Below, piece after piece: positions 1 through 42,454 of a DNA stretch of 42,454 nucleotides. The position numbers and the translations under genes are program-made. The stretch comes from Chloroflexaceae bacterium (lineage in GTDB: Bacteria > Chloroflexota > Chloroflexia > Chloroflexales > Chloroflexaceae), in assembly GCA_012031225.1 (NCBI GenBank), contig JAAUTZ010000023.1, forward strand, positions 1 to 42,454, in the 5' to 3' direction. The stretch's first letter is position 1. Every line of letters begins with the position of its first letter. Below the pieces are notes generated by a model. It searched no databases. It saw only the letters and a program-made list of their open reading frames with translations, and had not been told where the DNA came from.

Positions 1-1654
1 CCCCCGACCGCCCCCCCGCGCCCACGCTCGGCCGGCAAGTGTCGCAGGCGATGTTCTGGAATACGCTGCTGGCTCCGCTCAAAACGATCATCGAACTGGC
101 TACCAATCTGATTATTCTGAATGTACTGACCCCGCCCGAATTTGGGATTTTGCGGCTCGTTACATCCGCCGCCGCCACACTCGGCATCTGGGTGGATTTG
201 GGCACGGATCGAGCTATGCCGCGCTTCATCCCCGAATTGCAGCAGGAGCGCGGGCGGGCGGCGGTGCGCCGTTTTATGCAGGTGATCTTTCTGCTCAAAG
301 CGGGTTTGTTGGCACTTGGCAGTAGCCTCTTTCTGCTCTTCGCGCCCCAGTTCATCGGCTTCCTGCTGACGGGCGTGCAGCAGTTGCCCGAACGCATAGA
401 CGATGCCGCCCGCACCGCCCTCGAAGCGGAAGTCTTACGCCTCGCGCCCCTGATCATCGTCACGGTACTAGCACTCGTCACGCTGGGCAGCCTCTACGAT
501 GGCTTGATGGCCTATCTCGTGAGCTACTTCCGCCAGCGGGCGTGGAACCTGATCACGATCCTAGGCGATGTGGTGCAGCCCACGCTCACGGCAATCTTGG
601 TGCTGGTGGGCTACGGCATCGGCGGCGTGCTGGTTGCGGTTGTCCTCACCCCCGTGCTGAGTGTGTCCGTAGCCAGTTGGCAGGTGATCAAGAGCCTCCG
701 CGACCCACCGCGCACGCACCCCAGCGCACCCACCGCAGCGGATGCCACCGCCGATCTTGGGGGGGGCTGGATCGGCAGCTATGGCAACGCTTTGCGATCT
801 ATACCGGCTTCTCCAATATCCTCAATCTGAGCGACTATTTCCTCAGTTGGTTGTTTGCCATCTTCCTGCTCACCAATCCGGTGCAAGTTGCGCTCTACAG
901 CGTTGGCACGGCTCTTGTGCGCCAAGCGAATGGCTTGCTCTATCGCCCGCTGGTCGGCATCCAAGTGCCGCTCTTCACGCGGGTGCGCGGCGGCGATGCC
1001 GACCTTACCACCACCTACGCCGCCGTTGGGCGGATCCTTGTGCTGATCCTTGTGCCGGGTGGGGCGGGCTTGATGCTCCTCGCCTACGATCTGATCCTTG
1101 TGCAATACCCGCAGTATCTCGGTGCAGCGTTGGTCGTTTGGCTACTCACGCCGGCACTGTTTCTAGAGACCTTCCTGAGCAGTGCCCAGATTATCCTCCA
1201 AGTGTATGAACGCTACCGCCTGCTGCTGATCTCGCGCCTGCCGACGCTGCTCGTGCTGCCCGTGATGCTGTGGGCCGCGCCACGCTACGGCCTCGTCGGG
1301 GCGGCCTTGACGGTGGGCGGCGGGCGCGTGCTGATTGGCTTAACCGCCGCGTGGCTCGCGCAGCGCGAGTTTCAGCTATCCTATTCGTGGGCATTCTTCG
1401 GGCGGGTTGCGCTGGCAACGGGCGCAATGAGTGCGGCGGTGTGGGCCCTACGCAGCCTTGCCGGATTGGGCGACACGGGCAGCAGCATCGCCGAACGCTT
1501 GCAGGCCGCCGGGGTGCTCCTCCTGATCATGCTCATCGGCGTGCTGGTGTTTGGCGTGGTGCTGCGCTTGTTGGGTGGGATCGAAGCGAGTGACCGCACA
1601 TGGCTGCGCGAGAACCGCGTGCCACTGGGCAAGTGGCTAGCGCGGGTGTTGTGA
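1..1654 (+). CDS. Polysaccharide/oligosaccharide flippase (MATE/Wzx-like), 5'-partial and frameshifted
   Basis: This is an integral membrane protein that probably moves lipid-linked polysaccharide precursors across the cytoplasmic membrane. The first visible start is GTG at 39, but the frame is open back to base 3 (reading PDRPPAPTLGRQ before it), so the true start lies outside the window. The N-terminal half, with FWNTLLAPLKTIIELATNL and many hydrophobic helices, ends early at 830. The C-terminal half, starting LWQRFAIYTGFSNILNLSDY, continues in the -1 frame to 1654. The two halves join at a run of eight G (759-766), where one more G would restore a single chain of about 540 residues, the usual size for 12-14-helix flippases. 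The break is either a homopolymer read error or a real, possibly phase-variable, frameshift. Family call is from the hydrophobic pattern and recognisable motifs. Confidence 0.75.
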
Positions 1655-1733
1655 TATACTATATTATTGGAATCTGTGTTCATTGTCATAGTTTAATATG
1701 AGGATGTTGTTCAGTGCAAAAAGGGGTATAGCG

Positions 1734-2573
1734 ATGCCATCATTCACGCAATTGACTGCTGAAGAGTTGCAAGATTTGTATACCGAACTAGATCAGCATA
1801 CCCCTGTGATGCTGTATCGTGTTGTTCTCAATCCGGATGGCACGAATATCTATCCGTATGTCAGTCGAGGTGTCGAAGAGATTTATGGGGTGACTGTGGC
1901 GCAGGTTGTCTCGAATGAGCATAACTTGACAGACTTCGTGCATCCCGATTACCAAGCCAGCTTTCAAGCAAGCATTGCCCAATCCGCCCAAACGCTGACG
2001 ACGTGGTATTGGGAAGGACGCATCGTGCGCCTAGATGGGCAGGTGCGCTGGATTCGCGGCACGTCCCGCCCGCGCCAGATAGGGGCGCAGATGGTGTGGG
2101 ATGGGGTCTTGATGGACATTACCGAGAGCGTGCGCCTGCAAGAAGCCGAACGCGAAGCCGCCGCGCAGCAGACGATCATCCGCGAGCAATCGCAGATGCT
2201 GGCCGAGCTATCTACGCCGTTGATCCCGATTAGCGCGGGCGTGCTGGTGATGCCCTTGATTGGGGCGATCTCGGATCGGCGGGCCCAGCAGGTGATGGAG
2301 ACCTTGCTCGAAGGGATTGTGCAGTATCAAGCCGAAACGGTGCTGCTCGATATTACGGGGGTCAAGACGGTAGATACGGCGGTGGCCAATGCGCTGATCC
2401 AAGTGGCCCGCGCCGTCAATCTGATCGGGGCCCATCTGGTGCTGACGGGCATTCAGCCCCGCATCGCCCAGACGCTGGTGCAGCTCGGCGTGAGCTTGGG
2501 CGATATTGTCACCTACAGCACGCTCCAAGCGGGCATCGCCAGCATCCTTGCCAAGCAAGGCGGGTTGCGCTAG
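1734..2573 (+). CDS. PAS-STAS regulator, RsbR-like
   Basis: This is a cytoplasmic signalling protein of about 279 residues. A PAS sensor domain covers roughly residues 22-132 (it ends WDGVLMDITESVRL), followed by a short coiled-coil linker (133-162) and a STAS domain (163-275). The STAS part carries signature stretches of RsbR/RsbS-type stressosome proteins: STPLIPI, LPLIGAISDRRAQQVMETLLEGI, LLDITGVKTVDTAVAN and LTGIQPRIAQTLVQLGV. In characterised RsbR proteins, threonines in these stretches are phosphorylated by RsbT; equivalent threonines are present in STPLIPI and VDTAVAN. I prefer ATG 1734 because AAAGGGG sits just upstream; an in-frame ATG at 1698 has no clear ribosome site. No RsbS, RsbT or phosphatase gene is adjacent, so its partners must be elsewhere. 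Confidence 0.88.
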   Translation: MPSFTQLTAEELQDLYTELDQHTPVMLYRVVLNPDGTNIYPYVSRGVEEIYGVTVAQVVSNEHNLTDFVHPDYQASFQASIAQSAQTLTTWYWEGRIVRLDGQVRWIRGTSRPRQIGAQMVWDGVLMDITESVRLQEAEREAAAQQTIIREQSQMLAELSTPLIPISAGVLVMPLIGAISDRRAQQVMETLLEGIVQYQAETVLLDITGVKTVDTAVANALIQVARAVNLIGAHLVLTGIQPRIAQTLVQLGVSLGDIVTYSTLQAGIASILAKQGGLR

Positions 2574-2627
2574 GGCGTAGTAAAGGTGCGGCGGCTCCAC
2601 AGCCTAGCCCGCGCCTTACTACGCCCC
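2573..2627. terminator. Bidirectional terminator between PAS-STAS gene and proB
   Basis: Arms 2573-2590 (GGGCGTAGTAAAGGTGCG) and 2610-2627 (CGCGCCTTACTACGCCCC) are complementary apart from one bulged base and one wobble. The hairpin fills the gap between two convergent genes and begins on the last base of the first gene's stop codon. There is no clear T-tract on either side. Confidence 0.6.
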
Positions 2628-2629
2628 CT

Positions 2630-3760
2630 TCACAGCAGCACCATATCATCGCGGTGGACCACCTCCGTGCCGTAATCGTAGCCCAGCACGTCGGCGATCT
2701 GCGCTGATTGTCGCCCGCGAATCAGCGTTAGCTCTGCCGCGCCGTATTGGGTCATACCGCGGGCAATCTCGCGCCCCGCGCTGCTGTAGATCCGAATCGT
2801 CTGCCCACGCCCAAATTCGCCCAGCACTGCGGTAATGCCCGCCGGTAACAGGCTTTTGCCCTGCTCCACTAATGCTCGCACTGCGCCTGCATCCACCTCT
2901 ACGCGGCTGTCCATCACCGTCTCAGCCAACAACCAACGTTTACGCGCTTCAACATGCGAGACGGCACAGCGAAAGCGCGTGCCGAACTGCTCGCCGCGCA
3001 CCACCCGCAGCAAGGCATCTGGCTCAAAGCCACTGGCAATGACCACCTCGCAGCCGGAGCGGGTGGCCAAATCGGCGGCGCGGATCTTGGTGAACATGCC
3101 GCCTGTCCCGCGATGGGTGCCACTGCCACCCGCCATCTCCCAAATCTGGGTGTCAATCTGGGCTACCTCATGCAGCAGCTGCGCGTGCGGATCGCGGCGC
3201 GGGTCAGCCGAGTACAAGCCCTGCACATCGCTGAGGATGACGAGCAGGTCAGCATCCACCAGATTGGCAACATACGCCGAGAGCGTATCGTTATCGCCCA
3301 AGCGCACATCGCTGGTGGCGACGGCATCATTCTCGTTGATGATCGGGAGCAGCCGATAGTGCAAACATTGCAACAGGGCGTTGCGGGCATTCAGGTAGCG
3401 TTGGCGATCACTCAGGTCGCCACGAGTGAGCAGTGCCTGTGCCACCTTCAACCCATAGATGTTGAAGAATTGCTCGTACATGTGCATCAGGCGGCTCTGC
3501 CCCACCGCCGCCAACATCTGCCGAAACGCCACTGCTTTGCGGTTGCGCTGCTGGCGCGGCGGGAAGTCGAGCCGCTCCCAGCCCGCCGCCACCGCCCCCG
3601 ATGAGACGAGCAAGACCTCTGCCTGCTGCTGGTGAAGCGTGGCAACTTGCCGCGCCAGATCCACCATAAACGGCTGGTTGAGCGAATCCGTACCGGCGGT
3701 CAGCACGCTTGTCCCCACCTTCACCACCAGCCGCAGCTGATCTGCTTGGTGCGTGGTCAC
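2630..3760 (-). CDS. proB: Glutamate 5-kinase with PUA domain
   Basis: The enzyme phosphorylates L-glutamate with ATP, the first step of proline synthesis, in the cytoplasm. The 376-residue length is normal for the two-domain form. The amino-acid kinase domain shows LVVKVGTSVL near the N-terminus, VLLVSSGAVAAGW, INENDAVAT, GDNDTLSAYVA and GTGGMFTKIRAA. The PUA domain occupies roughly the last 90 residues (LLPAGITAVLGEFGRGQTI, then GREIARGMTQY). It starts 6 bases after the stop of the hydrolase gene, so the three minus-strand genes here are probably co-transcribed. The usual partner proA is not next to it. The family assignment is secure. Confidence 0.96.
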   Translation of the reverse strand: MTTHQADQLRLVVKVGTSVLTAGTDSLNQPFMVDLARQVATLHQQQAEVLLVSSGAVAAGWERLDFPPRQQRNRKAVAFRQMLAAVGQSRLMHMYEQFFNIYGLKVAQALLTRGDLSDRQRYLNARNALLQCLHYRLLPIINENDAVATSDVRLGDNDTLSAYVANLVDADLLVILSDVQGLYSADPRRDPHAQLLHEVAQIDTQIWEMAGGSGTHRGTGGMFTKIRAADLATRSGCEVVIASGFEPDALLRVVRGEQFGTRFRCAVSHVEARKRWLLAETVMDSRVEVDAGAVRALVEQGKSLLPAGITAVLGEFGRGQTIRIYSSAGREIARGMTQYGAAELTLIRGRQSAQIADVLGYDYGTEVVHRDDMVLL

Positions 3761-3766
3761 GCTGGC

Positions 3767-4654
3767 TTAATCTCCCATTGGCGACACACTGGGCGGCATG
3801 TCGGGCTGCTGCAACACAGTGACAAGGAAGGCCTGTAGCTCGTGCGGATACTGCCGCGCCAAAGCAGCAATTCCGGCTCCGTGCCCGCCGTCCGTCTCCA
3901 AGAGTGGGAACAGCGATGCGGCAGCGGCGTGCAAGCGGTAGCCATGCTCAATCGGGATGGTGCGGTCATCGCGGGCGTGGGCAATCAAGATCGGCGACGT
4001 AATCTGCGGCAGCCGCTCTAGGATCGGGTAGTGGTAGCGCATCAATTGGCGCACAAACAGGTACGGGTATAACTCGGACCCGCGATCTTTCAAGCTCGTA
4101 AAGGTGTTGATCAGGATTAGCCCCGCCGGATGGGTCTGCTCGGTGAGCCACGCCGCCACGCCGCCGCCCATCGAATAGCCGACGATGACGATCTGCGTGG
4201 CAGCGATGCCGCGTGTTGCCGTGAGGTAATCCCACGCCGTCTGCACATCCGTGTACATCCCCTGCTCAGAGGGGCTGCCGCTGCTCTCGCCGTAGCCACG
4301 ATAATCAACCATCAGCAGATTCAGCCCAAGCTGATTCAGCTTGAGTGCATCCGCCAAGGCATATGACATATTGCCGCCTTTGCCATACAGGTACAGCACC
4401 GTCCCATCCGCGCCCGGCGCAGGAATGAACCATGCGTGCAGCGTCTCCCCATCCGGTGTCGTCAGCCAGAGATCATCATATGCTAAGCCCATCTGCGCGG
4501 GATCTCTACTCATCGTGCGGTCTGGGTTATAGACGAACCGAGATTGATTGATATAAACAACACTGAGGACGGTAACGTAACTGAGTGGTAGCCCAATCAG
4601 GCTTACCCGTAGCAGGCGTAGTATGCTCTGCTGAACGGTATACGGAACGGTCAT
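3767..4654 (-). CDS. Membrane-anchored alpha/beta hydrolase (BEM46/ABHD-like)
   Basis: A 295-residue serine hydrolase with an N-terminal hydrophobic segment (about residues 12-34), which probably anchors it to the membrane with the catalytic domain outside. The fold motifs are clear: an oxyanion-region turn LYLYGKGGNMS, VDYRGYGESSGSPSE, the nucleophile elbow GYSMGGG, the acidic residue in HARDDRTIP and the catalytic histidine in DGGHGAG. The substrate cannot be inferred; family members include esterases, lipases and peptidases. It lies 11 bases after the DUF2298 gene and 6 before proB, in the same direction. No functional link to proline synthesis is apparent. Confidence 0.88.
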   Translation of the reverse strand: MTVPYTVQQSILRLLRVSLIGLPLSYVTVLSVVYINQSRFVYNPDRTMSRDPAQMGLAYDDLWLTTPDGETLHAWFIPAPGADGTVLYLYGKGGNMSYALADALKLNQLGLNLLMVDYRGYGESSGSPSEQGMYTDVQTAWDYLTATRGIAATQIVIVGYSMGGGVAAWLTEQTHPAGLILINTFTSLKDRGSELYPYLFVRQLMRYHYPILERLPQITSPILIAHARDDRTIPIEHGYRLHAAAASLFPLLETDGGHGAGIAALARQYPHELQAFLVTVLQQPDMPPSVSPMGD

Positions 4655-4665
4655 TGGCTTTCCCC

Positions 4666-7422
4666 CTAACGCAGCAGTGATGGTTCGATAGTCATCCGAT
4701 AGATCGTAACTTCATCCTGCCCAAAGACAGGCTCCCCTAGCTGATCGAATTTGGCGAGGCTTTCGGGCGACATGATGCGCCGTTCCAATTCGCCGATATA
4801 GACATAGGCGACGCGGTATTTTTGCAGCAACGCCTGTGCTTGGGCCACATCCGTCGTGCTGTAGATCAGCTCCACGTCGGCTTTGCGTGGCTCCAGTTCG
4901 GCACGGGCTTGGGCATCGCCACCACGCCACTGCACCTGATGCCCCACCCACCCGATCACGGTAGGCCTGCCGGTGCTAGCCGAAATCGCCGCGAAGCCCT
5001 CGCCATTGTAGGATCCGCCCGTCGGGGAGACGGCTTCCAGCACGATGCTGCCGGGCGGCACATTGGCGCGAATCCACACGGTGGCGGCGGCTCCGGCGGG
5101 CGTGTTCTCGCGGGGCGTAGTGCCCGCTAGCCCATAGAATTGCCCATCACGAGCCAGCGTTTGCAGATTGATGAGGGGGTACACGAGGCTGCCGAGCAAC
5201 AGCACCAGCCACACCGCCAGCGTTGCATACGCCACGCGGCGTTGCCAGCGTAGGCGCGGCACAGCCAGCAGCCACCACACCGCAAACGCGGCAAGCGTGC
5301 CCCACAACAGCCAGACTTGATAGTAGAATTTGAAGATCGTATTCATGCGATTGTTGAACACATCCCGAATAAAGACGATCTCGGTGCCAAAGCAGATCGC
5401 ACTACCGAGTGCAATCACCAATGCGCTGAAGGCCAGTGCCGGGAACTGGGCCCACCGGATCGCCTGCGCGAACGCAAAGACCATTAGCCCCCCTAGCGCA
5501 AGCAAGGGGAAGTTGAGCAGCAATCCGGCGGGCAGCAGCAGCAGCGGCAGCCATGCCAGCCAATCTCCGCGCCAGTGCAGGGCGGGCGTTGCATGGGCGG
5601 CAGGGGCTGCTGCCGTCGGCTCAATCAGCAATGCACCGCCCCCCTGTGCCACCACGATGCGCCCGCCGCCTGCGCCGCCTGCGCCACTAGGTGGGCTTGG
5701 CTCTGGCTCTGCGACTAGGTCAACTAGGTGTGCCGCGTCAGGCGGTGGATGATCGGGATGATCGGCGGGATCGGCGGGGTCGGGATGATCGGCGGAGGGC
5801 GTGGGAGGCATAGCGGCAGCACCCGGTAGCAGATACAGCATGGCGAGCAACGGCAGCAAGAATAGCCCAAAGATAATCAAGAAGCTGTGCAACTCGCTGC
5901 GCCCTTGCACGACTGGCGCAAGGATTGTCGAGAGCCGCGACAAGAGCGGGATGTCGGTCAATGGAGCAGCAAAACCCACGAGCGAGCGGAAGGTGAGATG
6001 AAACGGCAAGAAGAGCAGATACTGGGCCAGCAGCACCATGCCGAGCAGTTTGCCCACTGGCAGCCACGCCACCTGCCCGATTCCGCCTGCCGCCCGCACC
6101 GCTAGCACCACCAATGCCGCCGCATAGAGCAGCAGGTAGGTTGGCAAATCCCAACTATTGATGATATACAGGCTGCCCAAGATCATGCCGGTCAGGAGTA
6201 GCTCTAACCAGCCGCTACGCCCCTGCGCGAAGGGCGGCAGGCTGCTGCGGGACACAGTGGCAAGGGCTAGCACCAGTGCCACCAGATTGAACGGCAGAGC
6301 CATGACGTGCGGGTGCATATCGCCGAGCCAGAAGCTGAAGAAGGGGAACTCGGTGATGTTGTAGCGGCGCAAGGTCGTGTCGCTGGCAGGATCGCGGAAG
6401 GCATCCCACAAGGCCCGCGACGGCCACCACCAGTTGAAATCGGCCACCCGATCCCCACGTTCGAGCGTGTCGAAGGAGCCGAAATCGCCCTCCTGCGTGC
6501 GCGCCGGATGGGGCAGCGTAATCACGTCGCCGCTATCGCGGAGAGCCTGCCCTACGGCGGATGCCAGTTGCGGTGCATCGAGGGCGACCACGCGGTAATC
6601 ACCAATGATGACCTGCAACGCGCCCGCCTGATTCGCCGCCAGCAGCACCAAGATCACGCCGAGCAGGGGCGCAAGCCGTTGCCCTAGCTGGCGCAGACGG
6701 TGGTTGCGGGCGGGTGGTGGGGCGGCAGGCATGGGTGTGGCAGGCGGAGGGGCGGGGTGGCTCAGGGCGATTAGGGTGCTGATGATCCCGGCCACACCTT
6801 GTGCAGTGAGGGCGAAGATCAGGGCCAGCGACAGGTTGTAGGCAACGGCTGGGGCTAGCCCACTCAGCACGGCCACCACGGCCATCATCATATAGCCGAA
6901 GTAGTAGTAGTTGATGCTATAGCCCGCCAGCCACGGATCGGGCGGGGGGAAGGCGTGGCTGTAGCGGATCGCATTGAAGAAGGCAAAATCCATCGGGCGT
7001 TCGGTGCCCCACGGGTGCGGCCCGACGAAGCCGAGCGTGTGCGCCCGCAGCCACGCCACGCCAATCAGGGCGATCAGGAAGATGGCCTCGCTCAACAGGA
7101 CCATGCGCCAGTGCTGCTGCACGATGCCCCGCAGCCACACCGCGAACGGGGCCGGCGCAAGCGGTACGCCCTGCATCCGCAGGAGAGCCAGCCCAACCCC
7201 GGCTACTGCTGCTACTGCGAGCAACACGAGGATCACACTGAATGAGCCAAGCCCAAACATAGCGAGCAGCCAGACCAGATAGGTGCTGCTGAGTAGCCCC
7301 ACCGCTTTACTGAACGCATATCCGCGCTCTGGGAGGCTCCGCAAAAGGAAGGTTGTCAGGGGTAGCGCGGCAATTCCGATGATCTGAATTACCAGCCACC
7401 ACGTTGCAAGTTGGAACGCCAT
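4666..7422 (-). CDS. DUF2298 (Chlor_Arch_YYY) multi-spanning membrane protein
   Basis: A very large (918-residue) polytopic membrane protein with many helices. It carries the hallmark SINYYYFGYMMMAVVAVLSGL, for which the family was named; members occur mainly in Chloroflexi and archaea. The family resembles membrane glycosyltransferases in overall architecture, but no activity is established here. Other conserved-looking stretches are FNWWWPSRALWDAFRDP, ITEFPFFSFWLGDMHPHVMALPFNL and NNRMNTIFKFYYQVWLLWG. A Pro/Asp/Gly/Ala-rich low-complexity linker at about residues 548-605 separates two membrane blocks and explains several shadow frames. The C-terminal soluble part (WIRANVPPGSIVLEAVSPTGG onward) probably faces outside. 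It is the first gene of a three-gene minus-strand run. Confidence 0.88.
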   Translation of the reverse strand: MAFQLATWWLVIQIIGIAALPLTTFLLRSLPERGYAFSKAVGLLSSTYLVWLLAMFGLGSFSVILVLLAVAAVAGVGLALLRMQGVPLAPAPFAVWLRGIVQQHWRMVLLSEAIFLIALIGVAWLRAHTLGFVGPHPWGTERPMDFAFFNAIRYSHAFPPPDPWLAGYSINYYYFGYMMMAVVAVLSGLAPAVAYNLSLALIFALTAQGVAGIISTLIALSHPAPPPATPMPAAPPPARNHRLRQLGQRLAPLLGVILVLLAANQAGALQVIIGDYRVVALDAPQLASAVGQALRDSGDVITLPHPARTQEGDFGSFDTLERGDRVADFNWWWPSRALWDAFRDPASDTTLRRYNITEFPFFSFWLGDMHPHVMALPFNLVALVLALATVSRSSLPPFAQGRSGWLELLLTGMILGSLYIINSWDLPTYLLLYAAALVVLAVRAAGGIGQVAWLPVGKLLGMVLLAQYLLFLPFHLTFRSLVGFAAPLTDIPLLSRLSTILAPVVQGRSELHSFLIIFGLFLLPLLAMLYLLPGAAAMPPTPSADHPDPADPADHPDHPPPDAAHLVDLVAEPEPSPPSGAGGAGGGRIVVAQGGGALLIEPTAAAPAAHATPALHWRGDWLAWLPLLLLPAGLLLNFPLLALGGLMVFAFAQAIRWAQFPALAFSALVIALGSAICFGTEIVFIRDVFNNRMNTIFKFYYQVWLLWGTLAAFAVWWLLAVPRLRWQRRVAYATLAVWLVLLLGSLVYPLINLQTLARDGQFYGLAGTTPRENTPAGAAATVWIRANVPPGSIVLEAVSPTGGSYNGEGFAAISASTGRPTVIGWVGHQVQWRGGDAQARAELEPRKADVELIYSTTDVAQAQALLQKYRVAYVYIGELERRIMSPESLAKFDQLGEPVFGQDEVTIYRMTIEPSLLR

Positions 7423-7527
7423 AGCGGTATTGGTGTGCTTCTTGGTTTATCTACATATATTTGATACGGTTAACAGCACGCTGTCCGATGCCCTATCAAT
7501 GAGCAGGCAAACATGCCTCTGGGATGT

Positions 7528-7536
7528 ATTGTAGCA
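7528..7536 (-). promoter_or_regulatory. Candidate extended -10 promoter for the DUF2298 operon
   Basis: On the minus strand this reads TGC-TACAAT, an extended -10 element about 105 bases upstream of the DUF2298 start. No convincing -35 is present, so support is moderate to weak. Confidence 0.35.
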
Positions 7537-7566
7537 CGGGTTGGGGGTAGCGAAATTCACGTCGTA

Positions 7567-7595
7567 TTGTCAAAATGCAACAAGTTTTGTATAAT
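7567..7595 (+). promoter_or_regulatory. Sigma-70-type promoter of first dctP gene
   Basis: TTGTCA (7567-7572) and TATAAT (7590-7595) are separated by exactly 17 bases, a near-consensus promoter. The same element with the same spacing occurs before the second dctP copy. Predicted transcription start is near 7602, giving a leader of about 57 bases. Confidence 0.85.
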
Positions 7596-7604
7596 CACAT
7601 GTGC

Positions 7605-7624
7605 AATGAGATAAATGTCTCATT
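7605..7624 (+). promoter_or_regulatory. Inverted repeat in the leader of first dctP
   Basis: AATGAGA (7605-7611) and TCTCATT (7618-7624) are perfect 7-base complements around a 6-base loop, placed just after the predicted transcription start. It could be an operator or an mRNA hairpin. The second copy keeps the pairing with altered bases. Confidence 0.5.
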
Positions 7625-7658
7625 CAGATCCCAATCGTACCGCATTGAGGAGGAACAC

Positions 7659-8849
7659 ATGGAACGACGAGAGTTTCTACGCGGCGTAGCAGCCGGTATG
7701 CTCGGAGGTACGGCCCTGTACCTCGGCGCATGTGGGGCGGCTGCCCCGCCCGCTGCCGAACCGCAAGCCCCCGCCGCCCCCGGCGGCGAAGCCCCAGCTG
7801 ATGCTGGTGAAACCGCACAGGCCCCTGCCGCCCAGACTGAAGGCGAAAACATCGAATGGCAGATGACCACGAGCTGGCCCGAATCGCTTGACACCATTCA
7901 CGGTGGGGCTATCGAGGTTGCTGCCCGTGTTGAAGCCATGACCGGCGGCAAGTTTACAATCAAAGTCAATCAAGCCGGTGAGATCGTCGGCGGGCTTGAA
8001 GTCTTGGATGCCGTCCAATCCGACACCGTCCAGACGGGCCACACGGCAAGCTACTACTACGTTGGCAAGAACGAAACCTTTGGCTTCGCAACATCAGTCC
8101 CGTTCGGCTTGAACGCCCAGCAGCAGAATGCATGGCTGTATCACGGCGGCGGCTTGGAGCTGCTCGACCCGCTCTTCGCCGAGTTTGGCGTGAAGGCCTT
8201 CCCCGCCGGCAACACCACCGCCCAAATGGGGGGCTGGTACAAGCGCGAGGTCAACACCCTCGCCGATATGCAAGGGCTGAAGTTCCGCATCCCCGGTCTT
8301 GGCGGGCGGGTGATGGAGCGCATCGGCGTGGTGACGCAAACCTTGCCGGGTGGTGAGATCTTCCTCGCACTTCAGACCGGCGCAATTGATGCCGCCGAGT
8401 GGATTGGCCCGTATGACGACCAGAAGCTCGGCCTGAACGAGGCGGCCGACTTCTACTACTATCCGGGCTGGTGGGAGCCGGGCCCCACGCTCGACTGCTA
8501 CATCAACCTCAACGAGTGGAATAGCCTCAGCACCACCTATCAGGAGATCTTCAAATCGGCCTGCTACCACGCCAACGTGGATATGATCGCCAAGTATGAT
8601 GCCCGCAACCAAGCCGCCCTGAATGAGATGATCGGCACGGGCACGCAAGTCAAGCCCTACTCGCAGGATATTCTGGCTGGCGCACAGAAGGCGGCGTTTG
8701 AACTCTATGATGAACTGGCAAGCACGGATCCGACGTTCTTCGCGCCGACCTATACCGCATGGAAGCAGTTCCGCGAAGATATTTATGGGTGGAACCTGAT
8801 CAACGAACTGAGCTTCTCCTCGTTCGTGACGAACAACCCGATTGGCTAA
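7659..8849 (+). CDS. dctP: TRAP transporter solute-binding lipoprotein, TakP-like (copy 1)
   Basis: A 396-residue substrate-binding protein of a TRAP transporter, held outside the membrane. The start at ATG 7659 follows a strong GAGGAGG site. The N-terminus has a twin-arginine motif (MERREFLRG) and a lipobox LGAC with cysteine 25, so it is probably a Tat-exported lipoprotein, followed by an Ala/Pro/Glu-rich linker. The binding domain (TSWPESLDTIHGG, GHTASYYYVGK, KFRIPGLGGRVMERIG, LPGGEIFLALQTGAIDAAEW, FYYYPGWWEPG) reads like the 2-oxoacid binder TakP of Rhodobacter, where the Glu-Trp pair equivalent to AEW here helps bind ligand and sodium. The ligand is therefore probably a 2-oxo acid such as pyruvate. 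A second copy follows; dctM and dctQ lie nearby on the other strand. Confidence 0.92.
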   Translation: MERREFLRGVAAGMLGGTALYLGACGAAAPPAAEPQAPAAPGGEAPADAGETAQAPAAQTEGENIEWQMTTSWPESLDTIHGGAIEVAARVEAMTGGKFTIKVNQAGEIVGGLEVLDAVQSDTVQTGHTASYYYVGKNETFGFATSVPFGLNAQQQNAWLYHGGGLELLDPLFAEFGVKAFPAGNTTAQMGGWYKREVNTLADMQGLKFRIPGLGGRVMERIGVVTQTLPGGEIFLALQTGAIDAAEWIGPYDDQKLGLNEAADFYYYPGWWEPGPTLDCYINLNEWNSLSTTYQEIFKSACYHANVDMIAKYDARNQAALNEMIGTGTQVKPYSQDILAGAQKAAFELYDELASTDPTFFAPTYTAWKQFREDIYGWNLINELSFSSFVTNNPIG

Positions 8850-8890
8850 CCCGTGCGACTAGCGCGGCTATCCCGCGACAGAGCGGAACG

Positions 8891-8919
8891 AGCGGCATCG
8901 GAGTGATTCCGATGCCGCT
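8891..8919 (+). terminator. Terminator after first dctP
   Basis: AGCGGCATCGGA and TCCGATGCCGCT form a perfect 12-bp stem around a 5-base loop. It is followed by only TTTGG, so the T-tract is weak. The same hairpin recurs after the second dctP. Confidence 0.75.
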
Positions 8920-9040
8920 TTGGATTGGCGGTAGCACTGAGCGGGCGATGTTGTTCCGCAAGGCACATTGTTTTGTTAAGGTAAAATAGTATATTTTCTG
9001 TTGTGTAGTACGGCTTAGAAACAGTAAAACTCGCGCAGCA

Positions 9041-9069
9041 TTGTCAAATTACACCAAGTTTTGTATAAT
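9041..9069 (+). promoter_or_regulatory. Sigma-70-type promoter of second dctP gene
   Basis: TTGTCA (9041-9046) and TATAAT (9064-9069) are spaced by 17 bases. The AAGTTTTG before the -10 matches the first copy, so the promoter was duplicated with the gene. Confidence 0.85.
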
Positions 9070-9078
9070 CATACTTGT

Positions 9079-9098
9079 AGTGAGGCTTGTGTCTCATT
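9079..9098 (+). promoter_or_regulatory. Inverted repeat in the leader of second dctP
   Basis: AGTGAG (9079-9084) can pair with CTCATT (9093-9098), with one G-U pair and an 8-base loop. It sits where the perfect inverted repeat of the first copy lies. The loop differs but the pairing is kept. Confidence 0.4.
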
Positions 9099-9121
9099 CA
9101 GATTTTATTGAGGAGGAATAC

Positions 9122-10312
9122 ATGGAACGACGAGAGTTTCTACGTGGCGTAGCAGCCGGTATGCTCGGAGGTACGGCCCTGTACCTCGGCGCATGCGGCG
9201 CGGCTGCCCCGCCCGCTGCCGAACCGCAAGCCCCCGCCGCACCCGGCGGCGAAGCCCCAGCTGGTTCGGGTGAAACTGCTCAGGCCCCTGCCGCCCAGAC
9301 CGAAGGCGAAAACATCGAATGGCAGATGACCACGAGCTGGCCCGAATCACTTGACACCATTCACGGTGGGGCTATCGAGGTTGCTGCCCGTGTTGAAGCC
9401 ATGACCGGCGGCAAGTTTACGATCAAAGTCAATCAAGCCGGTGAGATCGTCGGCGGGCTTGAAGTCTTGGATGCTGTCCAATCCAACACCGTCCAGACGG
9501 GCCACACGGCAAGCTACTACTACGTTGGCAAGAACGAAACCTTTGTCTTCGCTGCTTCAATCCCGTTCGGCTTGAACACCCAGCAGCAGAATGCATGGCT
9601 GTATCACGGCGGCGGCTTGGAGCTGCTCGACCCGCTCTTCGCCGAGTTTGGCGTGAAGGCCTTCCCCGCCGGCAACACCACCGCCCAAATGGGGGGCTGG
9701 TACAAGCGCGAGGTCAACACCCTCGCCGATATGCAAGGGCTGAAGTTCCGCATCCCCGGTCTTGGCGGGCGGGTGATGGAGCGCATCGGCGTAGTGACGC
9801 AAACCTTGCCGGGTGGTGAGATTTTCCTCGCACTTCAGACCGGCGCAATTGATGCCGCCGAGTGGCTTGGCCCGTATGACGACCAGAAGCTCGGCCTGAA
9901 CGAGGCGGCCGACTTCTACTACTATCCGGGCTGGTGGGAGCCGGGCACCACGCTCGACTGCTACATCAACCTCAACGAGTGGAATAGCCTCAGCACCACC
10001 TATCAGGAAATCTTCAAGACGGCCTGCTACCACGCCAATGTGAATATGATCGCCAAGTATGATGCCCTCAACCAAGCCGCCCTGAATGAGATGATCGGCA
10101 CGGGCACGCAAGTCAAGGCCTATTCGCAGGATATTATGGTGGGCGCACAGAAGGCGGCGTTTGAACTCTATGATGAACTGGCAAGCACGGATCCGACGTT
10201 CTTCGCGCCGACCTATACCGCATGGAAGCAGTTCCGCGAAGATATTTATGCGTGGAACCTAATCAACGAACTGAGCTTCTCCTCGTTCGTGACGAACAAC
10301 CCGATTGGCTAA
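9122..10312 (+). CDS. dctP: TRAP transporter solute-binding lipoprotein, TakP-like (copy 2)
   Basis: A tandem paralogue of the preceding gene, also 396 residues, with the same Tat/lipoprotein N-terminus (MERREFLRG, cysteine 25) and strong GAGGAGG ribosome site. By eye it differs from copy 1 at about 16 positions (roughly 96% identity). Four changes cluster in one short stretch (FGFATSVPFGLNAQ becomes FVFAASIPFGLNTQ) and one is next to the ligand-binding Glu-Trp (EWIG to EWLG). The similarity extends through the promoter and the terminator, which marks a recent duplication of about 1.46 kb. The binder probably serves the same DctQM membrane unit, perhaps with shifted ligand preference or simply higher dose. 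Confidence 0.92.
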   Translation: MERREFLRGVAAGMLGGTALYLGACGAAAPPAAEPQAPAAPGGEAPAGSGETAQAPAAQTEGENIEWQMTTSWPESLDTIHGGAIEVAARVEAMTGGKFTIKVNQAGEIVGGLEVLDAVQSNTVQTGHTASYYYVGKNETFVFAASIPFGLNTQQQNAWLYHGGGLELLDPLFAEFGVKAFPAGNTTAQMGGWYKREVNTLADMQGLKFRIPGLGGRVMERIGVVTQTLPGGEIFLALQTGAIDAAEWLGPYDDQKLGLNEAADFYYYPGWWEPGTTLDCYINLNEWNSLSTTYQEIFKTACYHANVNMIAKYDALNQAALNEMIGTGTQVKAYSQDIMVGAQKAAFELYDELASTDPTFFAPTYTAWKQFREDIYAWNLINELSFSSFVTNNPIG

Positions 10313-10353
10313 ACCGTGCGACTAGCGCGGCTATCCCGCGACAGCGCGGAACC

Positions 10354-10382
10354 GGCGGCATCGGAGTGATTCCGATGCCGCT
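10354..10382 (+). terminator. Terminator after second dctP
   Basis: GCGGCATCGGA and TCCGATGCCGC form a perfect 11-bp stem around GTGAT, the duplicate of the hairpin after copy 1. It is followed by TTTGC, a weak T-tract. Confidence 0.7.
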
Positions 10383-10486
10383 TTGCATTGGCTGCCCCTC
10401 TGAGCGGGGCGCACCTGAATGGAGCCGAACCGGTCCAGATGGGGAGCGGGAACGCAAGGCAGGGTGAGTGGATTGAGGGGGGATGT

Positions 10487-11405
10487 ATGATTGGGCAACT
10501 GTTCAGTATTTTCTTTGCGATTATCGTGCCCGTGTTTGCGTTGGTGGTTGTCGGGTATCTGGCGGGCCCGCCTCGCGCTCGATGCACGTTCGTTCTCGCG
10601 GCTTTCCTACACCGTGCTTACGCCCGCGTTTATTTTCAGCACACTCTACCGCACCCAGATCGAGATCGGCTTGGTGCTTCGGATGATCTTCTTCATCACG
10701 GCCGTCACGCTCGGCTGTGCTGTCGTTGGCTTCATTGTCGCACGGCTGCTGCGCCGCCCCGCCAAGATGATCGGAGCCTACATCTTGATTGCAGTCTTTG
10801 GCAATGTAGGCAACTTCGGCTTTCCGATCATCGAGTTCACGCTTGGCCGCGATGCGCTCGGCTCAACGGTGATCTACTTCCTCGTGATCCTCGTGATCTC
10901 GTTTATCATCGGGGTAGCTGCCGCCAACTTCGAGCGCGGCGGTAGCACAGGTGCAGCACTCGCCGTCCTCCGCACGCCCGGCTTGCTGGTCGTGCCACCG
11001 GCCGTACTCTTCAATTGGCTCCAGATCGAAATGCCAACTGCCGCCCTGCGTTCGATTGACCTGCTGGCAGGCGCACTGATCCCAATCATGCTGATCGGCT
11101 TGGGCATCCAGCTCGCCAATGTTGGCATCCCACGCCCCACCGCCGATACATGGATTGCCAGCAGCATCCGCCTGCTGGTGGGCCCGTTGCTGGCCTTCGC
11201 GCTGGGGCCTTTCTTTGGGGTCGTTGGCATGGAGCATAGCGTGGGTATTCTGCAATCGGCGATGCCCGCCGCCGTCCTTGCTTCGATCATCGCCACTGAG
11301 AACGACATGCTGCCGACCTTCGTGATCTCAACTGTGCTCTTCTCCACCCTGCTCAGTATCGTGACCCTCACGATTGTGATCGCCCTGTTTGTGCCCCTGT
11401 TCTAG
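10487..11405 (+). CDS. AEC-family (auxin efflux carrier-type) transporter, frameshifted
   Basis: A polytopic carrier of the AEC family, members of which move small organic acids such as malate or malonate. The start is ATG 10487, preceded by GAGGGGGG. The first 27 or so residues (MIGQLFSIFFAIIVPVFALVVVGYLAG) lie in one frame. The rest (RLALDARSFSRLSYTVLTPAFIF and onward) lies in the +1 frame, and the switch falls in GGCGGGCCCGCC at 10561-10572. Removing one C restores YLAGRLALDARS, exactly the expected family N-terminus, and gives about 305 residues, the normal length. Later family-like segments are NVGNFGFPIIEFTLG and SAMPAAVLASIIATEND. Its place between TRAP genes fits a shared role in organic-acid traffic. 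Confidence 0.8.
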
Positions 11406-11419
11406 CTGCCCACCAAAAC

Positions 11420-11447
11420 GCGACGCACCGATTCGGGTGCGTCGCGC
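11420..11447. terminator. Hairpin terminator between AEC carrier and dctM
   Basis: CGCGACGCACC (11420-11430) and GGTGCGTCGCG (11437-11447) form a perfect 11-bp stem with a 6-base loop. It lies between convergent genes and could serve both strands. No T-tract is visible. Confidence 0.65.
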
Positions 11448-11486
11448 TGATACCGCTACGGTATGATATAGCGGAACTGGTGGAAC

Positions 11487-12883
11487 TTAGGTTGCCGGAG
11501 CCGCCACACCCTTCGATAGCTCGATCAGGTAGGTGACAATTTCTGGACGGGCGATCACAATCGCAAGGGCGATGAGCTGGATGATGATGAATGGCACCGC
11601 CCCACGATAGATATGCCCCGTGTTGATCTGGTCACGCGGGGCAACCCCGCGCAGGTAGAACAGCGAGAAGCCGAACGGCGGCGAGAGGAACGAGGTCTGC
11701 AAGTTGACCCCGATCACCACGCCAAACCAGCGCAGGTCAATGCCATAGGCAACCGCCGCAGGCACAAGCAGCGGTAGCACGATGAAGGCGATCTCGAAGA
11801 AGTCAATGAAGAAGCCGAGCACAAAGATCAGCAACATACTGGCGATGATGAAGCCCCAGTAGCCGCCGGGCAAGCTCAGGAACACATCCGTCACCAGCTC
11901 ATCGCCGCCTAGCCCACGAAACACGAGCGCAAAGACGGTGGAGCCGAAGAGGATGAACATCACCATCGTGGCGACCCGCAGCGTCTCATCCGCTACTCGG
12001 CGCACCGTGCGGAGCGAGAGGCGCCGATTGGCAAGAGCCAGCATCGTTGCCCCAAGCGCACCAACTGCGCCCGCTTCGGTGGCGGAGGCCACGCCAAAGA
12101 AGATGCTGCCCAGCACCGCAAAGATCAGGACAATCGGCGGGATCATCACCTTAACGACCCGCAACGCCAACTGCCCGCCCGTAATCGTCCGCATCTCAAT
12201 CGGTAGGGCTGGAGCCATCTTGGGGAAGATCAGCGCAAGCACGCCCACGTAGATGACGTAGAAGCCGGAGATCATCAAGCCCGGCAGGATCGTGCCGATG
12301 AACAGATCACCGACGGAGGTGCCAGCTGGGCCGCCAACACCACCAGCACCACGCTCGGCGGGATCACCTGTCCGAGTGTGCCTGAGGCACAAATCACGCC
12401 ACAGATCAGCTCTTTGTTGTAGCCGTAGCGCAGCATGATCGGGAGCGAGATCATGCTCATTGCGACCACTGTTGCGGCCACCACGCCTGTCGTTGCCGCG
12501 AGCAGCGTGCCCACAATCACGATGGCGATGCCCAAGCCGCCGCGCATGGGCCCAAACAGAATGCCCATCGTTTCCAACAGGTCTTCAGCTAGCCCGGATT
12601 TCTCCAGCATCGAACCCATAAAGACGAAGTAGGGGATCGCAAGAAGGGTAAAGTTACTCATCGTCCCAAACAAGCGGTTGGGCAGTGCATTGAGCAGGTT
12701 GAGTGAGAATACATCCATGCTAATGCCGATGAAGGCAAACACCATCGCCGCGCCCGAAATCGAGAAGGTGACGGGGTAGCCAGTGCCCAAGAAGATGACG
12801 AGCAAGCCGAACATGGCCAACCCAAGCAGTTCCGTCGGGTCTTGCAGGGTAATTCCTAAAAAGAACAACTCATACCACGCCAT
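11487..12883 (-). CDS. dctM: TRAP transporter large permease DctM, frameshifted
   Basis: The large membrane subunit of a TRAP transporter, which carries the substrate with sodium. The N-terminal part ([20 protein letters not shown] to [14 protein letters not shown]) reads from 12883. The remainder ([20 protein letters not shown] to SKGVAAPAT) lies in another frame and ends at 11487. In DctM proteins these stretches are continuous (QLG.SVGDLF), and one added G/C base near 12321-12326 (GCCAGC) restores this, giving about 465 residues and a typical 11-13-helix protein. Other family stretches are [36 protein letters not shown] and [16 protein letters not shown]-like [17 protein letters not shown]. 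It starts 2 bases after dctQ ends. The binding-protein genes lie on the opposite strand. Confidence 0.87.
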
Positions 12884-12885
12884 AG

Positions 12886-13638
12886 CTAGTTGCCCTCCTT
12901 CGTCACTGCATCAGGAGCAGTGGAAGTGACCGGTATCGTGTCAGTGGCGTGTACCTCTGCATTGTTGCCGTTTGTCTCAGGCACTGCGGTTGCCCCATCG
13001 CCGTTGCCATTCGATGAAGCATCGGTGCCGGATAGTGGATCTGCTTTCGCAAGTACCTCTTGCACAATACTGGGCACGACAATCGCGGCGGCAACTTCTT
13101 CGACCACCTTGACTTCTTTCGGTGGCTCCAGATGTCCCGTGATGATTGCCAGACTCTTGATCCATTCCGATAGGCCCTGCATTGCAAGGAAAGCCATGCC
13201 TATCACCACCATCGTCTTGATCGGGTAGCGCGGCAAGCCGCTCGGATCGGGCGAACCTTCCAGAATGCTCCACGACTGTACAAGCCAGCCCCACGCAAAG
13301 AAGGTGATCAGGGCGCAGAAGGGGAACAGGAGAAACGTTGTGCCAAGCAGATTGACCCATGCTTTGCGCTTGGGGCTAAAGCCATCGTAGAGGACATCCA
13401 CGCGCACATGCCCATTGTACTTCAGTACGTAACCAGCGGCGAGGAAGTACGTGATACTGAACAAATACCACTGAAGCTCAATAAACAGATTCGAGGTCAG
13501 GTTCGTTCCGACGAATCGCCCGAAGAACCGCCCGAATGTATTCCACGCCCCAACTAACACTGTGACGGCAACAATCCATAAGGCAATGTTGCCAAGGATC
13601 TCCGTGAAGAAATCAATCCCCCGTGACACGGTTAACAT
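12886..13638 (-). CDS. dctQ: TRAP transporter small permease DctQ
   Basis: The small four-helix membrane subunit of the TRAP transporter. Helices lie around [58 protein letters not shown] and [18 protein letters not shown]; the [19 protein letters not shown] stretch between helices 2 and 3 is characteristic. The start is uncertain: ATG 13638 is given, but AGGAAAGG lies 8 bases before an in-frame TTG at 13647, which may be the true start. After helix 4 the protein has an unusually long tail of about 80 residues, acidic and rich in Asn, Gly, Thr and Ala, predicted cytoplasmic. It is followed directly by dctM. Confidence 0.88.
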
Positions 13639-14026
13639 TCCGCGCAAAACATACCACCTTTCCTGCTTGCATTGCTCTGCATTGTTCAGTAACACTCATG
13701 GTTAGAATGTGCCATCGCCGACACATGATCAATTCTGGGTGGAGAGAACTAGGCTGTTGGATGGCTCTCCACCGAGCAACACCAGTGCAATTAGCGGCGA
13801 TGGTGCTGCGCCATAGCACCCCTGAGCGGGTACGTATCGTGTTGGCTTAGGGAAGGGATTGGGCTTACGACAAACACGCTAGGTCGGCTCAGAGTTTGGT
13901 CTATTATAGCATAGAACGCCAGCAACATTTCACAAATTATGCCCCATTTTGTAACTCTAATGTATCCCGTTCTGTTTCGCCGCCAAGCAGCGTGCCGTGC
14001 GCCGCGTGATCGTTGCCGTGGTGCAG
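13639..14026. other. Gene-free region: dctQM leader and tRNA upstream DNA
   Basis: About 390 bases without a supported gene. From a minus-strand promoter at 13903-13911 to the dctQ start runs a leader of about 250 bases. It contains two perfect inverted repeats: GGTGGAGAG/CTCTCCACC (13738-13746 and 13765-13773, 18-base loop) and GGTGCT/AGCACC (13802-13807 and 13815-13820). I do not recognise a known riboswitch. From 13912 to 14026 I see nothing beyond the start of the tRNA promoter region. Confidence 0.5.
13903..13911 (-). promoter_or_regulatory. Extended -10 promoter for dctQM
   Basis: The minus strand reads TGC-TATAAT, a consensus extended -10. No good -35 is present at 16-18 bases. Predicted start near 13896 gives a long leader before dctQ. 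Confidence 0.55.
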
Positions 14027-14055
14027 TTGCACCAAGCGGTGGGCTGTGCTATAAT
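14027..14055 (+). promoter_or_regulatory. Promoter of tRNA-Val
   Basis: TTGCAC (14027-14032) and TATAAT (14050-14055) with a 17-base spacer. Transcription would start a few bases before the tRNA at 14068. Confidence 0.85.
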
Positions 14056-14067
14056 TTGGAGATGTGC

Positions 14068-14144
14068 GGGCACTTAGCTCAGTTGGTTAGAGCGCATCCT
14101 TCACACGGATGAGGTCGGTGGTTCGAGTCCACTAGTGCCCACCA
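14068..14144 (+). tRNA. tRNA-Val (anticodon CAC), CCA encoded
   Basis: A complete cloverleaf of 77 bases. The acceptor stem is GGGCACT/AGTGCCC, the D-arm GCTC/GAGC around AGTTGGTTA, and the anticodon stem CATCC/GGATG with loop TTCACAC, placing CAC at 14102-14104. The T-arm is GGTGG/CCACT (one G-U) around TTCGAGT, followed by discriminator A and an encoded CCA. It reads GUG valine codons. A strong promoter lies just upstream and no other tRNA is adjacent. Confidence 0.97.
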
Positions 14145-14165
14145 GTGCCCCCTGTTTCCCCCAGC

Positions 14166-16325
14166 TTATTCGCTCTGAAACACAAACATCCACAGGGTCG
14201 CGCTCATCATAATGCTGAGCAAGAGCGGCCAGAAGGTGGCTTTGGCGATCAGGTTGTTCCCGAAGCGGATGAACGGGAGCTGCGGCTGGCGCACCACCAG
14301 AAAGGTGTTTGCCGCAACTCCTAACAACAGGACGTAGAGCAGCAGGTAGAAGTATTCGAGATAGGTCAGCCCAATTGCGGCGGCATTCTCACGCAGTGCC
14401 GTATGCAGCACGGCAATCACGAAGAACAAGGCCGCTGAGTAGTTCAGCGCACTGACAATCTCCTCTGGCTCATGGGGCTGGCTGCCATTCATCAGGAAGG
14501 CGAAAATCAAGATTGCCGTGACGAGGGCGGGCAGCACGAAGGTGATAAAAGGGCCCACAAACTGCCGCTCGGTGCGGATGTTGAAATTCAGCTCTGGCAC
14601 GGCCAGTGTTGGTCGCCCCGCAAAGCCCAGCGCGGTCTGGTAATCGTTGCGTTCGTAGCTGAAGAAGCTGCGCTGGATCACCCAATTGTTGAACAGGATG
14701 GTGCTATCCAGCCCCGGACGGGACTCGGGCAAGGTCACGGTATAGCCTTCGAGATCGGGCACGAGGACCACATGTTGGGCAACTTCGGCGGGGATCAGCC
14801 GAATGCGGACATCGTTGACATCGAATGGGTACTGCTCAGGATTGAAAATCTGGCGCAGGGCAAGCGAAATCTCCCACACATAGACGATCTCATCGCCCTG
14901 TTGTTCGGCGGCCACCTGCTCGATCATATACGGATCATCAATGCGTTGTGGGAACGTCACGCCGGGTGTTATTTCCTCGACCAAATCAAGTGGTACGCGT
15001 TGCCACACATAGCCACCTAGCACGACTGAGGTGGCATCGGGGAAGCGTACCGCTTGCAGCAGGATGCCCGTCGGCAACGTCACCGGATCAGGTAGATCGG
15101 CGCGGGTTGGATCAGTGCTGATCTTTTGCAGGTAGGTATTCAGCTCGGCGGTATTGCGGATCGGCACGCCGTAGGTGCGCGGTACGGCACGGGCTAGCAG
15201 CAAGGTTGCGAGCAGCACCACCAGTAACACACCGGATGTCACCACCGATAGTTGCCAGAGCGGGCGCGGGTTGCCGGTCTCAGCCCGCACAGCCAGCGCG
15301 GAAGCCGTGATCGCAAGTGCCGCCGCCGTGAGGAGGAGCCACGTTTGGCGCAGCAAGAGCAGGCGCGGTTCCGGTAGAAAATCGGCTTGCGGTAGCTCCA
15401 CGCCCAACACCCAACCGGTGCTTTCAATCGGCGTGACAAAGTTCCACACCAGCTCGCCCGTCTGTGCATTGCGCCGCTCAAAGCCGTAGCTCTCGCCCGC
15501 CAGTCCCCGTTGCACTGCCTCTCGGAAGGCGGTTTCAGAGGGCGCACGGAAAGCCGGTTGGGTCACTTCGGACTGTACCGGATGGGCGAGAAACACCTCA
15601 CCCGCCGATACCACCACCCCGAATCCGGTTGCCCCCAGATCAAGGTCATTCACCAATTGGCGCACGCCATCAAGCGTATAATCCACCGCCACGACACCAG
15701 CGGGCGTAGTCGGGTCATCCACACGGGAAAAGGGCACGCCATACTCAATTAGCCCCTTGCCCGCCCCCGCCCCTCGAAACGGCTCCGTCCACTGTGCGCC
15801 CTCGGCGATGGGGCGCGTATACCACGCCGTCGCTGGATCGTTTGGCCCCCCCGGAGATGCCACGGTGTAATCGTAGCGCGATTCGCCAACCTGTATCTGC
15901 ATCACTCCATCGGCGGCACGGCTGATGGAGACGATGTAGCGATCATACGCATCGGCGAAGGCTTGCGGCGCAAACGCCACCGTAATCCCATCAATCGTGG
16001 CATTGCGCTGCAAAGCCGCACTCACGCGCCCTTCGATCAGATCATACGGGATCGCGCCACTGCTGAGATCCGCCGCGAGTCGTTCGGCGAGTTGCTCAGA
16101 CTGGGCAAAGATCGCACTGAGTTGGGCCGCTGCTGCATCTGCTTCGGCTTGCGCGAGCTGCGCGGCAGTGGCGGTCGTCTCAGCTTGATAGCGCACATAG
16201 CCGATGATCTGCCCGACGAACGCCAGCGCGAGCGCAACCGTTGCCACCCACAACGCCCAGCGCAAGCCGCGCCCCCAGCGCGGATGCAGTGCAATCGGTT
16301 GTGGGGGTGGTGTTGTGCGGTGCAT
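14166..16325 (-). CDS. Cache sensor fused to a pentameric ligand-gated ion channel (pLGIC) subunit
   Basis: A 719-residue membrane protein. Helix 1 (residues 21-43) leads to an extracellular double-Cache-like sensor (about 50-318; AWYTRPIAEG at 167, GVVAVDYTLDG at 210). Two further helices (328-346 and 358-380) form a hairpin that returns the chain outside. A beta-rich block of about 207 residues (381-588) follows, the size of a pLGIC ligand-binding domain. It holds YPFD at 499-502, where GLIC has YPFDSQ in its Cys-loop equivalent; like other bacterial members it has no Cys pair. The RTERQFVGPFITFVLPALV segment matches pre-M1/M1, with the M1 proline kept. M1-M4 lie near 590-612, 625-645, 654-678 and 696-716, with a short M3-M4 loop and an external C-terminus. 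Topology agrees with pLGICs throughout. The channel call rests on comparison with GLIC from memory; gating and ligand are unknown. Confidence 0.72.
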   Translation of the reverse strand: MHRTTPPPQPIALHPRWGRGLRWALWVATVALALAFVGQIIGYVRYQAETTATAAQLAQAEADAAAAQLSAIFAQSEQLAERLAADLSSGAIPYDLIEGRVSAALQRNATIDGITVAFAPQAFADAYDRYIVSISRAADGVMQIQVGESRYDYTVASPGGPNDPATAWYTRPIAEGAQWTEPFRGAGAGKGLIEYGVPFSRVDDPTTPAGVVAVDYTLDGVRQLVNDLDLGATGFGVVVSAGEVFLAHPVQSEVTQPAFRAPSETAFREAVQRGLAGESYGFERRNAQTGELVWNFVTPIESTGWVLGVELPQADFLPEPRLLLLRQTWLLLTAAALAITASALAVRAETGNPRPLWQLSVVTSGVLLVVLLATLLLARAVPRTYGVPIRNTAELNTYLQKISTDPTRADLPDPVTLPTGILLQAVRFPDATSVVLGGYVWQRVPLDLVEEITPGVTFPQRIDDPYMIEQVAAEQQGDEIVYVWEISLALRQIFNPEQYPFDVNDVRIRLIPAEVAQHVVLVPDLEGYTVTLPESRPGLDSTILFNNWVIQRSFFSYERNDYQTALGFAGRPTLAVPELNFNIRTERQFVGPFITFVLPALVTAILIFAFLMNGSQPHEPEEIVSALNYSAALFFVIAVLHTALRENAAAIGLTYLEYFYLLLYVLLLGVAANTFLVVRQPQLPFIRFGNNLIAKATFWPLLLSIMMSATLWMFVFQSE

Positions 16326-16331
16326 ATTTCG

Positions 16332-17162
16332 TTAGCTCCCCCAATCGTTGCGATAGTGTGCATCATCATGGCCCATCACCCGCCGATACACATTATCGCG
16401 CTGAAAGCCAAAGTACAGCAGCCACATGCCTACCAGAAACAGGGTCACTGCCACCGCAAGGTAGATCGTCCCAGTGAGGCGGGTAACAGGAATGGCATCA
16501 TCCATGAAGCCGAAGCGCAAGATCATGCCCAACCCGAATGGGCAACAGCTCCCGAAGAAGGCGAAGAAGCCACACCCAATCATCACCCCCGTCAAGCGCG
16601 GATTGGGCAACGCTACGGGATCGGCATCATCCGTAGGCACAAGCGGCTCCGGCTCTGGGAAGGGCGGGGCAAGCGGCATGGGCGGCGGGCTAGGTGGGTG
16701 CGGCGTGTGGCGCAGGTAGGCGGGGGCATCTTCGCGCACTTGCACCGGTAGCACCGTATCGTGCTGCGGATCGCGCAGCCACGTCCAGCTAATTTCGTAT
16801 AGCTCAGCCACACTGCGTTCAAGCGCAAGCTCAAGCTGGAGCGCACGGCCCATGCGGGTAGCGATCTGCTGGGCTTGCTGTAGCCCCTCCCGCAGCACCT
16901 CCGGCGCAAACACGGCTTGGGCCAGCAGCGTGCCGTATGCTGCTGGATCGGCGTGAGCGGCTCGTAACGCCTCGGCGGGGAACTGCACCGCAAACTCGGC
17001 AGCCGGCTCATCCGGAGCCGATTCATTTCCATCCGTTGCAGTCAGGCGGAGGGCTTCGTTGGCAGGGATCAGGAGATCAAGCTGAACGGCGTAGCTATTG
17101 CCCACCCCCGGATAGAGGAACAGCCGCAGGCAGACCGGCGGGGAAGTAGGATCGAAAGCCAT
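16332..17162 (-). CDS. Membrane protein with a CHAT-protein N-terminal-like region
   Basis: A 276-residue protein. Residues 55-150 resemble the region that precedes the caspase-like domain in many CHAT proteins: AAYGTLLAQAVFAPEVLREGL followed by ALQLELALERSVAELYEISWTWLRDP and a PAYLRHT ending, compared with the usual LRLRL...PELA.LPWE.L.DP...L. The catalytic CHAT domain is absent. Instead there is a Pro-rich linker (about 153-188), two membrane helices (191-215 and 229-253) and a short charged tail. The soluble part is probably cytoplasmic because no signal peptide is seen, though orientation is uncertain. Its stop lies 6 bases before the start of the Cache-pLGIC gene, so the two are very likely co-translated, and it follows azlD by 33 bases. 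No enzymatic function can be assigned. Confidence 0.6.
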   Translation of the reverse strand: MAFDPTSPPVCLRLFLYPGVGNSYAVQLDLLIPANEALRLTATDGNESAPDEPAAEFAVQFPAEALRAAHADPAAYGTLLAQAVFAPEVLREGLQQAQQIATRMGRALQLELALERSVAELYEISWTWLRDPQHDTVLPVQVREDAPAYLRHTPHPPSPPPMPLAPPFPEPEPLVPTDDADPVALPNPRLTGVMIGCGFFAFFGSCCPFGLGMILRFGFMDDAIPVTRLTGTIYLAVAVTLFLVGMWLLYFGFQRDNVYRRVMGHDDAHYRNDWGS

Positions 17163-17195
17163 GCACGCTCCTGTAGCTCATGTTGATCGGCAGGA

Positions 17196-17573
17196 TTACG
17201 GCATGTATTGTAGCTGATAGATCAGGAATTGCAAGCCCCACAAGGCCACCATGCCTACCGAGATGGCCAGCAGCACGCGCTTGGTGCGCCACATCACCGC
17301 CGCCGCAATGATGCCGGCTAACACGCGCTCATTCAGCCAGCCCTGCCCTAGCAGGTGCAGTTGCCCTTGATAGAAGACCAACGGCGGCACAATCAAGGCG
17401 GATAGCACCGCCGATGGCACGAAGCGCAATGCCCGCAGGATCAAGGGCGGGATTGCCAATCGCCCAGCGAGTACAATCAATGCCGCCCGAAAGGTGAGTG
17501 TCAAAGCCCCAATTGCGAGGAACAGCAACCAGATCGCGGCTTCACTCATTGCGAGCACAGGGGTCGGGATCAT
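17196..17573 (-). CDS. azlD: AzlD-type branched-chain amino acid exporter subunit
   Basis: A small (125-residue) membrane protein with about four helices. It is the partner of AzlC, and together they export branched-chain amino acids in characterised systems (BrnFE/AzlCD). FRAALIVLAGRLAIPPLILRALRFVPSAVLSALIVPPLV is typical of the AzlD family (FLPRALP..LL.R...P...RALR.VP.AVLAALV.P). Its ATG overlaps the azlC stop as ATGA (17573-17570), indicating translational coupling. A second in-frame ATG at 17549 is possible. Confidence 0.9.
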   Translation of the reverse strand: MIPTPVLAMSEAAIWLLFLAIGALTLTFRAALIVLAGRLAIPPLILRALRFVPSAVLSALIVPPLVFYQGQLHLLGQGWLNERVLAGIIAAAVMWRTKRVLLAISVGMVALWGLQFLIYQLQYMP

Positions 17574-18307
17574 GGCTGCTGCTCCCGGCGTTGCCCCTGC
17601 TCAAGCAGCAAGCCCGCCCCGATGCCACACAACGCGCCCACGATCAAGCCGAGATTGAAGGGCAAGCCGCGTGCGACGATAGCGACCCCACCGCCTACCA
17701 GCGCACTGAGCAGCGTTGCCCGATCCCGAATGGAGGGGATCAGCACGGCGATGAAGTTGAGCGAGATCGCAAAATCGAGTGACCATTCGGTGGGGATTTG
17801 AGTTCCCAGCAACGCCCCCGTCAGCGTACCGATGATCCACCCGACCCAGAGCAAGCCCGCTGCGCCCGCATAGTACCAGTGCTTCATCGGGGTGGGGATG
17901 TGCTCATTCAGTGCGCCAATCGTGATGCCATATGCTGGATCGGTGGTGAAGTAGGCCAGCAGGAGCTTCCAGTGCAACGGCAAATGTTGAAAGTGCGGCG
18001 CAAGCGAGGCACTATAGAGCAGGAAGCGCAGGTTGATCATGCTGGCGGTCAGCACAATCACGGCTACTGCCGCGCCCGCCGTGAGGAGCTGCATGGTGGC
18101 GAGCTGTGACGCGCCCGCAAAAATGATGACGGTCATGCCCATGGCCAGTGGCAGCGAGAAGCCGGTGGCGATGGCTGCCACCCCCGTAATCATCCCAAAT
18201 GGCACAATGCTCAAGAGCAGGGGCCATGACGTTGCCGCACCTTCCAGCAGAGCCGCACGCGGGCGGGTGAGCGTTGCCTGTGCAACATGTTCCGTTGAGC
18301 TAGTAAT
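17570..18307 (-). CDS. azlC: AzlC-type branched-chain amino acid exporter subunit, apparent ATT start
   Basis: The larger membrane component of an AzlCD exporter, about 245 residues. Family stretches include PLLLSIVPFGMITGVAAIATG, IIFAGASQLATMQLL, INLRFLLYSASLAPHF and TTDPAYGIT. The frame is open further upstream to an ATG at 18496, but that start overlaps the end of the glycerate kinase gene and has no ribosome site. A strong AAAGGAGG (18313-18320) sits 5-6 bases before an in-frame ATT at 18307, giving an N-terminus ITSSTEHVAQATLTRPRAALLEG of the expected length. No ATG, GTG or TTG lies near that site. Either this gene uses the rare ATT start or one base of the start codon is misread. The end overlaps azlD by 4 bases. 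Confidence 0.87.
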   Translation of the reverse strand: MTSSTEHVAQATLTRPRAALLEGAATSWPLLLSIVPFGMITGVAAIATGFSLPLAMGMTVIIFAGASQLATMQLLTAGAAVAVIVLTASMINLRFLLYSASLAPHFQHLPLHWKLLLAYFTTDPAYGITIGALNEHIPTPMKHWYYAGAAGLLWVGWIIGTLTGALLGTQIPTEWSLDFAISLNFIAVLIPSIRDRATLLSALVGGGVAIVARGLPFNLGLIVGALCGIGAGLLLEQGQRREQQP

Positions 18308-18365
18308 CGCTAATCCTCCTTTCGAGGCTGTACCCTGAAACCCCCTCCCCCTGAGACCTGACCGC

Positions 18366-19742
18366 TCACGCTGGCCATACCAGCACCAGTGCAAGATCGC
18401 TGACGTTTGTGCCAGTCGCACCCGGCTGAAGCAGATCGCCGAGTGCCGCAAAGAAGGGGTAGGCATCATTGTGCGCGAGGGCTGCATCCAGATCAAGCCC
18501 CGCCGCCTGCGCCCGGGCCAGTGTTGCGCCAGTCACTACTGCGCCTGCCGCATCGGTAGGGCCATCGTCGCCATCGGTGGCAAGCGTGAGCAAGGCCACA
18601 TTCGGCACGCCCGCCAGATCGCGCACCGCGCCCAACGCTAGCTCCTGATTGCGCCCGCCCTTGCCCGAACCGCGTAGCGTCACGGTTGTTTCGCCACCGA
18701 CAATGATGCAGGCGGGCAAAGCCACAAACGGCGTAGCACTGCTTGCCACCTCGCGCCCGATAGCCGCTAGCACGCGCCCGACCTCGCGGGCTTCGCCTTG
18801 CAGCCGCGTCGTCAAGATCAGGGTGTGCCAGCCCGCTGCTGCTGCCGCCTGCGCTGCGGCTTCTGCGGCGTGGCGATTGCTGCCCACCAGCACCGCCTGC
18901 GTGCGCGTAAAGAGGGGATCATCGGCACGCGGGTTTTCGGGCAATAAGCCTGCCGCGCCTGCCGTCAAGCGGTGCATGACCGATGCGGGGAGCTGCTCGG
19001 ATAGCCCGTACCGCTCCACAATTGCGAGGGCATCGGCAAAGCTGGTACGGTCCGGCACGCTCACCCCTGAGCCGATCTGGTCGAGCGCATCACCCACAAC
19101 ATCGGACAAGATCAGCGAGACAAGCTGGGCGGGCGCGGCAAGGCGGGCAAGGTTGCCGCCTTTGACCTGATCGAGGTGCTTACGAAGCGTGTTGATTGCA
19201 TCAATGCTGGCTCCACAGCGCAGCAGCGCGGTTGTTGTGGCTTGCAGGTCGCTCAGGCTCAGCCCGTCGGCGGGCAACGTGAGCAGAGCCGAGCTACCGC
19301 CCGATAGCAGCAACAGCACGAGATCATCGGCGGTGCGCTGGGCAAGGCATTGCACCAGTGCCTGCGTTGCCGCTACGCCGGCGGCATCGGGCACGGGATG
19401 TTGGGCAGCATAGCAACGCAGCGGCGCAAGCGCAGGCGGGGTGGCGACACTGCCCGCTTTGTAGATCAGCACGCCATCGTGGACACGCTCACCGAGCAGA
19501 TCGCACACCGCCTGCGCCATCGGGATACTCGCTTTGCCTGTGGCAAACACCAACACCCGCCGGGTAGGGGGCAGTGGGTAGCGTTGCCCGGCTAGCTCCA
19601 GCGTTGTGCCATCCCACGCCAAGCTGCGCTGCACGGCTGCATAGGGCGCAGCAGCAGCCAGTGCCGCCGCCATGATCTGCGTGGCAGTAGGGCCCCACGC
19701 CGCCGTGCGGAGCGTTTCAGTTGTCAGATCAAAGCTATGCAT
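18366..19742 (-). CDS. Glycerate 2-kinase (DUF4147/MOFRL family)
   Basis: The enzyme phosphorylates D-glycerate with ATP, probably giving 2-phosphoglycerate as in TtuD/GckA-type kinases, and so feeds glycerate from photorespiratory or tartronate routes into glycolysis. The N-terminal domain shows VLVFATGKASIPMAQAV, LLLLSGGSSALLTLP and NTLRKHLDQVKGGNLARLA. The C-terminal MOFRL domain shows GGETTVTLRGSGKGGRNQELAL, LATDGDDGPTDAAGAVV and HNDAYPFFAALGDLLQPGATGTNVSDL. The start is ATG 19742 or 19760; the longer frame to 19853 begins upstream of the predicted transcription start near 19811. It is the first gene of a five-gene minus-strand run (then azlC, azlD, CHAT-N-like, Cache-pLGIC). Confidence 0.92.
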   Translation of the reverse strand: MHSFDLTTETLRTAAWGPTATQIMAAALAAAAPYAAVQRSLAWDGTTLELAGQRYPLPPTRRVLVFATGKASIPMAQAVCDLLGERVHDGVLIYKAGSVATPPALAPLRCYAAQHPVPDAAGVAATQALVQCLAQRTADDLVLLLLSGGSSALLTLPADGLSLSDLQATTTALLRCGASIDAINTLRKHLDQVKGGNLARLAAPAQLVSLILSDVVGDALDQIGSGVSVPDRTSFADALAIVERYGLSEQLPASVMHRLTAGAAGLLPENPRADDPLFTRTQAVLVGSNRHAAEAAAQAAAAAGWHTLILTTRLQGEAREVGRVLAAIGREVASSATPFVALPACIIVGGETTVTLRGSGKGGRNQELALGAVRDLAGVPNVALLTLATDGDDGPTDAAGAVVTGATLARAQAAGLDLDAALAHNDAYPFFAALGDLLQPGATGTNVSDLALVLVWPA

Positions 19743-19817
19743 GGTAGGCAAGCTATGCATGGGTGTTGCTGTAACCAGTGTACGGTATGGAGAAAACGTA
19801 GGTTGATACTCTGTCGT

Positions 19818-19846
19818 ATTGTAAAAGCAGAAGTGGATTGCGGCAA
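19818..19846 (-). promoter_or_regulatory. Promoter of glycerate kinase-azlCD-pLGIC run
   Basis: On the minus strand TTGCCG (19846-19841) and TACAAT (19823-19818) are spaced by 17 bases. It lies about 70 bases before ATG 19742. This is the only convincing promoter I see for the five genes down to 14166. Confidence 0.65.
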
Positions 19847-19895
19847 GAGCCACTCATCGCCAGTTCCAGCAGACCACTTCCGGCATAGTGCTCCG

Positions 19896-19904
19896 TGCTA
19901 TAAT
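19896..19904 (+). promoter_or_regulatory. Extended -10 promoter of ParB-like operon
   Basis: TGC-TATAAT (19896-19904), a consensus extended -10 with a poor -35. Predicted start near 19911 rules out the GTG at 19910 and supports ATG 19949. It lies about 50 bases from the divergent glycerate kinase promoter. Confidence 0.6.
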
Positions 19905-19948
19905 ACCTAGTGAAAGAAGCCGACCCTGCCCAAGTCGAGACATACATC

Positions 19949-20866
19949 ATGGCAACTGCAAACCCTACCAAGCCTGAGAGGGAACAGCTAGAAAACGAAC
20001 TTGCCCTCCACCACGCCCTCACCGCGTTGCTACCGCCGCGCCCCGTTGCAGTGCAATCTATCGCCCTGCAATGGCTGCGCCCAAATCCCTTTCAGGTGCG
20101 CCAACGCTTTCACGAAGTGGTTGTGCTGGCGCAGGCCTTGCTGCAACACGGCGTGCACTTCCGCCTGCGCGTGCGCCCCGACAAAAACCTGCCCGGCTGC
20201 TATCAGGTGGCTTTTGGCGAACGCTGGGTACGTGCCGCGAGTCGCGCAGGGGTGCCGGCACTGGTCTGCGAAGTTGCCGATTACAGCGATGAGGAGCTGT
20301 TTGAGATTGGCTTGGCCGAGCATATCCGTCGCACCGAGCTTGATCCACTTGAAGAAGCCTTTGCCTTTCGCACCTTGATCGAACAGCAGGGGCGCACGAT
20401 TGAGCAACTGGAAGCGCGGATCGGGCGATCTCAGCCCTACATTATGCAACGCCTGCGGCTCCTGACCCAGCCGCTTCAAGCTGATACGCTCGCCGCATCC
20501 ATCACGGATCGGCTTGAGCCAGTGCTGCGCGTTGCAGCGTATGCCGACGTGCCCGACCCCGCCCCACTCACCGCGCCGGATCCAGCCACTACCGCGCATC
20601 GCCAGAGCCGCACCGGAACCCTCAACATGCGCCGCATTGCCGAGCGCGATCTCCGCACAATGCAGACTATCGTCGCCCGTTGGCAAGCGATTGCCAATGC
20701 GAATACGCCCGAACCGATCCCTGAACGGGAGTACCTCGAACGGATTCTGCACGAGCTACACCACGCCAGCGAGCTATTGCACCAGCACCTCAGCCTCAAT
20801 CACACCGCGCACCCACCGCTCCCCGAAGCCGAGATAACGGAGACCCACGATGCACCCGCCCCTTGA
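19949..20866 (+). CDS. ParB/Spo0J-like DNA-binding protein (orphan)
   Basis: A 305-residue protein with ParB N-terminal features. LRPNPFQVRQRFHEVVVLAQAL resembles the first ParB box (pNP.QPR..f), and GERWVRAASRAG near residue 90 resembles the GERR.RA nucleotide (CTP)-binding box, but with Trp replacing the second Arg. EHIRRTELDPLEEAFAFRTLIEQQGRTIEQLEARIGRSQPYIMQRLRLL is the helix-turn-helix part. The C-terminal third is helical and not recognisable as the normal dimerisation domain. No ParA gene is adjacent, and the next genes suggest metabolism, so this is probably not the chromosome-partition ParB but a ParB-like regulator. Its end overlaps the DUF309 gene by 17 bases. Confidence 0.78.
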   Translation: MATANPTKPEREQLENELALHHALTALLPPRPVAVQSIALQWLRPNPFQVRQRFHEVVVLAQALLQHGVHFRLRVRPDKNLPGCYQVAFGERWVRAASRAGVPALVCEVADYSDEELFEIGLAEHIRRTELDPLEEAFAFRTLIEQQGRTIEQLEARIGRSQPYIMQRLRLLTQPLQADTLAASITDRLEPVLRVAAYADVPDPAPLTAPDPATTAHRQSRTGTLNMRRIAERDLRTMQTIVARWQAIANANTPEPIPEREYLERILHELHHASELLHQHLSLNHTAHPPLPEAEITETHDAPAP

Positions 20867-21236
20867 TCCACTGGCGATAGACCACTTCAACGCCGGACGT
20901 TACCGCGATGCCTTGCTCGCCTTTGAGGGGCAGTGGCACAGCGAACGCTCGGAGTTGCTCAAAGCCCTGATTAACCTGTCCAACGCCATGCTTCAGCTCC
21001 AGATCGGCTTGGTGACTGCGCCGCGCCGCAACCTTGCGCGAGCGGTAGATATGCTCACCACCTGCTCGCCTGCGGTCGCTGCCGCCGCTGGGGTGGATCT
21101 GCCCCGCCTGCATGCCGCGATTGCCCGCGTACAGGCCTGCATTCCGCCCGATGCGGTGTCGGGCGAGGATCAGATTGATCCGGCACGCATCCCTTCAATC
21201 CAGATCAGGACGGGCAATGACGACCACACCGGCTGA
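20850..21236 (+). CDS. DUF309-like small helical protein
   Basis: A 128-residue soluble, mostly helical protein. DHFNAGRYRDALLAFEGQWHSERSELLKALINLSNAMLQLQIG follows the DUF309 pattern (FN.G.f.EAHE.wE..W......L..LIQLa.a), although the usual EAHE glutamate-histidine part is DALLAFE here. The function of DUF309 is unknown. The start ATG lies inside the end of the ParB-like gene, and its own end overlaps the CinA/NadD-like gene by 20 bases, so the three are translationally coupled. Confidence 0.75.
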   Translation: MHPPLDPLAIDHFNAGRYRDALLAFEGQWHSERSELLKALINLSNAMLQLQIGLVTAPRRNLARAVDMLTTCSPAVAAAAGVDLPRLHAAIARVQACIPPDAVSGEDQIDPARIPSIQIRTGNDDHTG

Positions 21237-22407
21237 TATTCAGCAGATCGTTGCCCAGATTCACGCCGCGCCGCCGCAGCTCGTGCTAGAATTTGCGGGC
21301 GCGGGGAGTCTCGGCTTGTGGTGGCTGCACAGCGTCGGCGGCTCCTCACGCACGATCCTCGAAGCCACAGATCGTTACGCCCATGCCGCCCTCAGCGATC
21401 TGCTCGGTAGCCCGCCGCAACGGGCGGTTGCTATCGAAACGGCCCTCGCTATGGCGAGCCACGCCTACCGCCGCGCCCGCCTGCTTGCCCACGCCGAACA
21501 CCAGCCGCACCAATCGGCGTTGCCCCTGCTGGGTGTGGCGTGTACCGCCACGATTGCCACCGACTACACCAAACGCGGGCAGCATCGGGGTGTGGTGGCT
21601 GTGCAGCACGCAACTGGTAGCACCGCGTATGCCCTCACGCTGATCAAAGGCTTACGTGAGCGGGAACACGAGGAGAGCCTGATCAGCCGCCTGCTGCTGC
21701 ACGCCATTGCCCGGAGCTGTGGGCTAGCGGTGCCAAACCTGCTCCCGACACTCACGAGTAGCGAGGTGATCGAAGAACACCACCAAATGGCAACCGATCC
21801 ACTGGCGCGGCTGCTGCGCGGCGATGTGCGGAGCGTGACGGTTTACCCCGATGGGCGGCAGGTTGCCAATGATGCCGTGCAGGGCGCGTTGCTGTCTGGC
21901 TCGTTCAATCCGTTGCACGCGGGGCACATTCGCCTTGCTGAAGTTGCGGCGAGCACACTGGGGCAGCCTGCGCTGTTTGAGCTACCGATTCACAATGCCG
22001 ATAAAGGCCCCTTGATCGCAGAGGAGATCGAACGCCGGATTCAGCAATTCGCGGGGCGGTATTCCGTTGTGCTGTCGCGGGCGGCCCTCTTCACCGAGAA
22101 AGCCATGCTCTTTCCCGGCTGCACCTTCGTCGTCGGTTACGATACGGCGTTGCGGCTCGTCAATCCGCGCTACTACGGCGACCCCGATGCACCCACCACC
22201 GCCGAGACTGCGATGCACGCCGCACTTGGGCACATTCAGGCGGCGCACTGCCGCTTTCTCGTAGCGGGGCGGGTGCATCAGGGGCAGTTTCAGACGTTGG
22301 CCGATATTGCCATCCCGCCTGCTTTTGCCGATATGTTTCACGCCGTCTCAGAGGAGCTATTCCGGGTAGACCTCTCATCCAGCGAAATCCGCGCCCGCAG
22401 CGAGTAG
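21217..22407 (+). CDS. CinA-like domain fused to NadD-like nucleotidylyltransferase
   Basis: A 396-residue cytoplasmic protein. The N-terminal domain (about 15-185; FAGAGSLGLWWLHSVGGSSRTILEA, LLGVACTATIATDY, LLLHAIARS) has the outline of the CinA C-terminal (PncC-like) fold. The C-terminal domain is a nucleotidylyltransferase with GSFNPLHAGHIRLAE at 228-242 (the H.GH motif) and a RVDLSSSEIRAR end resembling the ISST.IR motif of NadD-type enzymes. The same domain order and many of the same words occur in a plant family typified by Arabidopsis At2g01220, as I recall it. The substrate is unproven; NAD-related chemistry is the natural guess from both folds. ATG 21217 has AGGA 6-9 bases upstream; longer frames overlap the DUF309 gene too far. 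Confidence 0.82.
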   Translation: MTTTPADIQQIVAQIHAAPPQLVLEFAGAGSLGLWWLHSVGGSSRTILEATDRYAHAALSDLLGSPPQRAVAIETALAMASHAYRRARLLAHAEHQPHQSALPLLGVACTATIATDYTKRGQHRGVVAVQHATGSTAYALTLIKGLREREHEESLISRLLLHAIARSCGLAVPNLLPTLTSSEVIEEHHQMATDPLARLLRGDVRSVTVYPDGRQVANDAVQGALLSGSFNPLHAGHIRLAEVAASTLGQPALFELPIHNADKGPLIAEEIERRIQQFAGRYSVVLSRAALFTEKAMLFPGCTFVVGYDTALRLVNPRYYGDPDAPTTAETAMHAALGHIQAAHCRFLVAGRVHQGQFQTLADIAIPPAFADMFHAVSEELFRVDLSSSEIRARSE

Positions 22408-22448
22408 GCCCGGCGCAACCCGCGCAATCTGCCCGCGAGCACCTGCCC

Positions 22449-23141
22449 CTACCCACCCAACATCTGCCGCAGATCCTGCTCGAGCACGGTAGGGGGGATG
22501 CCGTAGCCGTAGATTGTGTGGAGCCGCCCTTGCGGATCAACAAGGTAGATGGCCGTTGAATGATCCACCAGATACGCCGCGCTTGTACCTGCTACTTGGT
22601 TCTTCTGGAAGAATACGCCATAGTCGGGGGCAATCTTGCGGATCTCGCTTGGCGGGGCAGTCAAGCCCACAAACGTCTCACTGAAGTTGCCTATATACCG
22701 CTTCAGCACATCGGACGTGTCGCGCTCGCCATCCACGCTCACCATCACGAAATTGACTTCGGTGCCGAGATCGCCGAGCAGCTTTTGGGCCCGGGCCATG
22801 TCGGCCAGCGAGGTGGGGCAAACATCGGGGCAGTAGGTGTAGCCAAAGTAGATCAGCGTCGGCTTGCCCGCAAAATCGCTCAGGCTGATCGGTTGCCCAT
22901 CCTGATTCGTCAGGGTGAAGTTGTTCAGTTGGCGCGGCGGCTCAATGCGGGTGCCCGATGTGGGGATCGGGATGCCGCCGCCCAAGCCGGGTGCGTTGCT
23001 GGCTTCTTGCGTCGCACGGCTCGGCTGCATCGCATTAAAGACAACCGCAATCGCCACGAGCAGCACCGCCCCTAGAATCACCGGCACGAGCCAGCGCGGG
23101 GTGCTTGATTTGGGCAGCGGTGGGGATGATTTGTGTTGCAT
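22449..23141 (-). CDS. SCO1/SenC copper chaperone
   Basis: A membrane-anchored thioredoxin-fold protein of 230 residues that delivers copper to the CuA site of cytochrome oxidase, facing outside. One N-terminal helix (about residues 17-37) is followed by a linker and the Sco domain. The metal ligands are present: CPDVCP (Cys104 and Cys108) and His194 in LVDHSTAIYLVD. YFGYTYCPDVCPTSLADM is the classic family signature. AAGGA sits 7 bases before the ATG. It is 75 bases downstream of the PCu(A)C gene in the same direction, so the two probably form one unit for copper insertion. Confidence 0.95.
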   Translation of the reverse strand: MQHKSSPPLPKSSTPRWLVPVILGAVLLVAIAVVFNAMQPSRATQEASNAPGLGGGIPIPTSGTRIEPPRQLNNFTLTNQDGQPISLSDFAGKPTLIYFGYTYCPDVCPTSLADMARAQKLLGDLGTEVNFVMVSVDGERDTSDVLKRYIGNFSETFVGLTAPPSEIRKIAPDYGVFFQKNQVAGTSAAYLVDHSTAIYLVDPQGRLHTIYGYGIPPTVLEQDLRQMLGG

Positions 23142-23216
23142 AGGGGTATCCTTCTGGGCTTGCTAGGTGGGGGCGGGAACCAATTGCCCCACCCCCCACG
23201 ATCACGCTAGCCGTTG

Positions 23217-23780
23217 CTAGCGTTGCTCCACTGGAGCCGTCACTTGGATCTCTTTGCCGCTGGCGAGCTTCAGCGTCAACTCTACTTCGTCGCCCGCATT
23301 CAAGTCTTGGTTCAGGTCAATCAGCATCACATGCAGCCCGCCCGGCTGAAGCTCGGCACTGCCGCCCGCCGGTATCTCAATCTGCTCGATGGGGAACATC
23401 TTCATCACGCCGTTCTCCATCGTCATATCGTGGATCTCGACAATCTTGGCTGCATCGGTGCTGGCTCCCACCAGCGCATCAGCTTCGCCACCGGTATTCA
23501 CAAGGCGCAGATACGCGGCACTATTGCCGCCGCCGCCCTGCCCCATGCTGCCATGATCCATACTCCCACCGCTGTGATCCATATTCCCGCCCATTGCCGC
23601 ATCGCTCATGCCCGTGGTGACTGCCGGACGCACCCACACCGAGCCAGATTCTACCGCCACTCCGCCATCGCCTGCGGGAGCCGCCCCACCGCCACATGCA
23701 CCCAACAGCAGCAGCAACACTGCTCCTATCCCAAACGCCACCACCTTCGCCTTGATCGTGATCATATTGAAAACTTGCAT
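23217..23780 (-). CDS. PCu(A)C-type copper chaperone lipoprotein
   Basis: A periplasm/exterior-facing copper(I) chaperone of 187 residues, carrying a signal peptide with lipobox LGAC (Cys29). Before the core lies a Met/His/Gly-rich stretch (MGGNMDHSGGSMDHGSMGQ) that can bind copper, and the core carries the family ligands in EIHDMTMENGVMKM and GGLHVMLIDL (H.M pairs). Such proteins supply copper to Sco1 or directly to cytochrome oxidase; the sco gene follows directly. The start ATG 23780 is preceded by GAAGGAGA at about 11 bases; ATG 23765 is an alternative. Confidence 0.93.
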   Translation of the reverse strand: MQVFNMITIKAKVVAFGIGAVLLLLLGACGGGAAPAGDGGVAVESGSVWVRPAVTTGMSDAAMGGNMDHSGGSMDHGSMGQGGGGNSAAYLRLVNTGGEADALVGASTDAAKIVEIHDMTMENGVMKMFPIEQIEIPAGGSAELQPGGLHVMLIDLNQDLNAGDEVELTLKLASGKEIQVTAPVEQR

Positions 23781-23986
23781 TGTTGTCTTTTCTCCTTCAT
23801 CGTGAAAGAATGATTACCAGATCCTACCGATTAGACCACCAGTCCACTCGTCCATACCAACGCGATGTTGTCCGCCGCGCAGATCAGGGTAGCACGCAGG
23901 CATACCCAGCAGGGCAAGCGGATTGCCGTGGCACTACCCTGCGGGGCAGCGCGGCAATGCGCGTGCGTGCAATGCGTGTGCGTATG

Positions 23987-24397
23987 CTACGATGCGTAGG
24001 GCAGCGGGCGGGGTGGGGGTGGCTCAGGAGAATTGGGAACCGAGCAACCGTGCCGCTCAAGGGGGCGCGGCAGCAAGGCAAGCAGGACGAAGATTGCCGC
24101 TAATCCGGGGGCAAGGCTTGGCACAGCATAGGTGATGCTCTGGAGTTGGGCGAAATCAAGCGGGTAGGGCCCTGCGCCGTGGGCATCGCCGGGCGTGTGG
24201 CAGATCATAACCGCCTGCCCAGCCACAACAATCTGGGCGGGCACGCGCTCGATCTGCACCAGATGGCAGTGCAGAATGCAGATGAACAGCATGGCTGCGG
24301 TGGTGCATGCCGCCGCAAGGAGGATCAACCGATACCACCTATGCAAGGTGCGGGGCTGTTGTCGTGTGGGGTACCAGATTGCGGCTACGTATTGCAT
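23987..24397 (-). CDS. Small membrane protein of copper locus, function unknown
   Basis: A 136-residue protein with two hydrophobic segments (about residues 23-43 and 92-108). Between and around them are possible metal ligands: CILHCHL at the end of helix 1 and VMICHTPGDAHG in the external loop. The pattern is reminiscent of DUF2946-type small proteins often found beside copper genes, but I cannot confirm the family. It lies upstream of the PCu(A)C gene in the same direction with a gap of about 200 bases. A minus-strand promoter element ends 6 bases before the ATG, so the mRNA may be leaderless. Confidence 0.6.
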   Translation of the reverse strand: MQYVAAIWYPTRQQPRTLHRWYRLILLAAACTTAAMLFICILHCHLVQIERVPAQIVVAGQAVMICHTPGDAHGAGPYPLDFAQLQSITYAVPSLAPGLAAIFVLLALLPRPLERHGCSVPNSPEPPPPRPLPYAS

Positions 24398-24403
24398 AGC
24401 GAT

Positions 24404-24412
24404 ATTGTACCA
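24404..24412 (-). promoter_or_regulatory. Extended -10 promoter of copper locus
   Basis: The minus strand reads TGG-TACAAT immediately before the ATG at 24397. The predicted transcription start coincides with the start codon, implying a leaderless transcript. The -35 (TTCAAG, 16-base spacer) is weak. Confidence 0.45.
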
Positions 24413-24499
24413 CAGCCTGTCTTAGCTTGAATGAGTATCATCAGAGAATAATAGCATAATGGGTCGTGCTGCACCGCCTGCTAGTCACTTTACAATATA

Positions 24500-24508
24500 T
24501 GCTACAAT
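24500..24508 (+). promoter_or_regulatory. Candidate extended -10 promoter of mdh
   Basis: TGC-TACAAT (24500-24508) about 58 bases before the mdh ATG. The -35 region is poor. Confidence 0.4.
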
Positions 24509-24517
24509 AGCGGCTAG

Positions 24518-25501
<984 letters not shown>

Positions 25502-25530
25502 CAGGCTAGGTTTCACGGGTTAGTTGGCGC

Positions 25531-25572
25531 GTGGCGTAGGGCGTAAAGCTCTGCGCCACTTTTTGCTTTTTT
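25531..25572 (+). terminator. Rho-independent terminator after mdh
   Basis: GTGGCGTAG (25531-25539) pairs with CTGCGCCAC (25551-25559), with one G-U pair, followed by TTTTTGCTTTTTT. This is the best terminator in the window. Confidence 0.85.
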
Positions 25573-25620
25573 GCTATGGGGGGCTGTGGGGCACAGCCCC
25601 CTGCGCCCGCACCGCGTCTC

Positions 25621-26601
25621 CTAGCCCGCACCGCGCCCATCCCCGCGTAGCATCCGATACACTTGCGCCCACTCCGCGAGGGTTAGTGTTTCGGGGCGGC
25701 GGCTCGGATCAACACCTGCCGCGTGCAATGCCGCCACCACCTGTGCCTGCGAGCGTCCCAACCCAATCCCAGCTAGCCCACTAGTCAGGCTATTGGCGAG
25801 CTTTTTGCGCGGCTGCACAAAGCCAGCTTTGATGATCCCCAGCAGAGCCTCCGGTGCAATATCGGCAATGACGGGGGTGGTGTGGGTGGTCAAGTGCAAC
25901 ACCGCCGAATCTACGGCGGGGGCGGGGATGAAGCTACTGGCAGGTACGCGGGCTACGATCTGCGGCGCAGCATAGAGCTGGATCGCAAGGGCCCGCACAC
26001 TCAGCGCACCAGCCGCCGCCGTGATCCGCTCGGCCACTTCCCACTGCACCAGCACGGTCAGGGTGCGGGGCGGGTGCGGGCTGTGTAAGAAGTGCTGCAA
26101 AACCGGCGCGGTGATGGCATAGGGCAGATTGGCAACGAGCTTATAGGGCGGCGGGGCAGCCCCTGCGGGCAACGGCAGGGCGTGGGCTTGCCATGCTGCC
26201 TGTGCCTGTTGCAGCAACGTGAGCGGCGACACATCCAGAATATCGGCTTGCAGCAGATGCAGCACAGGCGGCGGCACAGGCGGGCCCGGGAGCGCCAGTG
26301 CGGGTGGCTCGGCGTGGGTCGTGCGGAACTGCTGATGCAGGCGGGCGGCAAGGCGTTTGTCCAGCTCCACCGCCACTACATAGCGGCTGCGCTGGGTTAG
26401 CTCCCACGTCAGCACGCCCAAGCCGGGGCCTACTTCGATAACCACATCATCGGCTTGGAGATCAGCCGCCGCAACAATTGTGGCAAGTGCGTGCGGATCT
26501 ATCAGGAAGTTCTGGCCCATCCCCCGCGTGGGGCGCAGCTCTAGCCCACGTAGAGCCGCCTGCACGCGGCGCGGATCGAGAAACGGGTTGGTGGCGGGCA
26601 T
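25621..26601 (-). CDS. rsmA: 16S rRNA dimethyladenosine transferase
   Basis: RsmA/KsgA dimethylates two adjacent adenines near the 3' end of 16S rRNA, using S-adenosylmethionine. The 326-residue protein shows LRPTRGMGQNFLIDPHAL, the SAM motif VIEVGPGLGVLTWEL, VELDKRLAARL, a target-base motif NLPYAITAPVLQHF and the C-terminal FVQPRKKLANSL. A Pro/Ala-rich insertion of about 25 residues (around PPALALPGPPVPPP) sits between two conserved motifs and looks like a loop extension. The ATG shares a base with the stop of the upstream histidine kinase gene (TGATG), so the pair is translationally coupled. Confidence 0.95.
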   Translation of the reverse strand: MPATNPFLDPRRVQAALRGLELRPTRGMGQNFLIDPHALATIVAAADLQADDVVIEVGPGLGVLTWELTQRSRYVVAVELDKRLAARLHQQFRTTHAEPPALALPGPPVPPPVLHLLQADILDVSPLTLLQQAQAAWQAHALPLPAGAAPPPYKLVANLPYAITAPVLQHFLHSPHPPRTLTVLVQWEVAERITAAAGALSVRALAIQLYAAPQIVARVPASSFIPAPAVDSAVLHLTTHTTPVIADIAPEALLGIIKAGFVQPRKKLANSLTSGLAGIGLGRSQAQVVAALHAAGVDPSRRPETLTLAEWAQVYRMLRGDGRGAG

Positions 26602-28412
26602 CAGACTTCGAGCGGAATCCGCACAAGGACAGTCGTGCCTTTGCCGGGCGCGGAGTGTATCTCGGCGGTGCCCGACTTGTCGCCTACCATCACCTGCGCG
26701 GCGCGGTCTTTCAAGTTGCTCAAGCCGTGCGAGCCGCGTGCCTTCGCCTCCTCTTGGCGTTTCTCCACATCAAAGCCTTTGCCATTATCCTGTATCGCAA
26801 TCGAGAGGCGATAGCCCTCACGCTCAAAGCGCACCTCGATATTGGTGGCTTCGGCGTGCTTGATCGCATTGTTGATCGATTCCTGAATAATGTTGTAGAG
26901 CGTGCTTTTGTCGTGTGGAGCCAGCGTCAAGCCGGAGACATTCTTGGCTTTGTACTCAAAGGTCATATTCGGATACTGCTTGCGGTAGCGTTCGAGCAGT
27001 TCTTCCGTAGCCGATGGCAAGCCGCGCTGCTCCAGTGTGGTTGGCTTCAGCTCGCCCAGCAGCGTGCGGACATCGTAGTTGGCGCGGCGGAACATCTCGC
27101 CAATGCGATCCATCTCCTTCACGGCGGCGGGCGGGTTGGTCTGCACCATACGCTTGATGAAGTCAATATTCATCGCAATGGCGGCGAGCTTCTGGGCGAG
27201 GCCATCGTGGATCTCGCGGGCCAGATCGTGGCGGGCCCGTTCCTGCGCCACCGAAAGGTTGACGCGATCCTGCTTCAGGTCTTCGGCCATCGCCGCATTG
27301 ATCAGGGCACAGGTAGCATAGATCGTCAGCGATTCGATCAGCTTGGCTTCATCGGGGCTAAAGGGCTGCGCTTCGCGGCGCATACACAGCACCAAGCCAT
27401 ACACCTCGAAGCTGTTGTGCATCGGCACAATCACAGCGGCTTGGCATGTCTTGGGCGTATTCAGGCGGTGCAGAGCAGTTTCGGCACTGATATTCTCCAC
27501 GAACAGCGCACGCGGCTCGTTGCTAAAGGCATCCACCAGCACACTATTCTGATCGAGCGTCAGCACGATCCCACGATCCACAATGCTCAAGCCGTAGCCC
27601 GCATCCACCCGCACCTCTGCCGTTTCGCCGGTAGGCAGCAGCGCAATCGCCGCATCGTAGGGCACGAGCTTGTGGGCATTCTCCAGCATCCCATCAAGGA
27701 TCTTGGTTCCCGACATGGTATCACCGAGCGTCTTGGCAACATCAAAGAGGATGTGCATCCGCGCCCGATACGCTTCCACGGCCTGCTGAGCGGCTTGCAC
27801 ATCGGCTTGGGCCCCGGCTAGCGTGGTGCTGTTGTTTGACCCCCATGCCTCTTTCAGCACATTCACCAGCGGCGGGATCAGCAGCAGCACCCCGCCCTGC
27901 ATGGCAATCAAGAGTAGCTCGGTGATGGGCGGCACGCCCGCACCTTGCGCGGAGCGGGTGAAGGCGAGGAACGTTGCGCCGCCCATCAGGGCAACTGCTA
28001 GCACCGCCGCCCCTAGCCCCGCCCCGCTACCACTGCGGATCGCCATAAATGTCACTGGGAGCAGATAGAGCATAAGCAGGACGGGATGCAGGGTCGCCGC
28101 TAAAATGCTCACCGCCCCGATCAGCAGAATATCAAGATAGGCAAACACCCCGACTAGCCCGCGCAGAGGCGGCACAAACGTTGCGAGGGTGCTTAGGAGC
28201 AGCACGCCCACCGCCGCATACAGGACTAACAGGAGCGGCGGGCTGGTGAGCGCAACTGGAAACAGGGCGATCCCTTCAGCGACGACAATCAGGAGAATCG
28301 TCAGCACAATCAGCAGCCGCCCAACAAGGTACAAACGATCCCCCGCCACAGTATAGACCATCCTTGGGCGCGTGGCTGGCTCTAACTGTGCCGGTACACT
28401 GGTTGCTGGCAT
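26601..28412 (-). CDS. Membrane sensor histidine kinase (NarL-type, GAF domain)
   Basis: A 603-residue two-component sensor. Six predicted helices lie in about residues 28-190, then a coiled coil, a GAF-like domain (about 215-370), a HisKA_3 dimerisation domain with the phospho-accepting His in DLAREIHDGLAQ (near residue 400) and a HATPase domain with NIIQESINNAIKHAEA (N box), DNGKGFD (G1) and GSHGLSNLKDRA. The final GKGTTVLVRIPL is typical. Its ligand cannot be inferred from the membrane part. No response regulator is adjacent, so its partner is encoded elsewhere. GGAGGAG precedes the ATG. Its last base overlaps the start of rsmA. Confidence 0.93.
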   Translation of the reverse strand: MPATSVPAQLEPATRPRMVYTVAGDRLYLVGRLLIVLTILLIVVAEGIALFPVALTSPPLLLVLYAAVGVLLLSTLATFVPPLRGLVGVFAYLDILLIGAVSILAATLHPVLLMLYLLPVTFMAIRSGSGAGLGAAVLAVALMGGATFLAFTRSAQGAGVPPITELLLIAMQGGVLLLIPPLVNVLKEAWGSNNSTTLAGAQADVQAAQQAVEAYRARMHILFDVAKTLGDTMSGTKILDGMLENAHKLVPYDAAIALLPTGETAEVRVDAGYGLSIVDRGIVLTLDQNSVLVDAFSNEPRALFVENISAETALHRLNTPKTCQAAVIVPMHNSFEVYGLVLCMRREAQPFSPDEAKLIESLTIYATCALINAAMAEDLKQDRVNLSVAQERARHDLAREIHDGLAQKLAAIAMNIDFIKRMVQTNPPAAVKEMDRIGEMFRRANYDVRTLLGELKPTTLEQRGLPSATEELLERYRKQYPNMTFEYKAKNVSGLTLAPHDKSTLYNIIQESINNAIKHAEATNIEVRFEREGYRLSIAIQDNGKGFDVEKRQEEAKARGSHGLSNLKDRAAQVMVGDKSGTAEIHSAPGKGTTVLVRIPLEV

Positions 28413-28526
28413 GATCTTGCGCTCCTCCGCGCTGCTCTACCGTACCCGCACACGACGGGCACGGCTAGTATGGACTATGTTATCAAGCTGAATTTTACCA
28501 GATTATCCCAAGATTAGGATAGCACG

Positions 28527-28532
28527 TATAAT
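28527..28532 (+). promoter_or_regulatory. Candidate -10 for phosphatase gene
   Basis: A consensus TATAAT (28527-28532) with a weak -35. It predicts a start near 28539 and a leader of about 115 bases. Confidence 0.4.
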
Positions 28533-28535
28533 ACA

Positions 28536-28593
28536 AAGCGACAAGGTGTAACCAAGCATCCCGTCATCGCGCAAGGTGACACCGCCGTCGCTT
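28536..28593 (+). promoter_or_regulatory. Nested inverted repeats in the phosphatase gene leader
   Basis: AAGCGAC (28536-28542) pairs with GTCGCTT (28587-28593), and inside it GGTGT (28545-28549) pairs with ACACC (28579-28583). Together they could form a long two-part stem at the start of the transcript. I do not recognise a known riboswitch. Confidence 0.35.
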
Positions 28594-28653
28594 GGGTTCC
28601 CAACGCGCACGGCGCATGAACTCCGCAGAACGTCAGCGAAAGGATCTTTCAGG

Positions 28654-29139
28654 ATGAAACAACAACCCCCAGTCCGTGTCATGTTTGTTTGTCTCGGTAA
28701 TATTTGCCGCTCACCGATGGCAGAGGCGATCTTTGCGAAGTTGGTACAGGATGCCGGCTTGCAGGAGCAGTTTGTGATTGCCTCATCGGGCACCGGCAGC
28801 TGGCACACCGGCGAACGCCCGCACCCCGGCACGCAAGCGGTGTTGCAGCGCAACAGCGTGCCCCTGCGGGAAGATAAAGTTGCCCACCGGCTCAGTGGCG
28901 ATGAGTTGGACTCCTATGATTATATCGTGGCAATGGATAGCGACAACGTTCATAGCATTTATGGCCTCGCGCCAACGCCACCTACGGCACTCTACCGCCT
29001 GCTCGATTTTGCACCCCACAGCGATACCCGCGACGTGCCCGACCCCTACTACACGGGCGGCTTCGATCATGTCTACGGGCTGGTGGAGGCGGGCGCACGC
29101 GGCTTGCTCGAACACATCCGCAACGAGCGCGGGCTGTAA
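28654..29139 (+). CDS. Low-molecular-weight protein tyrosine phosphatase
   Basis: A 161-residue cytoplasmic phosphatase. The active-site loop VCLGNICRSP (Cys13 to Arg19, C-x5-R) lies near the N-terminus as usual, and the general-acid Asp is in VPDPYYTGGFD. IVAMDSDNVHSIY is the conserved central stretch. Bacterial members act on phosphotyrosine proteins, often in polysaccharide export control. The start ATG 28654 follows AAAGGA; a longer frame to 28576 adds a sequence unlike the family. The next genes are arsenate resistance genes, but the active site is that of a phosphatase rather than an ArsC reductase, and the arsenate operon has its own promoter. Confidence 0.92.
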   Translation: MKQQPPVRVMFVCLGNICRSPMAEAIFAKLVQDAGLQEQFVIASSGTGSWHTGERPHPGTQAVLQRNSVPLREDKVAHRLSGDELDSYDYIVAMDSDNVHSIYGLAPTPPTALYRLLDFAPHSDTRDVPDPYYTGGFDHVYGLVEAGARGLLEHIRNERGL

Positions 29140-29270
29140 CGCACAAGCACGTAGCCTACTCTGGCGCGGCATGGCCACGGGGCAGTGGGCATGTCGCGGT
29201 GCTGCTCGATCTGAATCTATCTGCTCCATCCCTGATCCACATCCGCTGCCAGTGCCCGCCTTGCTGCGTA

Positions 29271-29300
29271 GTTGTCAAGCAGCCCTACCCGTGTTACAAT
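29271..29300 (+). promoter_or_regulatory. Promoter of the GAPDH-arsJ operon
   Basis: TTGTCA (29271-29276) and TACAAT (29295-29300), spacer 18. The operator palindrome overlaps the end of the -10, as expected for ArsR-type repression. Confidence 0.7.
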
Positions 29301-29323
29301 ACATCAATCTTTATTGATGTATT
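29298..29323 (+). promoter_or_regulatory. ArsR-type operator palindrome
   Basis: AATACATCAAT and ATTGATGTATT are perfect 11-base complements around CTTT. The core ATCAA-N6-TTGAT matches the ArsR binding pattern known in many bacteria. It covers the -10 and the transcription start. No arsR gene is in the window. Confidence 0.8.
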
Positions 29324-29349
29324 TTGCATAATGGCGGGAAGGAGAACCT

Positions 29350-30064
29350 ATGGCAATACGGATTGGCATCAATGGCTTTGGGCGCATTGGGCGGCTTGCG
29401 CTACGGGCCGCGTGGGGCAATCCGGATCTGCACTTTGTCCACATCAATGAGTTGGGTGATGCCGCCACCGCAGCGCACCTACTGATGTTCGACTCGGTGC
29501 ATGGGCGGTGGGCCCACGCGGCGCACGCCGAAGGCGATACCCTGCACATCGCGGGGCAACAGCTGAGCTACAGCCAACACAAGCAGCCCGCCGATGTAGC
29601 ATGGGCTGAGCGCGAGGTTGATCTTGTGCTGGAAAGACCTGCGCCGCGCCCGTGCCGCCGGTCTCTCACTGATCCCCACGACGACTGGCTCTGCCACCGC
29701 CATCGGGCTGATCTTCCCCGAATTGCAGGGCAAGCTCGATGGGCTAGCCGTGCGCGTGCCGCTGCTCAATGCCTCGCTCACCGACTGTGTGTTTGAGGTG
29801 CAACGCCCCACCACCGTCGCTGAAGTCAATGGCTTGTTCAAAGCTGCCGCCGAAGGGCCCCTCAAGGGCATCCTCGATTACGAAGAACGCCCGCTCGTCT
29901 CGATTGATTACAAAGGCGACCCGCACTCGGCGATTGTGGATGGCCTCTGCACGCTTGTCACCAACGATACGCAAGTCAAGATTTATGCGTGGTATGACAA
30001 CGAGTGGGGCTACGCCAATCGGCTGGTAGAGCTAGCTGCCTATGTTGGGCAACGCCTGAGCTAA
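29350..30064 (+). pseudogene. ArsJ-associated glyceraldehyde-3-phosphate dehydrogenase with internal deletion
   Basis: In arsenate-resistance operons, this GAPDH makes 1-arseno-3-phosphoglycerate, which ArsJ exports. A start with strong GGAAGGAG precedes [22 protein letters not shown]. Residues 1-95 (to VDLVLE) are normal. The next recognisable stretch, [19 protein letters not shown], belongs near residue 190 and is in another frame, after which the gene is normal to its end ([20 protein letters not shown]). About 95 codons are missing at about 29633, including the whole SNASCTTNC region with the catalytic cysteine. The missing length is not a multiple of three, so the product would be truncated at about 148 residues. 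The gene is dead as read, unless the assembly dropped this segment. Confidence 0.88.
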
Positions 30065-30098
30065 TTGCTCCCCAAACCCTGACCACAAGGAGTACCCT

Positions 30099-31469
30099 GT
30101 GTCGGATAACATCAAGACGACTTCCACCCCGCTTGATCTCGGCGGGGCGTTGCCGGAAACGAGCGCACCGCTCACACCGCCCACCCAAACGGCGAACCTC
30201 CGCAACTACATACTGGTGACGGCGGCCTACTGGGCCTTCACCATCACCGATGGTGCGATACGGATGCTGGTGCTGTTGCACTTCTACACACTCGGCTACA
30301 GCTCGTTCCAAGTCGCGCTGCTCTTCTTGTTCTACGAATTCTTCGGCATTGTCACCAATCTGGTGGGGGGCTGGGTTGGGCAGCGGCTCGGCTTAAAGAT
30401 CACGCTGTATGCGGGGCTAGGGCTGCAAGTCGTGGCCTTGGGCATGCTGGGCATTGTGCCGACTGAGCTGCTGCTGCTACCCGCCTTCTCCGTACCATTT
30501 GTGATGGCCGCGCAGGCCCTCTCTGGGATTGCCAAAGACTTGACCAAGATGAGTTCCAAGAGTGCGATCAAGCTCGTCGTCCCAGAAGATGCCGACTCAA
30601 CGCTGTTCAAGTGGGTCTCGATCTTGACTGGCTCGAAGAATGCGCTGAAGGGGGTTGGCTTCTTTGTGGGTGGCTTGCTGCTCACGCTGGTCGGCTTCCA
30701 GCCCGCCACCCTGATTATGTCGGCAGGCGTGCTGGTGGTGTTGATCGTGGTGATGATTATGCTGCGCGGCACGTTCAAAACGCCCACCAGCAAAGTCAAG
30801 TTCACCGAAATCTTCTCCAAGAGCCGCGCCGTCAATATCCTCTCGGCGGCCCGGGTGTTCCTCTTTGCGTCGCGGGATGTCTGGTTTGTGGTCGGCTTGC
30901 CCGTCTTCCTACACGAGGTATTGCTGTGGGATTTCTGGCTGGTTGGCGGCTTTATGGCTGTATGGCTGATCGGTTACGGCTTCGTGCAGGCTTCCACGCC
31001 GGCACTCCTCAAACGGCGGATTCAGAGCCAGCTTGAGCGCGGCGGTCAGGCTCACCCGCCCGATGGGAAAACAGCGATGGTGCTAGCCTTTGCACTCGCC
31101 GCATTTCCGGCGGGCATCGCCCTCGCGCTGATGAGCGGGGGTGAGCCGACACTGGTGATCGTGATCGGCTTGCTCGCCTTCGGGGTGATGTTTGCGCTGA
31201 ACTCGGCGGTGCATTCCTACCTGATCCTCGCCTACACCGACAAAGACGAAGTTGCCCTGAATGTTGGCTTCTACTACATGGCCAACGCCACCGGACGGCT
31301 GATCGGCACGGTGCTATCCGGTGCGCTCTATCTGTATTTCGGCTTAGTCGGCTGCTTGTGGGCATCGGTGCTATTCATCTTGGCGGCGGGCTTCATCTCG
31401 TTAGGGCTACCAAGTACGCCTACGCCCGCTCTGGGCACGCTGGATCTGAAGAAGGCGATGGGCGATTAG
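30099..31469 (+). CDS. arsJ: ArsJ organoarsenical efflux transporter (MFS)
   Basis: A 12-helix major-facilitator exporter of 456 residues that expels 1-arseno-3-phosphoglycerate, conferring arsenate resistance together with the neighbouring GAPDH. The N-terminal AYWAFTITDGAIRMLVLLHFY, LFYEFFGIVTNLVGGW, AQALSGIAKDLTKMSSKSA and LTGSKNALKGVGFFVGG are hallmarks of ArsJ. The start is GTG 30099 with AAGGAG 6 bases upstream. It follows the GAPDH gene by 34 bases and probably shares its promoter and ArsR-type operator. The last 50 bases overlap the convergent ada gene. Confidence 0.95.
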   Translation: MSDNIKTTSTPLDLGGALPETSAPLTPPTQTANLRNYILVTAAYWAFTITDGAIRMLVLLHFYTLGYSSFQVALLFLFYEFFGIVTNLVGGWVGQRLGLKITLYAGLGLQVVALGMLGIVPTELLLLPAFSVPFVMAAQALSGIAKDLTKMSSKSAIKLVVPEDADSTLFKWVSILTGSKNALKGVGFFVGGLLLTLVGFQPATLIMSAGVLVVLIVVMIMLRGTFKTPTSKVKFTEIFSKSRAVNILSAARVFLFASRDVWFVVGLPVFLHEVLLWDFWLVGGFMAVWLIGYGFVQASTPALLKRRIQSQLERGGQAHPPDGKTAMVLAFALAAFPAGIALALMSGGEPTLVIVIGLLAFGVMFALNSAVHSYLILAYTDKDEVALNVGFYYMANATGRLIGTVLSGALYLYFGLVGCLWASVLFILAAGFISLGLPSTPTPALGTLDLKKAMGD

Positions 31470-32547
31470 CGGCGGCTTCACGTTCGCGCTCTAGCAGGGC
31501 CTGCTTGCGCTGCACGCCCCAGCGATACCCACCGAGCGTGCCATCGCCGCGCACCACGCGGTGGCACGGGATCAGCACGGCGATCTGGTTGGTGGCGCAA
31601 GCCCGCGCTACGGCCCGGCTTGCGCTGGGCTTGCCGATCCTCTGCGCCACCTCTTGATACGAGCGTGTTTCGCCATAGGGAATGGCTTGCAACGCTTGCC
31701 ACACAAGACCCTGAAAGGCGGTAGCTTGCACATCGAGCGGCAGTTCAGGGGCTGGCGTATGCCCCGCCACATGCGCCAGCACCGCATCTGCCCATGCTGC
31801 AAGGCGATCATCGGCGCGGCTGATCGTCGCCTGTGGGTACTCGGCATGCAGCGCATCCACCAACTGCGCGGCAGTATCACCAAGCTGCACCGCGCACAGC
31901 CCCCGCTCGGTGGCGGCGAGCAAGACCCACCCCACCGCACTCTCTAGCACCGTATAGTCAATCATGATCGCTGCTCCTTGCTGCATCCCCCCCGCACGAT
32001 AGCTGCTCGGTGCCATGCCGAGCCGACTGCTCGCCTGCTCATGCACGCGGCTACTTGAGCCGTAGCCAGCTGCATAGCCCGCCGCCGCAATGCTCTGCGT
32101 GGGCTGCGTGGCAAGCTGCTGCTTGAACTGCTCCAGCCGCACACTCGCCGCATAGTGGCGCGGCGATACGCCCATTACCCGCTTGAACACGCGCTGGAGA
32201 TGGGCTGGGCTGAGGGCAAACTGGGCCCCCAAATCTGCCAGCGTCGGGGTCTGTCCATCGGCTTGCACCTGCGCCGTAATCGCCGCCACGATCTGGGTCA
32301 CCAGTGGCAGCTGCGGATCAGGCGGCTCCGTCACATCTGGCTGACACCGCCGACACGCCCGAAAGCCGGCCTGCGCTGCTGCTTGCGGCGTAGCAAAGAA
32401 GACGACCTGCTCGCGCTGCGGGCGACGGGCCGGACACGTCGAGCGGCAGTAGATGCCGGTAGAGCGCACCGCATACACAAAGCGGGCATCGGGGGTGCGC
32501 TGAAGCACGGCTTGCCAATACTGTTCATCGCGGGGATCTGGATCCAT
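31420..32547 (-). CDS. ada: Ada-type methylated-DNA repair protein and regulator
   Basis: A 375-residue protein with three parts: an N-terminal Ada zinc domain (Cys34, Cys38, Cys65, Cys68, in YCRSTCPAR and CRRC) that takes methyl groups from phosphotriesters, an AraC-type helix-turn-helix (about 83-185) and a C-terminal O6-methylguanine-DNA methyltransferase with the acceptor in IPCHRVV (Cys328). Methylation of the N-terminal Cys turns such proteins into activators of their own gene. A 6-bp inverted repeat TACCGC/GCGGTA (32612-32629) about 65 bases upstream could be part of the control region. Its 3' end overlaps arsJ antisense by 50 bases. Confidence 0.95.
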   Translation of the reverse strand: MDPDPRDEQYWQAVLQRTPDARFVYAVRSTGIYCRSTCPARRPQREQVVFFATPQAAAQAGFRACRRCQPDVTEPPDPQLPLVTQIVAAITAQVQADGQTPTLADLGAQFALSPAHLQRVFKRVMGVSPRHYAASVRLEQFKQQLATQPTQSIAAAGYAAGYGSSSRVHEQASSRLGMAPSSYRAGGMQQGAAIMIDYTVLESAVGWVLLAATERGLCAVQLGDTAAQLVDALHAEYPQATISRADDRLAAWADAVLAHVAGHTPAPELPLDVQATAFQGLVWQALQAIPYGETRSYQEVAQRIGKPSASRAVARACATNQIAVLIPCHRVVRGDGTLGGYRWGVQRKQALLEREREAAANRPSPSSDPACPERA

Positions 32548-32722
32548 CAGCGCGGCTTGCTCCTATCCTCTATCGCGGTGTTCCCGCATGCATCGGTTCT
32601 CTTACCTATCTTACCGCACGCGAGCGGTACGCGCACTCCGTTTCTTGCGCGGCAAACTCGCGGCAGTGTGAGAAACTGCACAGAAGCCCGCCCGCCCCGC
32701 CCGCATAATCGAGAACATCATC

Positions 32723-32728
32723 TATAAT
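32723..32728 (+). promoter_or_regulatory. Candidate -10 for the YnjBCD-like operon
   Basis: TATAAT at 32723-32728, 50 bases before the start of the binding-protein gene. The -35 is not convincing. Confidence 0.3.
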
Positions 32729-32778
32729 GCAATGGCGTATGCACTCGAACCACAATACGCCTGCGAAAGGAATTGCGT

Positions 32779-34035
32779 ATGTATCAGAGATCCCTGCTGC
32801 TGTTGCTCTGCCTGATGCTTGCCGCATGTAGCAACACCCCCGCCCCGCTTGCGCCGCTGCCCGCTCCCGCCCCGCTCGATGATTGGGAACGCATCGTGGC
32901 GGACGCACGCGGCCAGACCGTGAACTGGTATATGTGGGGCGGCTCAGAAAGCATCAACAGTTACGTGGATCAGTTCTACGGCACCGCCCTGCAAGAACGC
33001 TACGGGATCACCCTCAACCGTGTGCCCGTGAGCGATGCGGTGCTGGCGGTAGACCAACTGCTCAGCGAGAAAGAAGCGGGCATTGATCCGGGTAGCATTG
33101 ACCTGATCTGGATCAATGGCGAGAACTTCGCCTCACTCAAGCAAGCTGATATGCTCTACGGCGGCTGGAACCAGAAGCTCCCCAACAGTGTCCTTGTAGA
33201 TTATACCAACCCGGCTCTCATCTACGACTTTGGCGTGCCGATTGAAACGTTTGAAAGCCCGTGGTCATCGGCCCAGTTCCAGTTCATCTACGATAGTGCC
33301 CGCACCGATCCGGCAGACCTGCCGCGCAGCTATGCCGCCTTGCTGGAGTATGCCTGTGCCAATCAAGGTCGCTTCACCTACATTGCACCGGGTCCCGGCG
33401 CATTTCAGGGCACGCGCTTCGTCAAGGGCGCACTGTTCGAGCTATCCGGTGGCGCGGAGCAGTGGCGCAACTTCGATCAAGCGCAGTGGGAGCAGTGGTC
33501 GCCGCAACTGTGGGCCTATCTCAACGAACTGAAGCCGTGCCTGTGGCGGACGGGGAGTGCCTACCCCGCCACTGAATACGAACTACACGGGCTATTTGCC
33601 AACCGCGAGGTAGATTATAGCATCACCCAATCGGTGACAGGCGCAGGCGCATTGATCGCCGAAGGAGCCGTGCCCGAGACGGCGCGGGCATTTGTCTTTA
33701 ATGACTACATGATCGGCGATTACAACTACGTCGCTATTCCGCGCAACGCGCCCAACCGCGCAGCCGCGCTGGTGCTGGCCAATCTGCTGCTGGAGCCGGA
33801 GTTCCAAGCGGCCCAGATTTTGCCCGAAAACGGCTTCGGCTTGGGCTATGGCATTGATGTGCGCAAAGTCACTGATGAGCAGGACCGCGCTACCCTTGAA
33901 GCCGCGATGGATCGGCTCGGCGCACCTGCCACCCCACCCGCCGAGCTGCTCGCCGCGTTGGTACCCGATGCCGCCCCCGAATACCAAAGCCTGATCGAGG
34001 AGGGCTGGCGCGAGAACGTGCTGATCGGTAACTGA
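32779..34035 (+). CDS. ABC transporter substrate-binding lipoprotein, YnjB-like
   Basis: A 418-residue extracytoplasmic binding protein with lipobox LAAC (Cys17) and a Pro/Ala spacer. The body matches the YnjB family: VNWYMWGGSESINSYVDQFY, YGITLNRVPVSDAVLAVDQLLSEKEAG, SIDLIWINGENFASLKQADMLYGGW and ILPENGFGLGYG. The ligand of the YnjBCD system is not established. ATG 32779 has AAAGGA 7-8 bases upstream, whereas a TTG at 32773 would overlap that site. Followed after 7 bases by the first permease gene. Confidence 0.9.
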   Translation: MYQRSLLLLLCLMLAACSNTPAPLAPLPAPAPLDDWERIVADARGQTVNWYMWGGSESINSYVDQFYGTALQERYGITLNRVPVSDAVLAVDQLLSEKEAGIDPGSIDLIWINGENFASLKQADMLYGGWNQKLPNSVLVDYTNPALIYDFGVPIETFESPWSSAQFQFIYDSARTDPADLPRSYAALLEYACANQGRFTYIAPGPGAFQGTRFVKGALFELSGGAEQWRNFDQAQWEQWSPQLWAYLNELKPCLWRTGSAYPATEYELHGLFANREVDYSITQSVTGAGALIAEGAVPETARAFVFNDYMIGDYNYVAIPRNAPNRAAALVLANLLLEPEFQAAQILPENGFGLGYGIDVRKVTDEQDRATLEAAMDRLGAPATPPAELLAALVPDAAPEYQSLIEEGWRENVLIGN

Positions 34036-34042
34036 GCAAGGT

Positions 34043-34942
34043 ATGCCGATGTCCCCTGCGACTTTACGCGGATGGCTGATGCTTGCGCCCGCCCTCGTGA
34101 TTGTGGGCGGGCTGTTTGGGGCGAGCCTGTGGTACAGCGTTTTGAAAAGTTTGGGCTACTTGCCCTTCATCGGGCAATTCCAGATCACGCTGGAGGCCTA
34201 CCGCAACTTGCTGCCGGGTAGTGGCACGCCCGCGAGCCGCGAGTTCCTGCCCGCGCTCGGCTTTACGCTGTGGGTCAGTGGGGCTGCAACCCTGCTTGCG
34301 GCGGCGGGTGCGCTGGGGGTGGTTGTGGTGGGGCTAGGCCGCACACGCGCCCCGCACGCACCACGCGGGATCGTGCCCCTGCTCAACCTGACGCTGGCGT
34401 TCCCGCATCTGGTGTGGGCGGTTGCTATCGCCCTGCTGCTGGCCCAGAGCGGCGTGCTGGCCCGCGTCCTGTTTCAGCTGGGGCTGATCGCCACCCCCGC
34501 CGATTTCCCCGTGTTGATCCGCGATCCTTATGGCATCGGGATCATCATCAGCTACACCACCAAGCTGATCCCGTTCCTGCTGCTGATGCTGCTGGCTACG
34601 CTGCACGCCCAAACCGATGACTACGCCGCCGCCGCCGCCACGCTCGGTGCATCGCGCTGGCAGACGTTGCGCTATGTCACCCTGCCGCTGGTGCTGCCTG
34701 CGCTCACGGCGGGCATGCTGCTCGGCTTTGCATTCGTGTTTGGCGCATACGAAGTGCCCGCCCTGCTAGGAGTGCAGTTCCCGCGTATGCTGGCGGTGCT
34801 AGCACTCGACTTCTTCCGCAATGCCGATCTGCGGAGCCGCGCCGAAGGCATGGCGATCAGTGTGCTTACGGGTGCAATCGTGCTGCTGGTGGCAGCAGTC
34901 GCGTATGCACTCACGGCACGGCGCACGGCGGGGCACGGCTGA
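34043..34942 (+). CDS. ABC transporter permease, YnjC N-half-like
   Basis: A 299-residue inner-membrane permease with about six helices. It carries a typical EAA-like loop (YAAAAATLGASRWQTLRYVTLPLVLPAL), which contacts the ATPase. In E. coli YnjC the two permease units are one protein; here they are two genes. The stop overlaps the next start as TGATG (34940-34944), indicating translational coupling. Confidence 0.88.
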   Translation: MPMSPATLRGWLMLAPALVIVGGLFGASLWYSVLKSLGYLPFIGQFQITLEAYRNLLPGSGTPASREFLPALGFTLWVSGAATLLAAAGALGVVVVGLGRTRAPHAPRGIVPLLNLTLAFPHLVWAVAIALLLAQSGVLARVLFQLGLIATPADFPVLIRDPYGIGIIISYTTKLIPFLLLMLLATLHAQTDDYAAAAATLGASRWQTLRYVTLPLVLPALTAGMLLGFAFVFGAYEVPALLGVQFPRMLAVLALDFFRNADLRSRAEGMAISVLTGAIVLLVAAVAYALTARRTAGHG

Positions 34943-35733
34943 TGCAGCGCGGAGCCGTCGGCTGCATCTGGCTCTATGCCCTAGCGAGTGTGTTGCTCCC
35001 GCTAGGGCTATTCGGCTTGCACGCGCTTGGGCCACGCTGGTTTTTTCCCGCCCTGCTCCCCGATAGCCTATCACTGGAGCCGTTGCTCGCCCTGATCGGC
35101 AACCCGCGCACCCAAGCCGCGCTTGGGCTGAGTGCCCAAGTTGCGCTGCTTGTCACGGGGCTGGCGGTGCTGATTGGCTACCCCGCCGCCCGCGCCCTAA
35201 CGTTTGCGCCACTGGTGGGGCGCGGGGTGATACTGGCGGTGCTGTTCCTGCCCACCGTCATACCGCCGATTGCGATTGGCATTGGGCTAAATAGCCTGAT
35301 GCTCCAGCTCGGATTAGCGGGCACGCTGATCGGCGTGTGTATCGTGCATCTGATTCCGGTCTTGCCCTACGTGATCCTGACCTTAAGCAGCATGCTTTCG
35401 CGCTATGATCGCCACTACGAAGAGCAGGCGCAGGTGCTAGGGGCGGGCGCGTGGCAGGTGTGGTGGCTGGTGACATTGCCGATGAGCCTGCCCGCGCTCG
35501 CGGTAGCCGCGCTGTTTGCCTTCCTGATCTCGTGGAGCGAATACCTGTTCACCGCGCTGATCGGGGGCGGGCGGGTGATCACACTGCCGGTGCTGCTGTT
35601 CGCGCTGGTTGCAGGCGGCAACCCTACCACACTGGCGGGCGTGGCGTTGCTGATTGTTGCCGTGCCGATGCTGGCGATCCTGCTTGCCTCGCGCTTGCTG
35701 GGTGGTGGGCCACAGGTGGTGGGGGTGCGATGA
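34942..35733 (+). CDS. ABC transporter permease, YnjC C-half-like
   Basis: The second permease subunit, 263 residues with about six helices and an EAA-like loop (YEEQAQVLGAGAWQVWWLVTLPMSLPAL). It is probably the heterodimer partner of the preceding permease. Its stop overlaps the start of the ATPase gene (ATGA at 35730-35733). The order binding protein, permease, permease, ATPase is complete for an importer. Confidence 0.88.
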   Translation: MQRGAVGCIWLYALASVLLPLGLFGLHALGPRWFFPALLPDSLSLEPLLALIGNPRTQAALGLSAQVALLVTGLAVLIGYPAARALTFAPLVGRGVILAVLFLPTVIPPIAIGIGLNSLMLQLGLAGTLIGVCIVHLIPVLPYVILTLSSMLSRYDRHYEEQAQVLGAGAWQVWWLVTLPMSLPALAVAALFAFLISWSEYLFTALIGGGRVITLPVLLFALVAGGNPTTLAGVALLIVAVPMLAILLASRLLGGGPQVVGVR

Positions 35734-36803
35734 CTACGCTCACAATGCACAATCTGACCCTACGCTACCCGCGCCAAGCCACCGCCACGCTCGCCGATCT
35801 GTCGCTCGCAGTGGCAAGCGGCGAGCTGGTGGTGCTGCTGGGGACATCCGGCAGTGGCAAATCTACCTTGCTCCGCCTGATTGCCGGACTGCTAGAGCCG
35901 ACGGCGGGCGACATTCGCTTCGATGGGCAATCGGTACGGGCCCTGCCGGCCCATCGGCGCGAGGCGGTGCTGATGTTCCAGAAGGCCTACCTGTTCCCGT
36001 TCCTCAGCGTTGCCGATAACATTCGCTTTGGCTTGCGGGTGCGCGGTGTAGCCCGCGAGCAGCAGCGCATCGCCGTGCAGCAGATGCTTGCGCTGGTGGA
36101 ACTGGAGGGACTAGAATGCCGCTTTCCAGCGCAGCTTTCGGGCGGGCAGCAGCAACGGGTTGCGCTGGCGCGGGCACTGGTGACCCAGCCGCGAGTGCTC
36201 TTGCTGGATGAGCCATTCAGCAGCCTCGATACCAGCGTGCGGCGCAGCTTGCAGGCGGCGGTGCGGCGCATCCAGCGCGAAACGGGCGTAACGACAGTCC
36301 TTGTCACCCACGATCTGGAAGAAGCCTTGAGCATGGCAGATCGGGTTGCGCTGCTGCTCGATGGGCGGATCGCCGCCTATGGCACGCCGCAGCAGGTCTA
36401 CACGCGCCCGCCGACGCTGGCTGCGGCCCGCTTTCTCGGCATTACGACATTTGTGGCGGGCACGCTGCATGGCTGCCAACTCACGACGGCGGCGGGCGTG
36501 TGGGTGCTTGGCGCGGCATCCGCCTGCGCCCCTGCCGAGCCACCCCGTCCAGCCGTGGTAGCCATTCGCCCTGAACAGATCACGCTGCACCCCACGCGCC
36601 CCGCCGATCTGCCCAACTGTGTGCTGGGGCAGGTGCAGGAGCAGAGCTATCGCGGCGACGTAATCGAGTATCTGCTCAAGGTTGCGGGCCTGCCCGAAGC
36701 GGTGCGGGTGCGCCGCCCCACCAGCGATGCGCCCGATCCAATCGGCCCGGAGGTGTGGCTCCATCTGCCGCCCGCTGCGCTGTGGGAAGTGCGCGCCGGA
36801 TAG
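35730..36803 (+). CDS. ABC transporter ATPase, YnjD/PotA-like
   Basis: A 357-residue ATP-binding subunit. Walker A is GTSGSGKST, the Q-loop region is LMFQKAYLFPFLSV, the signature is LSGGQQQRVALARAL, Walker B is VLLLDEPFSSLD, and the switch His is in VTHDLEEA. A C-terminal extension of about 110 residues (from about FVAGTLHG, with AIRPEQITLHP and GDVIEYLLKV) is a TOBE-like regulatory domain. The start ATG 35730 overlaps the previous stop. It ends 3 bases from the convergent methyltransferase gene. Confidence 0.93.
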   Translation: MTTLTMHNLTLRYPRQATATLADLSLAVASGELVVLLGTSGSGKSTLLRLIAGLLEPTAGDIRFDGQSVRALPAHRREAVLMFQKAYLFPFLSVADNIRFGLRVRGVAREQQRIAVQQMLALVELEGLECRFPAQLSGGQQQRVALARALVTQPRVLLLDEPFSSLDTSVRRSLQAAVRRIQRETGVTTVLVTHDLEEALSMADRVALLLDGRIAAYGTPQQVYTRPPTLAAARFLGITTFVAGTLHGCQLTTAAGVWVLGAASACAPAEPPRPAVVAIRPEQITLHPTRPADLPNCVLGQVQEQSYRGDVIEYLLKVAGLPEAVRVRRPTSDAPDPIGPEVWLHLPPAALWEVRAG

Positions 36804-36806
36804 GCA

Positions 36807-37670
36807 TCAGGTCACATCCCACTGGATCAGCGCATTCACGGCAAGCTGATCGGGGAAGGCCAGCAACGCATCATCGCCTACTCCCAGCCGCTCGCGCAGA
36901 GCCTCGCGCAGGCGGGCATCGCGCTCTGGATCGGGCAAGAAGCGCAACCGCACGCGCATATCTTCTACCGCCTCATCCAGCGTTGCGTAGCGCATCGTAG
37001 TGGCTGGCAAGAGCTGCCATGTGGCGGGGTAGCCAAGCTGATACAGCGCGTTGAAGGCTTCGAGCGCGGCGGGCAAGGGCGCACGCGGCTCGCCGTAGAA
37101 CAGCTCCCAGAACGGCGACACTAGCCCCGCCAAGTGGCGGATCATCAGAGCCAGCATGCAGGTGCGGGTTGCACTGGCGTGCATCGCCTGTACAAACGGT
37201 GCGAACTCACGTACCCCGTACAGCACATGCGCCGAGAAGGCCACATCGCCACGCACGGGGGTGCGGGGCGGGAAGCCCTCCGCCACAAGCGTAATATTCG
37301 TGAGACCGGACTCCGCCACCGCCTGCGCGAGCTGTTCGTGCATCGCGGCGGATGGCTCCAGTGCCACGACATGAGCCACATGCTGCGCTAGCACGGTGGT
37401 GTACCGCCCGGTGCCTGCGCCAATATCCAGCACCGTATCCGTCGGGCGCAGCTGCGCCAACACCGCCTGCATCAGCGCATCGGGCTGCGGGGCGCGTCGC
37501 ATTGCTGCGGCATAGCGGGGGGCCCGCCCAGCCCAACAATCGCTGCCAGCGGGCGCGGCTGCTTCGCCCTGTGCCCGTTCCGCATCGTACATCGCCCGCC
37601 AGATTGCCAGCCAATCGAACTGTCCCGGATGGGTGCCCCCGCTAGCTAGGGCCTGCTGATCTGTGTTCAT
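36807..37670 (-). CDS. Class I SAM-dependent methyltransferase
   Basis: A 287-residue Rossmann-fold methyltransferase with motif I VLDIGAGTGRYTTVLAQ, the acidic residue at the end of strand 2 in VALEPSAAM, and a following ITLVAEGFPP. The N-terminal region (FDWLAIWRAMYDAERAQ, then YAAAMRRAP) and the C-terminal region (VEDMRVRLRFLPDPERDARLREAL) resemble small-molecule methyltransferases. The substrate cannot be inferred. It is tail-to-tail with the ABC ATPase gene and divergent from the RodZ-like gene. Confidence 0.85.
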   Translation of the reverse strand: MNTDQQALASGGTHPGQFDWLAIWRAMYDAERAQGEAAAPAGSDCWAGRAPRYAAAMRRAPQPDALMQAVLAQLRPTDTVLDIGAGTGRYTTVLAQHVAHVVALEPSAAMHEQLAQAVAESGLTNITLVAEGFPPRTPVRGDVAFSAHVLYGVREFAPFVQAMHASATRTCMLALMIRHLAGLVSPFWELFYGEPRAPLPAALEAFNALYQLGYPATWQLLPATTMRYATLDEAVEDMRVRLRFLPDPERDARLREALRERLGVGDDALLAFPDQLAVNALIQWDVT

Positions 37671-37709
37671 ACACTCCTACCTGATTTCTGACGTAACAAC
37701 TTTGGCTTG

Positions 37710-37718
37710 TGGTATAAT
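37710..37718 (+). promoter_or_regulatory. Extended -10 promoter of RodZ-like gene
   Basis: TGG-TATAAT (37710-37718), an extended -10 about 65 bases before the start codon, with a poor -35 (CTGACG at 19 bases). Confidence 0.5.
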
Positions 37719-37782
37719 TTGAGTTATGGGATTGTTGATGGAGATCATCGTGCCCAGAATCTAGCTTACGAGGACTTGTCCC

Positions 37783-38640
37783 ATGAGTCAACTTGGCGAA
37801 CGCCTCCGACACGAGCGTGAAAGTCAAGGTATATCGCTCACCGTCGCCGCCGCCGAAACCCGCATCCGCCTTCAGGCCCTGCAAGCCCTCGAAGAAGGGC
37901 AGTATGATCGTTTACCCAACGAGGTTGTTGCCAAAGGATTCATTCGCAACTATGCCCAGTTTCTGGGCTTGTCGCCTGATGAACTCCTCGATCAGTATCG
38001 GCTCGAACGCGGTGCGACAACCCAAATCCAGATCGTGCCCGCCACCACTATGAGCCGTGAGCGGTCGTTTGTGCTGCCAAGTTTCTTTGCCGTCTTTTTC
38101 ATCACGGCGGCGATCATTGCGCTGGCCTATCTCGGCTTGAATGCATTGGGCCAAGTGCGGGATGATACCGTCGCCCAGCTGGCCCCACCCACCGCGACTG
38201 CCGCACCGCCCACCCCAACCCAGCTCGGCGGCTCTGAGAGCAGCCCAGCCGATCAACCCAATCAGACGGGCGCAGCCGGTACAGTTGCAACGGATACACC
38301 GGAACCTGAGATCCAAGTGCTGATCCCCGAACTTGAAATCACCCCAACCGCCCGTGTCCCCATCACCAGAACCGACACGGTAACGGCTCCGATTGTGCTG
38401 AACCTCGCGGTGCAAGGTGTGCTCGGCGAAGGCTCGTGGCTACAGGTGCAGGCGGATGGCTCTGTTGTCTATGAGGGCATCCTCTACTCTGGGCAAGAGC
38501 AGACCTTCTATGCCCAGCAGGGTGTAGCGATCTCGGCGGGCAACCCGACGGCAGTGCTGGTAACGGTGAATGGCAGCCCGCCCCAATATCTGGGGCAAGT
38601 CCCAGACATTCCTGTCTTTTGGACATGGCCGCCCCAATAA
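37783..38640 (+). CDS. RodZ-like protein (HTH, one membrane helix, DUF4115)
   Basis: A 285-residue protein. Residues 4-70 are an Xre-type helix-turn-helix (LGERLRHERESQGISLTVAAAETRIRLQALQALEEG) with the RodZ-typical VVAKGFIRNYAQFLGLSPDELL. A membrane helix follows (about 92-115), then a Thr/Pro/Ala-rich linker and a C-terminal beta domain (about 205-285; WLQVQADGSVVYEGILYSGQEQTFYAQQGVAISAGNPTAVLV), as in DUF4115. RodZ links MreB to the wall machinery in rod-shaped cells; whether this one does is unproven. GAGGA lies 8 bases before the ATG. Confidence 0.9.
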   Translation: MSQLGERLRHERESQGISLTVAAAETRIRLQALQALEEGQYDRLPNEVVAKGFIRNYAQFLGLSPDELLDQYRLERGATTQIQIVPATTMSRERSFVLPSFFAVFFITAAIIALAYLGLNALGQVRDDTVAQLAPPTATAAPPTPTQLGGSESSPADQPNQTGAAGTVATDTPEPEIQVLIPELEITPTARVPITRTDTVTAPIVLNLAVQGVLGEGSWLQVQADGSVVYEGILYSGQEQTFYAQQGVAISAGNPTAVLVTVNGSPPQYLGQVPDIPVFWTWPPQ

Positions 38641-38709
38641 GCACCGCAGATTGCAAGCGCACCATGAGTTTCATTGTGGGTTGTTCGTAGATCTGCCTCC
38701 TACTATGGG

Positions 38710-38736
38710 GAGAGCCGTATCAGGGATACGGCTCTC
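38710..38736. terminator. Hairpin terminator between RodZ-like gene and htpG
   Basis: GAGAGCCGTATC (38710-38721) and GATACGGCTCTC (38725-38736) are a perfect 12-bp stem with a 3-base loop, between convergent genes. No T-tract on either side. Confidence 0.75.
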
Positions 38737-38770
38737 ATCACGCGCACGATAGCCCCTAGCACCGGACGAG

Positions 38771-40654
38771 CTAGCCCTTTGCAGCCGCTTCGATCAGCGT
38801 CTGGATGCGACTCACCATGCTCGCCGGATTGGTATGCAAGCCTTCGAGCAGCAGCGCGTTATCGTAGAGCTGCTCGGCAATCGCACCGGTCAGCTCATCA
38901 TCGGGGTTGGCGGCAATGCGCTGAGCCAGATTGACGATCACCGGATGGGCCCGGTTGAGTTCGAGGATACGCGGCGGGAGGGGCACATCCTGCCCTAGCA
39001 ACTGCTGGATGCGCTGCATCTCGCGGCCCGGCAGGGCATCCTCCCACACCAAGCGCGAGGGGTTGGCGCGCAGCACCTTCGAGGCCCGCACCGCCTTGAC
39101 CCGCTCGCCGAGCGCATCGGCAAAGCGTTTGGTCAATGCGCCGAACTCCTCTTCCGTCAGGCTGCCATACTCCTGTTCGCTGGCTACGCCGGGCAGTTCA
39201 AGGCTCGCATCATCAATGTTACGCAGGGTGTGGCCCTCGTATTCGCGCAAACCAGAGAGCATAAAGCCATCCACCATATCCGTCATCAGCAGCACCTCTA
39301 GCCCACGGGCGCGGAGTGGATCGAGGTGGGGGCTGTGGCGGGCGGCTTCCAGATCGCTGGCGAGCAGGTAGTAGATCTCGGTCTGCCCGTCAATCATGCG
39401 GCTAGTATACTCTGCCAGCGACACAAGCGTCTCATCGGCGTGGTGCGTCGAGTAGAAGCGCATCAGCTTGATGATCTCATCGCGCTGCTCAAATTCGAGG
39501 GCTAGGCCTTCTTTGAAGAACACGCCAAACTGCTTCCAGAAGGCGGCAAATTTTTCGGTGTCGTTGTTCGCTAGCTCACCGAGTTCACGCATCAGCCGGC
39601 CCGTCAGCGATTTGCGGATGCGCTGAATAACGGGGCTGTTCTGCACCGCCTCGCGGGAGACATTGAGCGGGATGTCCTCACTATCTACCACCCCCTCAAT
39701 GAAGCGCAGATAGTTTGGCAGGAGTTCTTTGTGGGCATCTTCTTGGATGAGCACCTTGCGCGAGTAGAGCTTGATCGTGCCTTCAACCCGCCGCTCGATC
39801 AAGCCGCGCTCGCGTTGGGCTGGCACGAATAAGATGGCGTGCAGATCAACCGGCACATCCGTCGAGAGGTGCATATGCAGCAGGGGCGGCTCCATATCCA
39901 TCGTGAGTTGGCGGTAGAAGTCCGCGTACTTTTCCGCCTCAACATTGCGCGGGGCTTGCCGCCAGAGGGCCTGCTCCTCGTTGATGCGGCGATCATCCAT
40001 GTAGATCGGGTAAGCCACAAAGTTCGAGTGCTTGCGGATGATCTGCTCTAGCCGCCACGTATTGGCAAATTCGGTGGCATCTTCTTTCAGGTGCAGCACG
40101 ATGGTCGTGCCACGCTCGGCTTGCTCGGCGGGGGCGATGGTGTAGGTATCGCCGCCGGTTGCTTCCCACTGGGCTGCCTCAGCATCGGGGCGGTAGGAGA
40201 GCGAGGTGACGGTGACCCGCTCGGCGACCATAAAGACCGAGTAGAAGCCGACCCCAAACTGCCCAATGATGGCACTGGTGGTTGCACTTTTGCCGCCTTC
40301 GCTCGCCCGCTGAATGAAGTTGCGTGCGCCCGATTGGGCAATCGTGCCGAGATGCTCAATCATCTCCTCGCGAGTCATGCCGATGCCGGAGTCGCGGATC
40401 GTGATGGTGCGGGCTTCACTATCCACGCTGATCCAGATCGCTAGCTCGGCTTCCGGCTCGCGCACATCGCTCGTCGTGAGCATCTCGAATTGGAGCCGTT
40501 GCAGCGCATCGGAGGCATTCGAGATCAGCTCGCGCAAGAACACCTCGCGTTCGGTGTAGAGCGAATGGGCCAGAATATCAAGTAGTTGGCGGACTTCCGC
40601 CTTAAATGCTACCGCCTCACCCGACGGGGCCACGGTTGCTTGTTCTTCACTCAT
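38771..40654 (-). CDS. htpG: Chaperone HtpG (Hsp90)
   Basis: A cytoplasmic ATP-dependent chaperone of 627 residues, normal length. The GHKL ATPase domain shows ELISNASDALQRLQFE, IRDSGIGMTREEMIEHLGTIA, GQFGVGFYSVFMV and GTTIVLHLKED; the middle domain contains EDIPLNVSREAVQNSPVIQRIRK; the C-terminal dimerisation domain closes the protein. ATG 40654 has AAGGAG about 8 bases upstream, and the TTG at 40657 is a less likely start. No CIRCE element or other heat-shock operator is visible in the upstream 100 bases. Confidence 0.97.
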   Translation of the reverse strand: MSEEQATVAPSGEAVAFKAEVRQLLDILAHSLYTEREVFLRELISNASDALQRLQFEMLTTSDVREPEAELAIWISVDSEARTITIRDSGIGMTREEMIEHLGTIAQSGARNFIQRASEGGKSATTSAIIGQFGVGFYSVFMVAERVTVTSLSYRPDAEAAQWEATGGDTYTIAPAEQAERGTTIVLHLKEDATEFANTWRLEQIIRKHSNFVAYPIYMDDRRINEEQALWRQAPRNVEAEKYADFYRQLTMDMEPPLLHMHLSTDVPVDLHAILFVPAQRERGLIERRVEGTIKLYSRKVLIQEDAHKELLPNYLRFIEGVVDSEDIPLNVSREAVQNSPVIQRIRKSLTGRLMRELGELANNDTEKFAAFWKQFGVFFKEGLALEFEQRDEIIKLMRFYSTHHADETLVSLAEYTSRMIDGQTEIYYLLASDLEAARHSPHLDPLRARGLEVLLMTDMVDGFMLSGLREYEGHTLRNIDDASLELPGVASEQEYGSLTEEEFGALTKRFADALGERVKAVRASKVLRANPSRLVWEDALPGREMQRIQQLLGQDVPLPPRILELNRAHPVIVNLAQRIAANPDDELTGAIAEQLYDNALLLEGLHTNPASMVSRIQTLIEAAAKG

Positions 40655-40776
40655 CAATATACTCCTTCGCTAATCTTTGCACGCATTGCAAATCACACCT
40701 TTCTTTCTATGATACGCAGAATCGGCGGGCAGAAGTGCTAGCGTTGTGTTAATCTTTGGGGCGGTAGCGTGTCGCG

Positions 40777-41154
40777 CTAGGCTTCTGGCGGCGGTGCAGA
40801 TGGGGCAGCAGACGCGAGGCGGGCCAGCAGATCGGGCGGCTGCCCAGCCATGAGGACGTAGCCTGCCACCCCTAGCCCGCCCAGCAGCACCCCGATGTGA
40901 AAATCCCACGCGGTATAGCGCAGTTCCGCTGCAACGCAGGGGGTGCGCTCACCGTCACTCACAATGACTGCGGCGTATTCGCGGCCCGGCTCGGCGCGGA
41001 AGATATTGATGTCGCCAAAGGTGGCGGTAGGGGTGGGCCGAAAGCCCTGCGGCACGCTGACCCAATCCGCCTCGCTGACGAGCGGTGGTCCGGTCTGGCA
41101 TAGTATGGGATTGTTCCACAGGGCACAGCTCCTACAACAGGGTGCGATTGCCAT
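40777..41154 (-). CDS. Hypothetical membrane protein
   Basis: A 125-residue protein with one clear hydrophobic helix (about residues 83-100; FHIGVLLGGLGVAGYVLMAG). The part before the helix (LVSEADWVSVPQGFRPTPTATFGDINIFRAEPG, ending ERTPCVAAELRYTAWD) looks like a small folded domain. I do not recognise the family. The start at ATG 41154 has no clear ribosome site. A minus-strand extended -10 (TGG-TATGAT, ending at 41170) would start transcription only about 9 bases upstream, so translation may be leaderless or start later. Confidence 0.45.
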   Translation of the reverse strand: MAIAPCCRSCALWNNPILCQTGPPLVSEADWVSVPQGFRPTPTATFGDINIFRAEPGREYAAVIVSDGERTPCVAAELRYTAWDFHIGVLLGGLGVAGYVLMAGQPPDLLARLASAAPSAPPPEA

Positions 41155-41269
41155 TATTCTTGCAGATGTATCATACCAGACACACTAGACGTGGGCAAAT
41201 ACGCGAGGCATCCCCGACTTGCCCCTGCCACAGCATACATTGCCGCATTGCCGCGAATGAGATCAAAAA

Positions 41270-41297
41270 GGGCGCAAGTCAGATTTGACTTGCGCCC
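41270..41297 (-). terminator. Rho-independent terminator of the secreted CARDB gene
   Basis: GGGCGCAAGTCA (41270-41281) and TGACTTGCGCCC (41286-41297) are a perfect 12-bp stem with a 4-base loop. On the minus strand the stem is followed by TTTTT (complement of 41265-41269), directly after the gene ending at 41330. Confidence 0.85.
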
Positions 41298-41329
41298 GGT
41301 GCGGGTCGGATGCTGGTTGCGGCTATGGG

Positions 41330-42454
41330 CTAGGGTTGCTTGGGGCGGGGCGGCAACACCGGCGCGGTTGCATCGGCTTGGGTCTCCGCCAGTTGGGAGC
41401 CTGTGACGGTCAGCCCAGAGAGGCGCACGACGTTGTTGGCTTCGCCCTTCTCACCTTCGTTCATCGCGCCAAAGTCTGTGTCTGGGTTCCACACATCGAG
41501 GAAGGCGTACAGATCGGTGGTTCCCGCAAGGAGGCTACCGGGCCAGATGGTGTATGCAGCGAGGTAGCTGTCGGGGGTAGAACGGAGTACCATGCTCTCG
41601 CCCGGCTGGAGCGTCTCAGTCACGCCCCATGTAATCCCGTGACACGGGAACAGACCACAGTTGTCCTGCCAGAACACATTCTGCTCTGGGGTGCGGGCTG
41701 GGTTGATGTACAGGTCTACCCAGAAGCCAGCACTGGTAGCGACTAGCCCGTTGTTGGTGATGGTCAGTTCGATCATGACTGGCTCACCCACCGCAAAGCT
41801 GGTCTTATCCGGTACGAGCCGCAGCTCGCCAGTCAAGTCGGGCACGAGGTCTTCGGGATTGACGACTGCGGCCCGCACCGCAAGCGGCAGGAAGGTGCGG
41901 AACTTGTCAATCAGGGTCTCGGCCCGCTCCTCATCGGTTTGAGTTGAGCCATCCAGATTCGTCCAGATGACCCGCGCATCCAGCTCGATCCGTGTGCCTT
42001 CGGGGGTGCTGCTGTCTACATTCACCACAAAGAGCAGCTCAACGGTTTGATCGGGGGCAACATCACCGAGATCGAAGGTGTAGCCGATGGCTTGCAGTTG
42101 GGTTTGCTGCCAACCAGCCGTGCTGCCATTTGGATTGAAGGTCGAGAAGTCGGGCAGATTGACAATCACTTGGGCATTCTGCGCTACCGTTCCACCAATA
42201 TTCTGGACGGTAATCTTGGTAACCTTCTTGGTGCCCGGTGCAACCTGATTGGGGCCGTGCAGGGTCAGTTCAAGCAAGGCATTGACGGGTGTGCTGGTTG
42301 CGGTTGGCGGCACGTTGGTCGCTGTCGGGGTGGCCGTCGCCGGAATGACGATGGCGGTGTTGGTTGGCGTTGGCGGTACATCCGTTGGCGTTGCCGTCGG
42401 CGGTACATCCGTCGGGGTTGCCGTCGGCGTACATCCGTCGGCGTGGCCGTCGGC
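41330..42454 (-). CDS. Secreted protein with DUF11-like and CARDB domains, 5'-partial
   Basis: The C-terminal part of a cell-surface or secreted protein. After a Thr/Pro-rich linker comes a DUF11-like beta domain (LLELTLHGPNQVAPGTKKVTKITVQNIGG to ARVIWTN), then a CARDB domain (TGELRLVPDKTSFAVGEPVMIELTITNNGL to YAFLDVWNPD). The two Cys in DNCGLFPCHG may form a disulphide. The C-terminus has no sortase or membrane anchor that I can see. The frame is open past the first start-like codon at 42313, into a Thr/Pro repeat at 42343-42454, so the real start lies beyond the window. A one-base gap in the third repeat unit (about 42428) breaks the frame. Confidence 0.8.
   Translation of the reverse strand, partial: ADGHADGCTPTATPTDVPPTATPTDVPPTPTNTAIVIPATATPTATNVPPTATSTPVNALLELTLHGPNQVAPGTKKVTKITVQNIGGTVAQNAQVIVNLPDFSTFNPNGSTAGWQQTQLQAIGYTFDLGDVAPDQTVELLFVVNVDSSTPEGTRIELDARVIWTNLDGSTQTDEERAETLIDKFRTFLPLAVRAAVVNPEDLVPDLTGELRLVPDKTSFAVGEPVMIELTITNNGLVATSAGFWVDLYINPARTPEQNVFWQDNCGLFPCHGITWGVTETLQPGESMVLRSTPDSYLAAYTIWPGSLLAGTTDLYAFLDVWNPDTDFGAMNEGEKGEANNVVRLSGLTVTGSQLAETQADATAPVLPPRPKQP
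42343..42454 (-). repeat. 27-base tandem repeat encoding TDVPPTATP units
   Basis: On the coding strand the repeat reads about three units of ACGGATGTACCGCCGACGG followed by CAACGCCA. The ACGGATGTA word recurs at 27-base spacing (complement TACATCCGT at 42377 and 42404), but the third copy (42430) is 26 bases away because one G is missing at about 42428. The encoded Thr/Pro spacer is typical of surface proteins, and the repeat continues off the window. Confidence 0.85.

Follow-up and report, generated by a model that had tools for sequence, protein, structure and literature searches.

A Chloroflexota protein predicted to join an extracytoplasmic dCache sensor and a membrane hairpin to a divergent relative of the pentameric ligand-gated ion channels

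A long gene in a 42,454-nucleotide stretch of Chloroflexaceae DNA (the window) raises the question of whether a bacterium has attached a chemoreceptor-type sensor to a relative of the pentameric ligand-gated ion channels (pLGICs), and, if so, which of the two parts receives the signal. The open reading frame (14166..16325) lies on the minus strand, as do all of the protein features described below; the strand was missing from an earlier note that had proposed such a fusion from the nucleotide sequence. The frame is single and uninterrupted over 719 codons from an ATG start, and it has orthologues. Comparison with a 91% identical orthologue from the same genus gives a dN/dS of 0.22 for the whole gene and, by part, 0.19 for the Cache domain, 0.31 for the ectodomain and 0.10 for the channel helices, so the reading frame is under purifying selection throughout, with the channel helices its most constrained segment. 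The architecture, as modelled, is a dCache sensor outside, an extra membrane hairpin and then a very divergent pLGIC relative, in the predicted order TM1-dCache-TM2-TM3-ectodomain-M1-M4.

The placement of the C-terminal half depends mainly on its predicted fold. In a model of residues 379-719 (built on 11 sequences; mean pLDDT 66, lowest around the M2-M3 region) a short helix is followed by beta strands and then by four helices, and the strands would form a pLGIC-type beta-sandwich ectodomain (residues 381-588, 14562..15185). Foldseek puts GLIC at the top of the PDB matches of this model (E 4.9e-11, probability 1.00), and the matches listed are GLIC and the glycine and GABA-A receptors, i.e., pLGICs; DeCLIC is absent among the fold matches listed, which is not evidence of a differing fold. 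VIA-align superimposes the same model on GLIC with a Z of 14.9 over about 275 residues (rmsd 4.5-5.1), and the full-length model with a Z of 17.4 over 278 residues. At the profile level, hhalign scores 47.2 when a profile built from 12 family members is aligned with GLIC plus ELIC (whose query sequences agree letter for letter with the PDB entries), while 60 block-shuffled controls, in which the ectodomain and the helices were shuffled separately, average 15.7 (sd 2.9, maximum 26.6). Model, Foldseek, VIA-align and profile score thus all agree with the earlier note's view of the C-terminal 340 residues as pLGIC-like, and the check which that note had set in advance on residues 381-719 gave a pLGIC fold (by the PDB matches listed) and no convincing match to another family. 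The C-terminal half is therefore supported, by its modelled fold and aligned sequence, as a divergent member of the pLGIC (Pro-loop) superfamily.

Ordinary family searches do not see this relationship. None of the 11 aligned members has a convincing Pfam or NCBIfam match in its last 340 residues, and the Pfam pLGIC models (Neur_chan_LBD and related) match neither these C-terminal halves nor the Vibrio or Acaryochloris homologue; such a match is a convenience rather than the definition of the family, so its absence is not decisive for membership. A PDB sequence search with a channel profile of eight sequences returned nothing up to E 10, so the fold and profile-profile comparisons were needed. 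PF02931 was silent in the source genome and in 400 Chloroflexota genomes, and it was silent in 14 control genomes too, so this leaves the absence of such channels unproven; GLIC itself found no match in the plasmid collection.

The seven most conserved pLGIC positions have been tabulated by Jaiteh et al. (2016, Table 1; PMC4795631), and six of them are kept in every homologue: the F/Y, P and D of the Pro loop, W548, R587 and P599. The tip of the beta6-beta7 loop, the Pro loop, reads YPFD (residues 499-502, 14820..14831), and its P and D, conserved in 100% and 93% of pLGICs (PMC4795631), are invariant in the Chloroflexota, Vibrio and Acaryochloris proteins. W548 (14682..14684), the core tryptophan of strand beta-9, and R587 (14565..14567), the pre-M1 arginine in RTERQF (94% in the same survey), are both invariant and align with GLIC W160 and R192, respectively; P599, the M1 kink proline in VLPAL (77%), is invariant across the homologues. 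These motifs and the four C-terminal helices, all pointed out in the earlier note, are indeed present, are invariant or nearly so among homologues at 34-44% identity and are mostly kept in the Vibrio and Acaryochloris proteins at 24-29% identity, so they are not due to chance. The M2-M3 proline found in 88% of pLGICs (PMC4795631) is lacking in the Chloroflexota and Vibrio members and present in the Acaryochloris protein; since 12% of accepted pLGICs lack it, its loss leaves membership standing. The Chloroflexota channel also has no basic residue at M2 0' (79% of pLGICs, PMC4795631), and the loop-A WxP motif (classical agonist site) that GLIC and ELIC carry has no counterpart among the homologues. 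By alignment count, about 14 fewer residues than in GLIC separate the strand-2 W from the Pro loop, and strand 9 is preceded by a longer region.

Each subunit is predicted to have seven membrane helices, since the sensor lies outside and the hairpin returns the chain to the outside for the ectodomain. TM1 (about residues 24-44, 16194..16256) is marked by a hydropathy peak at residues 29-36, with four K/R before it, within a model helix (residues 15-89) that runs on into the Cache domain's first long helix. The arms of the hairpin, which had also been anticipated, are modelled as TM2 (residues 320-345, 15291..15368; also seen in hydropathy) and TM3 (residues 353-380, 15186..15269), the latter aligning with, and the counterpart of, the one anchor that the Acaryochloris homologue, which lacks the Cache, has at its N-terminus. 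The channel bundle consists of M1 (residues 591-612, 14490..14555), kinked at the conserved P599, M2 (residues 620-648, 14382..14468), M3 (residues 653-679, 14289..14369) and M4 (residues 692-716, 14178..14252), with a short M3-M4 loop and a C-terminus that is external in the model. The sequence of M2, the presumed pore helix, is unusual (LFFVIA): taking L633 as 9' puts E622 at -2' and requires one deletion in the M2-M3 loop, and an ungapped count makes F634 9'. E622, at the cytoplasmic end, is E or D in 11 of 11 Chloroflexota members, and the Vibrio and Acaryochloris proteins do not clearly keep the acid. In GLIC-type channels, cation selectivity goes with an acid where M2 begins, and the conservation of such an acid in this alignment suggests a cation-selective pore in the Chloroflexota proteins.

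The N-terminal half contains the Cache-type outer sensor that had been claimed for it, an extracytoplasmic dCache domain (residues 45-319, 15369..16193) modelled as two Cache lobes carried by a long N-terminal helix. Pfam dCache_1 matches residues 51-310 (E=4.6e-9 in this protein, below the curated cut-off) and was matched in 11 of 11 aligned members. The best fold matches of the Cache part of the full-length model are 3LIB (Z 24.6), McpX (24.0), 9HEH (23.9), PctD (23.7) and TlpQ (23.3), and amino-acid sensors such as PctA rank lower (Z 18-19). As the earlier note had observed, the aromatic pair of the pocket, W168-Y169 (15819..15824), and the predicted ligand-pocket aspartate D215 (15681..15683) are in place, and both prove invariant in the alignment of 11 members. 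The arginine that was not obvious in the single sequence, the dCache_1AA residue two positions before W-Y (PctA R126), which binds the carboxylate in amino-acid sensors, is absent from 11 of 11, being T166 here and A in one member; the aligned residues therefore make it unlikely that the pocket binds an amino acid in the canonical manner. The amine motif of the dCache_1AM sensors comprises an aromatic pair, a hydrophobic-x-Ser, a final Asp and an upstream R...D insertion (PMC10104139). These sensors (the M. mazei HK 3LIB, McpX and PctD) are the nearest Cache folds (Z 23.7-24.6), and the Chloroflexota Cache has in common with them the aromatic pair, the hydrophobic position (L192) and the final Asp; E194 (Q in one member) stands in the Ser position, and no confident alignment was obtained for the upstream R/D insertion, which is not recognisable in the Cache part. 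An amine-like cation is a possible ligand. The dCache_1AM sensors drive a kinase or a chemoreceptor, whereas the Chloroflexota Cache is joined to a channel.

Homologues of the same layout occur in Candidatus Chloroploca, other Chloroflexales and Anaerolineae at 34-44% identity (one, L021, has its N-terminus cut off), and a Vibrio protein of 692 aa likewise consists of Cache, hairpin and channel, so the architecture that the earlier note had described in one gene is shared. The Acaryochloris homologue (486 aa) has one membrane helix, then the channel module and no Cache, which indicates that the channel module as such does not need the Cache domain. In one relative (L009/L016, G020:C12:146828-148914) the channel gene is in two frames, with the break within M2-M3, owing to a frameshift or an assembly error. 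In Vibrio sp. THAF191d (L036:2522-7654) an SBP_bac_3 gene, a permease-like gene and the Cache-pLGIC gene form an overlapping series, followed by a Lamin Tail Domain gene; the Cache-pLGIC frame overlaps by 4 bases the permease-like gene, so labelled by eye (Pfam gives no firm match). This arrangement recalls the operons with solute-binding proteins in Tasneem et al. (2004, PMC549065). No conserved partner gene was seen in the Chloroflexota neighbourhoods, and the window's neighbours are common only to the same-genus orthologue.

The immediate neighbour in the window is a 276-aa gene (16332-17162, minus strand) that ends 6 bases before the channel gene and is likely co-transcribed with it. It has no Pfam match; inspected by eye, the protein begins with a part reminiscent of the segment that precedes CHAT protease domains and continues with a membrane hairpin of two helices. 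For the same-genus orthologue a relative is found upstream (L017:4051-4860), and none was seen beside the other homologues. Elsewhere in the window are two adjacent DctP-type (TRAP) solute-binding proteins (7575-8849 and 9041-10312, plus strand), with DctQM genes nearby on the opposite strand. The DctM gene (11487-12883, minus strand) is in two overlapping frames covering profile positions 1-157 and 160-413; it is intact (465 aa) in the same-genus genome (L017:8283-9680), and the split is a frameshift mutation or an assembly error.

The fusion is not new in kind, since Tasneem et al. (2004, PMC549065) reported Cache (MCP-N plus Cache)-pLGIC fusions in Methanosarcina, Cytophaga and Microbulbifer; they proposed chemoreception for them and accessory domains that concentrate or pre-sense the ligand. 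Those fusions and the Chloroflexota protein have in common an N-terminal chemoreceptor-type Cache, a pLGIC ligand-binding domain and four TM. In the passages of that paper drawn on here, the extra domains stand between the signal peptide and the ligand-binding domain with no mention of a membrane hairpin, and the species list has no Chloroflexota; literature on Cache plus pLGIC by name yielded nothing beyond that report. What appears to be new is a Pfam-invisible Chloroflexota branch that is hairpin-linked and has a Cache-free relative, a branch set apart from the 2004 proteins (as described in those passages) by description only. One MCP and two CheW-type genes are present in the source genome; they lie on other contigs and so speak neither for nor against the chemotaxis idea of Tasneem et al.

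Among characterised channels, GLIC has the closest fold and also shares YPFD, the beta-9 W, the pre-M1 R, the M1 P, the short M3-M4 loop and the acid near the start of M2, at about 15% identity over the structural alignment. Unlike GLIC, the Chloroflexota channel has no M2-M3 proline, no loop-A WxP and a longer region before strand 9, and is preceded by a Cache domain and three TM helices. DeCLIC (Desulfofustis) is likewise a prokaryotic pLGIC whose gating is influenced by a large extracellular accessory domain, but that domain is formed by two beta-rich jelly-roll lobes that pack against the ectodomain, is not a Cache, and comes with no described hairpin (PMC9897478).

We favour, as probable but well short of assured, a homomeric ion channel of the pLGIC superfamily with an accessory dCache chemosensor. 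Both folds and the topology are predicted and the architecture is conserved, and from these we infer a pentamer, conduction, a selective pore, and a Cache ligand coupled to gating; the single copy of the channel module in the source genome fits a homomer. Each subunit would comprise an anchored dCache (TM1-Cache-TM2), a short cytoplasmic turn and TM3, anchoring the GLIC-like module. Binding of a small ligand in the Cache pocket would displace TM1 and TM2, as in chemoreceptors, and the TM2-TM3 hairpin beside the channel bundle, together with a Cache-ectodomain contact, would shift the closed-open balance of the pore. On the other hand, dCache domains are often dimeric and so offer no obvious match to fivefold symmetry, which counts against the proposed channel.

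The ectodomain might instead be the real receptor, responding as in GLIC and ELIC to protons or a small molecule, with the Cache domain an appendage for assembly, localisation or ligand capture and at most a weak modulator. We consider this somewhat unlikely. It agrees with the conservation of the ectodomain and the purifying selection on it (dN/dS 0.31), with the solitary channel module of Acaryochloris, with DeCLIC, in which the N-terminal domain alters gating kinetics and calcium acts at the ectodomain (PMC9897478), and with the ligand-concentrating or pre-sensing accessory domains of Tasneem et al. (PMC549065); yet the loop-A WxP of the classical agonist site is missing, and the Cache domain is more constrained than the ectodomain (0.19 versus 0.31 in the closest pair), with invariant pocket residues. 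Going beyond the favoured chemosensor-channel, the family might be a clade opened by the outer Cache via the hairpin, its own agonist site largely given up and its pocket (W168, F183, D215, E194) possibly tuned to amine-like cations, which is a speculative and rather doubtful proposal. With the M2-M3 proline and the basic residue at M2 0' both lost, and M2 unusual, the pLGIC fold could have ceased to conduct and now serve as an oligomeric scaffold or signalling body, but the TM part is the most constrained (dN/dS 0.10) and the acid at the start of M2 is kept in 11 sequences, so that we find this quite improbable. That the C-terminal half is some other membrane family superficially like pLGICs, as the lack of a convincing Pfam or NCBIfam match and the middling model confidence might allow, is scarcely credible and largely refuted by two models, Foldseek, VIA-align, the shuffled-control profile alignment and six signature positions.

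Because Pfam misses a branch of the pLGICs, the bacterial spread of the superfamily is probably underestimated. The natural signals of the bacterial relatives of nerve-type channels are mostly unknown, while Cache ligands can be found by binding assays; the Cache-channel family thus offers a route to what a prokaryotic pLGIC senses, and a way to ask whether an outer sensor drives a Cys-loop-type pore from outside the usual site. If there is indeed a clade opened by its outer sensor, it would amount to a Cys-loop-type pore with a plug-in sensor module.
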